A DNA stretch of 64,000 bases from Thiocapsa bogorovii. Lineage in GTDB: Bacteria > Pseudomonadota > Gammaproteobacteria > Chromatiales > Chromatiaceae. The notes beneath the pieces were generated by a model. The model was given only the letters and a program-made list of their open reading frames with translations, ran no database searches and was not told the origin of the DNA. The stretch covers positions 4,523,501 through 4,587,500 of the forward strand of contig NZ_CP089309.1 of NCBI RefSeq assembly GCF_021228795.1, given 5' to 3'. Numbering within the stretch: the stretch's first letter is position 1; each line of letters begins with the position of its first letter. Shown in pieces: positions 1-64,000 of this stretch. Made by a program: the position numbers and the translations under genes.

Positions 1-2
1 TC

Positions 3-506
3 GCGATGCTGAGGCCCGTTGCCGAGTCGCGCGTCGCCGAGCCTGCGCCCGCACAGCATGCGAGGGCCGCCGCGCACGCGCCGACCGAGACCTCGCGCGC
101 CGCGGTTCAGGTCACGCTCGGGTCACACGCGGATTGGCTGCATCTCGTCGATCGTCTGGAATTGGGCGGGATCGCGAGCCAGATCGCCCATCATTGCGAT
201 CTGAAAGGCTGGGCGGACGGGCGACTCTCGCTCGGCTTGGACCCGGCCGCGGAACATCTGCGCTCGCCGGGTGCGGAATCGCGCCTGCATGCTGCCTTGG
301 AAAAGACCATGGGTACTGCGGTGAAGCTCGACATCCAGGTCGCGCGGCCGCAGCGCGAGACGCTCGCCCAGCGGCGCGAGCGCGAGACCGGCGAACGCCG
401 CCAGGCGGCGGTCTCTGCGATGGAGGAGGATCCGGTTGCGCGCGCGATGCAGGACGAGCTCGATGCGAGCTGGATCGCCGGGAGTATCGAGCCGGCCGAT
501 CGATAG
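3..506 (+). CDS. dnaX: DNA polymerase III tau/gamma subunit, C-terminal part
   Basis: The gene is cut by the left edge of the window, so only the last ~167 residues are visible. The fragment opens with a Pro/Ala-rich linker and continues into the conserved tau C-terminal domain, with a W-LV--L-L-G-A pattern near residue 45 and a basic, charged tail. This domain of tau contacts the polymerase alpha subunit in the holoenzyme. The identification rests partly on context: dnaX is classically followed by ybaB and recR, exactly as here. The ATPase domain lies outside the window. Only the C-terminus is available for recognition, so a little doubt remains. Confidence 0.85.
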   Translation, partial: AMLRPVAESRVAEPAPAQHARAAAHAPTETSRAAVQVTLGSHADWLHLVDRLELGGIASQIAHHCDLKGWADGRLSLGLDPAAEHLRSPGAESRLHAALEKTMGTAVKLDIQVARPQRETLAQRRERETGERRQAAVSAMEEDPVARAMQDELDASWIAGSIEPADR

Positions 507-528
507 GCGTTTTTCGCGGATATTAGGT

Positions 529-550
529 CGGTTCTCCGCTCGGAGAACCG
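529..550. repeat. Perfect 10-bp inverted repeat between dnaX and ybaB
   Basis: CGGTTCTCCG and CGGAGAACCG face each other across a 2-base centre. No T-run follows, so it is not a canonical intrinsic terminator. It could be a weak attenuator or a protein-binding palindrome in the 183-base gap before ybaB. Confidence 0.5.
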
Positions 551-689
551 GATGGTCCGATGTCGCATAGCGACGGATTCTTTGTGAAGAGATAGCCAAC
601 CGAGAAGAGAGGATGCGGGAGATGGACGGCGTTCGGCGCCGTGCGCTATCCCGCCTCGGCCATCCGGTCGGGGTTTCCCGCGACACAGC

Positions 690-1016
690 ATGATGAAAGG
701 CGGAATCGGCAACTTGCTCAAGCAAGCGCAGAAGATGCAGGAAGACATGAAGCTGGCCCAAGAACGGCTCGCCTTGGAAGAGGTCGTCGGCGAGTCCGGC
801 GGCGGCATGGTCAAGGTGACCATGAACGGCCGCTATCAGGTCAGTCGGGTGGAGATCGACCCCGGTGTGATGGGCGACGACAAAGAGATGCTCGAGGATC
901 TCATCACCGCTGCCGTGAACGGTGCAAGCCAGCGCGTGGCCGAGAAGGCCAAGGAGAACATGGCCGAGCTGACCGCCGGGTTGCCTTTGCCGCCCGGGAT
1001 GAAGCTGCCCTTCTAG
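690..1016 (+). CDS. ybaB: YbaB/EbfC nucleoid-associated protein
   Basis: A 108-residue protein of the YbaB/EbfC family, small dimeric DNA-binding proteins linked to nucleoid structure and recombination repair. The sequence opens with the family signature [17 protein letters not shown] and carries the conserved [15 protein letters not shown] core and the [12 protein letters not shown] helix. Length is normal for the family. The start is ATG at 690, with a second ATG at 693 that could equally be used; no strong ribosome binding site is seen. It sits between dnaX and recR, 15 bases ahead of recR, the standard dnaX-ybaB-recR arrangement. Confidence 0.95.
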
Positions 1017-1031
1017 GCGCGGTCCGTCGCC

Positions 1032-1628
1032 GTGTCCGAGCGCCCGCTTCTCGGTCAATTGATCGATGCCTTGCGGTGCCTGCCGGGGGTCGGGCCGAAG
1101 TCGGCGCAGCGGATCGCCTTCCACCTGCTCGAGCGCGATCGCGAGGGCGGGGTTCGTTTGGCGCGGATCATGGCCGATGCCATGACCCGGATCCGGCGCT
1201 GTCGTCGCTGTCGCACCCTGACCGAGCAGGAGCTGTGCGGGTTGTGCACCAACCCGCATCGCGACGGCGGACTCTTGTGCGTGGTCGAGCAGCCCTCCGA
1301 GATCCTGGCCATCGAGCAGGCCACGGACTTTCGCGGACTCTATTTCGTGCTCGGCGGGAGGCTCTCGCCGCTCGAAGGGATCGGCCCGCAGGAGCTGGGC
1401 CTGGACCTGCTCGATGCCCGTCTGCAGGGCGGGGAGGTGCGCGAGGTGATCCTCGCCATCAGTCCGACCGTGGAGGGGAGTGCGACGGCGCACTTCATTG
1501 CCGAGTCCGCCGATCGGTACGGGGTGAGTGCGACCCGTATCGCCCACGGTGTGCCGCTGGGCGGAGAGCTTGAGTATCTGGACGGCGGAACGCTGGCGCT
1601 GGCCTTCAACGGCCGGCGCCGACTCTGA
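1032..1628 (+). CDS. recR: Recombination mediator protein RecR
   Basis: A 198-residue protein starting at GTG. RecR acts with RecF/RecO to load RecA at gaps. Visible domains in order: an N-terminal helix-hairpin-helix ([17 protein letters not shown], residues ~17-33), a four-cysteine zinc finger (CRRC...CGLC, ~57-73), the TOPRIM domain beginning at [11 protein letters not shown], and the C-terminal [20 protein letters not shown] motif. Length matches the family. It is the third gene of the dnaX-ybaB-recR unit. A composite repeat element starts 14 bases after its stop codon. Confidence 0.97.
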
Positions 1629-1641
1629 CACCACTGGCCTC

Positions 1642-1834
1642 TTAAACCGCGTCTAGAGCGACATGCGTCATTTTCATCATGTATTCGGCCTTGGGGGCTT
1701 CACCACCTTTGGTGGAGACGCGGTTTAATATTTTTACTTTTCAAAACGCTAAACCGCGCCGGCGTCAACAATCCTCAAATCTGCCGGGGCCGGTCCCATC
1801 CAAAAACATCACATACCGCGCTGGGCGCGGTTTA
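1642..1834. repeat. Composite inverted-repeat element, copy 1
   Basis: This is a 193-bp element made of two modules. Module A (1642-1728) has perfect 13-bp inverted ends, TTAAACCGCGTCT and its complement. Module B (1750-1834) has 11-bp inverted ends, TAAACCGCGCC and its complement. An AT-rich linker of about 20 bases joins them. It fills the gap between recR and the HIT gene, ending 18 bases before the HIT start codon. Related copies lie at 4494-4849, 10136-10338, 20393-20585 and 60567-60764, with a solo module A at 45209-45292. Confidence 0.85.
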
Positions 1835-1852
1835 ACGGAGCGGATCGCAACG

Positions 1853-2197
1853 ATGTCTGATACCATTTTCGGCAAGATCGCCACCGGCGAAGTCTCGGCC
1901 GACATCGTCTATCAAGACGATGACCTGGTCGCTTTCCGAGACCTCCATCCGCAAGCGCCGACACATATCCTGGTGATCCCGCGCAAGCCGATTCCGACCC
2001 TGAACGACGTGCAGCCGGAGGATGCCGAGCTGATCGGCAAGCTGTTCCTGGCCGCGGCCAAGATCGCCGAACAGGAGGGGATCGCGCAGAGCGGTTACCG
2101 GACCTTAGTCAACTGCAACGCGGGGGCCGGGCAAACGGTGTACCACCTGCATCTGCACATCCTGGGGGGACGTCCCATGCAGTGGCCGCCCGGATGA
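1853..2197 (+). CDS. HIT-family nucleotide hydrolase (HinT-like)
   Basis: A 114-residue histidine-triad protein. HinT-type enzymes hydrolyse adenosine phosphoramidates and related nucleotide conjugates. The triad is visible as HLHLH at residues 98-102, preceded by the N-terminal IFGKIATGEV and the AFRDLHPQAPTHILVIPRKP core. Length is typical for HinT. The start at ATG 1853 is chosen because the family begins MSDTIFGKI. The open frame extends upstream to about 1679, but that part is repeat sequence. The untranslated leader is therefore mostly the module B repeat, with only a weak CGGAG as a possible ribosome binding site. Confidence 0.93.
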   Translation: MSDTIFGKIATGEVSADIVYQDDDLVAFRDLHPQAPTHILVIPRKPIPTLNDVQPEDAELIGKLFLAAAKIAEQEGIAQSGYRTLVNCNAGAGQTVYHLHLHILGGRPMQWPPG

Positions 2198-2236
2198 TCG
2201 ATGTTGCAGGCCGGCGTTGTTCGTAGTAACGGTGCC

Positions 2237-2316
2237 GTAGGGTGGACGAGCGCAAGCGCAGTCCACCGAACCCCGCGACGGCGCTGTTGGACTGCGCTTC
2301 GCTTGTTCACCCTACA
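2237..2316. repeat. Intergenic palindromic repeat of the GTAGGGTGGA type
   Basis: The left arm GTAGGGTGGACGAGCGCAAG and a near-complementary right arm ending in TTCACCCTAC flank a short centre. Repeats of this kind, with arms resembling GTAGGGTGGA...TCCACC, are widespread between genes in gammaproteobacteria. It lies between the HIT gene and minC. No gene is visible in the surrounding 207 bases. Confidence 0.7.
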
Positions 2317-2404
2317 GCGCTAGGACACGGACGTCGTCGACAAACGACGACCTTTTGATTCATTCCAGCGGAGATCGGCGGGCGTTTGCCCCGACAGCAG
2401 CAAC

Positions 2405-3193
2405 ATGGCAGGGTATCAACGCACGTCCGCGGGGGATCGCCCCGCCGTCTTCGAGCTCAAGGCAGCCGGTTTCACCCTGCCGATTATTCGCCTGCTCGAG
2501 GCCGATATCGAGGCGGTCGCAGCCGAGCTGGGTGCCCGGGTCGAGCAGGCGCCGGAGTTTTTTCGCAATACGCCCGTCGTCATCGATCTGAGCGCCTTTC
2601 CCGAAGGCGGCGGCGAGGTCGAGTTTCCGCTCTTGGTCGGCCTCCTGCGCGGCTACGGCATGATTCCTTTTGGCGTGCGCGGCGGCAACAAGACCCAGAA
2701 CGAGGCCGCGGAGGCGATGGAGTTGGCCATCCTCGGCGAGCAGGAGAACCGTCCCACCCGCACCGAGCGCCGCGTCGCGTCCGAGGAACCCGCGCCGAGC
2801 GCGCCCGCCCCGGTTGCGCAGTCCGTGCAGGGCGAGCCCGCGGCAGCGCCTCGTGCGGGAGCCGGTGCGGCCTTTACCTTGGTCACGCGTCCGGTGCGCT
2901 CGGGGCAGCGTGTCTACGCCGCAGGCGGGGATCTGTCCATCATCGCCGCGGTGAGCTCGGGTGCCGAGCTGATGGCCGACGGCAACATCCACGTCTACGG
3001 TCCGCTGCGCGGCCGTGCACTGGCCGGCATGAAGGGCAACACGGATGCGCGGATCTTTTGCCAAGACCTTCAGGCGGAGCTGGTGTCCGTCGCAGGGCAT
3101 TACCGGGTGAGCGAGAACATCCCGCGCGAGCTGCGCGGCGTGCCCGTCCAGATCTACCTGGACCAGAAGATTCTGAGAATCGAAAAACTTTGA
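2405..3193 (+). CDS. minC: Septum site-determining protein MinC
   Basis: A 262-residue inhibitor of FtsZ ring assembly that is brought to the membrane by MinD. An N-terminal FtsZ-inhibitory domain (residues ~10-110) is followed by a Pro/Ala-rich linker and the C-terminal beta-helix domain (~160-262), recognisable by AGGDLSIIAAVSSGAELMAD, the GNIHVYGPLRGRALAG motif and CQDLQAELVSVAGHY. Length is slightly above E. coli MinC because of the linker. It heads a compact minCDE operon, followed 49 bases later by minD. Confidence 0.96.
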   Translation: MAGYQRTSAGDRPAVFELKAAGFTLPIIRLLEADIEAVAAELGARVEQAPEFFRNTPVVIDLSAFPEGGGEVEFPLLVGLLRGYGMIPFGVRGGNKTQNEAAEAMELAILGEQENRPTRTERRVASEEPAPSAPAPVAQSVQGEPAAAPRAGAGAAFTLVTRPVRSGQRVYAAGGDLSIIAAVSSGAELMADGNIHVYGPLRGRALAGMKGNTDARIFCQDLQAELVSVAGHYRVSENIPRELRGVPVQIYLDQKILRIEKL

Positions 3194-3242
3194 CCCGACG
3201 CAGGGTTGGGCGACGGACCATCCCATTTTGGAGGCGGCTACT

Positions 3243-4052
3243 TTGGCGAGAATTATTGTGATCACCTCGGGTAAGGGCGGGGTCGGCAAAACGACCACGT
3301 CCGCCGCGTTGGCCATGGGGCTGGCCCAGCGCGGTCATCGCACGGTCGTCATCGATTTCGATGTGGGCCTGCGCAACCTGGATCTCATCATGGGTTGCGA
3401 GCGGCGTGTCGTCTACGATTTCGTCAATGTCATCAATCAGGAGGCCAACCTCAACCAGGCCCTGATTCGCGACAAGCGTTGCGACAACCTCTATGTGCTG
3501 CCGGCCTCTCAGACACGCGACAAGGATGCACTCACCAAGGAGGGCGTCGGGCGGGTGCTCGAGGAGCTCGCCCACGGATACGATTTTATCGTCTGCGACT
3601 CGCCGGCCGGCATCGAGCACGGCGCGACCATGGCCATGTATTACGCCGACGATGCCATCGTGGTGACCAATCCCGAGGTTTCCTCGGTGCGGGACTCCGA
3701 CCGCATGTTGGGTATCCTCTCGAGCAAATCGCGTCGGGCGGAGTCAAACGACGAGCCGATCCGCGAGTTTCTCTTGCTGACCCGCTACGATCCGGTGCGT
3801 GTCGAGAAGGGCGAGATGTTGAGTGTTGATGACGTGCAGGAGATCTTGTCGCTGACCTTGCTCGGCGTTATCCCGGAGTCGAAATCCGTCTTGACCGCAT
3901 CAAACTCCGGCGTACCTGTGGTCCTCGATCGGGAGAGCGATGCCGGCAAGGCCTATGCCGATACGGTTGCTCGTTATCTGGGCGACGAGGTGCCGCACCG
4001 TTTTCTCCAAGTGGAGAAGAAGGGCTTCCTGAAGCGCTTTTTCAGAGGCTGA
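3243..4052 (+). CDS. minD: Septum site-determining ATPase MinD
   Basis: A 269-residue membrane-associated ATPase that recruits MinC and is released by MinE. The deviant Walker A motif GKGGVGKTT is at residues 10-18. DFDVGLRNLDLIMGCERR and CDSPAGIEHGA follow, and the C-terminal amphipathic membrane helix ends GFLKRFFRG. I place the start at TTG 3243 because this gives the universal MARIIVITSGKGG N-terminus and an ideal GGAGG eight bases upstream. A frame opening at TTG 3228 would add five residues and has no ribosome binding site. It is followed by minE after three bases. Confidence 0.96.
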   Translation: MARIIVITSGKGGVGKTTTSAALAMGLAQRGHRTVVIDFDVGLRNLDLIMGCERRVVYDFVNVINQEANLNQALIRDKRCDNLYVLPASQTRDKDALTKEGVGRVLEELAHGYDFIVCDSPAGIEHGATMAMYYADDAIVVTNPEVSSVRDSDRMLGILSSKSRRAESNDEPIREFLLLTRYDPVRVEKGEMLSVDDVQEILSLTLLGVIPESKSVLTASNSGVPVVLDRESDAGKAYADTVARYLGDEVPHRFLQVEKKGFLKRFFRG

Positions 4053-4055
4053 CCT

Positions 4056-4325
4056 ATGGGCTTACTCGACTACTTCCGCTCCTCGCGACCGAAGGGCTCT
4101 GCAAGTGTAGCCAAGGAGCGGCTGCAGATCCTGGTGGCCCACGATCGTACGCAGCGTGGCCGTCCTTCCTATCTCCCCAAACTGCAGCAGGAGATCCTCG
4201 AGGTCATCCGCAAGTATGTGGAGGTCGACATGAACGCCGTCTCCGTCAAATACGAGCAGGAGGACAGCCACGAGGTCCTCGAGCTGAACATCGTTCTGCC
4301 GGACACGGTTCAGGGACGGATCTAA
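4056..4325 (+). CDS. minE: Cell division topological specificity factor MinE
   Basis: An 89-residue protein, the usual length for MinE. It stimulates MinD ATPase activity and drives Min oscillation. The N-terminal MGLLDYFRS helix, the AKERLQILVAHDR MinD-interacting segment and the C-terminal topological domain (YLPKLQQEILEVIRKYV) are all present. It completes the minCDE operon, starting three bases after minD stops. Downstream, about 500 bases hold only repeat elements. Confidence 0.97.
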   Translation: MGLLDYFRSSRPKGSASVAKERLQILVAHDRTQRGRPSYLPKLQQEILEVIRKYVEVDMNAVSVKYEQEDSHEVLELNIVLPDTVQGRI

Positions 4326-4351
4326 GGGCGGGGCTGGCCATGGTTCGCGGT

Positions 4352-4466
4352 AGGATGGGTCCGGCGCAAGCGAAACCTCTACTGCAAACCGCAGCGTTGC
4401 CGGGTTTCGGTCCGATGCCCTTGGCGCGGGCCGGACAGGTTTCGCTGGCGCTCTACATCCTCGTCT
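4352..4466. repeat. Palindromic intergenic repeat downstream of minE
   Basis: Arms GGCGCAAGCGAAACCT and AGGTTTCGCTGGCGCT face each other, flanked by GTAGGATG and CTACATCC. This resembles the repeat at 2237-2316 in design but differs in sequence. It belongs to a broad class of palindromic intergenic repeats. Confidence 0.6.
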
Positions 4467-4493
4467 TTCGGTTTTTTGGCTCGTTCCTGAACC

Positions 4494-4849
4494 AAACCGC
4501 GTCCAGAGCGACAGGCGTCGTTTTCGTGTTGTATTCGGCTTCGGGGACGTCGCCGCCAGGGGTGGAGACGCGGTTTATGCCGAGCGCACCTGGGTTTTCC
4601 GCCGCATTGCACGCCCCGCGCACGCCGGGCCGGTGTCGCGCCTACTCGCCTTGGAATCCGCTACGCCTCGTCGGCGCGCCTTGGCCCGCCGCGCGCGGGA
4701 CGCACTCTGCCGAGCGAAAAACCCACGCGCGCTCGGTATAAAATTCTATATTTTTTGGAATCTTAAACCGCGCCAGCTCAAACAATCGTCGAGTCTGCCA
4801 AGATCGACCCCATCCGAAAACATCACGCACCGCGCTGTGCGCGGTTTAA
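4494..4849. repeat. Composite inverted-repeat element, copy 2, with nested insertion
   Basis: Module A (4494-4577) has inverted ends AAACCGCGTC and GACGCGGTTT. Module B (4763-4849) has ends TTAAACCGCGC and GCGCGGTTTAA. The spacing is enlarged by a separate ~157-bp inverted-repeat element at 4580-4736. Without it the copy would be about 199 bp, like the others. The right end of module B contains the stop codon of the minus-strand L,D-transpeptidase gene. Confidence 0.85.
4580..4736. repeat. Second inverted-repeat element nested inside composite copy 2
   Basis: The left end CCGAGCGCACCTGGGTTTTC and the complement of the right end, CCGAGCGCGCGTGGGTTTTT, match over 23 bases with only three or four differences. 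It sits precisely at the junction between module A and the AT-rich linker. No open frame inside is convincing, so it looks like a small non-coding element inserted into an older repeat. Confidence 0.65.
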
Positions 4850-5448
4850 GGCAGGATCTTGATCGGCGTCCCGTCGCGCACCATCGACCAGATCTCGTCG
4901 ATCTCGTGGTTCTGCACGGCGATGCAGCCCTGTGTCCAGTCGCGGTTGGCATATTGTTGGCGCAGTGCTTCGGATCGGACGTAGTTCGGGAGACCGTGGA
5001 TCATGATCATCCCGCCCGGGCTGGAGTAACCGAGTGAGCGGCTGACGAGCTTGTCGCGCTCGTTCGGGTAGGAGATGTGGATCGACTTGTAGAAATTGCT
5101 GTTCGGGTTGCGCCAGTTGAGGAAATAGTCGCCGATCGGGGTGCGCTCGTCGCCTTCGCGAAACTTATGCCCGTCCGGCGCGCCGCCGAGTGCGATCCGG
5201 TACTCGCGGATCACCCGTCCGTTGCTATGCAGCTCCAGCTTGCGTTGCGACTTCTTCACAACGACCTTGTCGGCGTGGTTTGAGTCGACCGTCGCCATCT
5301 TCGACGTGCTGCCACAGCCGACAAGTCCCAAAGCGCCTGCAACGGCGAGCGCCGTCAGCAGGTATCGGATCCGATGCGCGCGGTGCTCGGGTCGGCGGAC
5401 GGGATGCTCGTCGATGGCGTTCATGGGGTGTTTCGCGTGGGTGTGCAT
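4846..5448 (-). CDS. L,D-transpeptidase (YkuD-fold) lipoprotein
   Basis: A 200-residue putative cell-wall enzyme. The YkuD catalytic signature is visible: His151-Gly152 in MIMIHGLPN and Cys175 in DWTQGCIAV. Such enzymes cross-link peptidoglycan through meso-diaminopimelate or attach lipoproteins to it. A hydrophobic segment ends in the lipobox LVGC with Cys45, predicting a periplasmic lipoprotein. The 27 basic residues before that segment are unusually long, so an internal start at Met9 is possible. The stop codon lies inside the GCGGTTTAA end of the repeat element at 4763-4849. Which L,D-transpeptidase activity it has cannot be told from sequence. Confidence 0.85.
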   Translation of the reverse strand: MHTHAKHPMNAIDEHPVRRPEHRAHRIRYLLTALAVAGALGLVGCGSTSKMATVDSNHADKVVVKKSQRKLELHSNGRVIREYRIALGGAPDGHKFREGDERTPIGDYFLNWRNPNSNFYKSIHISYPNERDKLVSRSLGYSSPGGMIMIHGLPNYVRSEALRQQYANRDWTQGCIAVQNHEIDEIWSMVRDGTPIKILP

Positions 5449-5597
5449 GGGTTTGATCCGGTGTCTGGAGGGTAGCCACGGCGTCGGCCGTGCTCATCAG
5501 CAACACGCGAAAGTGTAGGTAACCTTATGACAAAACGCCATCTTGTTTAGCGATTTTTCGTTCTGGAAATCCCGAGCCGAGCCACCGGAATCGTCGG

Positions 5598-6794
5598 TCA
5601 AAACTCGGGAAGCACGCGGAAGAAGAGCGTCTTGAGATAAGCGGTCTCCGGGATTGCGGGATGCACCGGATGGTCAGGCCCCTGCTGACCGGTCTCCAGC
5701 AGCTGCAGGGTGCGCCCGGCGCGGCGTGCCGCCTGCTGGACGGTCCGCACGAAGACGTCGCGACCCATATGGAAGGAGCATGAGGAGGTCACCAGTAATC
5801 CGCCCGGCTCGAGCAGCTCCATCCCGAGTCGATTGAGGCGCAGATACGCCTGGACCCCGTCCTTTTCGTCCTTGCGTCGCTTAATGAAGGCGGGCGGATC
5901 GAGCAGTACGGTGTCGAACCGGGCCTCCTCTTCGCGCAGGGCGCGCAGCACATCGAAGGCATCGCCGTGTCGGCCCTGCACACGCTCCGCCAGCCGATTG
6001 CGTGCCGCGTTGTCGGCGACCCGTTCGAGTGCCGGCAGCGAGCTGTCGACACAGACGACCTGCTCGGCACCCAGCGCTGCCGCACGCAGACCCCAGGCAC
6101 CGATATAGCTGCAGACATCCAGGACGCGCCGACCGACGCCGTAGCGTGCCAGTCGGGTGCGATTCTCGGCTTGGTCGAAGAACCAGCCGGTCTTCTGGCC
6201 CGTCAGGGGCGAGACGAGGAACTCCAGGTCGTTCTCGATCAGGGGCAGGGTGTCCTCGGGAGACCCCAGGATGACCTCGACACCCTGAGTCAGGCCTTCC
6301 ATCTCGCGCACCGACGTGTCGTTGCGCAGCACGATCACCTTGGGTCGCAGCACCTGCTCGAGCGCGGCGAGGATCTCGCCTTGGACCCGTTCCATCCCCG
6401 CGGTGGTGATCTGCACGGCGAGTAGATCGCCGTAGCGGTCGACGACCAGGCCCGGCATCCCGTCGCTTTCCCCGAAGATCAGTCGGTAGAAGGGGCGCGT
6501 GTAGAGCCGCTCGCGCAGGGCGAGGGCTTCGTGGATGCGCTTTAGCCACAGGGTCGGGCTCAGCGGCTGCGTCGGATCGCGGCTGACCACTCGGGCGCAG
6601 ATCAAGGAATGCGGATTGGCATAGCCGTGACCGATCCAGCGATCGTGATCGCTGCGGATCGCGACCGGCTGACCCGGCTGGAAATCCTTCAGCGGGGTGG
6701 CCTTGGTGTTGACCTCGTTGCTGTAAATCCAGCAGTGCCCGGCGATAAGGCGGCGTTCCTGGTCTTTGCTCAGGATGAGGGGTTGGGTCTTCAT
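5598..6794 (-). CDS. rlmI: 23S rRNA (cytosine-C5)-methyltransferase RlmI-type
   Basis: A 398-residue class I SAM-dependent methyltransferase. In E. coli RlmI modifies C1962 of 23S rRNA. An N-terminal PUA-like domain (residues 1-75, with HCWIYSNEV) precedes an EEHEE-type region with FGESDGMPGLVVDRYGD and GWFFDQAENR. The Rossmann core has VLDVCSYIGAWGLRAAALGA and the DPPAFIKRRKD catalytic loop. The conserved cysteine is in TSSCSFHM. Length and motif order match RlmI/YccW. It stands alone on the minus strand. Confidence 0.9.
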   Translation of the reverse strand: MKTQPLILSKDQERRLIAGHCWIYSNEVNTKATPLKDFQPGQPVAIRSDHDRWIGHGYANPHSLICARVVSRDPTQPLSPTLWLKRIHEALALRERLYTRPFYRLIFGESDGMPGLVVDRYGDLLAVQITTAGMERVQGEILAALEQVLRPKVIVLRNDTSVREMEGLTQGVEVILGSPEDTLPLIENDLEFLVSPLTGQKTGWFFDQAENRTRLARYGVGRRVLDVCSYIGAWGLRAAALGAEQVVCVDSSLPALERVADNAARNRLAERVQGRHGDAFDVLRALREEEARFDTVLLDPPAFIKRRKDEKDGVQAYLRLNRLGMELLEPGGLLVTSSCSFHMGRDVFVRTVQQAARRAGRTLQLLETGQQGPDHPVHPAIPETAYLKTLFFRVLPEF

Positions 6795-6985
6795 GATCGC
6801 ATGTCCTGTGGTGTCGTGGCGCTCGTCGTCTTGCGCGGTGACAGACTATCAGAACCGGCCGAGGTCGGTCGGGGCATGGAAAGAGGATTCGTCAGGACCC
6901 ACATCCCGGTATGAGTCGCCAGCCGCCAGTGCCCGTCACCTTTCGCCCTCATCTCCCACCCACTCTTGAGTTCCCGGGGTCCGCC

Positions 6986-9061
6986 ATGTCCAACGTCCAT
7001 CCGTCCCCGACCGGCCATGCCAACCGTCTTGCCGCGACCACCAGTCCCTACCTTCGGCAGCACGCACACAATCCCGCGGACTGGTGGCCTTGGTGCGACG
7101 AGGCGCTCGCCCTGGCGCGCGAGACGGATCGTCCGATCCTGCTCTCGATCGGCTACTCGGCGTGCCACTGGTGCCATGTGATGGCTCACGAGTCTTTCGA
7201 GGACCCCGGCACCGCGGAGCTGATGAATCGGCTCTTCGTCAATATCAAGGTTGACCGGGAGGAGCGACCGGATCTCGACAAGATCTATCAGACCGCACAC
7301 CAGCTGCTCTCGCAACGCCCCGGCGGTTGGCCGCTCACGGTGTTCCTGATGCCGGAGGATCAAAAACCCTTCTTCGCCGGGACCTACTTCCCGCGCGAGC
7401 CGCGTCATGGCTTGCCGTCGTTCAAGCAACTGATGCAAGGGGTCGAGCGGGCCTACCGCGAGCAAAAGACGGCGATCGAGTCACAGAACGAAAGCCTGAT
7501 GGCGGCGCTTGCCGAGCTGGAACCGCGTACCTCGGACGTCCTGCCCGAGCACTCGGTCATCGACGCGGCCCTGCAGCAGCTCGACGAGAGCTTCGACTCC
7601 GAGCACGGCGGATTCGGCGATGCGCCCAAGTTCCCGCACCCGACCAACCTCGAGCTCCTGTTTCGGCACGCGGCGGACGCTTCGCCGGACGGCGCCCCCG
7701 ATCGGTCCGCGCTCGCGAAGGCTGTTCGGACGCTCGAGCGTATGGTCCGCGGCGGACTCACGGATCAGCTCGGCGGGGGCTTCTATCGCTACTCGGTCGA
7801 CGCGCTTTGGATGATCCCGCACTTCGAGAAGATGCTCTACGACAACGGCCCGCTCCTGGCACTCTGTTGCGACGCCTTCGCCGTGACCGAGGACCCCTTG
7901 TTTCGGGATGCCGCCGTCATGACCGCGGACTGGGTGCTGCGCGAGATGCAGTCCCCGGAGGGAGGCTATTGGTCCAGCCTGGACGCCGACAGCGAGGGCG
8001 AGGAAGGCAAGTTTTATGTCTGGGATCGCGACGAGATCAGGGGGCTGCTCGCGCCGGCCGAATATGCGCCCTTGGCCGCCGTGTATGGTCTGGATCGTCC
8101 GGCCAACTTCGAAGGCCGCTGGCATCTGCACGGGTACCGCACTCCCGAAGCTGTTGCCGTCGACCTCGGCTTGGAGCCGGCGCAGGTTCAGGCGTTGCTC
8201 GCGGCCGCCCGCGCGACCCTCTATGTCGAACGCGAGCGCCGCGTTCGACCGGGTCGCGACGAGAAGGTCCTGACCGCTTGGAATGCGCTCATGATCAAAG
8301 GCATAGCGCGTGCCGCGCGCACCTTCGATCGGCCCGATTATCTGGAGTCCGCCGAGCAGGCACTCGCCTTCATCCGCGAAACACTCTGGTCTGAGGGTCG
8401 GCTGCTCGCAACCTACAAGGACGGCACCGCCCACCTCAACGCCTACCTCGACGACTATGCCAACCTGTTGGATGCCTTGCTGGAGCTCTTGCAGACTCGC
8501 TGGTCGCGGGTGGATCTAGACTTCGCCATCGCCCTGGCGGAGGTGCTGCTGGATCAGTTCGAGGATCCGATCGACGGCGGCTTCTGGTTCACCGGGCGGG
8601 ATCACGAGACCCTGATCCACCGCACCAAGCCGCTTGCCGACGAGGCCGTCCCGTCCGGCAACGGCATCGCTGCCGTGGCACTTCAGCGGCTCGGCCATCT
8701 CCTCGGCGAGCCGCGCTATCTCGCCGCGGCCGAACGGACCCTGAAGCTCGCGGCCGAGTCGATCCGGCGCATGCCCTATGCCCACGCCACACTCCTGTTC
8801 GCGCTCGACGAGTGGCTCGACCCGCCCGAGACCCTGGTGATCCGCGCCGGCGACGAGCGTCTCGACGCATGGCGCCGGGAGGTCCAGCGCGGCTACCGAC
8901 CGCGGCGCCTTGTCCTGGGTATCCCGAGCGAGGAAACCCATCTGCCCGGCACGCTCGCCGCCATGGTGCCGGGCGAGCGCCCGCGCATCTACCGCTGCCG
9001 AGGTACCCACTGCGAGCCGCCGACCGAATCGCTCGCCGATGTCTTGAATCCGACCCCGTAG
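6986..9061 (+). CDS. Thioredoxin-domain YyaL/SPATA20-family protein
   Basis: A 691-residue protein with an N-terminal thioredoxin-like domain (residues ~10-170) followed by an (alpha/alpha)6-barrel-like region typical of N-acyl-glucosamine epimerase folds. The signature [15 protein letters not shown] places a CHWC motif at residues 60-63. [23 protein letters not shown] is the family N-terminus, followed by [11 protein letters not shown] and [20 protein letters not shown]. The biochemical role of this widely conserved family is not settled. The start is ATG 6986, where family similarity begins; the frame is open upstream to 6911. Confidence 0.88.
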
Positions 9062-9263
9062 GTTGTGCTGACGATAGGAAGCGCAACGGCCGCCGACCGT
9101 TTGTCGTGCCTCCGCGGCACGGCACAATCGCGGATGCCGTTCCGTGTCGATCACGACAACGACAACGTCGGCAGCTCCACAGAGCGCCGAATTCCATGCA
9201 TTGCTCGCGCTCCGCACCGCTAACGCCGCCCGGCGAGCCCCACCCACCAGCAGGTCATCCCTC

Positions 9264-10154
9264 ATGTCGACAGCCCGGCCGTTTCGACGGCACCTTGCCT
9301 ATCTCGATTGGCTCTATAACCCCTTCAAATCATGGGACGTGACCCGCGTTTACGACCTCTTGTCGACCGACCTGGCCACCGAAAACGGGCTCTATCTCAA
9401 CCTGGGCTACTGGAGCGCGGAGCAGAGTCTGGACGATGCGTGCCAGGCGCTGGCCGCCTTGGTCGCGGAGCGCGCATCGATGGGGCCCGGCGATCGGGTG
9501 CTGGACGTCGGCTTCGGTTTCGCCGACCAGGACATCTACTGGCTTCGGACCTATGGACCCGATCACATCCAGGGACTGAACATCACCGCTTCCCAGGTGG
9601 CCGTCGCACGCGGGCGGGTCAAAGACCTCGGGCTGGAAGAGCGCATCGATCTGCGCGAAGGTTCGGCCACGGACATGCCGCTGCCGTCGAATTCAGTCGA
9701 CAAGGTCGTCGCCCTCGAGTGCGCCTTCCACTTCAAGACCCGCGAACGCTTTTTCGAGGAGGCCTTCCGTGTCCTGCGCCCGGGCGGCCGATTGGTCACG
9801 GCCGATATCATCCCTACGCCCCTTTCCGAGGATTGGCGTACCCGCCTGAAACAACGTTGGTCCTGGCGGCTGGTCGCGAGCAAGTTCGCCATCCCCGCCG
9901 AAAACGTCTACACCCGCGAGCGCTACGCAGAAAAGCTCGAGGCCTGCGGCTTCGGAGATGTCGAGGTCGCCTCCATCCGCGATCGCGTCTACACCCCTCT
10001 GCACGACTACCTCTCGAGACACCCGGAAACGCTCGACCGACTCCACCCCGCAACCCGACTCCCGGCACGACTTGCACTCGGCATGAGCGCCGAGAGCGTC
10101 TACGGCGGTCTGGACTATGTGCTCGCCGCCGCCTCTAAACCGCGCCTTTTGTGA
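9264..10154 (+). CDS. SAM-dependent methyltransferase (UbiE/tocopherol-type)
   Basis: A 296-residue class I methyltransferase. Motif I is VLDVGFGFADQD, followed by GLNITASQVAVARGR, DMPLPSNSVDKVVALECAFHF and VLRPGGRLVTADI. The closest recognisable relatives are small-molecule methyltransferases acting on quinone, tocopherol or polyketide-like substrates; the substrate cannot be assigned. The frame is open upstream to 9144, but ATG 9264 begins family-like sequence. The last few codons, encoding SKPRLL, are read from the TAAACCGCG end of the repeat element at 10136, so the repeat has probably replaced or extended the original C-terminus. Confidence 0.82.
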   Translation: MSTARPFRRHLAYLDWLYNPFKSWDVTRVYDLLSTDLATENGLYLNLGYWSAEQSLDDACQALAALVAERASMGPGDRVLDVGFGFADQDIYWLRTYGPDHIQGLNITASQVAVARGRVKDLGLEERIDLREGSATDMPLPSNSVDKVVALECAFHFKTRERFFEEAFRVLRPGGRLVTADIIPTPLSEDWRTRLKQRWSWRLVASKFAIPAENVYTRERYAEKLEACGFGDVEVASIRDRVYTPLHDYLSRHPETLDRLHPATRLPARLALGMSAESVYGGLDYVLAAASKPRLL

Positions 10155-10338
10155 CCTACGCGGTTTTACCGGTGACGACCCTCACGACGACCAAGCGACT
10201 TAAACCTGGCGCGGTTTTGAGAACGAAGAAGGGCAAAATGCTTTCAATCTCCTAAACCGCGTCGACTGAAACGGTCCAGAAACCATCCAAGGCCGACCTC
10301 GGGCGACGAGCAAGCAGAGAAACTCGGACGCGGTTTAG
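10136..10338. repeat. Composite inverted-repeat element, copy 3 (inverted orientation)
   Basis: Two modules face one another: 10136-10217 (TAAACCGCGCC to GGCGCGGTTT) and 10253-10338 (TAAACCGCGTC to GACGCGGTTTAG). In reverse complement the order is the GCGTC-ended module, a linker, then the GCGCC-ended module, as in copies 1 and 2. The element fills the gap between two convergent genes and overlaps the coding end of both. Confidence 0.8.
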
Positions 10339-10826
10339 TAGAGGAAGGGCACGAGCTTCTTCACCCCCTTCGCATACTCCGCATACTCCGGATGACGTTC
10401 GGTCAGCCAGCCTTCTTCCTTGCTGGCCTTGTAGTCGAAGAAGAAGAAGCCGAGGACCAGGATCGCGAGGTGGGAGATGCTGAGGGTGAAAAGCACCCAG
10501 CCCGCCGCCGCGAAGAGCTGGCTGCTGTAGAGCGGATGGCGAACGAGGGCGTAGACGCCGTGCTTGACCAGCTGGCTGTGATCGACCGGGTAGGGCAGGG
10601 GGGTTAGATACTCGCGGATATGGACCGAGCCGAAACCGCCGAGGACGAGGGCGACTGTCCAAAAGGCGATCAGCGCCGGCCAGCGCAAGGGCGCAAGGGT
10701 ATCCATAAGCGCCGGGGTCGCGAGCGGGTTCCAGGCCGGGGTGAAGATAAAGGCAAAGAAGAGCACGAACTGCAGCACGACGAGATATTCGCCGCGGTGG
10801 CCCTTCAGGAAGGAGAAACGGGTCAT
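10335..10826 (-). CDS. Isoprenylcysteine carboxyl methyltransferase (ICMT)-family membrane protein
   Basis: A 163-residue membrane protein with about four hydrophobic segments. The C-terminal half has the signature of phospholipid/isoprenylcysteine-type membrane methyltransferases: LVKHGVYALVRHPLYSSQLF, then a hydrophobic hairpin, then an acidic stretch around HPEYAEYAKGVKKLVPFL. RHPxY and the final E-Y motif form the SAM pocket in the family. The start is ATG 10826; the frame continues upstream without family-like sequence. The stop codon lies inside the GACGCGGTTTA end of the repeat element. Substrate unknown. Confidence 0.8.
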   Translation of the reverse strand: MTRFSFLKGHRGEYLVVLQFVLFFAFIFTPAWNPLATPALMDTLAPLRWPALIAFWTVALVLGGFGSVHIREYLTPLPYPVDHSQLVKHGVYALVRHPLYSSQLFAAAGWVLFTLSISHLAILVLGFFFFDYKASKEEGWLTERHPEYAEYAKGVKKLVPFLY

Positions 10827-11070
10827 GTCGGGGTCCTTGTCGGAGGTTGAGCGCCGGCGACCGTCGGTCGGGTCGCTATGACCGGCATTGTCTGACATCC
10901 GCGTACGTTGTGCCGAGCGTTGCGAGGCACAACGGCCGAGGCTCGGGTGCCGACTTGCAACGATGGCCGGCAACGCGCCATTCGGCGCCCCTTCGACGCA
11001 AGGTGCCCGCACGGGTGCTTTCCGGTACACTTCCGCAGTTTGAGTCAAGCCCCAACATGCGATCCCTGCC

Positions 11071-11529
11071 GTGCCGACATCGAGCGATCCCCGATTGTTG
11101 ACCTTTACCTGGCCGGTGCGGGTCTACTACGAAGACACCGACGCCGGCGGTGTCGTCTTCTATGCCAATTATCTGAAGTTCCTGGAGCGAGCGCGCACGG
11201 AATGGTTGCGCGCCGTTGGGCAGGAGCAAAGTGCCTTGCGCGCGCGTCACGGCATCGTCTTCGCCGTGCGTCGCATTGCGATCGACTATCTTGCACCCGC
11301 ACGTCTCGATGACTGCTTGAGCGTGACCTCCCGTCTGGTGCGGCCGGGCGGTGCGAGTCTGGAGTTCGACCAGCAGGTGATTCGCGACGAGGACGGTGCC
11401 TGTTGTTGCCGAGCTTCCGTCAGGATCGCCTGCATCGATGCCGGTACCTTGCGCGTCGCGCGCCTGCCCGGCGATCTCTTGTCCGAGTTGTTGCCCTTTG
11501 CGAGCGGTCCAGCGGAGCCCGTGTCATGA
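11071..11529 (+). CDS. ybgC: Acyl-CoA thioesterase YbgC (Tol-Pal system-associated)
   Basis: A 152-residue hot-dog-fold thioesterase and the first gene of the tol-pal operon. The active-site segment YYEDTDAGGVVFYANYLKF contains the catalytic Asp, and ERARTEWLR follows, as in the 4-hydroxybenzoyl-CoA thioesterase family. YbgC acts on acyl-CoA/ACP and is linked to phospholipid enzymes. The start is GTG 11071; the 244 bases upstream, before the divergent ICMT-type gene, should hold the operon promoter. Its TGA overlaps the tolQ ATG by four bases. Confidence 0.94.
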   Translation: MPTSSDPRLLTFTWPVRVYYEDTDAGGVVFYANYLKFLERARTEWLRAVGQEQSALRARHGIVFAVRRIAIDYLAPARLDDCLSVTSRLVRPGGASLEFDQQVIRDEDGACCCRASVRIACIDAGTLRVARLPGDLLSELLPFASGPAEPVS

Positions 11530-12200
11530 CGTCCGATCTGTCGATGTTCAACCTGATTCTCCAGGCTAGTTTGGTGGTGCAGTTGGTCCTGCTGGTGCTC
11601 GTCATCGCCTCTGTGACCTCTTGGACCATGATCCTGGACCGCGGGCGCGTGCTCTCCAAGGCACGCAAAAGCGCCAATGCCTTCGAAGAGCGCTTCTGGT
11701 CCGGCGGAGATCTCAGTGCGCTCTACAAGGATCTGAGCGAGAACCGCAAGGGCGAACATGGTCTGCCGTCCATCTTTCGCGCCGGATTCAAGGAATACGT
11801 GCGGCTGCGCAAGATCGAGGGCAACGACCTGATGGCTGTCCTGCAGGGTAGCGAGCGCTCGATGCGCGTCGCCCTCAGCCGCGAGATGGATCGCCTGGAG
11901 ACCAGCCTGACCTTCCTGGCGACGGTCGGTTCGACCAGCCCCTATATCGGTCTGTTCGGGACCGTCTGGGGCATCATGCATGCCTTCCATGCGCTGGGGA
12001 ACGTGGAGCAGGCCACCCTCGCGCTCGTCGCGCCGGGCATCTCGGAGGCCCTGGTCGCCACCGCGATCGGTCTCTTCGCGGCCATCCCCGCCGTTATCGC
12101 CTACAACAGGTACGCCTATCAGGTCGAGCGTCTCAACAGCCGCTACGAGGAGTTCATGGAAGAGTTCTCGACCCTGCTGCAGCGCCAAGGCCGCAACTGA
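11526..12200 (+). CDS. tolQ: Tol-Pal system proton channel subunit TolQ
   Basis: A 224-residue inner-membrane protein of the ExbB/TolQ family. With TolR it forms the proton-driven motor of the Tol-Pal system. Three membrane segments are visible: residues ~10-35, and two in the second half containing the TSPYIGLFGTVWGIMHAF signature and GLFAAIPAVIAYNRY. The start at ATG 11526 gives an ATGA overlap with ybgC, which implies translational coupling. tolR follows after 20 bases. Confidence 0.97.
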   Translation: MTSDLSMFNLILQASLVVQLVLLVLVIASVTSWTMILDRGRVLSKARKSANAFEERFWSGGDLSALYKDLSENRKGEHGLPSIFRAGFKEYVRLRKIEGNDLMAVLQGSERSMRVALSREMDRLETSLTFLATVGSTSPYIGLFGTVWGIMHAFHALGNVEQATLALVAPGISEALVATAIGLFAAIPAVIAYNRYAYQVERLNSRYEEFMEEFSTLLQRQGRN

Positions 12201-12220
12201 GCGTTCGAGGACCCCGTTAG

Positions 12221-12664
12221 ATGCTCAAGCGCACCCGTTCCAGACAGCGCCGCCGGCCGATGGCCGAGATCAACGTTGTGCCCTACATCGACGTGATGCT
12301 GGTGCTGCTCGTCATCTTCATGGTCACGGCGCCCTTGATCACCCAGGGTGTGAAGGTGGCGTTGCCGCAGGAAAAGGCCGGCGGGATCCCAAGCCCGACG
12401 ACCGAGTCGCTGATCATTACGGTCGATGAGTTCGGCGACTATTACATCGATATCGGAGATGAGAAGAACGCCCCGGCCAGCGAGCAAATCCTGTTCGACC
12501 GCATTCGTGTCGTGCTCGAATACAGGCCCGAAACGCCGATCCTGGTGCGGGCGGACCACCGGGTCGACTACGGGCGTGTGGTTCGTGCCATGGTCGTCGC
12601 TCAGGCGGCAGGCGCTCCGGAGGTCGGTTTGGTGACGGTGCCGCCGGAGCGCCGCGAGCCCTAG
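12221..12664 (+). CDS. tolR: Tol-Pal system protein TolR
   Basis: A 147-residue ExbD/TolR protein. A short basic N-terminus precedes one membrane segment containing VVPYIDVMLVLLVIFMVTA, in which the Asp is the proton-carrying residue. The remainder is a periplasmic domain with ILVRADHRVDYGRVV and the C-terminal GLVTVPPE. Length matches the family. It lies in the tolQRAB-pal order and works as the partner of TolQ. Confidence 0.97.
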   Translation: MLKRTRSRQRRRPMAEINVVPYIDVMLVLLVIFMVTAPLITQGVKVALPQEKAGGIPSPTTESLIITVDEFGDYYIDIGDEKNAPASEQILFDRIRVVLEYRPETPILVRADHRVDYGRVVRAMVVAQAAGAPEVGLVTVPPERREP

Positions 12665-12685
12665 CGCTGCGGCCCGAGCCCCGAC

Positions 12686-14020
12686 ATGTGGCACATCCTG
12701 AGGCAAAACCCGGGGGCCTTCTATTGGTCGCTGGGTCTGCATGTCTTTTTCGCCCTGCTTTTCTTCGTGGGCGTGAAGATCGACCGGCCGATCACGGAGG
12801 CGGGGAGCAAGCCGCGCGTGGTTCAGGCGACCGTCGTGAGCGATGCCGCGCTCGAGGCGATGGTCGCGCAGTTTCAGGCCGAGCAGGCGCGCCGTCCGGC
12901 CGGGCCCGAGATCAGTCCCGAGGTCGGCACGGAGATCATTCCGCAAGCGCAGGAGCCGCCTGATGCTGTGACGCTTGAAGACCTGAGCGCGGCTGAGGCC
13001 GCCCGGCTCGAGACCGAGCGGCTCGAGGCGGAGGCGGTCGACGCGGAGCGTCAGGCCGACGCCGAACGCGAGGAGGCGCAGCGTCTTGCAGAGGCGGCTC
13101 GCGCCGCCGCCGAAGCCGAGCGCCTGGCAGCCGAGGCCGAAGCTGCTGCAGCCGAGGCCGAAGCGCGCCGCCAGCTGGAGATCGACCGCATGGCCGAGGC
13201 CCAGCGCCGAGCGCAGGCCGAACGAGAGGCGGAGGAGGCCGCTGCGAGGGCCGAGGCCGAACGGCGCGCAGAGGCCGAGCGACGTGCAGAGGCCGCACGA
13301 CGCGCCGAGGCCGAGCGTCTGGCCGCCGAGGCCGCAGCCGCCAAGGCCGAGGCGGAGCGTCTCGCCGAAGAGAAACGTCTTGCCGCGGAGGCCGCGGCAC
13401 GGGCCGAGGCACAACGGCGATCCGAGGCGGCACGCGCTGAAGACGAACGCCGCGCGAGGGTTGAGGCCGAGCGCCGTGCCGAGATCGAGCGTCGTGCGGA
13501 GGCGCAGCGCCGAGCCGACGCCGAGGCAGCCCTTGAGCGGCAGCGGCAGCTTGAGGAGGAGGCTCGCCTGATGGCCGAGATCGAGGAGCGTCGTCTCGTC
13601 GAGGAGCTTGCACAAGAAAGCATCGAGCAGGAGGCCAGGCGGATGGCCGCGGAGGAGGCGCAGCGCCGGCTCGCCGCGGAAGAGGCGCAGCGTGCCCGCG
13701 AGGACGATCTGCTGTCGTCTTTGGCATCCGAGCAGCTCGCGCGCGAGGCCGACCGCTACGTCCCCGTGATCCGTGATCGGGTGCGTCAGTTCTGGGTCCG
13801 GCCGCCGGCGACCGGGCGTGATCTCGCGACGGTCGTCACCGTACGGCTCATCCCCGGCGGGGATGTGGTGCCCGACAGCGTCCGCGTAATTCAAAGCAGC
13901 GGCAACACCGCCTTCGATCAATCGGTCGTAGCCGCGGTGAATCAGGCATCGCCCCTGCCCGTGCCTTCCGGCCCCCTGTTCGAGCGCTTTCGCGAGTTCA
14001 ATTTCACCTTCAAGCCCTAG
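12686..14020 (+). CDS. tolA: Tol-Pal system protein TolA
   Basis: A 444-residue envelope-spanning protein. One membrane segment (residues ~12-30, FYWSLGLHVFFALLFF) anchors a very long Ala/Glu/Arg helical region (~105-350) that crosses the periplasm. The C-terminal globular domain (~350-444) carries YVPVIRDRVRQFWVRPP and ends in FREFNFTFKP. TolA links TolQR to TolB/Pal. The helical region is built on GCC-GAG-rich codons, whose low complexity creates long spurious open frames on the other strand. The C-domain identity fixes the call. Confidence 0.96.
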   Translation: MWHILRQNPGAFYWSLGLHVFFALLFFVGVKIDRPITEAGSKPRVVQATVVSDAALEAMVAQFQAEQARRPAGPEISPEVGTEIIPQAQEPPDAVTLEDLSAAEAARLETERLEAEAVDAERQADAEREEAQRLAEAARAAAEAERLAAEAEAAAAEAEARRQLEIDRMAEAQRRAQAEREAEEAAARAEAERRAEAERRAEAARRAEAERLAAEAAAAKAEAERLAEEKRLAAEAAARAEAQRRSEAARAEDERRARVEAERRAEIERRAEAQRRADAEAALERQRQLEEEARLMAEIEERRLVEELAQESIEQEARRMAAEEAQRRLAAEEAQRAREDDLLSSLASEQLAREADRYVPVIRDRVRQFWVRPPATGRDLATVVTVRLIPGGDVVPDSVRVIQSSGNTAFDQSVVAAVNQASPLPVPSGPLFERFREFNFTFKP

Positions 14021-14035
14021 CCAGGACAGATCCCT

Positions 14036-15358
14036 ATGCCCCGACATCCGCGCCGCACCTCGATCCTACTGACCTTTGCAGTCGTCTTTTTCGGATTCGG
14101 GCTCGGACTCGTTGCCGTGCCGGCGCAGGCGCGTCTGAACATCGAGGTCACCGGCGGTGTGGAGGCCGCGCAGCCGATCGCGGTGGTCCCCTTCGGCGTG
14201 AGCGACGGGCTGATCCCGCCGGTGGATATCGCCGCGGTCATCAGCGCCGATCTGGCGCGCACCGGCCGCTTTCGCCCGATGCCGACACGCGACATGCTCG
14301 ACATGCCGGCCCGTCACGAGGACGTGGATCTGCGCGACTGGAGCCTGCTCGGGATGAACAACCTGGTCATCGGCCGTGTCGAGGCCGACGGCAGCGGTTA
14401 CCGTGTCAGCTTCATCCTTTATGACGTCTTCCGCGGCAATCAGCTCGCCAGCAGCACCATCGTCTCCACCAAGACGGGAATGCGCAACACGGCGCACCGG
14501 ATCTCCGACATCATCTATCAGAAGCTGACCGGCCAGCGCGGCGTCGCAGCCACACGCATCGCCTACGTGACCGCCACCGGTCAAGGCGAGGGCCAGACCG
14601 TGACCCTGCGCGTCGCGGACGCCGACGGCTTCAACCCGCAGACCATCGTCTCCTCCGGCGAGCCCATCATGTCGCCGGCCTGGTCTCCCGACGGACGTCG
14701 CATCGCCTACGTCTCGTTCGAGAACAAGCGCGCCGCCATCTATGTCCAGGAGCTTGCAAGCGGGCGTCGCGAGCTGGTCGCGAGCCATCCCGGTATCAAC
14801 GGCTCGCCGGCCTTCTCGCCCGACGGGCGCAAGCTCGCGATGACCCTCTCCAAGGACGGCAATCCGGACATTTATGTCTTGGACCTGACGACGCGCGAGC
14901 TGGTCCGCCTCACCGACCATTTCGCCATCGACACTGAGCCCTCCTGGTCGCCGGACGGGCAACAGATCATCTTCACCTCCGATCGCGGCGGCAGCCCGCA
15001 GATCTACCGGATGGGCTCCGGCGGCGGGCCTGCCCAGCGGATCAGCTCCGAGGGCGACTACAACGCGCGCGCATCGTACGCGCCGGACGGGCGCTCCATC
15101 GTCCTGGTGACACGGGTCAACGGAATGTTTCGCATCGGGCTCATCGATCTGGATCGCGGCTTCATGCGCCTGCTGAGCAACGGCAGCCTGGACGAGTCAC
15201 CGAGTTTCGCACCGAACGGCAGCATGGTAATTTACGCGACCATCCACGGTGGTCGCGGCGTGTTGGCCGCAGCCTCGATCGACGGCGGCGGCAACCAGCG
15301 TCTCTCGCAGGATTCCGGCGAGGTCCGCGAGCCCGCGTGGTCTCCGTTCATCAAATGA
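14036..15358 (+). CDS. tolB: Tol-Pal system beta-propeller protein TolB
   Basis: A 440-residue periplasmic protein with an N-terminal signal sequence ending near AQA-RLNIEV. An N-terminal TolB_N domain (residues ~35-160, AVVPFGVSDGLIPPVDIAAVI) is followed by a six-bladed propeller made of repeated WSPDGRRIAYVS, FSPDGRKLAMTLS and WSPDGQQIIFTSD motifs. TolB shuttles between TolA and Pal. It starts 15 bases after tolA. Length and repeat number are standard. Confidence 0.97.
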   Translation: MPRHPRRTSILLTFAVVFFGFGLGLVAVPAQARLNIEVTGGVEAAQPIAVVPFGVSDGLIPPVDIAAVISADLARTGRFRPMPTRDMLDMPARHEDVDLRDWSLLGMNNLVIGRVEADGSGYRVSFILYDVFRGNQLASSTIVSTKTGMRNTAHRISDIIYQKLTGQRGVAATRIAYVTATGQGEGQTVTLRVADADGFNPQTIVSSGEPIMSPAWSPDGRRIAYVSFENKRAAIYVQELASGRRELVASHPGINGSPAFSPDGRKLAMTLSKDGNPDIYVLDLTTRELVRLTDHFAIDTEPSWSPDGQQIIFTSDRGGSPQIYRMGSGGGPAQRISSEGDYNARASYAPDGRSIVLVTRVNGMFRIGLIDLDRGFMRLLSNGSLDESPSFAPNGSMVIYATIHGGRGVLAAASIDGGGNQRLSQDSGEVREPAWSPFIK

Positions 15359-15419
15359 TCCCGGCGCGCCCCCGGCAATCCAATGTCCAATCCCCGCGGC
15401 AGGGGTGAAGGAGTCTGCG

Positions 15420-15959
15420 ATGACAACGAACCCCAAGGGCCTCCGGGCGCCGACGCTCCTTCTGTCCGCCGTCCTCCTCGCCTCTGCGTTGGCTGCCGGT
15501 TGCACCAGTACGCCGAAACAACCAACCGAGCCGGTCGTACCGCAGCCGCAGCCGCCGGTTCCGACCACCACGGTCCCGCTCGAGCCTGCGCGGCCGGTCT
15601 ATGCCGGCCCCTGGGAGGACCCGAGCAACCCGCTGTATCAGCGCACCATCTATTTCGACTACGACACCGCCGAGATCAAGCCCGAGTATCTCCCGGTGCT
15701 GCGCACGCACGCGCGGTATCTGGGCACCAACGCAGGCGTGAAGGCGACACTCGAGGGAAACACCGACGAGCGCGGGACACGCGAATACAACCTCGCGCTG
15801 GGCGATCAACGTGCCGAGTCGGTGCGGCGCCTCATGATCGCCGACGGCGTGCCGCCGAACCAGTTGTCCACTCTCAGCTACGGCGAGGAGCTCCCCGCGA
15901 ATCCCGGGCATGGCGAGCAGGCATGGCGGTTGAATCGGCGTGTCGTGATCCAGTATTGA
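15420..15959 (+). CDS. pal: Peptidoglycan-associated lipoprotein Pal
   Basis: A 179-residue outer-membrane lipoprotein. The lipobox is LAAGC near residue 28, followed by a Pro-rich linker and an OmpA-like peptidoglycan-binding domain (~70-179) with TIYFDYDTAEIKPEY, GNTDERGTREYNLALGDQRA and SYGEELP. The start at ATG 15420 follows a GAAGGAG ribosome binding site. It follows tolB after 61 bases and precedes an intrinsic-terminator-like hairpin. Confidence 0.96.
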   Translation: MTTNPKGLRAPTLLLSAVLLASALAAGCTSTPKQPTEPVVPQPQPPVPTTTVPLEPARPVYAGPWEDPSNPLYQRTIYFDYDTAEIKPEYLPVLRTHARYLGTNAGVKATLEGNTDERGTREYNLALGDQRAESVRRLMIADGVPPNQLSTLSYGEELPANPGHGEQAWRLNRRVVIQY

Positions 15960-15962
15960 ATC

Positions 15963-15990
15963 GGCCCGTCTGGCGTGCGGGCCTTTGCTT
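15963..15990 (+). terminator. Hairpin after pal
   Basis: GGCCCG and CGGGCC form a 6-bp GC stem with a 9-base loop, immediately followed by a T-rich stretch. It begins four bases after the pal stop codon and probably reduces read-through into cpoB, which lies 160 bases further on. Confidence 0.65.
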
Positions 15991-16151
15991 TGGTTTTGGG
16001 TTTGCGTGTGTCTGCAGACGTCGGCATCGACGCGATTCAAGTCTGTTGAAATGTGACTAAAGTTTGCTTTTCTCGATGCTTGAGGTCGTTGCTCGATCTC
16101 GGAGCGAGAAGGTCTCAGTTGAGATCGGCACAGGATTTTGGAGTGTATTGA

Positions 16152-17015
16152 ATGCGTATCCGACCGATTGTCCTGATTCTTGCCGCGGCTCTGATCGCCG
16201 CGGCCATCCCGGCGAAGACGCTTGCGAATCCGGCCCTCGAGGCGCGGATCGCGCGGATGGAACGCATCCTCGAGAATCAGGCAGGCTCGGAGCTCCTGCT
16301 CCAGATGCAGCAGCTGCAGATGGAGATGCAGGAGCTGCGTGGCCTGGTCGAGATGCAGCAGTTCGAGATCCAGAAGCTCCAGCGCCAGCAGCGCGATCAA
16401 TTTCTCGATATCGACTCTCGGCTCGGCGCCGATCGCGGTGATCCCTTGGGGCCCGCTCCCGGGGGCGATCTGAGCGGCGGTCTAGGGACCGGCGCTGTCG
16501 ACTTCAGCGGGAGCGGTTTGGATGCACCTGCCGGGACGCCCGAACCACAGCCTCCGATCGGTGCACCCGTGCCCTCGTCGAGCGGCGCCGCGGGCATTCC
16601 ATCTTTGCCGTCGCCCGAGACGACTGGCGGCAGCGAGCGCGATGCCTATGCCGCCGCCTTCGAGCTGCTCAAAGAGCGCAACTACGAAGAGGCCCAGGCC
16701 GCGTTCAACGATGTGCTCAGGCGCTATCCGCAGGGACAATTCACCGACAACGCGCGCTACTGGCTCGGAGAGACCTACTACGTCCAGCGCAATTACCCGG
16801 CTGCCTTGGCCGAGCTCGATCGCCTGGTCCAGCTCAGCCCCGACAGCCCGAAGGTCCCCGGCGCCCTGCTCAAGATCGGCTACATCCAATACGAGCAGAA
16901 GGCGATCGATCAGGCGCGCACCACGCTCGAGCAGGTCGTTACTCGCTATCCCAACAGCACCGAGGCGCGCCTCGCGAAAAGCCGTCTGGATCGGATTGGC
17001 CAGGAGTTGCGCTGA
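16152..17015 (+). CDS. cpoB: Cell division coordinator CpoB (YbgF)
   Basis: A 287-residue periplasmic protein with a signal peptide, an N-terminal coiled coil rich in Gln/Met/Leu (residues ~35-90), a Pro/Gly/Ser-rich linker and C-terminal TPR repeats (~165-285: YAAAFELLKERNYEEAQAAF, YWLGETYYVQRNY). CpoB couples Tol-Pal constriction to peptidoglycan synthesis and binds TolA. It is the last gene of the tol-pal cluster, followed by tRNA-Lys. Length fits the family. Confidence 0.93.
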   Translation: MRIRPIVLILAAALIAAAIPAKTLANPALEARIARMERILENQAGSELLLQMQQLQMEMQELRGLVEMQQFEIQKLQRQQRDQFLDIDSRLGADRGDPLGPAPGGDLSGGLGTGAVDFSGSGLDAPAGTPEPQPPIGAPVPSSSGAAGIPSLPSPETTGGSERDAYAAAFELLKERNYEEAQAAFNDVLRRYPQGQFTDNARYWLGETYYVQRNYPAALAELDRLVQLSPDSPKVPGALLKIGYIQYEQKAIDQARTTLEQVVTRYPNSTEARLAKSRLDRIGQELR

Positions 17016-17076
17016 GCGACCCCGGCCGGCGCGAGGCCGCCACGACACCTGTTTCGACGCGCCCGCGCCCTAACCC

Positions 17077-17105
17077 TTCAAAAAGACCGCGCGCCGCATT
17101 ATACT
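17077..17105 (+). promoter_or_regulatory. Likely promoter of tRNA-Lys
   Basis: A TATACT hexamer at 17100-17105 lies 12 bases before the mature tRNA start, with a TTCAAA-like -35 about 17 bases upstream. The GC-rich stretch CGCGCGCCGC just before the -10 resembles nothing else notable. This is inferred from spacing only. Confidence 0.45.
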
Positions 17106-17116
17106 GCACGGCTTTC

Positions 17117-17192
17117 GCGCCCTTAGCTCAGTTGGTAGAGCATCTGACTTTTAATCAGGTGGTCGCAGGTTCGAGCCCTGCAGGGCGCACCA
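17117..17192 (+). tRNA. tRNA-Lys (anticodon TTT)
   Basis: A 76-base cloverleaf. The acceptor stem GCGCCCT pairs with AGGGCGC and the encoded 3' ACCA is present. The D-arm is AGCTCAGTTGGTAGAGC, the anticodon arm CTGACTTTTAATCAG has anticodon TTT, and the T-arm contains GGTTCGAGCCC. It follows cpoB, as in many gammaproteobacteria, and is followed within nine bases by an intrinsic terminator. Confidence 0.97.
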
Positions 17193-17200
17193 TAACAGAC

Positions 17201-17236
17201 AAGGGGTTAGGCGAAAGCCCAACCCCTTTTTCTTTG
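17201..17236 (+). terminator. Intrinsic terminator after tRNA-Lys
   Basis: AAGGGGTT-A-GGC, a GAAA loop and GCC-C-AACCCCTT form an 11-bp stem with one mismatch, followed by a run of T residues. This is a textbook rho-independent terminator. Confidence 0.9.
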
Positions 17237-17418
17237 TCCGCAGGCGCTCCGGGAATCGTTCCGGATAGGCAATCCGATGTTTGATCCGTTACGGCGATGT
17301 TGTGCCGTGTGATGGTTCGGCCGATTCGGCCCAACCCGCTACATTCCGGACCGGGCGGCGGCATGTTGTCGCTGCGGAGTCAGGTGATGCACAAGCTACA
17401 GCACGGGGTATTCGATCG

Positions 17419-17742
17419 ATGTTTATCGCGATGAATCGGTTTCGTATCAACCGGGGCTTCGAGGCCGATTTCGAGCGCCTCTGGCGGGAGCGCCAATCCC
17501 GGCTTGCACAGGTACCGGGGTTCGTGACGTTTCGACTCCTCAAGGGGCCGGACGACGGTGAGACCACGCTGTACGCATCCCACACAACCTGGGGCTCGCG
17601 CGGTCACTTCGATGCCTGGCGCGAGTCCGACGCGTTCCACAAGGCGCACGCACAGGCGAAGGCGCCTCAGGGGACCTATGCGGGTCCCCCGGTCCTGGAG
17701 GTGTTCGATGTGGTCCTGGAGGAGTCGGCCCCCGGATCCTGA
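17419..17742 (+). CDS. Antibiotic-biosynthesis-monooxygenase-fold protein (HmoA-like)
   Basis: A 107-residue single-domain ferredoxin-like protein of the ABM family, which includes heme-degrading and quinol monooxygenases. Typical features are the N-terminal FIAMNRFRINRGFEADFERLW, then PGFVTFRLLKG, TLYASHTTWGSRGHFDAWRESDAF and the C-terminal PPVLEVFDVVLE strand. The W-x(n)-F-W pattern favours the HmoA/IsdG-like branch, but no heme ligand can be proven. Start ATG 17419; the longer upstream frame is not family-like. The next gene follows after 22 bases. Confidence 0.78.
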   Translation: MFIAMNRFRINRGFEADFERLWRERQSRLAQVPGFVTFRLLKGPDDGETTLYASHTTWGSRGHFDAWRESDAFHKAHAQAKAPQGTYAGPPVLEVFDVVLEESAPGS

Positions 17743-17764
17743 TCGGGCCGAATGGGGAATCGGC

Positions 17765-18781
17765 ATGAGCGTTGGACAGGACACGCTGGGTTGGCTGCGC
17801 ACCGATCTCTTCCAGGTCGATACGGCCTGGTCGGAGGAGACCGCGTGCGGGTTCCGCTGGTGGCCGCACCGGCAGGCTCAGACGCTGGAGGTCATCGGCC
17901 GGGACGCCGGGCCGGACGGTGCGCCGGCGGATCTTGTGCTGGTGCGCACCGAGCTGCTGCGCGATCTGGATCTCGACGAGGAGGTTCTGGAGGTGCTCCA
18001 AGCGGTCGCGCTGCGCACGGCCGGGATGGCTGGCCCGGTCTATGATCCTGCGCGCCGTACCCTGGACCTTTGCACGCTGGTGCGGGTGTACGCCGACATC
18101 GACGGCTGGATGCGTCGACTGATCGGCCTGGCTGCGATGCTGCAGATCCGTGATGCCGATCGGGGCGCCTCTGCCATCGCCGAGGCGGTCGGGGCGATGC
18201 CTGCGCAGAGCGGCCATCCCGAACGAGGAGAGCGCGCACTGCCGGATCCGTTGATCGCCGAAGCCCTGCTGCGACTCGATGCCGAGGCTAGGGCGGCGTC
18301 ACGCTGGCCGGGGGACGAGCTCGCGCGGTTCGCCGAGACCTATCTGGATCAGTCACCTGCCCTCAGCGGATCCGGGGACGCGACGGGCTTCACGGCGGAG
18401 TTTCCGCACGGCAAGCGCGCCGCCTCGCTCTGCGAGGTCGCCACAGATCAGACCCACCCCTGGTACGGCCACGGGTTGGCGCTGCGGCAGCGGTTCCCCG
18501 TTTTGGTGACATCGGAGGCGGAGGGGCGGCGACTGGCGCTCGAGCTGAACGCCCGTGCCTTGAGCGAGGCCCCGATGGGATACGGGTTCGGCAGCTTCGG
18601 CTATCAGGACGGGGCACTCGCGTTCCAGGCCTTCTTCCCGAATCCGGCGTATCGCTCGGGGTTGGTGACGAATCTCTATCTGTCGTGCGCCGAGCGTGCC
18701 CGGATGCTGTCGGTGCTGCTGACCGGGGTGGATTGGACGGAGGCGTCGTTCGATTCGAGTCGGTCGGGGGCGTGCGGTTGA
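17765..18781 (+). CDS. Uncharacterised 338-residue cytoplasmic protein
   Basis: I do not recognise this protein. It has no signal peptide or membrane segment, is acidic, and begins MSVGQDTLGWLRTDLFQVD. The N-terminal ~130 residues (TLEVIGRDAG...LVLVRTELLRDL...LCTLVRVYADIDGWMRRLIG) and the C-terminal ~110 residues (YGHGLALRQRFPVLVTSEAE, YGFGSFGYQDGALAFQAFFP) each have alternating strand-helix character, suggesting two domains. It lies between the monooxygenase-like gene and a ROK kinase, with stop and start overlapping the latter, so the three may be co-transcribed. Confidence 0.75.
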   Translation: MSVGQDTLGWLRTDLFQVDTAWSEETACGFRWWPHRQAQTLEVIGRDAGPDGAPADLVLVRTELLRDLDLDEEVLEVLQAVALRTAGMAGPVYDPARRTLDLCTLVRVYADIDGWMRRLIGLAAMLQIRDADRGASAIAEAVGAMPAQSGHPERGERALPDPLIAEALLRLDAEARAASRWPGDELARFAETYLDQSPALSGSGDATGFTAEFPHGKRAASLCEVATDQTHPWYGHGLALRQRFPVLVTSEAEGRRLALELNARALSEAPMGYGFGSFGYQDGALAFQAFFPNPAYRSGLVTNLYLSCAERARMLSVLLTGVDWTEASFDSSRSGACG

Positions 18782-19707
18782 CCAAGCGGTCGCAGCAAGT
18801 CGCTTCGACTCGGATCGGGATCGATCTGGGCGGGACCAAGATCGAGCTCGTCGCATTGGATCCCGACGGGCATGAGCGGTTGCGGCGGCGGGTGGCGACG
18901 CCGCAGGGTGACTATGCCGCGACGGTTCGCGCGGTCGCAGCCCTGGTGCATGACGCTGAACAGGCGCTCGGTACGCGCGCCAGCGTGGGTGTCGGTACCC
19001 CGGGCTCGGTGTCGCGCCTCACCGGATGTTTGCGCAACGCGAACTCCACCTGCCTGAACGACAAGCCCTTGCAGGGCGACCTCGAGGCGGCACTGGCCCG
19101 GCCCGTGCGACTGGCCAACGATGCCAACTGTTTCGCCATGTCGGAGGCGGTCGACGGCGCGGGGGCCGGTGCGGAGAGCGTGTTCGGTGTCATCCTCGGC
19201 ACCGGGGTCGGCGGCGGTGTCGTGGTGCGTGGCCAACTGCTGGTTGGCGCCAACGCGATCGCGGGAGAGTGGGGGCATTCGCCCTTGCCCCTGCCGGATG
19301 CGGAGGACCGACCGCTGCCGCCCTGCTACTGCGGTCGCGTCGGTTGTGTCGAGACCTATCTCTCGGGTCCGGGGCTCGCAGCCGATCATGCGCGACGCCA
19401 CGGCGGGACATCGGATGCAGCGACGATCGCTGCGCGTGCCGTCGCTGGAGACCCGGCGTGCGAGGCCAGCCTCCGACGCTACGAGGCGCGTCTGGCCCGC
19501 GCACTTGCGGTCGTGGTCAACCTTCTCGACCCCGATGTGATCGTGCTCGGCGGCGGACTCTCGAAGCTGGGTCGGCTCTATCGCCACGTCCCGAATCTCT
19601 GGACGGCGCACATCTTTTCGGATCAGGTCGCCACCCGGCTGCTTCCGGCGCGGCATGGCGATGCCTCCGGCGTGCGTGGTGCGGCCTGGCTGTGGGGTGT
19701 AACCTGA
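18778..19707 (+). CDS. ROK-family sugar kinase (fructokinase/glucokinase-like)
   Basis: A ~309-residue ROK kinase. Phosphate-binding RIGIDLGGTKIELVALD is near the N-terminus, the ADP-site motif is GVILGTGVGGGVVV, GEWGHSPLPLP carries a conserved His, and the zinc-binding motif CYCGRVGCVETYLSGPGL identifies the family. The exact sugar is uncertain; the arrangement resembles bacterial fructokinase/N-acetylglucosamine kinase members. The start is ambiguous. I prefer TTG 18778, which overlaps the previous stop and lies about eight bases after GGGGG; GTG 18772 is an alternative. Confidence 0.88.
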   Translation: MTKRSQQVASTRIGIDLGGTKIELVALDPDGHERLRRRVATPQGDYAATVRAVAALVHDAEQALGTRASVGVGTPGSVSRLTGCLRNANSTCLNDKPLQGDLEAALARPVRLANDANCFAMSEAVDGAGAGAESVFGVILGTGVGGGVVVRGQLLVGANAIAGEWGHSPLPLPDAEDRPLPPCYCGRVGCVETYLSGPGLAADHARRHGGTSDAATIAARAVAGDPACEASLRRYEARLARALAVVVNLLDPDVIVLGGGLSKLGRLYRHVPNLWTAHIFSDQVATRLLPARHGDASGVRGAAWLWGVT

Positions 19708-19757
19708 TGCCCAAAATGGCGACCGGATCGGCTGCCGGCTTTCAAGAGGAGCATCCA

Positions 19758-20369
19758 ATGCACATCGCTCTTTTCGGCGCGACCGGGGGAACCGGGCGCC
19801 AGGTCCTGGATCAGGCACTCGCGCAGGGACACGCCGTCTCGGCGCTGGTGCGCGATCCCGCGAAGCTCGCGGAGCGGGCAGGGTTGACCTTGGTCGTGGG
19901 GGATGTCCTGGATCAGACTGCGACGACCCGCTGCGTTCAAGGTGTCGACGCCGTGATCTGTGTGCTGGGCTCCCATGGGAGCCGCGAGCCGATCGAGGCG
20001 CTCGGCACGCGCATCGTCCTGGATGCAATGCGCGACACCGGCGTGCGTCGGCTGATCGCAGTGACCTCGCTCGGCGTCGGAGACAGTCGCGAGCAGATCA
20101 ATTGGGCGTTTCGCGTCATCATGGATCTGACCCTGAAACCGATCATGATGGCGAAGGAAGAGCAGGAACGGCTGATCAAGGCGAGCGGGCTCGACTGGAC
20201 CATCGTGCGCCCGGGAGGATTGACCGATGGTCCGCGCACCGGGGCCTACCGCTTCGGCCGCGATCGTTCGATCAAGGGTGGGCGTATCAGCCGTGCCGAT
20301 GTGGCGGATTTCGTCTTGCGGCAGTTGACCGACCCGGCCTTCATCCACCAGACCCCCGCTGTGAGCTGA
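19758..20369 (+). CDS. NAD(P)-binding atypical SDR (BLVRB/NmrA-like)
   Basis: A 203-residue Rossmann protein of the atypical short-chain dehydrogenase group related to biliverdin reductase B. The dinucleotide motif is ALFGATGGTGRQVLDQAL, then SALVRDPAKL, VVGDVLD, RLIAVTSLGVGDS and the DWTIVRPGGLTDGP signature. The active-site Tyr of classical SDRs is absent, as usual for this subgroup. A GAGGAG ribosome binding site precedes ATG 19758. Substrate unknown; it follows the ROK kinase by 50 bases. Confidence 0.87.
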   Translation: MHIALFGATGGTGRQVLDQALAQGHAVSALVRDPAKLAERAGLTLVVGDVLDQTATTRCVQGVDAVICVLGSHGSREPIEALGTRIVLDAMRDTGVRRLIAVTSLGVGDSREQINWAFRVIMDLTLKPIMMAKEEQERLIKASGLDWTIVRPGGLTDGPRTGAYRFGRDRSIKGGRISRADVADFVLRQLTDPAFIHQTPAVS

Positions 20370-20392
20370 CCAAGCGAGGGGTTAGCGTCACC

Positions 20393-20585
20393 TAAACCGC
20401 GCCCGGTGCGGTACGCGTCGTTTGTTGGATTGGCTTGGCCGCGCTAGCTCCGACAACTGTGGGGTCTTCTGCGGTTTAAGATTCTGAAAAATATTCAATT
20501 TTAAACCGCGTCACGACAGCGATCGGAAAAAACCTCGAGCCCGACACACAATGAACGTTACGCATATCACTCTGGACGCGGTTTT
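20393..20585. repeat. Composite inverted-repeat element, copy 4 (inverted orientation)
   Basis: The 193-bp element comprises modules 20393-20480 (TAAACCGCGCC to GCGGTTTA) and 20501-20585 (TTAAACCGCGTC to GACGCGGTTTT) around an AT-rich linker. In reverse complement the second module begins AAACCGCGTCCAGAGTGA, close to module A of copy 2. It ends six bases before the trmO start codon, so the trmO leader is essentially repeat sequence. Confidence 0.85.
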
Positions 20586-20591
20586 GGCCCT

Positions 20592-21071
20592 ATGAACATC
20601 GCATACAGCCCGATCGGCACCATCCATTCCCCCTTCGCCAAACCCACGGACATGCCGATTCAGCCGACCGGTGCGCTCGGTGTCCAGGGGACGATCGAGG
20701 TGCTCGAGGCATTTCGGGAGGGTCTGAAGGATCTCGACGGCTTCTCGCACCTGATCCTGCTTTATCACTTCCACCACAGCCGCGGATTCAATCTTCAGCC
20801 CGTCCCGTTTCTGGATCGAGAACCGCGCGGCCTGTTCGCGACCCGCGCGCCCAAACGTCCGAATTCGATCGGTCTGTCCGTCGTGCGCTTGGACAAGATC
20901 GAGGGCGGTCTGCTGCACATCACGAACGTGGATATCCTCGACGGAACACCGCTCTTGGACATCAAGCCCTATGTCCCGGCGTTCGATACACCGGAAGACG
21001 TGCGCACCGGCTGGTTCGGGAATGTCACCTCGGCGGTCGCCAACCACCGATCGGATGATCGGTTTCAGTAG
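20592..21071 (+). CDS. trmO: tRNA (N6-threonylcarbamoyladenosine37-N6) methyltransferase TrmO-family
   Basis: A 159-residue protein of the TrmO/YaeB (TsaA-like) family, which methylates t6A37 of tRNA-Thr. Family motifs are PIGTIHSPFAKPTDMPIQP, then LDGFSHLILLYHFH, PRGLFATRAPKRPNSIGLSVVRL and the C-terminal ILDGTPLLDIKPYVPAFD. It is the short form lacking the C-terminal extension of E. coli TrmO (~235 residues). No ribosome binding site precedes ATG 20592 because the upstream DNA is the repeat element. Some single-domain relatives have other substrates, so the exact reaction is inferred. Confidence 0.85.
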   Translation: MNIAYSPIGTIHSPFAKPTDMPIQPTGALGVQGTIEVLEAFREGLKDLDGFSHLILLYHFHHSRGFNLQPVPFLDREPRGLFATRAPKRPNSIGLSVVRLDKIEGGLLHITNVDILDGTPLLDIKPYVPAFDTPEDVRTGWFGNVTSAVANHRSDDRFQ

Positions 21072-21231
21072 GGTCGGAGGGCCTGGTTCGTCGTCGCGCG
21101 CGCACTATACTCGGGGATGTACAGGGACTCTCGCGGCCTCGGCGCCGTTTCGATGAGCCTTCGTCCGAGGGCCTTCGGAGTGGCTGCCGTCTGCCGCGGA
21201 GCGTTTGGACATCCGATACGCGGGGGCAGCG

Positions 21232-23364
21232 ATGAGCACTCCGGGAGCGAAAGACGGCAGGCTGGCACGGCGGATCAGGTTCTACTGGGATTCGCCCGTG
21301 CGCAAGTTCATCTGGGACTCGCTCTTGCGGGTGCCCTGGCTGATTGCCTACAACGTCGGTGGGACCGCCGTTTTGGTGATCCTGTTCGCGGCGACCTCCC
21401 AAGGGCAGGATCTTCTGCGTCTCTCGGCCGAGCGCGGTTTCACGCTCGCCGATCTGGATTTTCTCTGGAACCTCTTGTTCCTGGTCGGCACGCTGGTCGG
21501 CTCCCTGTCGCTCTGGTACACCTCCCGGCTCACGCTGGGTGTCGAGTATCCCGGCTACCCGTTGGATCGCAAGTACGCGGCCTTCGGCCGCCGCTGGTGG
21601 CCGCGCGTCGTCGGTAGCCTGGTGCCGCTCGCGATCGGCTGGACCTTTCTGCAGATCGGCTCGGCGGTGCCGAGCAGCGAGACCTTGCTCGGATGGCTCT
21701 ACCTCGGAATGGGTTTCGCGCTGTTAGTCTTCTACGTGGCGCGCAGGCCGATCTTCGGGGTGGACCGGGACGACATGATCCTGGACCTTGGCAATGCTGT
21801 CCCGCCAGCGCATCGACGCCGGGGGCGGGCCTTGCTGATCGCCGCTTTCGCCCTGGTTCCGCTCTTTGTGATCGCGCCGGTTCTGTTGCCGCAACTGCTC
21901 GTTGCACCCGCGATTGCCGTGCTCGGCGTCGTCGGGATCAGCCTGTTCGGCACCGCTGTCTTGACCTATCTGCCGATGTCCAACGGCGCGCCGCCGCTCA
22001 CGCTCGCGATGCTGCTGTTGGCCCTGGTATCCGGCATCTGGAACGACAATCACGCGGTGCGCGTCGACGACGACCTGGAGAGCACACCCCGGCGGCCCAC
22101 GCCTGTCGAGCAGCTCGCGTCCTGGCAACGGGTCCGATCCGGGAGTGCGGCCGAGCCGGAAACGGTGGTTCTGGTCGCCACCTCGGGCGGCGGCATCAGT
22201 GCGGCCTACTGGACTGCCTCTACGCTCGCCTATCTCGAGCACAAATTCGGTGCGCCGTTCGCGGAACGGCTCTTTGCCGTCAGCGGCGTCTCGGGCGGCA
22301 GCCTCGGCGCCGCGACCTATGTCGCTCTGAAGCGGGCCGGGCTGCCAACCGAACAGACCAATGTCTTGCTCGATCAGGTGCGCGAGGTGCTCGGCCACGA
22401 CTTTCTGTCGCCGGTCGTCGCCGGGATGCTCTTCCCGGACCTGTTACAGCGCTTTCTGCCCCCGCCGATCGCGCTCGCGGATCGCCAGCGATTTCTTGAG
22501 CGTTCCTGGGAATCGGCCTTCGACGGCGAGGCGAGGGCGCTCTTCAAGGGCCCGTTCCAGGGTCTTTACTCCGGACCCGAGGCGGCAGCCCTGCCGAGCC
22601 TGCTGCTGAACACGACCATCGTCGAGACCGGTCAACGCGGTATCTTCTCGAACCTGCGCGTCGACGGACTTCCACAGGTGATCGATCTCCTGGAGCCGCG
22701 TTATGGTCTCGGCGACATTCGCACCAGTGCCGCCGCGGGTGCGAGCGCCCGCTTTACCTACGTCAGCCCCGCCGGCACGGTCCATGTCGAGGACGGCGAG
22801 AAGCTGCGGTTGGTCGACGGAGGCTATTTCGAGAACTCGGGTGCCGCCTCGATGGCCGATCTCATAACACTGTTGGTGAAGAAGGGCGCTGTTCTGAAAC
22901 CCATCCTGATCATCATCGACAACGACACGACCGCACCGAATCTGTGTCGGCGCGACGGCAGTGTCGAACGGCTCCCGAGCGGAGGTGGCTTCAACGCCAC
23001 CGTCAGTGAAGTCACGTCGCCCGTTGAGGCCTTGCTCGAGACCCGCTCGGCGCGCGGAGAGCTGGCCGAAGTCATCGCGGCGGATCTGGTCGAGGGCATC
23101 GGAGGAACCGTCATCGAGGTCCCGCTCGCCTCCGTGGTGCGAGCACGCCTTGCCGCTCTGGGAGCCGCCGACGCCGAGACCATCGCGGCAGTGGAAAGCC
23201 GATATGTGGAGCCGCCTCTCGGATGGTCGCTTTCGCAAGAGGTACGCGAAGGCATGGACAACACCCTGAGCAACGAACAGGGCGGCTTGGAGCTTCATTT
23301 CCGGTATCTGGCCATCGCGCTCGGCTTGGAGCAGGGCGAGGTGCCGCCCTGTGCCGCGCATTAG
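21232..23364 (+). CDS. Membrane-anchored patatin-like phospholipase
   Basis: A 710-residue protein. The first ~290 residues contain about seven hydrophobic segments (for example LIAYNVGGTAVLVILFAA and APAIAVLGVVGISLFGTAVL). The C-terminal part is a patatin-type hydrolase domain: an oxyanion-like TSGGGISAAYW, the nucleophile elbow GVSGGS and the catalytic Asp in LVDGGYFENSG. The expected reaction is acyl-ester hydrolysis on lipids at the inner membrane. I chose ATG 21232; TTG 21205 in the same frame is an alternative. It stands alone after trmO. Confidence 0.82.
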   Translation: MSTPGAKDGRLARRIRFYWDSPVRKFIWDSLLRVPWLIAYNVGGTAVLVILFAATSQGQDLLRLSAERGFTLADLDFLWNLLFLVGTLVGSLSLWYTSRLTLGVEYPGYPLDRKYAAFGRRWWPRVVGSLVPLAIGWTFLQIGSAVPSSETLLGWLYLGMGFALLVFYVARRPIFGVDRDDMILDLGNAVPPAHRRRGRALLIAAFALVPLFVIAPVLLPQLLVAPAIAVLGVVGISLFGTAVLTYLPMSNGAPPLTLAMLLLALVSGIWNDNHAVRVDDDLESTPRRPTPVEQLASWQRVRSGSAAEPETVVLVATSGGGISAAYWTASTLAYLEHKFGAPFAERLFAVSGVSGGSLGAATYVALKRAGLPTEQTNVLLDQVREVLGHDFLSPVVAGMLFPDLLQRFLPPPIALADRQRFLERSWESAFDGEARALFKGPFQGLYSGPEAAALPSLLLNTTIVETGQRGIFSNLRVDGLPQVIDLLEPRYGLGDIRTSAAAGASARFTYVSPAGTVHVEDGEKLRLVDGGYFENSGAASMADLITLLVKKGAVLKPILIIIDNDTTAPNLCRRDGSVERLPSGGGFNATVSEVTSPVEALLETRSARGELAEVIAADLVEGIGGTVIEVPLASVVRARLAALGAADAETIAAVESRYVEPPLGWSLSQEVREGMDNTLSNEQGGLELHFRYLAIALGLEQGEVPPCAAH

Positions 23365-23385
23365 GACACGCGTTCTCGCAGGGTT

Positions 23386-23922
23386 TCAGAGGAGCTTCAC
23401 CAGCGCGGCGATGGCGGCCACTTGGGCGAACATCAGCGGTACCAGCCATTTGAGCAGATCCAGCTTCACGTGTGCGATTTCTTTCTGCAGCCGGAGCTCG
23501 GTCGCATGCAGGTCGGCACGGATCTGCTCGATGTCTGCCTTGAGCTGGGCTCGGAGGTGTTCGATGTCGCCCTTGAGCTCGGCGCGGAGGTGTTCGATGT
23601 CGCCCTTGAGCTCGGCGCGGAGGTGTTCGATGTCGGCCTTGAGCTCGGCGCGGAGATGTTCGATGTCGATCTTCAACTCGGCACGGACTTGTTCGATATC
23701 ACCTTGCAGCCGAAGCTCGGTGGCGCGCAGATCGGCTCTGACCTGCTCGATCTCTTTCTGCAGCCGCAGCTCGGCCTCGCGGACATGGCCTTGGGTGGCT
23801 AAGTCAGGCAGGTGCGGGTAGCGTTCCTCAAGACGCTCGAACGCCTCGGCGATGACGCGCGCACGGGTGCGGTCGTCGGGTGCCGTGGTGAGGGCTTCAT
23901 AGAGTGCAACGCTTGAGCTCAT
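23386..23922 (-). CDS. Coiled-coil membrane-anchored protein (DUF1640/CCDC90-like)
   Basis: A 178-residue protein. An N-terminal ~45-residue region (ALYEALTTAPDDRTRARVIAEAF) is followed by a continuous coiled coil made of 11-residue repeats (DIEHLRAELKG and variants, residues ~70-130) and a C-terminal hydrophobic anchor (LVPLMFAQVAAIAALVKLL). This layout is that of DUF1640/CCDC90-like proteins, homologues of mitochondrial coiled-coil membrane proteins with no settled bacterial role. The start is ATG at 23922. The coil is encoded by five 33-bp tandem units, two of them identical, so length variation between strains is likely. Confidence 0.78.
   Translation of the reverse strand: MSSSVALYEALTTAPDDRTRARVIAEAFERLEERYPHLPDLATQGHVREAELRLQKEIEQVRADLRATELRLQGDIEQVRAELKIDIEHLRAELKADIEHLRAELKGDIEHLRAELKGDIEHLRAQLKADIEQIRADLHATELRLQKEIAHVKLDLLKWLVPLMFAQVAAIAALVKLL
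23528..23692. repeat. Five 33-bp tandem repeats inside the coiled-coil gene
   Basis: Units begin TCGATGTCG and repeat every 33 bases at 23528, 23561, 23594, 23627 and 23660. The second and third are identical and the others differ at a few positions. Each unit encodes 11 residues, so unit gain or loss keeps the frame. Confidence 0.9.
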
Positions 23923-24100
23923 GACGCGACGATACAACGGTATGTGGACGGCTGCAAGATCCTGCTCGGGACGGTCGTTTGGTCGGTTGCTCGCCTCGGA
24001 TCAGCCCGCGCCTTCCGTCTCTCGAGGTAAACGCGAGCCGTGCCGTTCGCGGTATTTTCGACTGCTCGGGTCGCCGAACACCCAGGTCACCGAGCGCGGG

Positions 24101-24811
24101 CTACCAGGGGATCGGCTCTCCATGTCGGAAAAAGCCGCCGCTCGGACCGCCATCCGGGAGCGTAGCCGCCCAGACGATGCCCTCCGCGCCTTCCTCCACC
24201 GACAAGGGTGCCCGTTCGCCGCCCAGGTTCGTACGGACCCAGCCCGGACAGACAGCGTTGACCTTGATTCCGGTATCACGCAATTCGTCGGCGAAGATCC
24301 GGGTGAGCGCATTGAGCGAGACCTTGGAGAGCCGATAGCCCGGGCAGCAGCCGTTCATCTCGTCGAGCTGGCCCATGCCGGACGAGACATTGACCACGCG
24401 ACCTCGGCCTTCCATCAAGGGGATCAGCACCTGGCAGAGCCGCAGCGGCGCCAGGGCGTTGGTCTCCATACCGCGGCGCACCGTCTCCAGGTTCGCGCGA
24501 AAGACGCTGGCCTCCTCTGTTCCGGGCTTCGGATCGGGGACGATCCCGGCGTTGTTGACCAGGACGTCCAGCCGGCCGATCCCGCGAACGGTCTCGACCA
24601 GGGCCTGAATCGACGCCTCGTCGGTCACGTCCAGAGGCTGGAAGCGGACATCGTGGCCGGCATCCGCCAGAGCCTGCGCGGCAGCGCGGCCTTCCGCCTC
24701 ACGTCGTGCCGTAAGGATCACGGTATAGCCCATGGCCGCCAGTCGACGGCTGGTCTCGAGTCCCAGGCCGCGATTCGCACCGGTGACGACGGCGACGGGT
24801 TTTTCGGACAT
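24101..24811 (-). CDS. Short-chain dehydrogenase/reductase
   Basis: A 236-residue classical SDR. The cofactor motif is VVTGANRGLGLETSRRLA, then LDVLVNNAGIV, NVSSGMGQ with the catalytic Ser, and Y-x-x-x-K in PGYRLSKVSLNAL. ARR after the second strand suggests NADPH preference, by family rule. The C-terminus GGPSGGFFRHGEPIPW resembles carbonyl-reductase-like SDRs. The start at 24811 is supported by GGAGGAG seven bases upstream. Substrate unknown. Confidence 0.9.
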   Translation of the reverse strand: MSEKPVAVVTGANRGLGLETSRRLAAMGYTVILTARREAEGRAAAQALADAGHDVRFQPLDVTDEASIQALVETVRGIGRLDVLVNNAGIVPDPKPGTEEASVFRANLETVRRGMETNALAPLRLCQVLIPLMEGRGRVVNVSSGMGQLDEMNGCCPGYRLSKVSLNALTRIFADELRDTGIKVNAVCPGWVRTNLGGERAPLSVEEGAEGIVWAATLPDGGPSGGFFRHGEPIPW

Positions 24812-25072
24812 CGGATGCTCCTCCAGTGAAAGGCGAGACGCCGGCTGGATGCCAGGCTCGCGGGAACTTCGGCCAAAGCTTGTGCCCGGCTTCGACCCGT
24901 CAATGACCCAATTCGTTCGCATCGACGAGAAGCGGCCAAAGGCCCTTCTCTCGTGCCGCAGGCTAAACTTCAATATCGACCGGATCCGGGATGATCGACG
25001 GCGCCCGGGGTGTAAAACGCGTCATCCGAGGCCATAGATTCATGGACAAGCTCGTTCGTGGAGGCTATCCCG

Positions 25073-25873
25073 ATGAACGCGATTCTGATCGATCTCGATG
25101 GTGTCTTGTATCAGGGCGATGAGCCGATTCAGAAGGCCGATCAGGCCATTGCCTGGGTCCGACGCCGCGCGATTCCGCACCTGTACGTGACCAATACCAC
25201 CTCTCGACCCCGTGCGGCTATCGTGGACAAGCTCGCGCGGCTCGGCATCGCCGTGGAGGCGGACGAGATCCTCACGCCGCCTCTGGCGGCGAGCGCATGG
25301 CTCGCCGAGCGCGGCCTCTCGCGGGTGGCGCTGTTCGTGAATCCGGCCACTCGGGCCGACTTCACCGGCGTGACCCCTCTCCCGCCGGACGCCGAGGAGG
25401 GTGCCGAGGCGGTGATCCTCGGCGACCTGGGCGAGGATTGGGACTATGCGACGCTCAATCGCGCCTTCCGTCTCCTGATGGCCGAGCCCAGCCCGCAGCT
25501 GATCGCGCTCGGTATGACCCGCTACTGGCGCGCCCCGGACGGTCTGCGCCTGGACACCGCCCCCTTTGTCGCGGCCCTCAAGCACGCCACGGGCGTCGAG
25601 CCGATCGTGCTGGGCAAGCCTGCCCGACCCTTCTTCGAGGCGGCGCTGACCGCCCTGGGGAGCAGCGCCGCCGACACCCTGATGATCGGCGACGACATCC
25701 GCAGCGACATCGCCGGCGCGCAGGCCGCCGGACTCAAGACCCTGTTGGTGCGCACCGGCAAGTTCCGCCCCGCGGATCTCGACACGGAGATCCGCCCGGA
25801 CGGTGTCATCGACTCGATCGCAGATCTACCCGCGTGGTGGCAGCGCGCCGATCCGGCGATGGCTCGGTCTTGA
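25073..25873 (+). CDS. HAD-superfamily phosphatase (NagD/LHPP-like)
   Basis: A 266-residue HAD hydrolase of subclass IIA. Motif I is LIDLDGVLYQGDEP, motif II is YVTNTTSRP, the C2 cap lies between, and motifs III/IV are GKPARPFF and LMIGDDIRSDIAGAQAAG. Its architecture matches NagD/phospholysine phosphohistidine phosphatase-like proteins. The start at ATG 25073 follows GGAGG at 25060. It appears monocistronic and is the last ordinary gene before the accessory region. Confidence 0.9.
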   Translation: MNAILIDLDGVLYQGDEPIQKADQAIAWVRRRAIPHLYVTNTTSRPRAAIVDKLARLGIAVEADEILTPPLAASAWLAERGLSRVALFVNPATRADFTGVTPLPPDAEEGAEAVILGDLGEDWDYATLNRAFRLLMAEPSPQLIALGMTRYWRAPDGLRLDTAPFVAALKHATGVEPIVLGKPARPFFEAALTALGSSAADTLMIGDDIRSDIAGAQAAGLKTLLVRTGKFRPADLDTEIRPDGVIDSIADLPAWWQRADPAMARS

Positions 25874-26129
25874 GAGACGCGATCCTCGCCGCCCGCCAAC
25901 GCCGCGCTCCGTCGGCGTCCCGTGTGCTCGGGACGGAATCACCGCCATGCCCCATGTGGACCTGATCTCGAAGTGAGCTCGTGGCACCCGCTCCGCGGTG
26001 TCACGCATGCCCCGTGGCGCTCTGCGCCACGTGCCACGACGGCCCGGGTCACGAACACTCGCCGCGCCGCGTCAAGGGCCGCGACCTCGTCAGCCGTGCG
26101 TAACGAAAGCCTGGCGTCGAGGTTGAACG

Positions 26130-26654
26130 CTAAACATCCTTCTGTTTCAGCAGCGCTTTGAGACGTTCGACCTCGGCGAGGGCAGCTTCCTTGGCTTGGA
26201 GTGCGGCTTCCTTGGCCCGTCGCTCTGCTTCCTTTGCAGCCCGCGCCTTGTCGAGCTCACGTTGGATCCCCCGCTGCTGACGCAGGAATTCCTGACGCGC
26301 CTGATAGGCGTGATAGGCGCGCTCTTTCTCGGAGAAGGCGTTCAAGGTACTCATGGCTTGCCTCATCTCGGCGGTGTGCATCCAGTCGGGCAGCGTAGCC
26401 TCATTGAAGCGCTCGGCTTCCTTGAAGAATTTTAGCCAACGTTCACGCTCGATTTCGACCTGTGCGGACGCAAATTTGTCGGAAAAGGCCTCGCGCTCGT
26501 TGTACGGATTGAGGGTCTCGACCTCTGTGATCGGAGCGGGCAGATCGTCGACCAGCACGGCGTTAAGAAAGTGGATCAACAGGGGGCGGTTGTCCTCGGA
26601 GCCGAGCAGGGCCTTGAAGACGCAGTCGACTCTGGGATCAATGGGATGGCGCAT
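26130..26654 (-). pseudogene. Rpn/PD-(D/E)XK transposase-family protein, internally deleted
   Basis: A 174-residue open frame. Residues 1-55 (MRHPIDPRVDCVFKALLGSE, then LLIHFLNAVL, ITEVETLNPYNERE) are the standard N-terminus of the Rpn/PDDEXK transposase family. At about residue 65 the sequence jumps directly to the family's late region (RWLKFFKEAERFNEATLPDW...) and the C-terminal Lys/Glu/Ala coiled coil. Roughly 100 or more residues expected in between, including the PD-(D/E)XK nuclease residues, are missing. The frame is preserved, so a shortened protein may be made, but nuclease activity is not expected. Confidence 0.75.
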
Positions 26655-27107
26655 GGGGCGAGTCTAAGGCGCCGAACCCGTGTTTACAAATCGTGTCCGC
26701 TCGGTTCGTCTCCCAACCCCGGGATCGTCGACTTGCAGTCGACTCGGCGGCCGTCAGGTCGGCGCCGTGTGCAGATGACCACGCTGCGACCGATTGCGCC
26801 CGGCCAAACCCAGTACGCATACCGCACCCCATGATCCTACCGCCCGTTCCGGATCGCATCAATTGACTGCACCCGAGGACGAAGTTTGGCACAATGCCCA
26901 TCGACCCAAGCCGAGCCGGCGGCTGTTCAAGAGCGGATGGAACTGCGATGGCCCCGAAAACGAAAACCCTGTGGCCACCCGATCATGGCCTGTCTCCATA
27001 TCGTGCATCGCACGGCGGCAGCGAAGGCGCGGGCGACGGGTTCAGCGCGTCCTGCTGCATCGGCGCCCGGATCATGACGGCTTCACCGGATGCATCCCGG
27101 ATCCCCG
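26655..27107. other. Region without a recognisable gene
   Basis: About 450 bases between the deleted Rpn-family gene and the truncated helicase gene. Open frames exist on the plus strand (for example from 26894), but none has family-like sequence. It may contain decayed remains of the defence island's 5' side. Confidence 0.5.
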
Positions 27108-27566
27108 GTGCCGAACCTGACGCACATCCCGCTCAAGCTCACCTACCGCACTGGTCGCGACGACCTGGTGCACGACTTCTTCGTCCCCTGTCTCGAAACC
27201 GCAGTGCTCTACCGCCGCGCGGCGGGCTACTTCACCAGCGCCGGGCTCGCCCTCGCTGCCCGCGGAGTCGCAAGTCTGGCGCTTCGGCGCGGACACATGC
27301 GCCTGGTCGTCTCCCCGCACCTGGGGCCCGACGACTGCGCTGCCCTGGAGCGTGCCCAAGAGAACCCCGCGGCCGTTCTACGCACCATCGCCGCCCGCAG
27401 CCTGGCGGAGATCGAAGACGCTCTAATCAAGGACCGCCTCAACGCCTTGGCCTGGCTCGCCGCTTCCGGACTGTTGGAGATCAAGCTCGCCATGCGGTTA
27501 TCCACCAGCGGTTATGCCTGCGGAGTCGATGCATTGAGGGCAGTGCGAACGCCTCGTCTGACATGA
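27108..27566 (+). pseudogene. N-terminal remnant of a PLD-domain DEAD/DEAH helicase
   Basis: Residues from HIPLKLTYRTGRDDLVHDFF through LYRRAAGYFTSAGLALAARG, HMRLVVSPHLGPDD and ASGLLEIKLAMR match the N-terminal phospholipase-D-like part of large helicases common in defence islands. After LEIKLAMR the similarity ends and a short unrelated tail runs to a stop. The rest of the PLD domain and the whole helicase are absent. dndC begins 100 bases later, so a deletion fused this stump to the operon's edge. The start could be ATG 27090 or GTG 27108. Confidence 0.65.
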
Positions 27567-27666
27567 GTTGATTGAGTTGAGTTACGGACGCGGGCGAAAC
27601 CTCAACTCGTCTAGCCGATTCCTGAGTAAAATCACCTGACACTGCAAGATCCGAGGATGAGCATTA

Positions 27667-29016
27667 ATGCACGCCCCAATGAACTTAAGATCGGATCGGG
27701 TTCTGGTCGACGAGCACGTCGAGGAAACCGAGGACTTACTTCATGGGCACTATTTCGCCGATGAGCGCCCGTGGGTGGTCGCATACTCCGGCGGAAAGGA
27801 CTCGACGCTGGTCCTTCAGTTGGTCTACGACTTGGTCCTTAAGCTCGGCGCAGGGGCGCAGAAGCCGATATACGTCGTCGCGTCCGACACGCGTGTCGAA
27901 GCACCCAACGTCGAGGAGTATCTCGCCGATCGCCTGGCGCGGTTAGCCGGACATGCGCGAGCCAACGGTATTCCCGTGTATGTGCACCGGGTTCAGCCTG
28001 CGCCTGAGCAGAGCTTTTGGGGAAATCTGATCGGCAAGGGTTACCCGTCGCCGACGCGCTGGTTCCGGTGGTGCACGACCAAGATGAAGATCAAACCCTC
28101 ACGGGCCGTGATCGACGGCATTGTGCGGGACCACGGCGGAGTCGTTCTCCTCCTGGGAACCCGTTTGGATGAAAGCGCTAGCCGCGCACATCGGATGGAA
28201 AGTCGGGCCACCAACAGCCGCGGCCTAAATCCGCACGGCGAGATCCCGGATGCCCTGGTGATGACACCGATCGCGGACTGGTCGACGGACCAGGTTTGGG
28301 AGTATCTCTTTACCCATAACCCGCCGCCCTGGGGCGGTACCCACGACTTCATGCTCGACCTCTACCGGCAGGCGAGCGGCGGCGAGTGCCCGGTGGTCTT
28401 GGACCTCAACACGCCCTCGTGCGGGGGAAGCCGATTCGGGTGCTGGACCTGCACCGTGGTCAAAGAGGACAAGTCGATGCGCGGGTTCATCGACTCGGGC
28501 GCGGCCTGGATGCAGCCCCTGAATGAATTCCGCAACTGGCTCAAAGCGATTCGTGAAGACCACAGCAAGCGCGACGGCATCCGTCGCAACGAGTCCATCG
28601 GCCCCGGCCCCTTCAGTTCGGAAACCCGCAAACTGATCCTGCGGCGACTCTTGGAACTTGAGAACACCGTCGGTCGCCGACTGATCGAAGACGCAGAGAT
28701 CGCTTACATCCAGCAACAGTGGACCGAGAAGTTCGACGTCACTGACAGCGCATTGGCCATCGCCAGAGAGTACGGAAGGGAGGTTGGAGCCTTGAGCCTC
28801 ACGTCAGAAGATCTATCCAGGGACCTCGCGCTCATCGAGGATTTGGCCCCCAGGTTCGAGGTCCAGAGCATCTGGGCCACGGACCTTTATAGCCTGGTCA
28901 CCGAGCGTTACCTGTCCCTCGACAGCCCCAGCAGTCATCAGCAGCTCCTGGACGATGTGATCAAGGTCGTTGAGAACGCCGTCCGGCAGGCCGACAGGAC
29001 CGAGCCGGCCCCATGA
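27667..29016 (+). CDS. dndC: DNA phosphorothioation system sulfurtransferase DndC
   Basis: A 449-residue PP-loop ATPase/PAPS-reductase-like protein. The pyrophosphatase loop AYSGGKDSTLVLQLVY has SGGKDS at residues 41-46. Cys136 in RWCTTKMKIKP and Cys252, Cys259 and Cys262 in CGGSRFGCWTC are candidate iron-sulfur ligands, as known for DndC. LLLGTRLDESASRAHRM is the DndC signature. The protein activates and delivers sulfur during replacement of a backbone oxygen by sulfur. GAGGA precedes ATG 27667. The TGA overlaps the dndD ATG by four bases. Confidence 0.93.
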   Translation: MHAPMNLRSDRVLVDEHVEETEDLLHGHYFADERPWVVAYSGGKDSTLVLQLVYDLVLKLGAGAQKPIYVVASDTRVEAPNVEEYLADRLARLAGHARANGIPVYVHRVQPAPEQSFWGNLIGKGYPSPTRWFRWCTTKMKIKPSRAVIDGIVRDHGGVVLLLGTRLDESASRAHRMESRATNSRGLNPHGEIPDALVMTPIADWSTDQVWEYLFTHNPPPWGGTHDFMLDLYRQASGGECPVVLDLNTPSCGGSRFGCWTCTVVKEDKSMRGFIDSGAAWMQPLNEFRNWLKAIREDHSKRDGIRRNESIGPGPFSSETRKLILRRLLELENTVGRRLIEDAEIAYIQQQWTEKFDVTDSALAIAREYGREVGALSLTSEDLSRDLALIEDLAPRFEVQSIWATDLYSLVTERYLSLDSPSSHQQLLDDVIKVVENAVRQADRTEPAP

Positions 29017-31058
29017 TCTTCGAGAACATCCGACTCACCAACCTGTTTTCCTATTACGGGGATCAGGACATCGACCTGAGCGCCCCCGAGCCCGGCCGCA
29101 ACGTCTGCCTGATCATGGGCCGCAACGGCTTCGGCAAGACCAGCCTGCTCAACGGACTTAAGCTCCTCTTTACCGGCGTCCATTACGAGCCGTTGCGGCG
29201 CGCGGTCCAGCGCTCGCGTATGCCCACGGTCAAGCAATACGTGGTGGGTGCCGGTGACGACTGGTGGGGCATCATGAACCGACGGGCGCGCGGCGAGGGT
29301 AAGACCCGCTGCGCTGTTCGACTGATCTGGGGCGAGGACAGCGGCCAGGTCACTGCGGAGCGGAGCTGGCGCATTGAGGGTGGGAGTTGGGACGGCGAGG
29401 AGTCTCTGACCGTCACGACCGCCGCCGAGACCTTCACGGACGAGGCGGCTCAGGAGTTTCTCGACCGTCGCTTGCCACGGGATTACGTGTATTTTTTCCT
29501 GTTCGACGGCGAGCAGATCCAGGAGTTGGCGGAGGCCAACCGGGACGTACAGCAGCGCCAGATGGAGCGTCTCCTAGGGATCGGTGCCATCGAGGCGCTG
29601 CGGGCGACGCTAACCCAAGCCATAAGCCGCTGGGAGCATAACGACCTGGACCCGCAAGCCCGGGCAGACCTGGAGCGTCTTGAGGGGGAAGCCCGCGGGA
29701 TCGAGGCTGAACTTGCGGCCCTGGACGGGAAGCGGGCCAACCTGGAAGAGGAGATCGAGGGCGACACGGACGCGCTGCGCCGCATCCGCCGCCGCATCGA
29801 AGGACTGAGTAGCTTCGTCCACCGCCACGACGAGGCGCAGCTCAAAGAGACCCGTGAACGCATTCAGGCCCAGCGGGCCGAGGCGCTGGACCGGATCTCG
29901 GCCCAGATCCCGCGGGACATCGCGCTCCTGGTCAATCCGTCCCTGATCGGGGGGGCACTGGAACGGCTGGACCGAGTCCTTGGCAGCGACGCCAATTCCC
30001 GGACCCGAGTCTTGGAATCACTTCTAGAAGTTTTGCCAGGGCGACTTTTCGATCTGCCCGAGTTCCCGGACCCCGACATCCGCGACGGTCAGCGGGCCTA
30101 TTATCGCTACAAGTTGGTCCGTCTCCTGGAGCAAGAGGCGGAAGCGACCGGCGATACCATGGACCCTTCTTTCGCGCCAGATCCACAAGCGGCCTCCGCC
30201 TCCCGGGACCAGCTCGCCCCCTACGCCCAAGCCGACGCACTTCGCTCGGCCCGGGCGGAGGATCTGCGCCGCCTGCAAGGATTCACCGCCGAGTTGCGTC
30301 AGTTGGAGGCCGATTTGCTGAACGTGGGGGCGCTCTCTGACGAGGAGCGGGCGCGCTATGACCGGTATGTGGCGGAGCGAGATGAGTTGGAGCGTGGCCT
30401 GGACAGCAAGAAGAAACGGAACACAGAAATCGAGTCGGAATCCGCCGGCCTGCAACGGAGGCTAGCCGAGGCCCGCAGCCGTGCGGAGCAGACCAAGACC
30501 AAGATCGGTAAGAATCAAGTCACGGAGGACAAGATCGCCACTGCCCGCCGCTTGGGAGGTCTATTCGCTGACCTCAAGAGTGCTCGCAAGCAGGCTCAAC
30601 GGGAGGAATTGGAGGCGGCAATCAACCGCCACTTTCGGGTGCTGATGACCTCCCACCACCTCATCGACCAAGTAGCGGTGGACGAGGACTTCGGGCTGCG
30701 CTACCTGGATCGGGATGGACGGCCAATCGGCATGGGTAGCCTATCTGCTGGCATGAAACAGCTTATGGCAACCGCACTGTTGTGGGCGCTCAGCGAGGTC
30801 TCCGGAAAGCAGGTTCCATTGGTGGTCGACACCCCCCTGGCCCGTATCGACCTGGCCCACCAAGAGGCCATCCTACGCCACTACTACCCCAATGCCGCGG
30901 CCCAGGTCATCGTCTTGCCCACGGACGCGGAACTCGATGCCCGCAAACTCCAACTCATTGCCGGGCATGTCTACCGTGCCTACCGCCTGACCAATCCCGA
31001 CGGCGAGCACACGGTTCCCGAACCGGTGACTATGGCCGAGCTGATCCAGGGGATTTGA
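29013..31058 (+). CDS. dndD: DNA phosphorothioation ATPase DndD (SMC-like)
   Basis: A 681-residue SMC/Rad50-type ATPase. Walker A GRNGFGKTS starts at residue 36. FFLFDGEQIQELAE is a DndD hallmark. Coiled coils fill residues ~210-280 and ~410-500. The ABC signature SLSAGMKQLMATALLWAL (~575) and Walker B PLVVDTPLARIDLAHQ (~603) lie at the C-terminus. DndD is thought to remodel DNA or provide energy for DndC/E. It is translationally coupled to dndC (ATGA) and followed three bases later by the dndE-ftsK fusion. Length is typical. Confidence 0.93.
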   Translation: MIFENIRLTNLFSYYGDQDIDLSAPEPGRNVCLIMGRNGFGKTSLLNGLKLLFTGVHYEPLRRAVQRSRMPTVKQYVVGAGDDWWGIMNRRARGEGKTRCAVRLIWGEDSGQVTAERSWRIEGGSWDGEESLTVTTAAETFTDEAAQEFLDRRLPRDYVYFFLFDGEQIQELAEANRDVQQRQMERLLGIGAIEALRATLTQAISRWEHNDLDPQARADLERLEGEARGIEAELAALDGKRANLEEEIEGDTDALRRIRRRIEGLSSFVHRHDEAQLKETRERIQAQRAEALDRISAQIPRDIALLVNPSLIGGALERLDRVLGSDANSRTRVLESLLEVLPGRLFDLPEFPDPDIRDGQRAYYRYKLVRLLEQEAEATGDTMDPSFAPDPQAASASRDQLAPYAQADALRSARAEDLRRLQGFTAELRQLEADLLNVGALSDEERARYDRYVAERDELERGLDSKKKRNTEIESESAGLQRRLAEARSRAEQTKTKIGKNQVTEDKIATARRLGGLFADLKSARKQAQREELEAAINRHFRVLMTSHHLIDQVAVDEDFGLRYLDRDGRPIGMGSLSAGMKQLMATALLWALSEVSGKQVPLVVDTPLARIDLAHQEAILRHYYPNAAAQVIVLPTDAELDARKLQLIAGHVYRAYRLTNPDGEHTVPEPVTMAELIQGI

Positions 31059-31061
31059 CCC

Positions 31062-32591
31062 ATGGCTGATCTCTATACCGATGCCCGCGACGAGCAGACC
31101 ATTGAGGACGTCCTCCTTCATGGGCTGGGCACACCGCGCGCCCCGAAACTGCGCGTCCTGCGCATTGCCCTGGCACGGTCGCTACAGATCCCCACCCCGC
31201 CCGCGGAGGATCTGGACGGCAGCGGCTTGGGCGGCAGCGAATATGCCCTGGCCCGGATCACGGGCGCTGGGCTCCCGGCGGACGAGGAGGGCCGTCAGGA
31301 CTATGATCTGGCGATGCGCGCGCTGCTGAGCGTCTACCACGGCGAGGACATGTTCCAAGGGGATGAGTCGGAGCGGCGCTACCGTAATTACCTGCAACGC
31401 CACGTCCGCCGGGGCTTACAGGAAATTCGCACCACCTGGCGCCCGGGCCACGACTTCCACGGTTTCCTTTACCACGAGCTGTTTGTTGGTGCGGTGCCCC
31501 GTCCGCCGCGCGCGGACCTAGGGCAGGAGATCCTCGCTGGCCTTCGCGAGATCGGCGTCTCGGCCCAGATCCGCGGTGTCGAAGATGGGCCGCGTATCAG
31601 CCGCTACCGGGTTTATCTGGACGATGTCAATCACTACGACCGGGTCAAGCGAGGTCTCGATAAGCTCGGTCTTCACCTGGGTCTGTCCACGCGCCAAGGC
31701 ATACTCCTGCAAGAAGACGAGGACCGGGAGCGCGAGGCCCGGGTGCTGGCCCTGGACGTGCCTCGCCCGCGGGAGACCTGGCACACGGTGCCCGGCACCC
31801 GGCTCCGGGATTGGGCAACACAGGCGACGGATGTGCCGATCCTTACGGTCTGGCCCGGCGTGGACGTACTGGGGGCGCCGGTGCACTTCGACTTGGCCGC
31901 AGCGCCTCACCTGCTGGTGGGCGGGACGACGGGCAGCGGCAAGAGCGTCTGTTTGCACGCCCTGCTTCTGTCCCTCCTCTGGCGGCTGGGGCCGCAGGAT
32001 CTTCATCTCACTCTGATCGACCCAAAACGGGTCGAACTCGCCCACTACGCGGCCTTCCCACACTTGATGGGCGGGAAGCCCCTGGAGAATATAGGCGAAA
32101 TCTTGGAGGCGCTGGATGACTTGGTGGATGAAATGGAGCGCAGGACTGTTCTTTTGCGCCAGCACGGGGTCGCGAACCTTGCCGAAGGTCGCGAGCAGGG
32201 ACGAATCGACCTGCCCTACGTGGTCGTGGTGGTCGAGGAAATGGCGGATCTGCTGTTCCAGTCCCGCGAGGTCGAGTCGCCCCTGATACGCCTGACCCAG
32301 AAGGCGCGGGCCGCCGGCATTCATCTGGTACTCGCCACCCAGCGCCCGGACGCCGAGACCTTTAGCGGCCTTTTGCGCAGCAACGTACCGGGTCGTATCG
32401 CGCTTTCCGTCCGTACCGCTGCCGAGTCGAAGATCATCCTCGACGAAACCGGTGCAGAAAAACTGCTCGGCGCCGGCGATATGCTGCTGCGGCCCCAGGC
32501 CGGCGCCGCGGCCCGCCGCGCCCATGGAGTGAGGGTTGGAAGCGACGACATCCGGATTTGTCTGCAAAGCGTCCGCGGGAGGACCCAATGA
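31062..32591 (+). CDS. DndE-like domain fused to FtsK/HerA-type DNA translocase
   Basis: A 509-residue protein. Residues ~28-126 align by eye with DndE: RIALARSLQIPTPP, a YDLAMRALL helix and the YLQRHVRRGLQEI motif, where DndE has an H-x-x-RG segment before its last helix. Residues ~150-230 resemble the FtsK alpha domain (GPRISRYRVYLDD). The motor follows, with Walker A GGTTGSGKSV at 287-296, LTLIDPKRVEL, Walker B-like VVVVVEEMADLL at 387-398 and LATQRPD at 424. The usual Walker B Asp is Glu. No C-terminal gamma (KOPS-reading) domain is present. I infer that it completes the DndCDE core and adds a translocase. Confidence 0.8.
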   Translation: MADLYTDARDEQTIEDVLLHGLGTPRAPKLRVLRIALARSLQIPTPPAEDLDGSGLGGSEYALARITGAGLPADEEGRQDYDLAMRALLSVYHGEDMFQGDESERRYRNYLQRHVRRGLQEIRTTWRPGHDFHGFLYHELFVGAVPRPPRADLGQEILAGLREIGVSAQIRGVEDGPRISRYRVYLDDVNHYDRVKRGLDKLGLHLGLSTRQGILLQEDEDREREARVLALDVPRPRETWHTVPGTRLRDWATQATDVPILTVWPGVDVLGAPVHFDLAAAPHLLVGGTTGSGKSVCLHALLLSLLWRLGPQDLHLTLIDPKRVELAHYAAFPHLMGGKPLENIGEILEALDDLVDEMERRTVLLRQHGVANLAEGREQGRIDLPYVVVVVEEMADLLFQSREVESPLIRLTQKARAAGIHLVLATQRPDAETFSGLLRSNVPGRIALSVRTAAESKIILDETGAEKLLGAGDMLLRPQAGAAARRAHGVRVGSDDIRICLQSVRGRTQ

Positions 32592-33733
32592 GCGACATGA
32601 CCGTTTACGAGTTTCAACCACTCTGGTTAACCCTGGACCGGGTCGGTCCCTTTCAGGGCACGCCCTACGAGATTGACTTCACCGACGAGCAGGACCGCCC
32701 CTGCAACATCTTCCTTTTGATGTCAGAGAATGGACGGGGCAAGACAACGGTGCTGGATTGTATGGCACTGCTGATGCGCCAACTGGGCGAGGCCGATCCA
32801 CATCGGTTCGGGCAGGAGGACGTGGATGAGGGTCAGGGGCGGGTCCAGCTTGATGTGCTGACCCGGGTCTATTGGCAGGGTAGCGACCGTCGCATCGTTC
32901 TTTCACTGCTGGCAGGCGCCATTGGCGAGGAGACCTTCCTCAAGGTCTGGGATGACTCGGATCTCAAGCGTTACGGGGCGCAGGACTGGCATCGAACCGG
33001 ATTCAGGCAACGGGCGCGTGGGCGCCTGGTGGAGGTCGATCCTCGGGACGATCTTGTTCAAGACCTTCGGCATACGTTGATCGACGCAACCCGGCTAGCA
33101 CCGGAGGGCTACGCTAACTCTACTTTGAGTCTGCCTACGGCCCTGCTTTTCCCCGCCTACCGGGATATTCCGCCAGTGCTTGGGCTCGATGAACGGCCGA
33201 TAATCCAGCCCGAACACTGGGGTTACCGTTCAGCTCAGGAGTTTGCCGCCCATGGGACGCACTGGACCGCTTCTTTGGATAACCTGCTCGTCTGGCTGAT
33301 GTGGTTGAACAATGGCAGCTATGACAGCGCGGTGAAGACGGTGAATGAAACGGTTTTCGGGGCGTCTCCGGATAAGTTCCTGGCAGCTGAGATTCGCCGG
33401 GTTCCGCCCGAGGCGGTCGTCCATAGCGGGGGGCAAACCCACCGTCTGGACCGGCTCTCCAGTGGAGAAAAGAACCTAGTCCAGCTCTTTCTGCGTATCG
33501 GCGCCCACGGTACCCGCAATACCTGGATTCTGGTGGACGAGCTTGATGTCCACCTGCATGTACGCTGGCAACATAAGGCTCTGAATCTGATGAAGGCCCA
33601 GGTCCGTCAGCAGCCTGGCACAACGGTCATCGCAGCAACTCACTCGGTCGAGATTCTTGAGGCTTTCCCGATGGATATCCGCGAGGAAGGCTTGATAAAG
33701 GGCGGCTGGATAATCGAGGAAGACCTGCGCTAG
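32588..33733 (+). CDS. ABC/OLD-like AAA ATPase (AriA-like)
   Basis: A 381-residue ATPase. The P-loop is MSENGRGKTTVLD at residues 45-57; its first Gly is Ser46. The C-terminal half has the ABC signature LSSGEKNLVQLF, Walker B ILVDELDVHLHVRW and the H-loop VIAATHSVEIL, a set typical of OLD, Septu and PARIS AriA ATPases. The start at ATG 32588 overlaps the previous TGA and follows GGAGG. With the TOPRIM protein encoded 16 bases downstream it forms a two-gene effector-like module. Role in sensing and activating the partner is inferred from PARIS. Confidence 0.82.
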   Translation: MSDMTVYEFQPLWLTLDRVGPFQGTPYEIDFTDEQDRPCNIFLLMSENGRGKTTVLDCMALLMRQLGEADPHRFGQEDVDEGQGRVQLDVLTRVYWQGSDRRIVLSLLAGAIGEETFLKVWDDSDLKRYGAQDWHRTGFRQRARGRLVEVDPRDDLVQDLRHTLIDATRLAPEGYANSTLSLPTALLFPAYRDIPPVLGLDERPIIQPEHWGYRSAQEFAAHGTHWTASLDNLLVWLMWLNNGSYDSAVKTVNETVFGASPDKFLAAEIRRVPPEAVVHSGGQTHRLDRLSSGEKNLVQLFLRIGAHGTRNTWILVDELDVHLHVRWQHKALNLMKAQVRQQPGTTVIAATHSVEILEAFPMDIREEGLIKGGWIIEEDLR

Positions 33734-33749
33734 CAGGCAAGGCGGGGGC

Positions 33750-34628
33750 ATGAGCGGATTCAAGATGAAGCAGTCGGATCAGTTGGTCCTCAAGCAGCGC
33801 GGCGGGGCGGTGGTCTTTCTGGAGTCTGAGGAGGACTTCCAGATTGTCGCCAAGCGTTGGTTTTTTGATGAAGGTCAAGAGGTCTTCTTCCAGCCCGCCG
33901 ATACTTACGAACAGGGGACTGGTGGAGGCGGCTGCAAAGCTGTCATTGATCTGGTCGAGCAGGCTAGGGTTAATGGGATTAACGCATTCGGCCTTGTGGA
34001 TCGAGACGTGCTCCTAAATGATCACAAATGGCCCCTGTGGTGGCAGGACCAGGATGTGGAGTTTCTCTCGGCTCGCCCCTACGGCGACAACATTCGTGTC
34101 CTGTTGCGTTGGGAGCTTGAGAACTACCTGCTGGACCCGGACGCCATGGCTACGGTGGCCAACGACACGAGGATGATTTCGACGCACACGGTGGACTCGG
34201 CAACGGCATTCTGCCTGAATTGCGCCGACGAGTTAAAAGATAGGTCCGCCACAACCGTCGCTGCTATTGCAGCCAATGTGCCCTCCCCGGCGGTCGGATT
34301 CGGGTGCAACCCGATGCGTATTGGCGCAGCCCTCACAGGTGAATTACAGCAGTTTCTGGCGAAGCAAGGGGTTACCAACGCTGCGGCCGTTCTCCTGGAT
34401 CATCGTAAACGCATCGATCGATTTGATGCTCCCACGGCTCCCGCGTTAAATCGTTGGGAGCGCCTCGTCCGCATGCTGGACGGCAAGGCCGCTCTCAAAT
34501 ACGTTAGCCATCGAACCGGAATCCGCTTCGATGAAAGACGTGCAGAAATAGCTCGTCGGATGCGCGAGCAAGGCGCTGTTCCGCCCGAGTTGCGTGGCTA
34601 CGTCGAGGAATTCAAGAACGCGGCATAA
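33750..34628 (+). CDS. TOPRIM/DUF4435-like protein (AriB-like)
   Basis: A 292-residue protein. TOPRIM-like acidic residues are visible: Glu25 in VVFLESEEDF and Asp84/Asp86 in FGLVDRDVL, with GGGCKAVIDLVEQA between them. RWELENYLLDPDAM follows, a common DUF4435 feature. Proteins of this class act as the toxin/nuclease partner of an ABC-type ATPase, as AriB does in PARIS. DNA or tRNA cleavage is therefore possible but unproven here. It is the last gene of the dnd operon. Its DNA looks less GC-rich than the flanking housekeeping genes, consistent with transfer. Confidence 0.75.
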   Translation: MSGFKMKQSDQLVLKQRGGAVVFLESEEDFQIVAKRWFFDEGQEVFFQPADTYEQGTGGGGCKAVIDLVEQARVNGINAFGLVDRDVLLNDHKWPLWWQDQDVEFLSARPYGDNIRVLLRWELENYLLDPDAMATVANDTRMISTHTVDSATAFCLNCADELKDRSATTVAAIAANVPSPAVGFGCNPMRIGAALTGELQQFLAKQGVTNAAAVLLDHRKRIDRFDAPTAPALNRWERLVRMLDGKAALKYVSHRTGIRFDERRAEIARRMREQGAVPPELRGYVEEFKNAA

Positions 34629-34929
34629 TGCATAAGCATCAACGCTCCACCGTGATGGTCTGGCTGCGCTCCACAATATTCGATGCCGTCGTCGGTCAGT
34701 TTGGTCCATCCCGCCTTTTTCGATCGCTTCGGTGGTACGCGCCCTCCGCGGCCTCAGTTGACAGAGGCACGCGCTTCGACATGGTTAATCGCCGACAGTA
34801 CCTCCGGCATGAGGAAGATCACGGTGGCCGCGATCAAGAGTCTTTGGGGCGCGGCGGCAGACCAGGTAGGTCCGGCTGCAAACAACTGTCTGTAGACGTG
34901 GCATAGCTCCTAACGCTGGTCTTTGACCA
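34629..34929. other. Gap with coding-like fragments but no intact gene
   Basis: On the minus strand, short stretches such as TKLTDDGIEYCGAQPDHHGG near 34640-34700 and LLIAATVIFLMPEVLSAI near 34770-34840 look protein-like. They lie in different frames and lack starts. This suggests decayed genes rather than functional sequence. Confidence 0.35.
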
Positions 34930-35009
34930 GTGACCAGAACCTCCTCGCCGCCTTTCGTAATTACCCTGGACATCGTCGCTGATGTCGCCGAGATCTGGGG
35001 CGCTCCGCC

Positions 35010-35948
35010 GTGGCGACCGAGTCAGCCGGTGCACTGCCCCTGCGGCGCGTCAACCGGACTCGGACCATTCATGGGTCATTGGCGATCGAGGGCAACACCC
35101 TGAGTGAGCAGCAGATCACCGCGATCCTGGAAGGCAAGCCTGTGATTGCGCCGCCTCGCGAGATCCAAGAGGTCAGGAACGCGCTCCTGGCCTACGAGCA
35201 TTTTCCGTCTTGGAATCCGGCGAGCGAGGAGGATCTGCTCGTGGCCCATGCCCTTCTGATGAGGGGTTTGGTGGGGCATCCAGGTGCCTATCGACATCGG
35301 GGTGTCGGCGTGATGTCGGGCGATCAGGTTGTTCACATGGCGCCACCGGCCGATCGCGTGGCGATCTTGATGGGGGAGCTTCTGGCCTGGCTGAGCAGGG
35401 CTGAGGTCCATCCGCTCATCGCCAGTTGTGTCTTTCACTACGAGTTTGAGTTTATCCACCCGTTCGAAGACGGTAACGGACGGCTGGGCCGCTTATGGCA
35501 GACCGTGATCTTGAGCCGGTGGAATCGGTTGTTCGCCGACCTGCCCGTCGAGAGCATCATTCATGCGCATCAACAGGACTACTACCGAGCGCTAGCTGAC
35601 AGCAACGATGAGGGTGCGTCGACCTTGTTCGTCGAGTTCATGCTCGGGGTGATTCGGGAGGCAGTGATGTCCGCCTCGACCGAACAAGGCACCGAACAAG
35701 CTACCGAACAAGTTCTGAACCTGTTGGCGCGGATGGGTGAGGGCGACTACTCGGCCAAGACGCTGATGGCGCTCATGGGGTTGTCGCATCGGCCGACCTT
35801 TCTCTACGACTATTTGCACCCTGCGCTTGACGGTGGATGGCTTGAGCTGACACGTCCGGAGACACCGAAAAGCCCCAAGCAGCGGTATCGGTTGACGGCC
35901 TCGGGGCGGCAGCTTCTATTGGAGCTCGGGCTGCGTGACGGAGGGTGA
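35010..35948 (+). CDS. Fic-family AMPylase-like protein, N-terminus frameshifted
   Basis: A 312-residue Fic protein. The catalytic motif HPFEDGNGRLGRL has its His at residue 150. An inhibitory-helix-like SLAIEGNTLSEQQ lies at 23-35, and a C-terminal winged-helix region (~235-305) follows a TEQGTEQATEQ linker. Fic enzymes usually transfer AMP to target hydroxyls. The visible start is GTG 35010. Just upstream, 34930-34995 encodes PPFVITLDIVADVAEI, the expected family N-terminus, in another reading frame. The gene therefore carries an indel near 34990-34998 or is expressed from the internal GTG. Confidence 0.83.
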   Translation: MATESAGALPLRRVNRTRTIHGSLAIEGNTLSEQQITAILEGKPVIAPPREIQEVRNALLAYEHFPSWNPASEEDLLVAHALLMRGLVGHPGAYRHRGVGVMSGDQVVHMAPPADRVAILMGELLAWLSRAEVHPLIASCVFHYEFEFIHPFEDGNGRLGRLWQTVILSRWNRLFADLPVESIIHAHQQDYYRALADSNDEGASTLFVEFMLGVIREAVMSASTEQGTEQATEQVLNLLARMGEGDYSAKTLMALMGLSHRPTFLYDYLHPALDGGWLELTRPETPKSPKQRYRLTASGRQLLLELGLRDGG

Positions 35949-36229
35949 GCTTAAGGTCCGATGTCGGTTTGGATCGGAGGTGTCGACCCTGCCGCCATGG
36001 TCGCTTCGACGCTTGGCGGTCGGGGCGCGGAGCGCCGACAGATCCGTGACACCGCGGAGCGGATTTCACGAGACGGTTTGACCGGCAACGATGGTCGACG
36101 TCCTTCTCCGTGGAGGCTTATCAGAGTTGGTCGCCTTGCCAACTACCCTGCTCGCACTATGCTTTCTTATGGGGGCGACGGGCAAGCCTCCGTCACCCAT
36201 GGCGAGGTGCAATCACAGGAGACGTCATC

Positions 36230-36646
36230 ATGCCAGTCGCGATAACGCGCTATCAGGGTGGTATGTTGTTCGAGACGGAGGTGGGAGGGCAGCGGATCGT
36301 CACCGATGTCACCCCGCCCATGGGCGGCAAGGGACGTGCCCCGGCGCCGCCCGATCTGTTCGTGGTGTCGCTCGGTGCCTGCGTTGCGGCCTTCGTTGCC
36401 CATTACTGCGAGCAACAAGGGATCGATACCAGCGAGCTGACGGTCGAGACTGCCTTCGAGAAGACGGACAAGCCGGCCTTTTTGACCGATTTCCGGGTCG
36501 ACGTGAAGCTCCCTCATGGAGAGTGCGGAGACCGTCATGCGGCGGTTGAGCGCGTCGCCGATCATTGCATCATCCACGAAACACTGCATCACCTGAAGGC
36601 CCTTGAGATCAACATTCTTGACCGGAAGGATCTGGCTGGTGCCTGA
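36230..36646 (+). CDS. OsmC/YhfA-family protein
   Basis: A 138-residue OsmC-like protein. The two conserved peroxidatic-type cysteines are visible in VVSLGACVAAFVAHYCEQQG, with the C-terminal helix-strand VERVADHCIIHETLH. OsmC/Ohr relatives reduce organic peroxides, whereas the YhfA branch has no proven activity. The start at ATG 36230 follows AGGAGA. The 280 bases upstream, after the Fic gene, show no other gene. It appears to be a single-gene unit. Confidence 0.85.
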   Translation: MPVAITRYQGGMLFETEVGGQRIVTDVTPPMGGKGRAPAPPDLFVVSLGACVAAFVAHYCEQQGIDTSELTVETAFEKTDKPAFLTDFRVDVKLPHGECGDRHAAVERVADHCIIHETLHHLKALEINILDRKDLAGA

Positions 36647-36699
36647 CCTTTAGTGTCTTTAGTGTCTAAGTTCCGTGTCCGATGCTTTCAGTCGGGATT

Positions 36700-37266
36700 T
36701 CAATCTCGACCGCTTCGATCGGAACGAGGGTCCGTCGCGCTGCCGAGCGACCTGGCGGAACCTGGCCCGTCAAACAGCCGGATCCGGGGCCCCACGACGG
36801 CCTGCGCCTGTGGTAGCGTCACGGGAGGTCCGATCCGGCAGTCGAAGTAGGCCACGACACAACGCAAGGAGTGCAGATTGGAGCCGGCAGTGCCGTCGAG
36901 GCGCCAGATGGATTCCTGAAACAAGGGGTCCGAGCAATTGAAGCCTGTGATGAATGTCGGGATTCGTGTGATGGGATCCCGCAGCAGACTGTACCGCTCG
37001 CCGATGACTCGGAAGTTGCCGGTGCTGCTCCATTGGGGTGACTCCGAAACCGTATCGATCTCCAGCTCGCAATAGGGCTCGAATCGGTCGACGCCCGACA
37101 CCTGACGGCCGCCTTGGAACCACGCGCGCGCCGAACCCGCCGAGATCTCGATCGGCTCCGGAATCTGGATCTCGGTCCCGACCCAAACCCCGGCGCCAGG
37201 CCCATGAGCGCAGCCTCCAATCACGGCCGCCATCAGGACGCTCAGTGCGCCCGGCCGGTGCTTCAT
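36700..37266 (-). CDS. Uncharacterised lipoprotein
   Basis: A 188-residue protein with a short signal peptide and lipobox VIGGC (Cys19), predicting a lipid-anchored envelope protein. The mature part has no recognised domain; it contains several cysteines (for example YCELE, FNCSD, RCVVAYFDCR) that might form disulfides in the periplasm. The C-terminal Arg/Ser/Asp-rich tail looks unstructured. It lies convergent to OsmC and downstream of yoeB on the same strand. Confidence 0.65.
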   Translation of the reverse strand: MKHRPGALSVLMAAVIGGCAHGPGAGVWVGTEIQIPEPIEISAGSARAWFQGGRQVSGVDRFEPYCELEIDTVSESPQWSSTGNFRVIGERYSLLRDPITRIPTFITGFNCSDPLFQESIWRLDGTAGSNLHSLRCVVAYFDCRIGPPVTLPQAQAVVGPRIRLFDGPGSARSLGSATDPRSDRSGRD

Positions 37267-37326
37267 GACTCGGTCCTCCGGCGAAAGTCAGGTTTGACGG
37301 GTCAACGGCCGAGGTCGTTCGCTGGT

Positions 37327-37596
37327 TCAGCCGTCGTAATGAAAACGACAGGCGATGATGACCAGCTCGGTGTCGGTCGCGCGGTAGACCAGGCGATGCG
37401 TGTCGTCGATGCGGCGCGACCAGTAGCCTGAAAGATTGCCGCGCAGGGGCTCGGGCTTGCCGATCCCGGCGAACGGCTCGCGAGCGGCGTCCGTGATTAG
37501 AGTATTGATCCGTTTCAGCGTTCTTCGGTCTTGTTGCTGCCAATAGAGGTAAGCATCCCACGCGTCGGGGACGAAGCGGATCCTGCGCACGATCAA
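37327..37596 (-). CDS. yoeB: Toxin YoeB
   Basis: An 89-residue RelE-superfamily mRNA interferase. The family pattern is clear: FVPDAWDAYLYWQQQDRRTLKRIN, the catalytic-region EPFAGIGKPEPLRGNLSGYW, and SRRIDDTHRLVYR ending FHYDG. YoeB cleaves mRNA at the ribosomal A site. Its ATG overlaps the end of yefM by four bases, so antitoxin and toxin are translationally coupled. Length matches YoeB (84-90 residues). Confidence 0.95.
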   Translation of the reverse strand: MIVRRIRFVPDAWDAYLYWQQQDRRTLKRINTLITDAAREPFAGIGKPEPLRGNLSGYWSRRIDDTHRLVYRATDTELVIIACRFHYDG

Positions 37597-37859
37597 CCGC
37601 CGTCCGCGTCGAACAAGGTTCGCGGCTGGGCCTCTCCCGCCTGATCCTGCCGAATCGCGCGGGCCAATGCCTCGGCATTGGCGGGTGTCGAGAGAAGATG
37701 CAGGGTCTCTACCAGGTTGTTGTAGTGGTCGAGGGACATCACCACGGCATCGCCTTCGGCATCTCGACGGCTGATAATGGTCACGTCGGCATCTCGAACG
37801 ACATCATCCAGCACGGATTTCAGGGCGTTGCGCGCATGGGAGTAGGTGACGACTTTCAT
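37593..37859 (-). CDS. yefM: Antitoxin YefM
   Basis: An 88-residue Phd/YefM antitoxin. The DNA-binding N-terminus (VVTYSHARNALKSVLDDV) is followed by ISRRDAEGDAVVMSLDHYNNLVETLHLL and a flexible C-terminus that would wrap the toxin. The start is ATG at 37859, where family sequence begins. The pair is probably autoregulated, since a TGTTCA/TGAACA palindrome lies 12 bases upstream of the start. Confidence 0.94.
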   Translation of the reverse strand: MKVVTYSHARNALKSVLDDVVRDADVTIISRRDAEGDAVVMSLDHYNNLVETLHLLSTPANAEALARAIRQDQAGEAQPRTLFDADGG

Positions 37860-37870
37860 GGCATTAAACC

Positions 37871-37888
37871 TGTTCAGGAACTTGAACA
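37871..37888. promoter_or_regulatory. Putative YefM operator palindrome
   Basis: TGTTCA and TGAACA form a perfect 6-bp inverted repeat with a 6-base spacer, immediately upstream of yefM. Known YefM operators contain a TGTACA-like palindrome, so this position and sequence suit autorepression. Confidence 0.5.
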
Positions 37889-37944
37889 AGTGTAGCATCC
37901 TAGTGGAGCGGTGCAGAGATTCCGACACCGTCCGAGATCATTTT

Positions 37945-37982
37945 CGTTGTCGTCATCGCATCGATGGTCGATGACGACAACG
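37945..37982. repeat. Perfect 14-bp inverted repeat
   Basis: CGTTGTCGTCATCG and CGATGACGACAACG flank a 10-base loop that itself contains ATCGAT. No T-run follows on either strand. It lies between yefM and the 3' end of the RND pump gene and could cap the pump transcript. Confidence 0.7.
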
Positions 37983-38130
37983 CAACGACAACGAACGGTC
38001 TTGACATATCTGCCGTGCTGCACTGGATCCGGCAGTTCAACTCCTTCGATCCGGAATCCTCCCGACAATCTCGACACGCCCGCCTTGAGCCTGTCGCCGA
38101 CGGTGGATCAGTCGGCGACGGGGTGAGCGC

Positions 38131-41100
38131 CTATCTGCCCGCCTCAGTGGCCTTGGCCTCGGCCGGCGGCTCCGCACCGGTGTTTTCGTCCTCATCCTCC
38201 GGTTTCGACTGTAGCCAGGCCCCCCCTTTCTCGCCGAGCCACTGGAACATGACGTAGAGCGCGGGGATGAGCAGGATGCCGAAGATCACGGCGAAGAGCA
38301 TGCCGCCGAGCACGGTGGAGCCCAAGTGGATGCGTGCGTTGGCGCCGGCGCCGGTGGCGAGCACCAGCGGCATGAGGCCGATGATGAAGGCGAGGGCGGT
38401 CATGAGCACGGCGCGAAAGCGCATGTGCGCGGCGATGAGGGCCGCATCCAGTAGGCTTTTGCCGGCCTCGCGCTGTTCCTTGGCGAACTCTACGATCAGG
38501 ATGGCGTTCTTGGCGGCGAGTCCGATCAGCAGGACCAGACCGATCTGGGTGTAGAGGTCGTTGTCGAGCTTGGCGAGCCAGAGCGTCACACCTGCACCCA
38601 GGATGGCCACGGCCACCGAGGTCAAGACGGCGAAGGGGATGGACCAACTCTCGTATAGGGCGACCAGGAACAGATAGCCGAACAGGACCGCCAAGCCGAA
38701 GACGGCGATCTCCGAGCTTGCACTCTGTTGGGACTCCTGCAGCGACAGGGCGGTCCATTCGAAGCCGTAACCGTCCGGCAGGGCCTTCTTGGCGGCCTCC
38801 TGCATGGCGGCCATGGCATCACCGGCGGAGTGTCCCGGGGCCGGACTGCCGCTGATCATCGCGGTGAGGAATTCGTTGTAGCGGAAGATCAGGTCCGCGC
38901 CCAGATCCTCGCGGATGGTCGCCAGCGCGCCGATGGGGACCATGTTGCCGGTGGCCGAACGCACATACGCCCCCGCCAAGTCGTCCACCGTCGTGCGGGC
39001 GATCTTGTCGGCCTGGACATTGACCTGGTAGGTCTGTCCGAGATAGGTGAAGTTGTTGACGTAGGTGCTGCCGAAGGTCGCTTGCAGCGTGCTGAAGACG
39101 TCGGAGACCGGCACGTCCATATACTGTGCCTTGGTTCGGTCGAGCTCCAAGTAAAGCTGCGGGACGTCGGCGCTGAAGGACGAGTAGGCCCGGCCGATCC
39201 GCGGGTCCTGCTGGGCGGTCGCGATCAGCCCCTGAATGGTCTGGGTCAACTCCATCGGGGACTGCCCGCCGAGCGCCTCGAGCTGCATGGTGAAGCCGCT
39301 GGCTTGGCCGAGCCCCGGAATGGGCGGCGGCGGGAAGAGAAACACCGTGGCCTCGGAGATCGCGTTCATCTCCTCTTGGAGTCGGCCGAGCAGCCCCTTG
39401 ATCCTCAGTTCCGGCGTGTCGCGCTGATCCCAAGGGTCGAGGACGATGACGCCCATTCCGCTGTTGGACGAGGGTGCGCTGGTCAGCAGGCTGAAACCCG
39501 AGACGGTCATCACGTTGGCGACGCCCGGGGTGCGTGCGGCGATCTCCTGGACGCGGGTGAGCACGTCGGTGGTCCTGGGCAGGGCGGAACCGCTCGGCAG
39601 GCTGACATCCACGAAGATGACGCCCTGGTCCTCGTTGGGGATGAATCCGGTGGGCAGGCGGCCGAGGATCAGCACCGCCGCGGTCCCGATGAGGACGATC
39701 AGCAGGCCCGCGATCGCCGAGCGCCGGGCGAAGATGCGCACGATCCCCACATAGCCGTTGCGGGTCTTGTCGAATCCCGCGTTGAACCAGGCGAAGGGTC
39801 CGCGCTTGGCCTCCTTGGGCTTGTGCAGGAACAGGGAGCAGAGCACCGGGGAGAGGGTCAAGGCATTGAGCGCGGAGATGGCCACCGCCGCCGAGATGGT
39901 CAGTGCGAACTGGCGGAACATCTCTCCGGTAATGCCGGGCAGGAAGGCGACCGGCGCGAAGATGGCGAAGAGCACGAGCGTGGTGGAGATGATGGGGCCG
40001 GTGACCTGCTCCATGGCCTTGAGGCTGGCCGCGCGCCGGCCCAGTCCCTCCTCGAGCATGAGGCGCTGGACGTTCTCCACGACCACGATGGCGTCGTCGA
40101 CGACCAGGCCGATCGCCAAGACCACCGCGAAGAGGCTGATGGTGTTGGCCGAGAATCCCGCCGCGATCAGTACGACGAAGACACCGATCAGCGACACCGG
40201 AATGGTCAGGGCAGGGACGATGGTCGCGCGCAGATCCTGTAGGAAGATAAAGACCACCAGGAGCACGATGACCGAGGTGATCCCGAGCGTAAAGACGATC
40301 TCCTGGATCGACGCCTTCACGAAGAGGGTCGAGTCATAGATGACCTCGGCCTCGACCCCGGCGGGGAATCGGGCCTTGAGTGCGGCCAACTCGGCGCGCA
40401 CCGATTCGGCGACATCCAGCGCATTGGCCTGCGGCGACTGGTAGATGCCGATGGCCGCCGCGGGCTTGCCGTTCAGATAGGAGATCTGGGTGTAGGCTTG
40501 CGCGCCCAACTCGACCCGGGCGACATCCTTGACCCGAATGATGGCGCCGTCCTCTCCGGTGCGCACCACGATCTGCTCGAACTCGCTGGGCTGCACCAAC
40601 TGGCCCTGGGTGACGATGGCGTATTGCAGGACCTGATCGTCGCCGATGGGCGGCCCGCCGATCTGTCCGAGCGCGGCCTGGAGATTCTGGGCCTGAATGG
40701 CGTCGATCACGTCGCCGGGGGCGATCCCGAGTGCCGACATCTTCTCGGGTTGGAGCCAGATGCGCATCGAGTAGTTGAGCGGTCCGAAAAGGCTGGCCTG
40801 GCCCACCCCGGGAAGCCGTGCGATCTCGTTCTGGATATTGATGGTCGTGAAGTTCGACAGGAAGATCGGGTCCTTGCTGCCGTCGGGTGAATAGACGTTG
40901 ATGAAGAGCAGCAGATTGGTGGACTCGGCCTGCACCGTGATGCCGAGCGACTGGACTTCCTGCGGCAACTGCGCGAGGGCTTGGGAGACCCGGTTCTGGG
41001 TGTTGACCTGGGCGATGTTGGGGTCGGTGCCGACCTCGAACGTCACCGTCAGGTTGTAGGTGCCTGCGGAGGAGGCGGTGGAGGACATGTAGATCATGCC

Positions 41101-41322
41101 CTCCACGCCGTTGACCTGCTGTTCGATCGGGCTGCCGACGGTGTCGGCGATGGTCTGGGCGTCCGCCCCCGGGTAGCTGGCCGTGACCTGCACGACCGGC
41201 GGTACGATGTTTGGATACTGCGAGACCGGGATGTTGAAGATCGACAGGAGCCCGGCCACCACGATGACGGTGGAGACCACGGCCGCAAGGCGCGGTCGAT
41301 CGATGAAGACCTTGGAGATCAT
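38131..41322 (-). CDS. RND multidrug efflux transporter (HAE1/AcrB-type)
   Basis: A 1063-residue inner-membrane proton-driven exporter. It begins [17 protein letters not shown] and has the proton-relay motif [16 protein letters not shown] in the fourth membrane segment. It has the duplicated large periplasmic loops and twelve membrane spans expected from the hydrophobicity pattern, plus the conserved [14 protein letters not shown] helix late in the protein. Length is normal for HAE1 (1030-1070). The acidic C-terminal tail [18 protein letters not shown] is lineage-specific. It lies two bases downstream of its adaptor gene. Substrates cannot be assigned; no outer-membrane channel gene is adjacent. 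Confidence 0.95.
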
Positions 41323-41324
41323 GC

Positions 41325-42683
41325 TCAGCGCTCCGTCTGCGGCGTGGTCCGATCCGTGCTGTCGTTTGGCGTCGCGTTCGGCTTGGCCGCGCCGGTCGCG
41401 CTCGGGGCCGGTTCCGCTGATGTCCCGCTCGGAGCCGCGTCGGAGGGTGTCGTTGCCGCGGCGTCGCGTGTTCTGTCCGATGCGGTGCCTGCGGGCGCAT
41501 CGGCGCGGGTCGGCGTCACCACCATCCCCGGCTTGATTTTCTGGAGGCCCGAGACGACGACGAGCTCACCCTCGCGCAGCCCGGCGCTGACGGCAAAAGC
41601 GGTTCCGACCTGGCCGCTCGTCTTGATGGTGCGCAGGGCGACGCGGTTGTCCTTGTCCAAGACGTAGACCTGTTTCCCGTTCTTAGTCTGGATCACCGCC
41701 CCGGCGGCAATCACCGGTTCGCGCATCTGCTCGGCGGTGTGGATAAGCGCCGTGATGAACTGTCCCGGGAGCAGCATGCCGTCGGGGTTGGGGAAATCCG
41801 CGTAGATCGCGACCGAGCCGGTACTGGCGTTGACTTGGTTGTCGACGAAGGCGAGCCGGCCCTTTTCGGCATAGGTCGCGCCGGTCGGAAGCAGCAGCTC
41901 GGGCACGTAGTCTTGGAGGCTCGAGCCGGGCTTGCCGGCGTGCTCCTTGATGCGCACGAAGTCCGCGCTCGGGATCGAGAAGACGGCACGGATCGGATCA
42001 AGCTGAACGACGGTCGCGAGGATCTTGCTGCTCGGTCCGACGAGGTTGCCGATGGTGTAGTTGGTCGCCCCGATGCGTCCGTCGATCGGGCTGGTGATGG
42101 TCGTGTAGCCGAGATTGATTTGAGCGGTCTGGATCTCGGCCTGCGCCTGAAGCTCGGCGGCTTGGGCCTTCTCCACGTTCGCCTGCGCCATGTCGCGCTG
42201 TGCCCGGGAGCGGTCGAACTGAGACTGGGAGGTATCGCCTTTCTTGACCAAGGCGGCAAAGCGCTCGAACTGGGCCTGGGCGTCCAGCAGGTCTGCCTTC
42301 GCACTGGCCGAGTCCGCCACCGCCGAGGCCAGTTGGGCCTTCGCCGCGTCCAGTTTGGCCTGGAAGGGCGCTTGATCGATCTGATACAGGAGCTGCCCGG
42401 CCTTCACCATGAAGCCCTGATCAAACGCGACCTGGTCCAGAAAGCCCTCCACGCGGGCCTGGACATTGACCTGCTGGATGGCCTGGATGGTCCCGATGAA
42501 TCGCCCTTCGTGGTCGACGAGTTGCGATTCCACCGCGGCGACGACGACCGCCGGCGGGGTCGGGGCCTTGTCCGCGGTCGGTGCGCTCTCGGCCAAGGCC
42601 GGAGAGCCAAGGGCGGTGGCCAACAGGACACCGGCCAGCAAGCCGGTACGCTGACAGGGGCGGGAGGAATGGGTCGTTGTCAT
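41325..42683 (-). CDS. RND efflux periplasmic adaptor (membrane fusion protein)
   Basis: A 452-residue AcrA/MexA-type adaptor. A signal peptide ([19 protein letters not shown]) is followed by the split lipoyl domain ([19 protein letters not shown]... [12 protein letters not shown]) and an alpha-hairpin coiled coil (~110-190, [22 protein letters not shown]). Beta-barrel and membrane-proximal domains come next (to ~390), then an unusually long Ala/Pro/Ser/Thr-rich tail of about 60 residues. The start is ATG at 42683. It is the first gene of the pump operon, followed two bases later by the transporter gene. Confidence 0.94.
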
Positions 42684-43213
42684 GGGGCGAGGTCTCTCCT
42701 CGGGGCACGGGGAAAATGCGCCGGCATCCTTATCCGGGAGACGGGGCGGCGGATTTGGGAAAAGGCGATGGGAAGGGTTATCCGATACCGGGCCGCGAGC
42801 AAGACACGTCCGAAACGGTCGATCCTTCGGCACGGCGACGGCATTGCGATCGGTCATGACGCTCCCTGAGTCGCGGCCTGGATCGGCCGCGCGATGCAAC
42901 TCGCGGCGCATGCGATTGTACAGTGCAGCGCCCGTTCGGTGACGCCTCATTGGCCGCGAATCGCGCCGGGAATGTGACCCTGTCGAGAATCACGCAGGGC
43001 TCGCCGGCTGCCGCCGAGCCTGATGTCTGCCTCATGAATCACAGCATGCGCCTCTGTCGGAGCGGCGTGGGCGGTGGTATAAACCCGCCTGTCGATTCCT
43101 GATCCCGGCGGCATCGACCGGGCCAATGCAGCACCGCGCCCCGCAGCAGGAGGACCGCAGCGTTTTCGCGCATCGCGGTCACTTGATCTCAACCTGTTTC
43201 GGCGAGGACATCG
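42684..43213. other. Divergent intergenic region, no gene seen
   Basis: About 530 bases between the divergently transcribed pump operon and the multiheme cytochrome gene. It must hold both promoters. No regulator gene, RNA gene or clear operator can be recognised. GAGGA upstream of 43214 is the cytochrome's ribosome binding site. Confidence 0.5.
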
Positions 43214-45211
43214 ATGTCCCCTAGATTGCGCAACCGCCACATCTGGTTCCCCATGTTGCTCGTGCTCGGCCTGGTGCTCTTGGTCGGACTCGCCGGAGCC
43301 GCGAGCGAGGAAAAGGATCGGTCCGATTCGCCGCCGGCCGAAAAGCCACCGACTCTCGCCGAGGCACTGGATCTTCCGTCGATCCCCAACGCGCGTTGCC
43401 TGAAGTGCCACAACGACGAGGACGAGAAGACCTCCGAGCGGGACGACGGCACCGTGATCGACATCTATGTGGATCGCGAGCGCTTCGAGCACAGCGTGCA
43501 CGGCAAGCAACCCTGCGTCGGCTGCCACAACACGGTCAAGAAGGCGATTCACGAGACGCCGTTGCCCAAGAGCATCGGCTGTATCGCCTGTCACCTCAAA
43601 ACGGCCGAGCTTCAATATGGCAGCACGGATCCGCAATACCGACGGCTCGATGTTGTTCTGTCTCAGATCGACGGCTACATGGCCTCGGTCCACGCCCGGC
43701 CCAATCTGCTGGACCAGTCCAAGACCAACGCGACCTGCTACGACTGTCACGATGGCCACAACATCGGGACCGTCGGCAGCGCGGCACGCGCCGAGCATCG
43801 CGGCCGAATCCACGAGGTCTGCGGTCGCTGTCATGAGGAGCAGAAGGAGACCTACGCGACGTCCGTCCACGGCGCCGCCGTCATCGAGAAACAGAACGCC
43901 GGCTCCGCGATCTGCTCGGACTGCCACACCCCGCACAACATCGATTCGCCTGAACAGACCAAGGTCAAGCTTGCCATCACCGAGAACTGCGGGAGCTGCC
44001 ATCAGAAGCAGGTCGAGACCTACGAGAAGTCCTATCACGGGCAGGTCGTGCGCCTCGGTTATACGCATACGGCCAAGTGTTACGACTGTCACGGCAGCCA
44101 CGGGATCATGGATGTCGACGACCCGGCGTCCAAGGTGCATCCGAACAATCGGTTGGAGACCTGCCGCCAGTGCCACGAGGACGCGCCGGCGGGATTTCTC
44201 GGCTTTCATGCCCACGGCGACGCCAACGATTTCGAGCGCTATCCGGAGATGTGGATCGCCGCGCGCTTCATGGAATTCCTGATCATCGCGGTCTTCCTCT
44301 TCTTCTGGACCCACATGCTGTTGTGGATCTATCGGGAGTGGCGGGAGCGCAAGGAGGGTAAGGGCTATCGCGTGGATCCGGACAATCCGCCGCAGGTCTA
44401 TTTCAGACGCTTCAGCGGCGGCTGGCGGCTCGCCCACGGCGTGCTGGCGATTGCCGTCATGACCTTGGTCCTCACCGGCACCGCGGTGCTCTTCGCGGAG
44501 CAGGCGTGGGCGCAGTACGTCATGAATCTGCTCGGCGGTCCTAAGGTCGCCGCAGTGATCCACCGTGTTGCGGCCGTGACCTTCGCAACCGTCTTCTTCG
44601 GTCATCTGATCGTCGTGGTCGTGAATATCGTGCGGGCGGGCAAGGGCTTCCGTTGGTTCGGTCCGACGTCGATGGTGCCCAACCTGCAGGACATCCGCGA
44701 CATCGGCGCCATGTTCAAATGGTTCCTGGGCTTTGCCCCGCGGCCCAAGTTCGACCGATGGTCCTATTGGGAGAAGTTCGATTATTGGGCGCCCTTCTGG
44801 GGCATGTTGATCATCGGTCTGAGCGGTCTGATGCTCTGGTTCCCCACCGTGACCGCGTCCTTCCTACCCGGCTGGGTGTTCAATATCGCAACCATCGTGC
44901 ATGCCGAGGAGGCGATCCTGGCCGCGGTCTTCCTCTTTACGGTGCACTATTTCAACGTGCATTTCCGCCCGGAGAAGTGGCCGATGGACATCGTCATGGC
45001 GACGGGCGCCGTGCCGGTCGATGAGTTCAAGCATGAGCATGCGCTCGAGTACGAGCGGCTCGAGGCGAGCGGCGAGCTCGACAAGTATCTGATCAAGCCG
45101 CCGACCGAGCGGGCACGCCGGGCCGGGCGCAAGGTGACGGGCTGGATGATCATCATCGGCTTGATCTTGGCCGGGTTGGTTCTGAAGGGGTACTTCGACC
45201 TTGTGACCTAA
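43214..45211 (+). CDS. Nine-heme cytochrome c fused to a cytochrome b561-type membrane domain
   Basis: A 665-residue protein. After an N-terminal signal/anchor come nine CXXCH motifs between residues ~62 and ~325: CLKCH, CVGCH, CIACH, CYDCH, CGRCH, CSDCH, CGSCH, CYDCH and CRQCH. Several further His residues could be distal ligands. Residues ~350-660 contain about five to six membrane segments with spaced His (LAHGVLAIAVM, IHRVAAVTFA, FFGHLIVVV, IVHAEEAILA, TVHYFNVHF) typical of di-heme b561/FdnI-like domains. It probably links the quinone pool to periplasmic acceptors. The stop codon TAA is the first triplet of the repeat at 45209. Confidence 0.85.
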   Translation: MSPRLRNRHIWFPMLLVLGLVLLVGLAGAASEEKDRSDSPPAEKPPTLAEALDLPSIPNARCLKCHNDEDEKTSERDDGTVIDIYVDRERFEHSVHGKQPCVGCHNTVKKAIHETPLPKSIGCIACHLKTAELQYGSTDPQYRRLDVVLSQIDGYMASVHARPNLLDQSKTNATCYDCHDGHNIGTVGSAARAEHRGRIHEVCGRCHEEQKETYATSVHGAAVIEKQNAGSAICSDCHTPHNIDSPEQTKVKLAITENCGSCHQKQVETYEKSYHGQVVRLGYTHTAKCYDCHGSHGIMDVDDPASKVHPNNRLETCRQCHEDAPAGFLGFHAHGDANDFERYPEMWIAARFMEFLIIAVFLFFWTHMLLWIYREWRERKEGKGYRVDPDNPPQVYFRRFSGGWRLAHGVLAIAVMTLVLTGTAVLFAEQAWAQYVMNLLGGPKVAAVIHRVAAVTFATVFFGHLIVVVVNIVRAGKGFRWFGPTSMVPNLQDIRDIGAMFKWFLGFAPRPKFDRWSYWEKFDYWAPFWGMLIIGLSGLMLWFPTVTASFLPGWVFNIATIVHAEEAILAAVFLFTVHYFNVHFRPEKWPMDIVMATGAVPVDEFKHEHALEYERLEASGELDKYLIKPPTERARRAGRKVTGWMIIIGLILAGLVLKGYFDLVT

Positions 45212-45292
45212 ACCGCGTCCAGAGCGAGATGCTCACGTTCGCGTGAGCTCGACGTTGGGTGCATCTACGGCTCTCAGCGGAGACGCGGTTTA
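45209..45292. repeat. Solo module A of the composite repeat
   Basis: The 84-bp element runs from TAAACCGCGTCCAGAGCGA to GAGACGCGGTTTA, with inverted ends. Only the GCGTC-ended module is present, without linker or module B. Its first three bases are the stop codon of the cytochrome gene. Confidence 0.85.
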
Positions 45293-45362
45293 GCTCCGGG
45301 ATACGGCAGCTGAACGGCCCGTGGAGTGTGTGCCGCGCGGTGTCCGGCAAGGCGTCGGTCGG

Positions 45363-47054
45363 TCAAATGAGAATCAAGGTTGCCAGTCCCAGAAAGGCGA
45401 AAAAGCCGACGATATCGGTCACCGTGGTGAGCACCACGCCTCCCGCGAGCGCCGGGTCGATTCCGAGGCGGTGCATGAGCAGCGGGATGGCGACGCCGGA
45501 CAGGGCCGCGCACATCAGGTTCAGAAGAATGGCGACTCCGATGATGCCGCCGATGGCCCAGTTCCCGAACCAGAGGATCGCCAGGGCCGCCACGACCAAC
45601 GCCCAGAGTAGGCCGTTCAATAAGCCGATGCCGGCTTCCTTCAACAAGAGGATGCGGGTGTTCCCGCTGCCGAGCTGCCCGGTCGCGAGTCCGCGGATGA
45701 CGAGCGTCAAGGTTTGACTGCCGGCGATGCCGCCCATGCTGGCGACAATGGGCATCAGCACGGCGAGTGCGACCACCTGCTCCAAGGTGGCCTCGAACCT
45801 TCCGATGACCCAAGCGGCGAGGAAGGCCGTGACCAGATTGATGCCGAGCCAGACCGCGCGCCGCCGACTGCTGGTCCACACGGGAGCGAACATGTCGGTT
45901 TCTTCGTTCAGTCCGGCCATGCCCATCATCGAGTGCTCGGCCTGTTCGCGGATGACGTCGACCACATCGTCGATGGTGATGCGCCCGAGCAAAAGGCCGT
46001 TCTCGTCGATGACGGGGGCAGAGACCAAGTCCTGCTCTTCGAAGCGGTGGGCCACCGCGCCGCTTGGCTGGTCCACCGCCACCGGCTCGAAGTCCGTCTC
46101 CATCAGATCCGCGACCGACGCCTCGGGCAGTGCGGTCAGAACACGACGCACCCGCAGGATGCCCTGATAGTGGTTCTTGCGGTCGACCACAAAGATCTTG
46201 TCGGTGTTCGGCGGCAGGTCCTCGAACAGACGCAAATACCGCAGCAAGGCACCGATCTTGATGTTGGCACGCACCGCGATTTGGTCCATGTTCATCAGAC
46301 CGCCGGCGCTGTCTTCGGGATAAGACAGCATCGACTCCAACCGCTCGCGCTCGCGTTGGCTCAGGGCTTGGAGGATCTGCCGCCCGGTCGACTCGGGTAG
46401 ATCTTGGATCAGATCGACCAGATCGTCGGGCTCGAGCGTGCGTGCGGCATCGACCAGATCATCAAGATCCATCTCCGCGGCGAGTCGCCGACGGACCTCC
46501 TGTTGGAGGTGGCGCAAGACCTTTCCGGTGCGGTCGTTGTCGACCATGTCCCAGGCCGTGGCCCGCTCCGCCGCCGGCAAAGACTCCAGCAAACCGGCGA
46601 TGCGCGCCGGATGCAGCTTTCGAAACAGCCGAGCGATGCGCTTGAGTTTGTGCTCGTTCAGTGCGTCGAGCACCTCGCGCAGCTGGGTTTGCGGCTCGTC
46701 CTCCAGACTCGCGTCTTCGCCGGGTACGGCATCCGCCGGCAGGTCGGTGATCGGCCGCGTCTCGGCATCGAGATCGCGGAGGAGGCGGGCGCGCAACCGC
46801 GCGGGAAGATACGCCAGCACTTTCGGCTCGGCCCGTTCGTCGATCTGATGCCAGGCGGCGACCCGCTGCTCGGGCGTAAGCGCCTCGAACAGGCTTGCGA
46901 TCTTCGCGGGATGCATCGCCTTCAGGAGGCGGCGGGTACGCTTGAGCTTGTCACGCGTCACTGCTTCGCGCAGCAGATCGATCTCGGTGCGGACGACATC
47001 CGCCTTTTCGTTCTGTTGATCCGGCGGCACTGGAATGATCCGATTCAGAGGCAA
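45363..47054 (-). CDS. mgtE: Magnesium transporter MgtE with duplicated N domain
   Basis: A 563-residue Mg2+ channel. The N-terminal helical domain is present twice in register 100 residues apart (KLKRTRRLLKAMHPAKIASL at ~36 and KLKRIARLFRKLHPARIAGL at ~136), which explains the extra length over the usual ~450. Paired CBS domains (~270-395, VDRKNHYQGILRVRR, PVIDENGLLLGRITIDDV) precede five membrane segments with LMPIVASMGGIAGSQTLTLVIRGLA, the pore signature. The N/CBS region senses cytosolic Mg2+. The start is a TTG at 47054 and uncertain. Confidence 0.92.
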   Translation of the reverse strand: MPLNRIIPVPPDQQNEKADVVRTEIDLLREAVTRDKLKRTRRLLKAMHPAKIASLFEALTPEQRVAAWHQIDERAEPKVLAYLPARLRARLLRDLDAETRPITDLPADAVPGEDASLEDEPQTQLREVLDALNEHKLKRIARLFRKLHPARIAGLLESLPAAERATAWDMVDNDRTGKVLRHLQQEVRRRLAAEMDLDDLVDAARTLEPDDLVDLIQDLPESTGRQILQALSQRERERLESMLSYPEDSAGGLMNMDQIAVRANIKIGALLRYLRLFEDLPPNTDKIFVVDRKNHYQGILRVRRVLTALPEASVADLMETDFEPVAVDQPSGAVAHRFEEQDLVSAPVIDENGLLLGRITIDDVVDVIREQAEHSMMGMAGLNEETDMFAPVWTSSRRRAVWLGINLVTAFLAAWVIGRFEATLEQVVALAVLMPIVASMGGIAGSQTLTLVIRGLATGQLGSGNTRILLLKEAGIGLLNGLLWALVVAALAILWFGNWAIGGIIGVAILLNLMCAALSGVAIPLLMHRLGIDPALAGGVVLTTVTDIVGFFAFLGLATLILI

Positions 47055-47075
47055 AGGTTGGGTTCCGGATCCCTT

Positions 47076-48104
47076 TTAGGAGTTCGGCGACCGTGCCATA
47101 CGGAACCCGATGCTGCGATGATTGAAGCCGGGACCGACGCGGCAACGGTAGGCCGAGCGCATGTACCCGGCATAACCGTACCAAGAGCCGCTGCGCATGA
47201 CCCGTTTTGTGCAATCCCCCTCAAGCCACGCGCTGCCGTCGGAGGGGGCGCCTTCGAAGCCGCCGTTCCAGCAGTCTTGAGTCAGCTCGTTGACGTTGCC
47301 GTGCATGTCGAGCAAGCCCCACGGGTTCGGCGGATAGCTGCCGGTCGGCGCCGTGCGGCCGAGATTGACGTCGGTCGGTTTGCCGCAACCGGCATACTCG
47401 AAGGTGCCGTCGTAGTTGGCCTGATCGGTACTGATGCAGGTGCCGGTGCTGAAGGGCGTCGTGGTGCCGGCGCGTGCAGCGTACTCCCATTCCGCCTCGG
47501 TAGGTAGTCGGTAGCCCTTGTCGGTCAAGCGATTCAGCCAGCGCAGGTATTCCTGGATGTCGTCCCAGGAGACGTTGATCACGGGGCGATCGCCGCGGCC
47601 CCAGCCCTCGTCGGACGGATGCTTGGTGCAGCCCTGATCAAGGACGCAAGCGTCCCAATCGGCGAAGGTGACTTCGCGCTGACCGATCTCGAAAGCGGGG
47701 ACGCAGACCTCGTGCTGCGGGCCCTCGTCCGGGTCGCGCTCGGGCTCGTCGGGCGGGCTGCCCATGATGAAGCAGCCGCCGGGGATCGAGATCATGGCGA
47801 TCTCAGGGGCGAGGCTGAGCTGGAGGGTTTGTTCCGTTCCGGCGGCGACGAAGACATCTTCCTCGGCGGGATCGAAGCCGTCGCGACGGGCCTCGATGCG
47901 GTACTCGCCCGGGGGCAGATGGATCAGGAAGGTCTCTTGCGCCGTGCTCGGCGAGGTGCCTTTGCGCTCGCCGTCGACAAACAGCTGCGCGTCTCCCGGA
48001 ATGGTGAAGAGACGCACCGCGCCGGTCGTCTCCGCGGCGCCTGTCGCACCGGGTACAGGCAAGAGCGCAGCCACGCCCAAGAGCAGGATCGTTGAGTAGC
48101 GCAC
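47076..48104 (-). CDS. PEGA-domain formylglycine-generating-enzyme-like protein
   Basis: A 342-residue exported protein. A signal peptide is followed by a PEGA domain (residues ~28-98, DAQLFVDGERKGTSP and LPPGEYRIEARRDGF) and a C-terminal SUMF1/FGE-sulfatase domain (~105-340) with GGCFIMGSPPDEPERD, PVINVSWDDIQEYLRWLN, GYRLPTEAEWEYAARAGT and GFRMARS. FGE proteins oxidise Cys to formylglycine, but many bacterial members are only structural relatives. GTG is the start at 48104. mgtE lies 21 bases downstream on the same strand. Confidence 0.82.
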   Translation of the reverse strand: MRYSTILLLGVAALLPVPGATGAAETTGAVRLFTIPGDAQLFVDGERKGTSPSTAQETFLIHLPPGEYRIEARRDGFDPAEEDVFVAAGTEQTLQLSLAPEIAMISIPGGCFIMGSPPDEPERDPDEGPQHEVCVPAFEIGQREVTFADWDACVLDQGCTKHPSDEGWGRGDRPVINVSWDDIQEYLRWLNRLTDKGYRLPTEAEWEYAARAGTTTPFSTGTCISTDQANYDGTFEYAGCGKPTDVNLGRTAPTGSYPPNPWGLLDMHGNVNELTQDCWNGGFEGAPSDGSAWLEGDCTKRVMRSGSWYGYAGYMRSAYRCRVGPGFNHRSIGFRMARSPNS

Positions 48105-48269
48105 GGGATGGATCCCTCGTGTTCGGGTTGGGGGGATTGATCACGGTGGTGGACCGCCGGCGAACCGGACTGCGCGGCATCACGACGGACGGATTCTAAA
48201 CCGCGCGTCTTCTCGCGTCTGTGCCTGTGCGATAATCCGGCGCGATTATCGATCTTCCCATCAGTCCGG

Positions 48270-49196
48270 ATGACGATTGGCGATATGAGCTTTCCCGAGG
48301 TCAAGACCGGCAGCCGGCGTTCGCCGTCCTGGCGCGAGCGTCTGCATGCCTACCTGTTGCTGGTGCGTCTGCACCGCCCGATCGGCATCTTTCTTTTGAT
48401 GTGGCCGGCGCTTTGGGCCTTGTGGCTGGCCGGGGACGGTCAGCCGCCTTGGCAGGTGGTCACGGTCTTCGTACTCGGGGTCGTGTTGATGCGCTCCGCG
48501 GGATGTGCGATCAACGATTTCGCGGATCGGGATTTCGACGGGCATGTCGCGCGCACCCGCGAACGGCCGTTGGCGACCGGAGTCGTCTCTCCGCAAGAGG
48601 CGGTGGCGGTCTTCGTGATTCTGTCTCTCGTCGCGTTCGGGCTGGTGCTTTTCATGAACTGGCAGACGGTGGCGCTGTCGGTGGTCGCGGCCCTGCTGAC
48701 CCTGATCTATCCTTTCATGAAGCGCTTCACGCACGTGCCTCAGTTGTTCTTGGGCGCGGCTTTCGGTTGGGCGATCCCGATGGCGTTCACGGCCGTGACC
48801 GGAGCGATCCCGGGGTACGCTTGGCTGTTGTTCGTCGCGACCCTGATTTGGGCGCTGATCTACGATACTCAGTACGCCATGGTCGATCGCGAGGACGATC
48901 TGAAGATCGGGATCAAGTCGACCGCGATCCTCTTCGGCGAAAGGGATCGCCTGGTCATCGGGCTTCTGCAGGTCCTGATGCTGGGTCTATTGGCCTGGAT
49001 CGGACTGCTGGCTGAACGTGGGCTTTTCTTCTTCGGCGGCCTTGCGGTCGCGTCTGGGCTCGCGCTCTATCAACAGGTGTTGATTCGAGAGCGAGCTCCG
49101 GCGCCCTGTTTCAAGGCATTCCTGAACAACAACTACTTCGGCATGGCGATCTTTGTCGGGATCGTGCTCGATTATGCCCTTGCCGGCGTTGCCTGA
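48270..49196 (+). CDS. ubiA: 4-hydroxybenzoate polyprenyltransferase UbiA
   Basis: A 308-residue membrane prenyltransferase of ubiquinone biosynthesis. Both Asp-rich motifs are present, NDFADRDFDGHVARTRERPL and YDTQYAMVDREDDLKIG, with about eight hydrophobic segments. RLHRPIGIFLLMWPALWALW is the family N-terminus. The start is ATG 48270; ATG 48285 (MSFPEV) is an in-frame alternative, and neither has a strong ribosome binding site. Length is near the usual 290. Confidence 0.95.
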   Translation: MTIGDMSFPEVKTGSRRSPSWRERLHAYLLLVRLHRPIGIFLLMWPALWALWLAGDGQPPWQVVTVFVLGVVLMRSAGCAINDFADRDFDGHVARTRERPLATGVVSPQEAVAVFVILSLVAFGLVLFMNWQTVALSVVAALLTLIYPFMKRFTHVPQLFLGAAFGWAIPMAFTAVTGAIPGYAWLLFVATLIWALIYDTQYAMVDREDDLKIGIKSTAILFGERDRLVIGLLQVLMLGLLAWIGLLAERGLFFFGGLAVASGLALYQQVLIRERAPAPCFKAFLNNNYFGMAIFVGIVLDYALAGVA

Positions 49197-49243
49197 TTCG
49201 GTTCGACGGCTCCGGTCCGACGGCTCCGGGTCGGCCGCGAAGA

Positions 49244-49783
49244 TCAGGGTACGGGATGGGTGAAATGCGGCTCGTCCTCGATCACCCGTGCCTCGGCGTT
49301 CGGGAAGCGCGCGACGACCCAATCCGGCAGCTTGGCCTGGTTGGCGTGATAGAGGGCATCGGACTCCACAATGATCAAGACGAGCACGGTGACCATCACC
49401 GGGAGGATACCGACGCCGATCACCAGTGCCCACACCGCCTCCTTCATCATCCCTCCGTAAGTGTATCCGACCCACCCGAGCACGACCGCGGTGAGGAGCA
49501 CGCTGAGCATCACCAGAAAGATCCGGCTGCGTTTCGCGCAGACCTGCCAGTGACACATGACATACCAGGCGTCGCGGCCGATGCCGCGCTTCGCGCGCCA
49601 AAGCGTGAAGCCGAGGATGCTGAAGGAGATCGCCGGGATGATGGCCATCACCCAGGGAAAGCTCCCGGCTAAGCCGCCCATCGCGACCGCGAGCAGGATG
49701 TGGTTGGCGATCAGGTTGGTCAGAAACAGTTCGTGGGGGATGTTGGCCTTTTTGATTTGATCGGGGCTGATTTCGAAGCGCAT
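49244..49783 (-). CDS. Uncharacterised four-span membrane protein
   Basis: A 179-residue protein. A short hydrophilic N-terminus MRFEISPDQIKKANIPHELF precedes four predicted membrane segments (~25-42, ~46-62, ~90-110, ~120-142) and a cytoplasmic tail ending EPHFTHPVP. I recognise no domain. It is convergent with ubiA and lies upstream of nothing on its own strand. Alternative upstream starts extend to 49861, but ATG 49783 gives a compact start. Confidence 0.65.
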   Translation of the reverse strand: MRFEISPDQIKKANIPHELFLTNLIANHILLAVAMGGLAGSFPWVMAIIPAISFSILGFTLWRAKRGIGRDAWYVMCHWQVCAKRSRIFLVMLSVLLTAVVLGWVGYTYGGMMKEAVWALVIGVGILPVMVTVLVLIIVESDALYHANQAKLPDWVVARFPNAEARVIEDEPHFTHPVP

Positions 49784-49957
49784 GAGACGGGTGACCTGTT
49801 CGACGGCTCGTTTGAAAGGATCGGGTGCGCCTATCCGGTGAGATGAGCCCCCGATGCACATGGACTGGCTGCGGTTGTTCAGTCGCTAAAGCGGTGGAAA
49901 CCCTGTTTCGGTGTTGCTGACGATGCTTGCTGTCGAGGCCGCATGATCGACCTCTTT

Positions 49958-50707
49958 TCAGGCGGGCTGGATGGAGCACATCGGGCATTGCGGATCCGAA
50001 GGCAAGCGCAGGCTACGCCATTGCATGAGCGCTGCATCGAGCAACAGAAGGCGCCCGAACAAGGGCTCGCCGAGTCCGATCAGGATCTTGATTGCCTCGG
50101 TTGCTTGGATACTGCCGATGATGCCGACCACAGGGGCCAGCACGCCGTTGGCCGAGCAGGTCTCGTCGATGCCGCCGTCGCGCGGATAGAGACACTCGTA
50201 GCAGGGTCCGCCGGGTTGACCGGAGAAGGCCGTGACTTGGCCCTCGAGCCTGATCGCGGCGCCGCTGACCAACGGGATCCCTGCAGCAACGCAGGCTGCA
50301 TTGACGGCAAATCGCGTCTGGAAGTTGTCGCAGCAATCGAGTACGAGATCCACGTCGGCGACGATGTCCGGGAGCGTCTCTTCGACGAGACTGCGTTTGA
50401 CGGTGACCAACTCCACGTCCGGGTTGATCGCGGTGAGTGCGGTGCGGGCAGACTCTGCCTTGGGCCGTCCGATCTGTGCGGTAGAGTGGATAATCTGTCG
50501 CTGTAGGTTGGACAGATCCACCGCATCGAAATCCGCCAGCACGAGCCGACCGACACCGGCAGCGGCCAAATACATCGCGACGGGAGAGCCCAGTCCTCCC
50601 AGTCCGACCACCAGTACCCTGGACGCCCGGAGTCGCTCCTGACCCTCGATTCCGACATCAGGCAGCAGGATCTGGCGGCTGTAGCGCAGGAGCTCGGCGT
50701 CGGTCAT
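49958..50707 (-). CDS. moeB: Molybdopterin-synthase/ThiS adenylyltransferase (MoeB/ThiF)
   Basis: A 249-residue E1-like adenylyltransferase. It shows RYSRQILLPDVGIEGQERL, the nucleotide-binding VLVVGLGGLGSPVAMYLAAA, DFDAVDLSNLQRQ, and two Cys pairs (CYEC and CPMC) that bind zinc. It activates the C-terminal Gly of MoaD or ThiS by adenylation; sequence alone does not separate the two roles. In many relatives it directly follows prmC. Here prmC is ~2.4 kb away on the same strand. Confidence 0.93.
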   Translation of the reverse strand: MTDAELLRYSRQILLPDVGIEGQERLRASRVLVVGLGGLGSPVAMYLAAAGVGRLVLADFDAVDLSNLQRQIIHSTAQIGRPKAESARTALTAINPDVELVTVKRSLVEETLPDIVADVDLVLDCCDNFQTRFAVNAACVAAGIPLVSGAAIRLEGQVTAFSGQPGGPCYECLYPRDGGIDETCSANGVLAPVVGIIGSIQATEAIKILIGLGEPLFGRLLLLDAALMQWRSLRLPSDPQCPMCSIQPA

Positions 50708-50904
50708 TCCGAGGGGCCGGCTCCGAACCCCGGGCCACTGGCCACCAGCTGCCGGCCGGGGTCGGCATGGACCTGCTGCCGGCCGAGGAGTCCCGTGCGG
50801 ACCGCGCGCTGACGGGCGATCAAGCCGCTCGCCTCGGGTGCGACGCGCTCGGTGGCGGATGTCGGTGTGCTGGCCGCGGTCAACATGCTGGAGGAGGCTG
50901 GAGG

Positions 50905-51315
50905 CTACAAATACCGCCGCCAATGCTCCGGTCGATCGTCCCGACATCCGTGCTCGATGAGCTCGTAACGCTTGGCGAACACCTTCTTCGTGCAGTTGCT
51001 TTCTCCGCCGGGACAGCCGCAGTTGGCGCGCAAGGTATCTTCCGTGTAGTAATAGAGCGCGCGTTTGACACGGTAAATCAGACGGTTGTCGATATGCAGG
51101 CCCAGCTCGGTCAGGGCCTCTTCGATCTCTTGGAGTCGGGTGACGAGCACGTCGTAGGTGACCCTGAGAAGGATCGGTGCGACGGGGTCCGTGCCGAGGA
51201 TGCCGTCCACATCCTTCAGGAACCGTGCGGCGGTCGCCGCCTGATGCGGATCCGGATGGATCTCCTGGAAGGGGATCTCGCGGGACTTGATGCGGTCGGC
51301 GTCTGAGATGTGCAT
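50905..51315 (-). CDS. Uncharacterised 136-residue Cys-containing protein
   Basis: I do not recognise this protein. It is soluble, mostly helical in pattern, and has a C-terminal cluster of cysteines (NCGCPGGESNCTKK and EHGCRDD) that could bind metal or an Fe-S centre. YRVKRALYYYTEDTLRANC precedes the cluster. It lies between moeB and the divergent acyltransferase gene, in the stretch that separates moeB from prmC. Confidence 0.6.
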   Translation of the reverse strand: MHISDADRIKSREIPFQEIHPDPHQAATAARFLKDVDGILGTDPVAPILLRVTYDVLVTRLQEIEEALTELGLHIDNRLIYRVKRALYYYTEDTLRANCGCPGGESNCTKKVFAKRYELIEHGCRDDRPEHWRRYL

Positions 51316-51385
51316 GGTATCCTTATGCTAATCGCGGCATCGGAATTCTCAAAGCAGAATCCTGCCGGATCCAAGGTAACCCGTC

Positions 51386-52216
51386 ATGGGGCAGCGCATG
51401 ACCGAAAGAGACCTTCCCGAAGCAGACGTCGCGCTCCGGCAGGGGCCGAGTCCCGAGCAACCGGACTCATCCGACCGAGACGCTCGCGTCTCGACTCCGA
51501 TCGGTCTCGGTATCCGGCTGCGCAGTATTTTCTTCTTCGTGTTGTACAACCTGATGGGGATCGTTCACAGCCTAGCATCCGTCGCTGTGGCCCCTTTCCA
51601 AACTTTCGAGCAGCGCTACCGGTTCGTCAACCTCTGGACGCGGGCGACCATGTGGCTGCTGCATCAGCTCAACGGTGTCGAGATCGAGGTCAGCGGGTTC
51701 GAAAATCTCCCTCGGGGCGAGCCGGTGGTGGTCTTGGCCAATCACCAAAGTCAGTGGGAGACCTTCTACCTCCAGTTGCTTCTCACGCCACAGGCGACGG
51801 TGCTCAAGCGCGAGCTGCTTTGGGTGCCTTTCTTCGGTTGGGCGCTCGTCCTGCTGCGGCCGATCGCAATCGACCGAGGCCAGCCGGGGCAGGCATTGAA
51901 GACCATCTTGCGGGTGGGGCAGGAGCGGCTCGACCAGGGGATCAGCGTCGTTATCTACCCGGAAGGCACCCGTCAACCACCCGGTCATGTGGCGCGATTC
52001 AACGCCGGAGGGGCGATGTTGGCCTGTCGTGCCGGGCGACAGGTCGTTCCGATTGCCCACAATGCCGGTGACTGCTGGCCCGCCCGATCCCTGTGGCGTT
52101 TCCCCGGCAAGATCCGCGTTGTCATCGGCGAGCCCATCGATTGCGCGGGCAAGACTCCGAAAGCGGTCAACGAGGAGGCGGAGGACTGGATTCGTGCGAC
52201 GCTCCAGCGCCCTTGA
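51386..52216 (+). CDS. 1-acyl-sn-glycerol-3-phosphate acyltransferase (PlsC-like)
   Basis: A 276-residue lysophospholipid acyltransferase. One N-terminal membrane segment (SIFFFVLYNLMGIVHSLASV) precedes the acyltransferase motifs: NHQSQWET (motif I, with Glu rather than Asp after the His box), LLRPIAIDRG, YPEGTRQPPG (motif III) and PIAHNAG. It should make phosphatidic acid from lysophosphatidic acid. The start is ATG 51386; ATG 51398 is an alternative. It converges on a small minus-strand gene across a strong shared hairpin. Confidence 0.9.
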   Translation: MGQRMTERDLPEADVALRQGPSPEQPDSSDRDARVSTPIGLGIRLRSIFFFVLYNLMGIVHSLASVAVAPFQTFEQRYRFVNLWTRATMWLLHQLNGVEIEVSGFENLPRGEPVVVLANHQSQWETFYLQLLLTPQATVLKRELLWVPFFGWALVLLRPIAIDRGQPGQALKTILRVGQERLDQGISVVIYPEGTRQPPGHVARFNAGGAMLACRAGRQVVPIAHNAGDCWPARSLWRFPGKIRVVIGEPIDCAGKTPKAVNEEAEDWIRATLQRP

Positions 52217-52240
52217 GGGGCGCGCCGTCGCCGCACAGAT

Positions 52241-52274
52241 CAAAAAGGCCGGGTTGCTGGAAAGCAACCCGGCC
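52241..52274 (-). terminator. Strong intrinsic terminator between convergent genes
   Basis: GGCCGGGTTGCT and AGCAACCCGGCC form a perfect 12-bp stem with a 4-base loop. On the minus strand it is followed by TTTTTG, so it terminates the gene at 52299-52688. On the plus strand a TGTCTT tail could also stop the acyltransferase transcript. Confidence 0.92.
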
Positions 52275-52298
52275 TGTCTTGTCGAAGACGCGACGCGG

Positions 52299-52688
52299 TC
52301 AGTTCGCGACCGATCCGCGCCCCTCGACGACCGCAGCGTAGTAGGCGCTGTTCTCCAAGAGCTCGATGATGCGCGGATCCGCCAAGGCGTGGGCGATCTG
52401 CTCCAACTCGGCACTTGCGAACCCACCGCACGGCGTGGCGTCGTCCCGGATGCAGGTCTCCGCCACGACCTCGTCGGATCCCTCGTGCAGCCGCGCCAGC
52501 ATGTGCTCCGCCATAAGCTCGGCGGCGATCCGCCGCTGCTGCTGATACCAGTCGTGACCGGCCTGAGTCGCGAAGCTGCGTTCGTTCTCGAAACTGCCGT
52601 CGAGGTCGACTGCAAGAGGCGGGGTGTCGGCGATCACTGCGGTGGATCCCATCAATGTCGTGATCAGGAGGATCGAGGTTGCTTTCAT
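52299..52688 (-). CDS. Small exported protein of unknown function
   Basis: A 129-residue protein with a clear signal peptide (MKATSILLITTLMGSTAVIA-DTPP). The mature part is ~108 residues, helical and acidic, with one cysteine pair (ETCIRDDATPCGG). Near the C-terminus it has ELLENSAYYAAVVEGRGSVAN. No family is recognised. It is terminated by the hairpin at 52241-52274. Confidence 0.7.
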   Translation of the reverse strand: MKATSILLITTLMGSTAVIADTPPLAVDLDGSFENERSFATQAGHDWYQQQRRIAAELMAEHMLARLHEGSDEVVAETCIRDDATPCGGFASAELEQIAHALADPRIIELLENSAYYAAVVEGRGSVAN

Positions 52689-52792
52689 GAGTCATTGGTC
52701 TGTCAGAAAATAATTGAATTCTAATATACTGGCGATTAAAGCCGGATTCAAGGCGTCGGGAAATGGGCAGACCGTTGGCTTCCGGCCTCCGG

Positions 52793-52911
52793 CGCTCAGC
52801 TCTCAGCGCTCAGCTCTCAGCTCTCAGCTCTCAGCTCTCAGCTCTCAGCTCTCAGCTCTCAGCGCTCAGCTCTCAGCTCTCAGCTCTCAGCTCTCAGCTC
52901 ACAGCTCTCGG
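52793..52911. repeat. Heptanucleotide tandem repeat array (AGCTCTC)
   Basis: About sixteen copies of a 7-bp unit (AGCTCTC, with a few AGCGCTC variants) run without interruption. Because 7 is not a multiple of 3, every frame reads the same heptapeptide SALSSQL. Comparable arrays are often seen beside four-helix-bundle protein genes, but none is present here. Copy number is likely to vary. Confidence 0.95.
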
Positions 52912-52994
52912 CGAGAGGCTATGGGTGGCCGTTTTCTGCAACAGGGCTCCAACGCGCCTTAAGCGTTGCAATCCACCAGCATCGGGCAGTGCAG

Positions 52995-53115
52995 CTACGG
53001 CTTCGGATGCATGTCGAACATCGGCTCGCGGATGAAGCGATCGATCGACTCGTCAAAACCTTTGGCCCACGCGGTAAGTCCCTGACGGAGTTCCGGGAGC
53101 TGTGAACTGGAAGCC
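52995..53115 (-). other. Possible decayed C-terminal coding fragment
   Basis: On the minus strand this stretch reads ELRQGLTAWAKGFDESIDRF followed by IREPMFDMHPKP and a stop. It has a protein-like composition but no start codon or upstream continuation. It may be what remains of a gene between prmC and the tandem array. Confidence 0.3.
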
Positions 53116-53126
53116 GGCGGCCACGA

Positions 53127-54083
53127 TCACGCGCGTGCGAGGGTCAGGCGGTCGTGGCCGGCGAGGTCGGTGCGGGTGCTCGATGCCTTTAGACCGGCGT
53201 CGGCGAGGATTCGGCGGATAGCACTGCCTTGGTCGTAGCCGTGCTCGAGGATCAGCCATCCGTGGGGGCGCAGGCAGCGGCATGCGTCGGCCGCGATCGC
53301 CCGGTAGGCATCCAAGCCGTCGCCGCCCGGGGTGAGTGCCTCGCGTGGTTCGAATCGCAGATCGCCGCGGGCGAGGTGCGGATCCCTGGCTGCGACATAG
53401 GGCGGGTTGCTCACGATGGCATCCAGGCTGCCGGGCGCGAATGCCTCCGACCAGTGTGCCCTGAGCAGGGTCACGTTTCGCAGAGCCGTCCGGAGGAGGT
53501 TCTCGCGCGCGACCTCGAGCGCGGCGGACGAGCGATCGGTCGCGAAGAGATGCCATGCCGGTCGCTCGGTGGCCAAGGCGGCAGCGATGGCGCCGCTGCC
53601 GGTGCCGAGGTCGGCGACCTGTAGCGGTGCGTCGGCGAGGAGAGACGCGAGCGCGGTCTCGACCAGGAGCTCGGTCTCCGGGCGCGGGATCAGGGTCGCG
53701 GGCGTGACGTAGAGCTCCAGGCTCCAGAACTCCTGGCGACCGCGGATGTAGGCGATGGGTTCGCCGGCCAAGCGGCGTCCGAGCAGCGCGTCGAAGCGGG
53801 CGTAGTCGTGAGGTGCGAGCGGATGGTCGGGCCAGGCGAAGAGACGCGTCCTCGGCCAGCCCGTCGCTTCGCTCAAGAGCAGCTCGGCTTCCAAGCGGGG
53901 AGCACCTTCGCAGTGGGTTGCGAGCGCCGATGTTGCCTCCCTCAGGACGGTGTCGATGCTGAGCTCGACCGCGCGCGCTGGCCCGCCGGGTCCTGTCGTC
54001 GACTCCGAGCCAAGCCTGTCGGAGTCAGCGGTTTCCGAACCGTTCCGCTGTGATGCGGCCCCGTGCGATCCGGTTTCAGCCAT
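53127..54083 (-). CDS. prmC: Peptide chain release factor N5-glutamine methyltransferase
   Basis: A 318-residue methyltransferase that modifies the GGQ glutamine of release factors. The helical N-domain ([20 protein letters not shown]) precedes the SAM core: [36 protein letters not shown] and the catalytic NPPY in [11 protein letters not shown]. About 35 low-complexity residues precede the conserved region, so an internal start near [12 protein letters not shown] is possible. It overlaps the end of prfA by eight bases in a hemA-prfA-prmC operon. Confidence 0.95.
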
Positions 54084-55155
54084 GCATCATCGCGGTCAGC
54101 TCTTCGGCCTGATACTCGTGAAGCAGAGGGTCGATCACCTGATCGAGCTGGCCCGTCATGATCTCGTCGAGCTTGTACAGGGTCAGGTTGATGCGATGGT
54201 CGGTCAGTCGGTTCTGCGGGAAGTTGTAGGTTCGGATCCGTTCGGAGCGGTCGCCGCTGCCGACCTGGAGTTTGCGCGATTGCGCCTGCTCGGAGGCCTG
54301 GGTCTCGCGGGCGCCCGAGAGTAGCTTGGCCTGGAGCAGCGACATCGCCTTGGCCCGGTTCTTATGCTGGGAGCGCTCCTCTTGGCACTCCACGACGATC
54401 CCGGAGGGTAAGTGAGTGATGCGGATCGCCGAGTCGGTCTTGTTGACGTGCTGTCCGCCTGCGCCCGAGGAACGATAGGTGTCGATGCGCAGCTCACTCG
54501 GATTGATCGCGATGGAGTCGATCGAATCGGCCTCCGGCATGACGGCGACAGTACAGGCGGAGGTGTGGACGCGGCCTTGAGACTCGGTCTCGGGGACACG
54601 TTGCACTCGGTGCGCGCCGGGCTCGAATTTGAGGCGCGAGAAGACGCCGTTGCCGATGATGCGCACGATCACCTCTTTGTAACCGCCGAGCTCGCCGGGG
54701 CTCTCGGCAATGGGTTCGACCTGCCAGCGCATCAGCTCGGCATAGCGCAGGTACATCCGCAGGAGGTCTCCCGCAAAGAGTGCCGCCTCTGCACCGCCGG
54801 TACCGGCGCGGACCTCGAGAAAGACGTTGCGCTGATCGTCCGGATCCGGCGGGACGAGGAGGCGATAGACCTCGGGCTCGAGCTGCTCGCGCCGGTCGTT
54901 GGCCTCGTCCATCTCCTCGCGCGCAAGCGCGGCCATCTCGGGATCGCCGAGCATCTCCTCGGCAGCCGCGACGTCGAGCTCCGCCGCGCGATATCGGTTG
55001 AAGGCGGCGATGAGGGGCTCGAGCTGGGCGTACTCCCGACTCAACTCGCGGAAGCGGTTTTGATCGGATTGGGTTTCTGATTCGGCAAGCAAGGCAACGA
55101 CCTCGCCGAAGCGCTCCGAGAGACGCTCCAGCTTGCCCCGGATCGATGGATTCAT
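54076..55155 (-). CDS. prfA: Peptide chain release factor 1
   Basis: A 359-residue class I release factor that reads UAA and UAG. The catalytic [18 protein letters not shown] motif and the PAT-type codon-recognition region ([13 protein letters not shown] precedes it) are present. The C-terminal [20 protein letters not shown] is standard. The start at ATG 55155 overlaps the hemA stop codon by four bases. It is followed directly by prmC, the enzyme that methylates its GGQ. Confidence 0.97.
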
Positions 55156-56426
55156 TGCGTGGAGACGGCCCGGCTCGGGTCGAGCTGGAAGAGCTCGTTG
55201 GCCGCCACCAGGATCTCCGCCTCGCCCTCGCGGGCGGCTTGCCGTAGGCGGGAGCTGGGTGCGTGCAGGAGCTTGTTGGTCAGGGTGTGGGCGAGATAGT
55301 TGAGGACTTCCGCGGGCGGCTTGCCGGCGTCGAGCTGGCGCTGGGCGCGTGCGAGGACATCGTCGCGCAGCTCTTCGGCGCGTTGGCGATAGTCCTGAAT
55401 GAGGCCTGCGGCATCCAGCGAGCGCAGCCACGCCATGAACTCGTCGGCGTGGAAGGCGATGATGTCTTCGGCCTGGGAAGCGGCGGCTTGGCGCGAGCGT
55501 AGGCCCTCGTCGATGACGCCCTGCAGATCGTCGATGGTGTAGAGATAGACGTCGCTGAGCTCTCTGACCTCGGGCTCGATGTCGCGCGGAACGGCGATGT
55601 CGACCATGAACATCGGGCGGTGTTTGCGTTTCTTCAGTGCACGCTCGACCGTGCCCTTGCCGAGCACCGGCAGGGGGCTCGCAGTCGAGGCGATGACGAT
55701 GTCGCCCTCGGCCAAGTGGTTGCCGATCTCGGTCAGGGCGATGGCGTATCCGTCGAACTGGGCGGCGAGCTCATGGGCGCGCTCGACGGTCCGGTTCGCG
55801 ACGATGATCCGGCCGATGCCGGCGCGGTGCAGATGGCGGGCGGCCAGCTCGATGGTCTCGCCGGCCCCGATCAGGAGCGCGGTCTGTTGGGAGAGGTCGC
55901 TGAAGATCTGGCGTGCGAGGTTCACGGCGGCGAAGGCGACCGAAACCGGGCTGCTGCCGATCGCAGTCTCGGTGCGGACGGTCTTGGCGACCGAGAAGGC
56001 GTGCTGGAAGAGACGCCCGAGCAGCTTCCCGGTGGCGGTGCAGTCGGTCGCGGTCTGGTAAGCGTTCTTCACCTGACCAAGGATCTGCGGCTCGCCCAGG
56101 ACCATCGAGTCGAGCCCGCTGCAGACACGCAGAAGATGGGTGACCGCATCGCGTCCAAGATGGGCGTAAAGGAAGGGACCCACCCGCTCCTGCTCGACCC
56201 CGTGGAAGCGGCTCAGCCAGTGCCGAACGGCCTCTTCCGAGCAATCCTGCACCGCGGAGTAGATCTCGGTGCGGTTGCAGGTGGAGAGCACGACGCCCTC
56301 GGCGACACCGTCGCAACTGGTGAGATCGCGCAAGGCTCCGACGATGATGTCGGGACCGAAGGCGAGCCGCTCGCGGACATCGACCGGCGCCGTCTTGTGA
56401 TTGAGTCCGAGAACAAGCAGCTTCAT
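55152..56426 (-). CDS. hemA: Glutamyl-tRNA reductase
   Basis: A 424-residue enzyme for the first committed step of tetrapyrrole synthesis by the C5 pathway. The catalytic Cys50 is in [13 protein letters not shown]. HYxK-type [22 protein letters not shown], the NADPH motif [18 protein letters not shown] and the C-terminal dimerisation helix ([22 protein letters not shown]) follow. The start is ATG 56426. It leads the hemA-prfA-prmC operon. Confidence 0.97.
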
Positions 56427-56600
56427 AGTTCTGAGGATGTCAGGTGGTGATCCTCGTGATTGTCCGACTTTCGGAGGTCGATGAAAACCCACCGACGCGG
56501 ATCTTGTGGTTTTTCGTGTGTGGGCGGACGGAACTGCTTCGTTATACTGGGCTCTCACGATCACAATCGCCGTTCGATTGGCTCTTGCCGGATCAAATCC

Positions 56601-58388
56601 ATGCCACGCTCGTTTTTGCTTTCAGCTGTCGGCGGTTTCTTCGCCGTTTCGACGCTCACGTTCGCCGGGGCGTTTGCGCAGACACCGGATCCCGCGCCGC
56701 GTATGGCGGCGATCTCTCCGCAATCCTCGGGCGCCGCCGAGGCGCCTGCCCATCCCCACGAGGCCGCCGCATCGGTTGCCTTGGAGGGGCTGACGGCCGA
56801 TCAGGTCTACGCCGTCCTGGTTGCCGAGATCGCCGCACGTCGTGGCGACATGGACACCGCCTTTACCTCCTACATGGAGGCTGCGGATCTGACGCGGGAT
56901 CCCCGCTTGGCCGAGCTGGCCGTGCGTGCAGCCATCAATTCGCGCAACGACGCGGCGACCGAGGAGGGCCTGAGGCGGTGGCTGGAACTTGACCCGGAAT
57001 CGACCGGAGCGCATCAGATCGGCGCCTTCTCCCGGATCAAGGTGAACGACCATGAAGGGGCGCTCCTGCATCTGATGCGCCTCGTGCAGCTCTCCCCCGA
57101 GGACCCTGAAACGGCTTTCGGTCATGCCGCGGCGATCATTTCGCGTGCGCCGACCGCCGAGGCCCGTGTCGGATTGATGCAGGCGCTGGCGGACCAGTTT
57201 CCGGAGAGTGCATACGGGCAGCAAACGCTCGCGATGGTGGCGGCCAGCGCATCCCAGCTGGAGATCGCCGATGCCGCCGCGCGTCGGGCACTCGAGCTGC
57301 GCCCGGAATGGAACAAGCCGAGACTCTTTCTCGTGAGATTGCTGATCTCGTCGGACAAGCGCGGCGAAGCGCGCTCCTTGCTCGAGGAGTATCTCGCAGG
57401 CAGCCCGGACGATCAGGCACTTCGGATGCTGTACGGCCAGTTCCTCGTCGAGGAAGAAGAATTCTCCGGTGCGCGCGATGTCTTTCAGCGGCTCCTCGAC
57501 AACCGTCCGAAGGAGCCGGACGTGCTCTTCGCCGTCGGGGTTCTGTCGTTGCAGCTCGAAGACACGGACGCGGCGCGGATCTACTTTACGCGTCTTTACG
57601 AGACCGGGGAGCGCCGCGACGAGGCCACTTTCTATCTGGGCCAAGTCGAGGAGCGTGCCGAGAACAACGAAGCCGCTCTGGAGTGGTACGCCAAGGTCGA
57701 GGGTACGAATGCGGTCGATGCGCGGATCCGCACTGCGTTGTTGAGCGCGAAGGGCGGCGACGTTCAACGCGCGCGCGAAATCCTCCAACAGTTGCGCGAC
57801 CGCGGGCCGGAAAACGCCGTCTTGGTTTACCTCGTCGAGACCGAGATTCTGGAGTCGGTGGGTCGCACCGACGAGGCAATGGCCGTCTTCGACAGCGCGT
57901 TACAGGTCTTTCCGGACGACGAGAACCTGCTGTATGCGCGCGCCCTCTCGGCGGTCAAGCTCGATCGGATTGCCCTCGCCGAGCAGGATCTTCGGCGGAT
58001 CATCGAGATCGACCCCGAGCATGCCGATGCCCTGAACGCGCTCGGCTATACCTTGGCGGATCGAACCGACCGCTACGCGGAGGCCAAGGGTTATATCGAG
58101 AAGGCCTATGCCCTCAAGCCGGAAGAGCCGGCGATCCTCGACAGTATGGGCTGGATCAATTACCGGCTCGGCGATTACGAGACCGCGGTCGATTATCTGC
58201 GGCGTGCGCTCGAACGCATGAGCGACGGGGAGATCGCCGCGCACCTCGGCGAGGTTCTGTGGGCCATGAATCGCCGCGAAGAAGCCCTCGAGGTTTGGGA
58301 GGCGGCGGCGAAGGAGCATCCGGATCACGACTATCTCAAGGCCGTCATGGAGCGGCATCGTGCATCCGGCGACGAGCCGACCCGATGA
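56601..58388 (+). CDS. TPR-repeat periplasmic/outer-membrane-associated protein
   Basis: A 595-residue protein with a signal peptide (FLLSAVGGFFAVSTLTFAGAFAQ) and about twelve tetratricopeptide repeats across its length, most clearly ADALNALGYTLADRTDRYAE and AILDSMGWINYRLGDYETAV. Homologues sit between hemA and lolB-ispE in many gammaproteobacteria. The function is unknown, presumably protein-protein interaction in the envelope. The start is ATG 56601, diverging from hemA. The TGA overlaps ispE's ATG by four bases. Confidence 0.85.
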   Translation: MPRSFLLSAVGGFFAVSTLTFAGAFAQTPDPAPRMAAISPQSSGAAEAPAHPHEAAASVALEGLTADQVYAVLVAEIAARRGDMDTAFTSYMEAADLTRDPRLAELAVRAAINSRNDAATEEGLRRWLELDPESTGAHQIGAFSRIKVNDHEGALLHLMRLVQLSPEDPETAFGHAAAIISRAPTAEARVGLMQALADQFPESAYGQQTLAMVAASASQLEIADAAARRALELRPEWNKPRLFLVRLLISSDKRGEARSLLEEYLAGSPDDQALRMLYGQFLVEEEEFSGARDVFQRLLDNRPKEPDVLFAVGVLSLQLEDTDAARIYFTRLYETGERRDEATFYLGQVEERAENNEAALEWYAKVEGTNAVDARIRTALLSAKGGDVQRAREILQQLRDRGPENAVLVYLVETEILESVGRTDEAMAVFDSALQVFPDDENLLYARALSAVKLDRIALAEQDLRRIIEIDPEHADALNALGYTLADRTDRYAEAKGYIEKAYALKPEEPAILDSMGWINYRLGDYETAVDYLRRALERMSDGEIAAHLGEVLWAMNRREEALEVWEAAAKEHPDHDYLKAVMERHRASGDEPTR

Positions 58389-59257
58389 GCGGGTCTTTCA
58401 CCGGAGCGCCGTCCGGCGAATCGGTATGGCCCGCGCCCGCGAAGCTCAACCTGATGCTGCGCATCGTCGGGCGTCGGCTGGACGGCTATCACGAGCTGCA
58501 GACGGTGTTCCAATTCATCGACCGCTGCGATCGGCTTCGACTCGAGGTTCGCGAGGACGGGTTGGTCAGCCGTCTCGCCGAGGTCCCCGGCGTCGCACCC
58601 GAGGATGACCTCACGGTTCGCGCAGCCCTTACCCTCCGGGAGGCGACCGGTTGCCGCCTCGGGGCGAATATCCGATGCGAGAAGGTGCTGCCGATGGGTG
58701 GCGGGCTCGGCGGCGGAAGCTCCGATGCTGCAACCACGCTGGTTGCGCTCAATCGACTCTGGGCAACGGGTCTCGACGAGGACGCCCTCGCGGAGCTGGC
58801 CTTGCCTTTGGGCGCCGACGTGCCTGTCTTCGTGCGGGGATTCGCGGCTTGGGGGGAGGGCGTCGGCGAGCGTCTGACGCCGGTGGAGTTGCCCGAGCCT
58901 TGGTACTTGGTGTTGTCTCCTCCGTGCTCGGTGTCGACGAGGGATGTGTTTACGCATCCTGAGTTGACACGCGATTCAGCGCCCGCCACACTAGCGGACT
59001 TCGTTGCGGGCGACGTCGTGAACGACTGTTTGAGCGTCGTGAGGCAGGAATATGCGCCGGTTGCAGCAGCACTCGATTGGCTCTCGGGCTGGGGAAACGG
59101 GCGGTTGACCGGGACCGGGGCTTGTGTGTTTGCGACCTTCGAAGACCGCTCCGAGGCCCAGCGAGCGCTTGAGGCGTGTCCGCCCGAGATGCGCGCCTTC
59201 GTCGCGCGGGGGCTGAATCGCTCGCCGCTGTTGGCGCACATGGACGCACTGACTTGA
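58385..59257 (+). CDS. ispE: 4-diphosphocytidyl-2-C-methyl-D-erythritol kinase
   Basis: A 290-residue GHMP kinase of the MEP isoprenoid pathway. WPAPAKLNLMLRIVGRRLDGYHELQTVFQ is the family N-terminus (shown here only for its Lys and His), and the ATP loop is LPMGGGLGGGSSDAATTL. The third motif is GRLTGTGACVFATF. The start at ATG 58385 overlaps the TPR gene's stop. The gene is usually preceded by lolB, which is absent here. tRNA-Gln and prs follow, as in many relatives. Confidence 0.96.
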   Translation: MSGSFTGAPSGESVWPAPAKLNLMLRIVGRRLDGYHELQTVFQFIDRCDRLRLEVREDGLVSRLAEVPGVAPEDDLTVRAALTLREATGCRLGANIRCEKVLPMGGGLGGGSSDAATTLVALNRLWATGLDEDALAELALPLGADVPVFVRGFAAWGEGVGERLTPVELPEPWYLVLSPPCSVSTRDVFTHPELTRDSAPATLADFVAGDVVNDCLSVVRQEYAPVAAALDWLSGWGNGRLTGTGACVFATFEDRSEAQRALEACPPEMRAFVARGLNRSPLLAHMDALT

Positions 59258-59322
59258 TTGAACCTGGACTCTGCGTTCTGCTTCGGGGCACGCGCGCGTC
59301 TTCGACATCGAGTTCATTTTTT

Positions 59323-59397
59323 TGGGGCGTAGCCAAGCGGTAAGGCACCGGGTTTTGATCCCGGCATCCCCAGGTTCGAATCCTGGCGCCCCAGCCA
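59323..59397 (+). tRNA. tRNA-Gln (anticodon TTG)
   Basis: A 75-base cloverleaf. The acceptor arm TGGGGCG pairs with CGCCCCA, followed by GCCA. The anticodon stem CCGGG/CCCGG encloses TTTTGAT with anticodon TTG. The T-arm contains GGTTCGAATCC. Its place between ispE and prs is the common gammaproteobacterial arrangement. Confidence 0.97.
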
Positions 59398-59615
59398 TAT
59401 CTTGACGGGCTCGACTGCGCGGCACGTGCTCACTGGCTTGACGTCGTCCTCCCGTCGTTGTCGGGTGGCGGCCGAGCTTAAAGGCCTGTTTTGCGTGCGC
59501 AGTGATATTTCACGGGGTCGGCCAATGTCGGACGCGCGCTTCCGCCGATGAGTTGTCGTTCTTCATTCGGGGCTCGGTTCTAGAATCCCTCCAGCGAGAC
59601 GTCAGGAAATTGCCA

Positions 59616-60569
59616 GTGCCTGCCAGCCATTTGATGGTTTTTTCGGGAAATGCCAATCCGGATCTCTCGGTCGAGATCGCCGGCTATTTGAGCGTCCCGC
59701 TCGGTAAGGCCGTCGTCGGTCAATTCAGCGACGGCGAGGTGATGGCCGAGATCCAGGAGAATGTGCGTGGACGCGATATCTTTGTCGTCCAGCCGACCGG
59801 CGCTCCGACGAACGACAATCTGATGGAGCTGTTGGTGATGATCGATGCCCTGCGCTGGGCGTCGGCCAAGCGCATCACCGCGGTCATCCCTTACTTCGGC
59901 TATGCTCGGCAGGATCGCCGGCCCCGATCCGCGCGCGTTCCGATCACGGCGCGCCTGGTCGCGAAGATGATCGGTCAGTCCGGGGCGGATCGCGTCCTGA
60001 CGGTCGATCTGCACGCAGACCAGATCCAGGGTTTTTTCGACATCCCGGTCGACAACGTCTATGCCTCGCCGATCCTATTGGGCGACGTCTGGCGGAAACG
60101 CTACGACGATCTCATGGTCGTCTCGCCGGACGTCGGCGGTGTGGTGCGGGCACGCGCGCTCGCGAAGCGGCTCGACGATGCGGATCTCGCGATCATCGAC
60201 AAGCGCCGGCCGCGGGCCAACGAGGCGAAGGTCATGAACATCATCGGCGACGTTCGGGATCGCTCCTGCGTCATCGTCGACGATTTGGTCGATACGGCCG
60301 GCACCCTGTGTCGAGCTGCGGCGGCGCTGAAGGAGGCGGGTGCCTGTCGGGTCGTCGCCTACTGCACGCACGCGGTGCTCTCGGGGCCCGCCGTGGACAA
60401 CATCTCGGTCTCCCAACTCGACGAGCTGGTGGTGACCAATACCATCCCGTTGCGTCCCGCGGCGAAGGCTTGCCCCAAGATCAGGCAGCTGAGCATCGGC
60501 GAGCTACTTGCCGAGACCATGCGGCGCGTCTCGAACGAAGAGTCGGTCAGCTCGCTGTTCGTGGACTGA
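59616..60569 (+). CDS. prs: Ribose-phosphate pyrophosphokinase
   Basis: A ~317-residue enzyme that makes PRPP from ribose 5-phosphate and ATP. Motifs visible: [17 protein letters not shown] at the N-terminus, the ATP-binding [41 protein letters not shown] and the PRPP loop [14 protein letters not shown]. The start is GTG 59616 with AGGA upstream; ATG 59634 is a plausible alternative. The stop codon TGA merges with the beginning of a repeat element (TGAACCGCGTCC). Confidence 0.95.
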
Positions 60570-60764
60570 ACCGCGTCCAGAGCGACATGCGGCGTTTTCA
60601 TTCATTGCGCGTTTGGCTTCGGCGATATCCTCGATCCCAGTGACACGCGGGTTAGAGTTTAATGTCTTTTAGTATGTTGAACCGAGCCGGCACCGACGAC
60701 TGCCAGAGCCGGCGCGGACAAACCGCTCCAACACACGATGCATACCGCACCGAGCGCGGTTCAG
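60567..60764. repeat. Composite inverted-repeat element, copy 5 (diverged)
   Basis: A degenerate copy of about 198 bp. Module A-like 60567-60653 starts AACCGCGTCCAGAGCGACAT. An AT-rich linker follows, and module B-like 60677-60764 runs from TTGAACCGAGCC to GAGCGCGGTTCAG. Ends have changed from TAAACC to TGAACC, and the inner right end to CACGCGGGTTA. It lies directly between prs and rplY. Confidence 0.7.
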
Positions 60765-60777
60765 CATCCATTGATTC

Positions 60778-60816
60778 CAGCGTCGCGGTCCTGGTCGCGG
60801 GAGCCGACGCTTTTTT
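60778..60816 (+). terminator. Hairpin with T-run ahead of rplY
   Basis: AGCGTCG and CGACGCT form a 7-bp stem enclosing a GC-rich loop, immediately followed by six T residues. It sits 28 bases before rplY. It can act as a prs terminator or, given its position, as a leader attenuator for ribosomal protein L25; the sequence does not decide. Confidence 0.6.
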
Positions 60817-60843
60817 GTTGTCATCATCAACCGGAGAACGCCG

Positions 60844-61464
60844 ATGAGCGTCAGTTTCGAGATCAACGCGCAGCCCCGCGCACTTGCAGGAACGGGTGCG
60901 AGCCGCCGCCTGCGTCGCACCGGGCAGGTGCCTGCCATTGTCTACGGTGGTCATCAGGAGCCCGAGATGGTCTCGGTCGGCCATAACGAACTGCTCAAGC
61001 ACCTCGAGCACGAGGCATTCTACTCGCACGTCCTGGATCTGAAGATCGGGGAGCGCTCGGTCAAGGTCGTTTTGAAGGACCTGCAGCGTCATCCCGCGAA
61101 GCCCTTCGTGCAGCACGTGGACTTCATGCGAATCACCCAGGACGAGAAGCTTCGCATGAGTGTGCCCCTGCATTTCATCAACGAGGAGCGCTCCAAGGGC
61201 GTGAAGATGGGCGGGCAGGTGTCCCACAACATCACTGAGCTCGAGATCGTCTGCCTACCCAAGGATCTTCCCGAGTTCATCACCGTGGACATGGGCGAGT
61301 TGGAGATCGGTCAAATCGTCCACCTGTCCGATATCTCGATGCCCGAGGGTGTCAGTCTCGCCCATGCCCCCGATTCGGATGAGCCCGTCGCCATGATTTA
61401 CGGTCCGCGCGGTGGCGGCGACGAGGAGGAAGGCGAGGGCGAAGGGGAAGAGGAAGGCGTCTGA
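60844..61464 (+). CDS. rplY: Ribosomal protein L25 (CTC/TL5 long form)
   Basis: A 206-residue 5S rRNA-binding ribosomal protein of the long CTC/TL5 type. The N-terminal L25 domain (residues ~1-95: RALAGTGASRRLRRTGQVPAIVYGG, DLQRHPAKPFVQHVDFMRI) is followed by the TL5 C-terminal domain (~100-185). A very acidic tail rich in Glu and Gly ends the protein. GGAG precedes ATG 60844. It is followed by pth, as often in this group. Confidence 0.96.
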   Translation: MSVSFEINAQPRALAGTGASRRLRRTGQVPAIVYGGHQEPEMVSVGHNELLKHLEHEAFYSHVLDLKIGERSVKVVLKDLQRHPAKPFVQHVDFMRITQDEKLRMSVPLHFINEERSKGVKMGGQVSHNITELEIVCLPKDLPEFITVDMGELEIGQIVHLSDISMPEGVSLAHAPDSDEPVAMIYGPRGGGDEEEGEGEGEEEGV

Positions 61465-61641
61465 CATCCCGGGATGCTTTTCGCGGATGACGCCCGTGCG
61501 GATTCGCCGCCCCGACCGGGGCACTTTCCACGACCACCGCAGATGCGAGGGCTGGCTCCCCGGCCTTGGATGCTTGTGTAGAGCCTCCGGGCTGCGCCGG
61601 CCCTCGCCGAGGGACGGGCGGCTCTCGGTCGGTGGCTTGCG

Positions 61642-62229
61642 GTGAGCGCGTCTGTCGGTATCCGTCTGATCGTCGGGCTCGGTAATCCGGGCGAGCAGTA
61701 CGAGGCGACGCGTCACAACGTCGGCTTTTGGCTCGTCGATCGGGTTGCCCGTGACTTTCGCGAAACCTTCCGCGCGGAGCCCAAATTTCAAGGGCAGCTC
61801 TGTCGAGTCAGCGTCGCAGGCTCGGACCTCCGCCTGCTCAAACCGATGACCTATATGAATCATAGCGGTCGCTCGGTTGTGGCCGTTGCGCGCTATTTCG
61901 ATATCCTGCCGGAACAGATCCTAGTGGCCTATGACGAGCTCGATCTGCCCGCCGGGCGCGTCAAGCTCAAGCGGGGCGGTGGTCATGCCGGCCACAATGG
62001 GATGCGCGATACCATCACGGCCCTTGGAAGTGCCGATTTTTGGCGTCTGCGGATCGGTATCTCACATCCCGGAAACAAGGCCCAGGTCGTCGGCTATGTT
62101 TTGGGTCGCCCGTCCAAGGAGGAATCCGAGGCGATCAACAGCGTGCTGGATGACGCCGAGCGCAGTTTGCCTGAACTGATCGCCGGTCGTTTTCATCTGG
62201 CGACGAACCGCTTGCACTCCACGCCCTAG
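61642..62229 (+). CDS. pth: Peptidyl-tRNA hydrolase
   Basis: A 195-residue enzyme that releases tRNA from dropped-off peptidyl-tRNA. It shows IRLIVGLGNPGEQYEATRHN with catalytic His25, then PMTYMNHSGRSV, YDELDLPAGRVKLKRGGGHAGHNG and WRLRIGISHPGNK. The start is GTG 61642, after a 177-base gap from rplY that has no obvious promoter. Length fits the family. A degenerate second copy follows at 62278. Confidence 0.97.
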   Translation: MSASVGIRLIVGLGNPGEQYEATRHNVGFWLVDRVARDFRETFRAEPKFQGQLCRVSVAGSDLRLLKPMTYMNHSGRSVVAVARYFDILPEQILVAYDELDLPAGRVKLKRGGGHAGHNGMRDTITALGSADFWRLRIGISHPGNKAQVVGYVLGRPSKEESEAINSVLDDAERSLPELIAGRFHLATNRLHSTP

Positions 62230-62277
62230 CCAGCCAACTCCGGCGGCGTGCTGGATCGCGCCCTGACCGAGATCCGC

Positions 62278-62516
62278 ATTCGCTTGATCTCGGGCTCGGC
62301 AAACCCGGCGAACAGGACGTCGCAGCCACAACGGCGTTTGCCGGCAGGTCGACCACCCGGGGAAGGAATTCCGCGGGTTGCTCTGCGCCGAGCCAGCATT
62401 TCAAAATTATCCCCCGCTGCATCCGGGTCGGAGATTCCGATTTGTACCTTCACAAGCCCATGACCTAGATCAATCAAACCGCTTGAACCTTGGCGGTGGT
62501 TGCTCGCTGATATTCC
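62278..62516 (+). pseudogene. Decayed second copy of pth
   Basis: The DNA just after pth is recognisably a damaged pth. One frame reads IRLISGSANPA where intact pth has IRLIVGLGNPG. After a frameshift another reads HNGVCRQVDH and EFRGLLCAEPAFQ where intact pth has HNVGFWLVDR and DFRETFRAEPKFQ. A third reads MT-stop-INQTA-stop-TLAVVAR-stop-YS where intact pth has MTYMNHSGRSVVAVARYFD. Frameshifts and at least three stop codons rule out a product. Confidence 0.8.
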
Positions 62517-62958
62517 ATCGGTCCAGAGCAGACTTTGAGCGCACATCATGAGCAGGGCCGCCTGGTCAGCGTCCGATTTCAACGTTCGATGGACCCGCTC
62601 CATGCATCGGGACGGGGTCCATTCTGACCGGGAGGGGCGATCATGTCCGCGGCGAGTTGCCAATTCAGCGTTGACAAAGCGCAATCCCCGGACGAATATT
62701 CAGTTGGATCTTCGTGGTTTCCATACATGTTGTGTAGATCCAACTGGGCGACCGGGTCCGCCTTCTGCTGCGATCCCGTTGCGTGGAGTTGGATCCCGCA
62801 TCCGGTATCCGCTCGAACCATGTCGGACCGCATCGAGAAGTCGGGAGATCGGGCTTTGTTGCGGAAGGCTTGGATCAGTTTCCAACGAGTTCTAAACGCA
62901 ACAAATACAATTCGAAATATGCCGTTCACGTTCGGCATGCCAAAAGGGGGAGGACAGT
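62517..62958. other. Region without a recognisable gene
   Basis: About 440 bases between the pth remnant and the porin gene. Open frames exist but none is family-like. GGGCTTTGTTGC at ~62852 is reminiscent of ends of IS5-group elements, but no partner end was found. The stretch before 62959 contains GGGGGAGG, the ribosome binding site of the next gene. Confidence 0.5.
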
Positions 62959-64000
62959 ATGCACACATTCTCGAGAGTTGGTTGGCCGCTGAAAGTCGCA
63001 GCCATCGCTTGCGCGTCGCTGCCGACATTGGCATTTGCAACCAACGGGTACTTTTCGCACGGTTGGGGCACCAAGTCCAAGGCGATGGCTGGCGTCGCGA
63101 CAGCGTTGCCGCAGGATACCCTCGTCACTGCGACGAACCCGGCGGGTATGGCGTTCGTCGGCAACAGTCTCGATATTGCAGTGGCGTTCTTTAGTCCCTC
63201 GCCTCGGGGATACGATGCGAACAACGACATTACCTTCGACCAAAACACGGGATTCCCCGCCGGACCTTTCATCACCCCCGGCCGATACGACAGCGAGAAT
63301 GACTGGTTTTTGATCCCGAGTTTTGGGTACAACTACGAGATTGATGCGCAAAGCACGATCGGGATCAGCGTCTTCGGCAATGGCGGCATGAACACCGATT
63401 ATCAGGATCGTCCCGTTTTTCAGAATTTCGCGGCGGCGCCCAATCAACTCGCAATCGGTCCTGGGATGATGCCGCCTCCAGGCACGATCGCGAGCCCGAG
63501 CGGACTCCTGTTTACGCAGACAAATCCGCCGATGCCTGTGACGGACGCAAGCGTTCCGCCTCCGCCGAACGGCAACAATGCCAATCCGGGCGGTTATCTG
63601 ACAGCGACGACCTCAACCGGGGTCAACCTTGAGCAACTGTTCATTGAGTTTCCGTACACGTTTAAGATCGGGAACGGCAAGCAATCGATCGGTATAGCCC
63701 CTGTTTTCGCGATGCAGAGCTTCAAGGCTAACGGATTGGAGCCTTTCCGGGCTGCGTCCGTGAGTCCGAGCGACGTCAGCAACAATGGCGTCGATTGGTC
63801 TTACGGCGCGGGTTTGCATTTCGGATGGTACGGGGAGGTCAACGATCAGTTGGCGCTTGGCATGTCGTACCGTACTCAAACCTGGATGACTAAGTTCGAC
63901 AAATATAGCGGACTGTTTGCCGACGGCGGAGAGTTCAACATTCCGGCCATGTTGAATCTCGGACTGGCATACAAGGCCAAACCGAACCTGACTGTGGCCT
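62959..64000 (+). CDS. OmpP1/FadL-family outer-membrane porin, N-terminal part
   Basis: The gene runs off the right edge; 347 codons are visible without a stop. A signal peptide (VAAIACASLPTLAFA) is followed by ATNGYFSHGWGTKSKAMAGV and ATALPQDTLVTATNPAGMAF, the classic FadL plug/N-terminal signature. Beta-strand-like segments follow, including SFGYNYEIDAQSTIGIS. A Pro/Asn-rich loop (~170-215) is unusually long. FadL-type porins take up long-chain fatty acids or other hydrophobic compounds across the outer membrane. GGGGGAGG precedes ATG 62959. Confidence 0.9.
   Translation, partial: MHTFSRVGWPLKVAAIACASLPTLAFATNGYFSHGWGTKSKAMAGVATALPQDTLVTATNPAGMAFVGNSLDIAVAFFSPSPRGYDANNDITFDQNTGFPAGPFITPGRYDSENDWFLIPSFGYNYEIDAQSTIGISVFGNGGMNTDYQDRPVFQNFAAAPNQLAIGPGMMPPPGTIASPSGLLFTQTNPPMPVTDASVPPPPNGNNANPGGYLTATTSTGVNLEQLFIEFPYTFKIGNGKQSIGIAPVFAMQSFKANGLEPFRAASVSPSDVSNNGVDWSYGAGLHFGWYGEVNDQLALGMSYRTQTWMTKFDKYSGLFADGGEFNIPAMLNLGLAYKAKPNLTVA

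Follow-up and report, generated by a model that had tools for sequence, protein, structure and literature searches.

A putative phosphorothioation-based defence cassette with a PARIS-like effector in Thiocapsa bogorovii and other bacteria

The locus described here raises the question of whether a Dnd-type DNA phosphorothioation (PT) core and an adjoining ATPase-TOPRIM gene pair act as one defence system. It lies in a stretch of 64,000 nt from Thiocapsa bogorovii (GCF_021228795.1, contig NZ_CP089309.1, positions 4,523,501-4,587,500, forward strand), here called the window, whose coordinates are used throughout. Five open reading frames (ORFs) on the plus strand, together spanning 27667-34628, encode DndC, DndD, a DndE:FtsK fusion, an ABC ATPase and an AriB-like TOPRIM protein (Table 1).

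Table 1 Features of the five-gene cassette and its upstream flank in the window
Feature	Coordinates	Strand	Description
dndC	27667..29016	+	PT sulfurtransferase; TIGR03183 3.2e-109, exceeds cut-off
dndC, C-terminal ~80 residues	28774..29013	+	Putative fused Dnd small protein (Sp-DndD)
dndD	29013..31058	+	SMC/Rad50-like ABC ATPase, DndD/PbeC type; TIGR03185 256.4 bits
dndE:ftsK fusion	31062..32591	+	DndE ~residues 32-124, then FtsK/HerA translocase ~255-429
ariA-like OLD/PtuA-class ABC ATPase	32588..33733	+	381 aa; model without long coiled coil
ariB-like TOPRIM (DUF4435), predicted effector	33750..34628	+	E25, D29, D84, D86
PbeA remnant, outside cassette	27090..27566	+	N-terminal ~130 of 672 residues of PbeA (HKD-helicase)

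An earlier note on this DNA had described the five genes as one operon with ATGA overlaps or gaps of 3-16 bases, and positions, order and junctions were all confirmed from the ORF coordinates. ATGA overlaps join dndC to dndD (29013-29016) and dndE:ftsK to the ATPase gene (32588-32591); gaps of 3 and 16 bases separate dndD from dndE:ftsK and the ATPase gene from the TOPRIM gene, respectively. The ATPase gene has an ATG start at 32588, and its longest ORF begins at a TTG at 32558. Promoter and terminator scans at the locus gave no excess over shuffled sequences. Repeats at the locus are weak two-copy matches.

Among the flanking ORFs searched, the PbeA remnant lies upstream of the cassette and a Fic gene downstream. 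The remnant matches the PADLOC PbeA model (1.7e-37) over profile positions 2-130 of 672 and has no BLASTP match among the ORFs of the 62 DndE-profile loci introduced below or of loci L024-L037. No dndF, dndG or dndH was found among the same flanking ORFs. To this extent the ATPase-TOPRIM pair stands in place of DndFGH, as had been proposed, but the fused FtsK domain itself resembles the SspH/DndH motor (PADLOC SspH 1.7e-49, mad8 7e-26). Single-family searches of the window genome found no DndB and one DndC match only, and the cassette contains no DndA/IscS sulfur donor.

DndC scores 365.8 bits against an NCBIfam cut-off of 290.4, and the letters of its SGGKDS P-loop (residues 41-46) as well as four cysteines (C136, C252, C259 and C262), which may hold an Fe-S cluster, are conserved in all 44 complete non-redundant five-gene sets, window included. 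DndD is just above its NCBIfam cut-off (256.4 vs 245.85 bits) and scores best as PbeC in PADLOC (8.4e-106; best DndD model, 1.8e-82). It lacks the CxC hook, its sole two cysteines being C32 and C100. The FtsK domain of the fusion matches PF01580 (1.9e-44), with a Walker A lysine (K294) conserved in 44/44 complete sets. Homologues of DndC, DndD and DndE, the set expected of Dnd PT modification, are thus encoded in one operon, the window's own DndE being sub-threshold in Pfam (PF08870, 6e-4, 20.5 bits vs cut-off 25). The 25-bit cut-off is passed by relatives, namely the N-terminal part of the L099 protein (29.0) and L093 (25.2). A search of the DndE part against PDB sequences found no DndE structure.

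The C-terminal piece of DndC appears to be a fused form of the Dnd small protein. A profile of 31 such C-termini matches separate small ORFs (L098, 8.5e-9; L097, 4.5e-8; L099, 7e-6), and a separate small ORF stands just before dndD in other loci. The one in Mesorhizobium is above the Pfam cut-off for Sp-DndD and is annotated as 'DNA modification system-associated small protein'. The window's C-terminal piece alone has no Pfam match.

The ATPase of the downstream pair matches PtuA best in PADLOC (3e-15), with AriA at 1.5e-13 and mad3 at 2e-9. It carries an LSSGEK-type signature, and its Walker A lysine K52 is conserved in 44/44 complete sets. With its AF2 model (pLDDT 91), Foldseek places PtuA first (3.7e-15) and AriA at rank 49 (1.4e-7); in a PDB sequence-profile search AriA is the best match, but over ~90 C-terminal residues only. 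Its predicted fold thus lies closer to PtuA than to AriA.

The window's TOPRIM protein alone matches AriB in PADLOC at 2e-5 and has no Pfam match at 0.001. Of 58 members of its family, however, 34 match DUF4435 (E<=1, best 7e-12) and 45 match PADLOC AriB (E<=0.01, best 7e-15), and it is these matches among relatives, not the single window sequence, that make the AriB/DUF4435 assignment firm. The acidic residues E25, D29 and D84 are conserved in 44/44 complete sets and D86 in 39/44. The two top PDB matches of the AF2 model (pLDDT 94) in Foldseek are both PARIS AriB (8ux9_A, prob 1.00; 8v46_D, 0.98). The third match drops to prob 0.12, and an OLD TOPRIM chain stands at rank 15 (prob 0.16). The AriB match is modest by other measures (E 2.7e-3, TM-scores 0.38-0.45). 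Searches of the protein against PDB sequences returned no AriB, its family profile gave nothing there at E<=10, and PHROGs gave nothing. The reading of the last protein as TOPRIM/DUF4435-like was borne out by the family-wide matches and the fold match, whereas the description of the pair as AriA-AriB-like holds for the TOPRIM protein and not specifically for the ATPase. On these models, the pair resembles PARIS through its effector, whereas its ATPase is OLD/PtuA-like in a general way only.

A species-genome collection was scanned with the N-terminal (DndE) part of DndE:FtsK, which yielded 62 loci. ATPase and TOPRIM genes follow directly downstream, in order, in 55 of them, some being cut or frameshifted (e.g. 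L073, L102). In two the contig ends after the ATPase gene (L046, L058), and in three the pair is absent despite at least 1.6 kb of following sequence (L064, L076, L082). The remaining two, from Thiomargarita (L091, L093), have another order with the TOPRIM gene before dndE; in L093 the whole pair lies between dndD and a dndE that lacks the FtsK fusion. DndD is adjacent in 56/62 loci and a DndC match is present in 52/62; of the ten loci that lack DndC, nine lie on contigs starting no more than ~400 bases from the first gene found, and the other is L057. The 62 loci come from gamma-, beta- and alphaproteobacteria, Magnetococcales, Mariprofundaceae, Desulfobacterales, Desulfobulbaceae and one member of the Bryobacterales. 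Median intergenic distances, taken from the longest ORF starts, are -1 base between DndE:FtsK and ATPase and 3 bases between ATPase and TOPRIM. The five-gene order is thus kept in other genomes, and with the pair downstream in 55/62 loci the cassette is not a local accident; it is common to many genomes and not a unique hybrid.

Searches with the TOPRIM protein approached the same loci from the effector side. In the window's order, 14/210 genomes including its own gave 15 matches, genome G145 carrying two divergent cassette copies. dndD and dndE:ftsK adjoin the pair in 12 of the 14 order loci outside the window, the exceptions being L025 and L034; ten of the 62 DndE-profile loci are apparently on the same contigs as loci from this search. 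Among 369 genomes of the class, one further credible match (G241, locus L129) and one doubtful match were found. The L129 pair, at the start of a contig, lacks dnd genes and is PARIS-like in PADLOC (AriA 8e-25, PtuA 5e-25, AriB 1e-18). In 398 genomes of the phylum, ten strong and three weak matches besides the window's were obtained. Nine of the ten strong matches lie beside dnd genes, eight of these loci being apparently already among the 62 and hence the same evidence; the tenth (L125) does not, and the three weak ones are distantly related pairs with no dnd genes. A plasmid search gave no match for the TOPRIM protein and five records for the ATPase, two of them covering most of the protein (Rhizobium and Mesorhizobium).

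A search for a further conserved gene covered 553 flanking ORFs from 58 loci. One recurrent small ORF proved to correspond to the DndC C-terminus in unfused form, cysteine desulfurase recurs in the flanks of L097-L102 only, with fragments in L033/L053, and other recurrent ORFs occur in three to six loci. In Burkholderia glumae the run of Dnd genes stops at an IS5 transposase, without an annotated pair.

Whether the pair accompanies DndD in general was addressed by a control search with DndD in 204 genomes of the window's order (E<=1e-30), a set that may differ slightly from the 210 genomes of the TOPRIM search. Of 30 loci, 14 have DndE:FtsK after DndD, and the pair is present in 13 of these, the window included. 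It is present in none of the 16 other DndD loci (~1.5 kb of sequence covered, several loci cut by contig ends), which rules out that it accompanies DndD systems generally. Fisher's p for the association of the pair with DndE:FtsK is 1.2e-7, relatedness being ignored. The sole TOPRIM match in the genomes of those 16 loci is in G195, where the dnd-decayed pair L025 lies ~10 kb away. In the exception among the 14, L163, the place of the pair is taken by a DndB-like gene (PF14072, 4.4e-31) and a 176-residue ORF. A GIY-YIG identity for this ORF, read from the letters only, was dropped, as Pfam gave no match.

The pair and the Dnd genes also share a history. Tree distances were compared for the 44 non-redundant complete sets (56 before duplicate removal), five of which (L097-L101) have a displaced DndC. 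Calculated without a host tree, the correlations of the pair with the Dnd genes are 0.83-0.94, those within the Dnd genes 0.79-0.90, and the highest value in 500 permutations is 0.28. DndD-TOPRIM (0.935) and DndC-TOPRIM (0.925) compare with 0.903 for DndC-DndD. The TOPRIM proteins of Accumulibacter (Betaproteobacteria) are 66% (L042) and 64% (L045) identical to the window's, those of the same family 60% (L028, L029) and 65% (L026, L027). Host descent alone does not explain such values, and the cassette seems to travel whole. The closest relative, L024, is similar to the window at the DNA level only over 27691-34627, i.e. the five genes and no flank, and all five genes have dN/dS values of 0.05-0.15 relative to L024, indicating purifying selection. 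These comparisons support the view that the PT-modification core and the ATPase-TOPRIM pair are one conserved unit. The last two genes do not appear to belong to an unrelated common island, and the suggested joining of two modules stands, in the form of a widespread cassette instead of a unique hybrid.

The cassette probably encodes one PT-based antiphage system with a PARIS-like abortive effector. What the data show is the gene content, active-site conservation, co-inheritance and the AriB-like fold of the model; we infer PT chemistry in this host, a restraining role of the ATPase, the tRNA target and the trigger. With sulfur from a cysteine desulfurase encoded elsewhere, DndC would act together with DndD and the DndE domain in marking host DNA and scanning it, and the fused FtsK motor would drive the complex along the DNA. 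A dndA-like gene does adjoin dndC in L097-L101 and in Mesorhizobium pM0123d; the L099 copy matches DndA at 2e-120 and SspA slightly better (3e-124). The TOPRIM nuclease, which is AriB-like, would be held in check by the ATPase. An encounter of the Dnd complex with foreign DNA, or its blockage by a phage inhibitor, would lead the ATPase to free the nuclease; the Dnd-FtsK complex may be either sensor or guarded target. The freed nuclease would most likely cut tRNA, and the infected cell would stop. A caged, tRNA-cutting effector is proposed by analogy with PARIS, in which an ATPase hexamer sequesters AriB until an Ocr-like phage protein triggers its release and tRNA-Lys is cleaved (PMC12409363). 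A narrower version is offered tentatively, namely that DndD-DndE:FtsK scans for PT and directly licenses the ATPase-caged TOPRIM to cut tRNA. A mark on the DNA backbone would then be read out as an arrest of translation, which would make the PT machinery an abortive-infection sensor and not a restriction shield.

The pair might instead be a classical restriction module that cuts DNA without PT, like DndFGH or DndI, while PT protects the host. PT-dependent DNA nickases are indeed established partners of DndBCDE (PMC11662687), OLD and Gabija TOPRIM nucleases cut DNA (PMC12409363), and an FtsK motor would suit DNA scanning. This is nevertheless unlikely. The TOPRIM fold is AriB-like, with the OLD chain far down the ranking, and three loci (L025, L034, L125) retain an intact pair although their dnd genes are decayed or none were seen in the surrounding stretches: L025 retains only remnants, largely deleted, and L034 has no dnd gene in the 20 kb covered. 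In the ATPase tree all three fall within the clade linked to dnd genes, and both genes of the L034 pair appear to be under selection (dN/dS 0.10 and 0.12 against a relative with dnd genes, pairwise values and so partly older than the loss). An enzyme cutting any unmarked DNA should harm such hosts, so these pairs count against it and fit an effector restrained by its own ATPase, although a pair needing DndD/DndE:FtsK for activation would survive dnd loss too and the cases are three only. PT occupies 10-15% of sites in one Salmonella strain (PMC11662687), and plain restriction is awkward where PT is present at only part of its sites.

Two further readings each have a low probability. Since defence genes cluster, a PARIS-like pair might merely share an island with an independent Dnd core. 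Pairs without dnd genes occur in the three clade members and in outgroups such as L129, and Dnd cores without the pair in 3/62 loci and L163, so the modules can live apart. Very improbable is nonetheless the word for independence when the genes overlap or nearly touch (median gaps -1 and 3 bases), the tree distances of pair and Dnd genes match, similarity to L024 stops at the gene edges, ordinary DndD loci lack the pair (0/16) and the Thiomargarita L093 pair sits between dndD and dndE. The other reading takes DndD-DndE:FtsK as a Pbe-like sensor and not a modifier, with PT made elsewhere or DndC serving the sensor only. It draws on the PbeC-like score of the window's DndD and on alphaproteobacteria, where the order is DndA-DndC-DndD1-DndE1-small protein-DndD2-DndE2:FtsK-ATPase-TOPRIM. 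Given the separate DndA-DndC-DndD1-DndE1 set upstream, the second pair, DndD2-DndE2:FtsK, looks like a sensing unit. The Mesorhizobium amorphae plasmid pM0123d has the fuller order plus a divergent 'DGQHR protein' gene. Compact loci, however, have a DndC with intact catalytic residues adjoining dndD, by an ATGA overlap in the window, whose genome has a single DndC match, and we regard a sensor without modification as having little chance of being right. In the window's compact form, where the small protein is apparently fused to DndC, one DndD/DndE pair may do both jobs.

If the favoured reading of one PT-based system with an abortive effector is correct, the firm coupling of PT machinery to a PARIS-like effector makes it possible to test directly whether PT complexes serve as sensors. 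The cassette is compact and occurs across several classes of Pseudomonadota and in some Desulfobacterota, and its natural half-deletions provide ready-made genetics.

Among known systems, MADS employs methylation rather than PT and has other further genes. The window cassette shares with it the combination of DNA modification and an ABC-TOPRIM effector (for the ABC-TOPRIM link see PMC12409363), and its FtsK and ATPase proteins match mad8 and mad3. A DndE-FtsK fusion has been reported for some PT systems (Rakesh, Aravind and Krishnan 2024, PMC10853773), in which, as in the window, a DndD-related ABC ATPase adjoins the DndE fused to an FtsK domain; the FtsK clade of these fusions also includes some DndH proteins. 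The partners given there are HKD, HNH, REase, URI, HEPN and PIN. The ATPase-TOPRIM pair is not named in the available portion of that text; across the paper 'toprim' occurs twice and AriA and DUF4435 do not occur. The fusion is therefore already published, and the five-gene system is undescribed in the open-licence literature searched, as far as the accessible texts go; an earlier report (Krishnan 2020, cited for the fusion) is possible.

With PARIS the cassette has in common an ABC ATPase and a DUF4435 TOPRIM protein encoded by adjacent genes, the TOPRIM fold matching AriB best; it differs in an ATPase closer to PtuA and in being embedded with a PT core. DndCDEA-PbeABCD (PMC6459918; gene contents in PMC10853773) likewise joins a PT core to a dedicated antiviral module, and the window's DndD is near the PbeC models, but its effector is an HKD-helicase system instead of an ATPase-TOPRIM pair. 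PbeABCD features the PbeA HKD-helicase and a CxC ATPase with its own DndE (PMC10853773), whereas the window has only a 130-residue PbeA remnant, a DndD without CxC and a different effector pair. IscS-DndBCDE-DndI also combines a PT core with an antiviral module, the effector being an HNH nickase instead (PMC11662687). BREX loci with PARIS-like modules (PMC12839542) similarly show OLD-ABC and TOPRIM genes recruited by a modification-based defence, as a proposed backup effector. There the PARIS-like module is one of several add-ons, whereas in the cassette described here the pair is near-constant (55/62) and has a fixed place in the operon.

The five-gene cassette occurs twice in the Chromatiaceae genome G145, as loci L024 and L037, which have strongly diverged from each other; their TOPRIM proteins share 87% and 27% identity, respectively, with the window protein. 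In two Thiomargarita loci (L093, 521-5083; L091, 2-2614; locus coordinates) the TOPRIM gene precedes dndE; the DndE of L093 is a free-standing protein, and that of L091 is fused to a region with no Pfam match. DndC is encoded by two ORFs in L050, L059, L063, L065, L067, L071 and L090: a catalytic ORF of 377-393 residues (359 in L071) and a separate ORF of ~70 residues for the small protein, preceding dndD. L090, from Methylobacter luteus, also has the start of dndE:ftsK interrupted by two ORFs (6478-8945) that, by eye, appear IS21-like; the ATPase-TOPRIM pair downstream is still open.

In a DndC-DndD-DndE:FtsK locus of genome G017 (L163), the position expected for the ATPase-TOPRIM pair is taken by a DndB-like gene together with an ORF of 176 aa (3761-5589). 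A Pfam search with this ORF gave no match, and visual inspection suggests a putative GIY-YIG protein. Judging from L163, the position after DndE:FtsK is possibly an exchangeable effector slot.

Features flanking the cassette, and a tRNA gene, in the window
Feature	Position	Strand	Remark
PD-(D/E)XK transposase-type protein	26130-26654	-	PF12784, 4e-16
PbeA N-terminus, truncated	27090-27566	+	~100 bases upstream of dndC
Fic-family protein	35010-35948		downstream of cassette; PF02661, PADLOC SoFic
tRNA-Lys(TTT) gene	17117-17192		within window

PbeA is an HKD-helicase belonging to another phosphorothioate-linked system. BLASTP against the ORFs of 62 loci and of L024-L037 found no counterpart of the fragment at the relatives' loci, and it is perhaps the scar of an earlier phosphorothioate-linked module. 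The short transposase-type ORF is perhaps a fragment. The AriB effector of PARIS targets tRNA-Lys(UUU); the presence of a tRNA-Lys(TTT) gene in the window is probably a coincidence.
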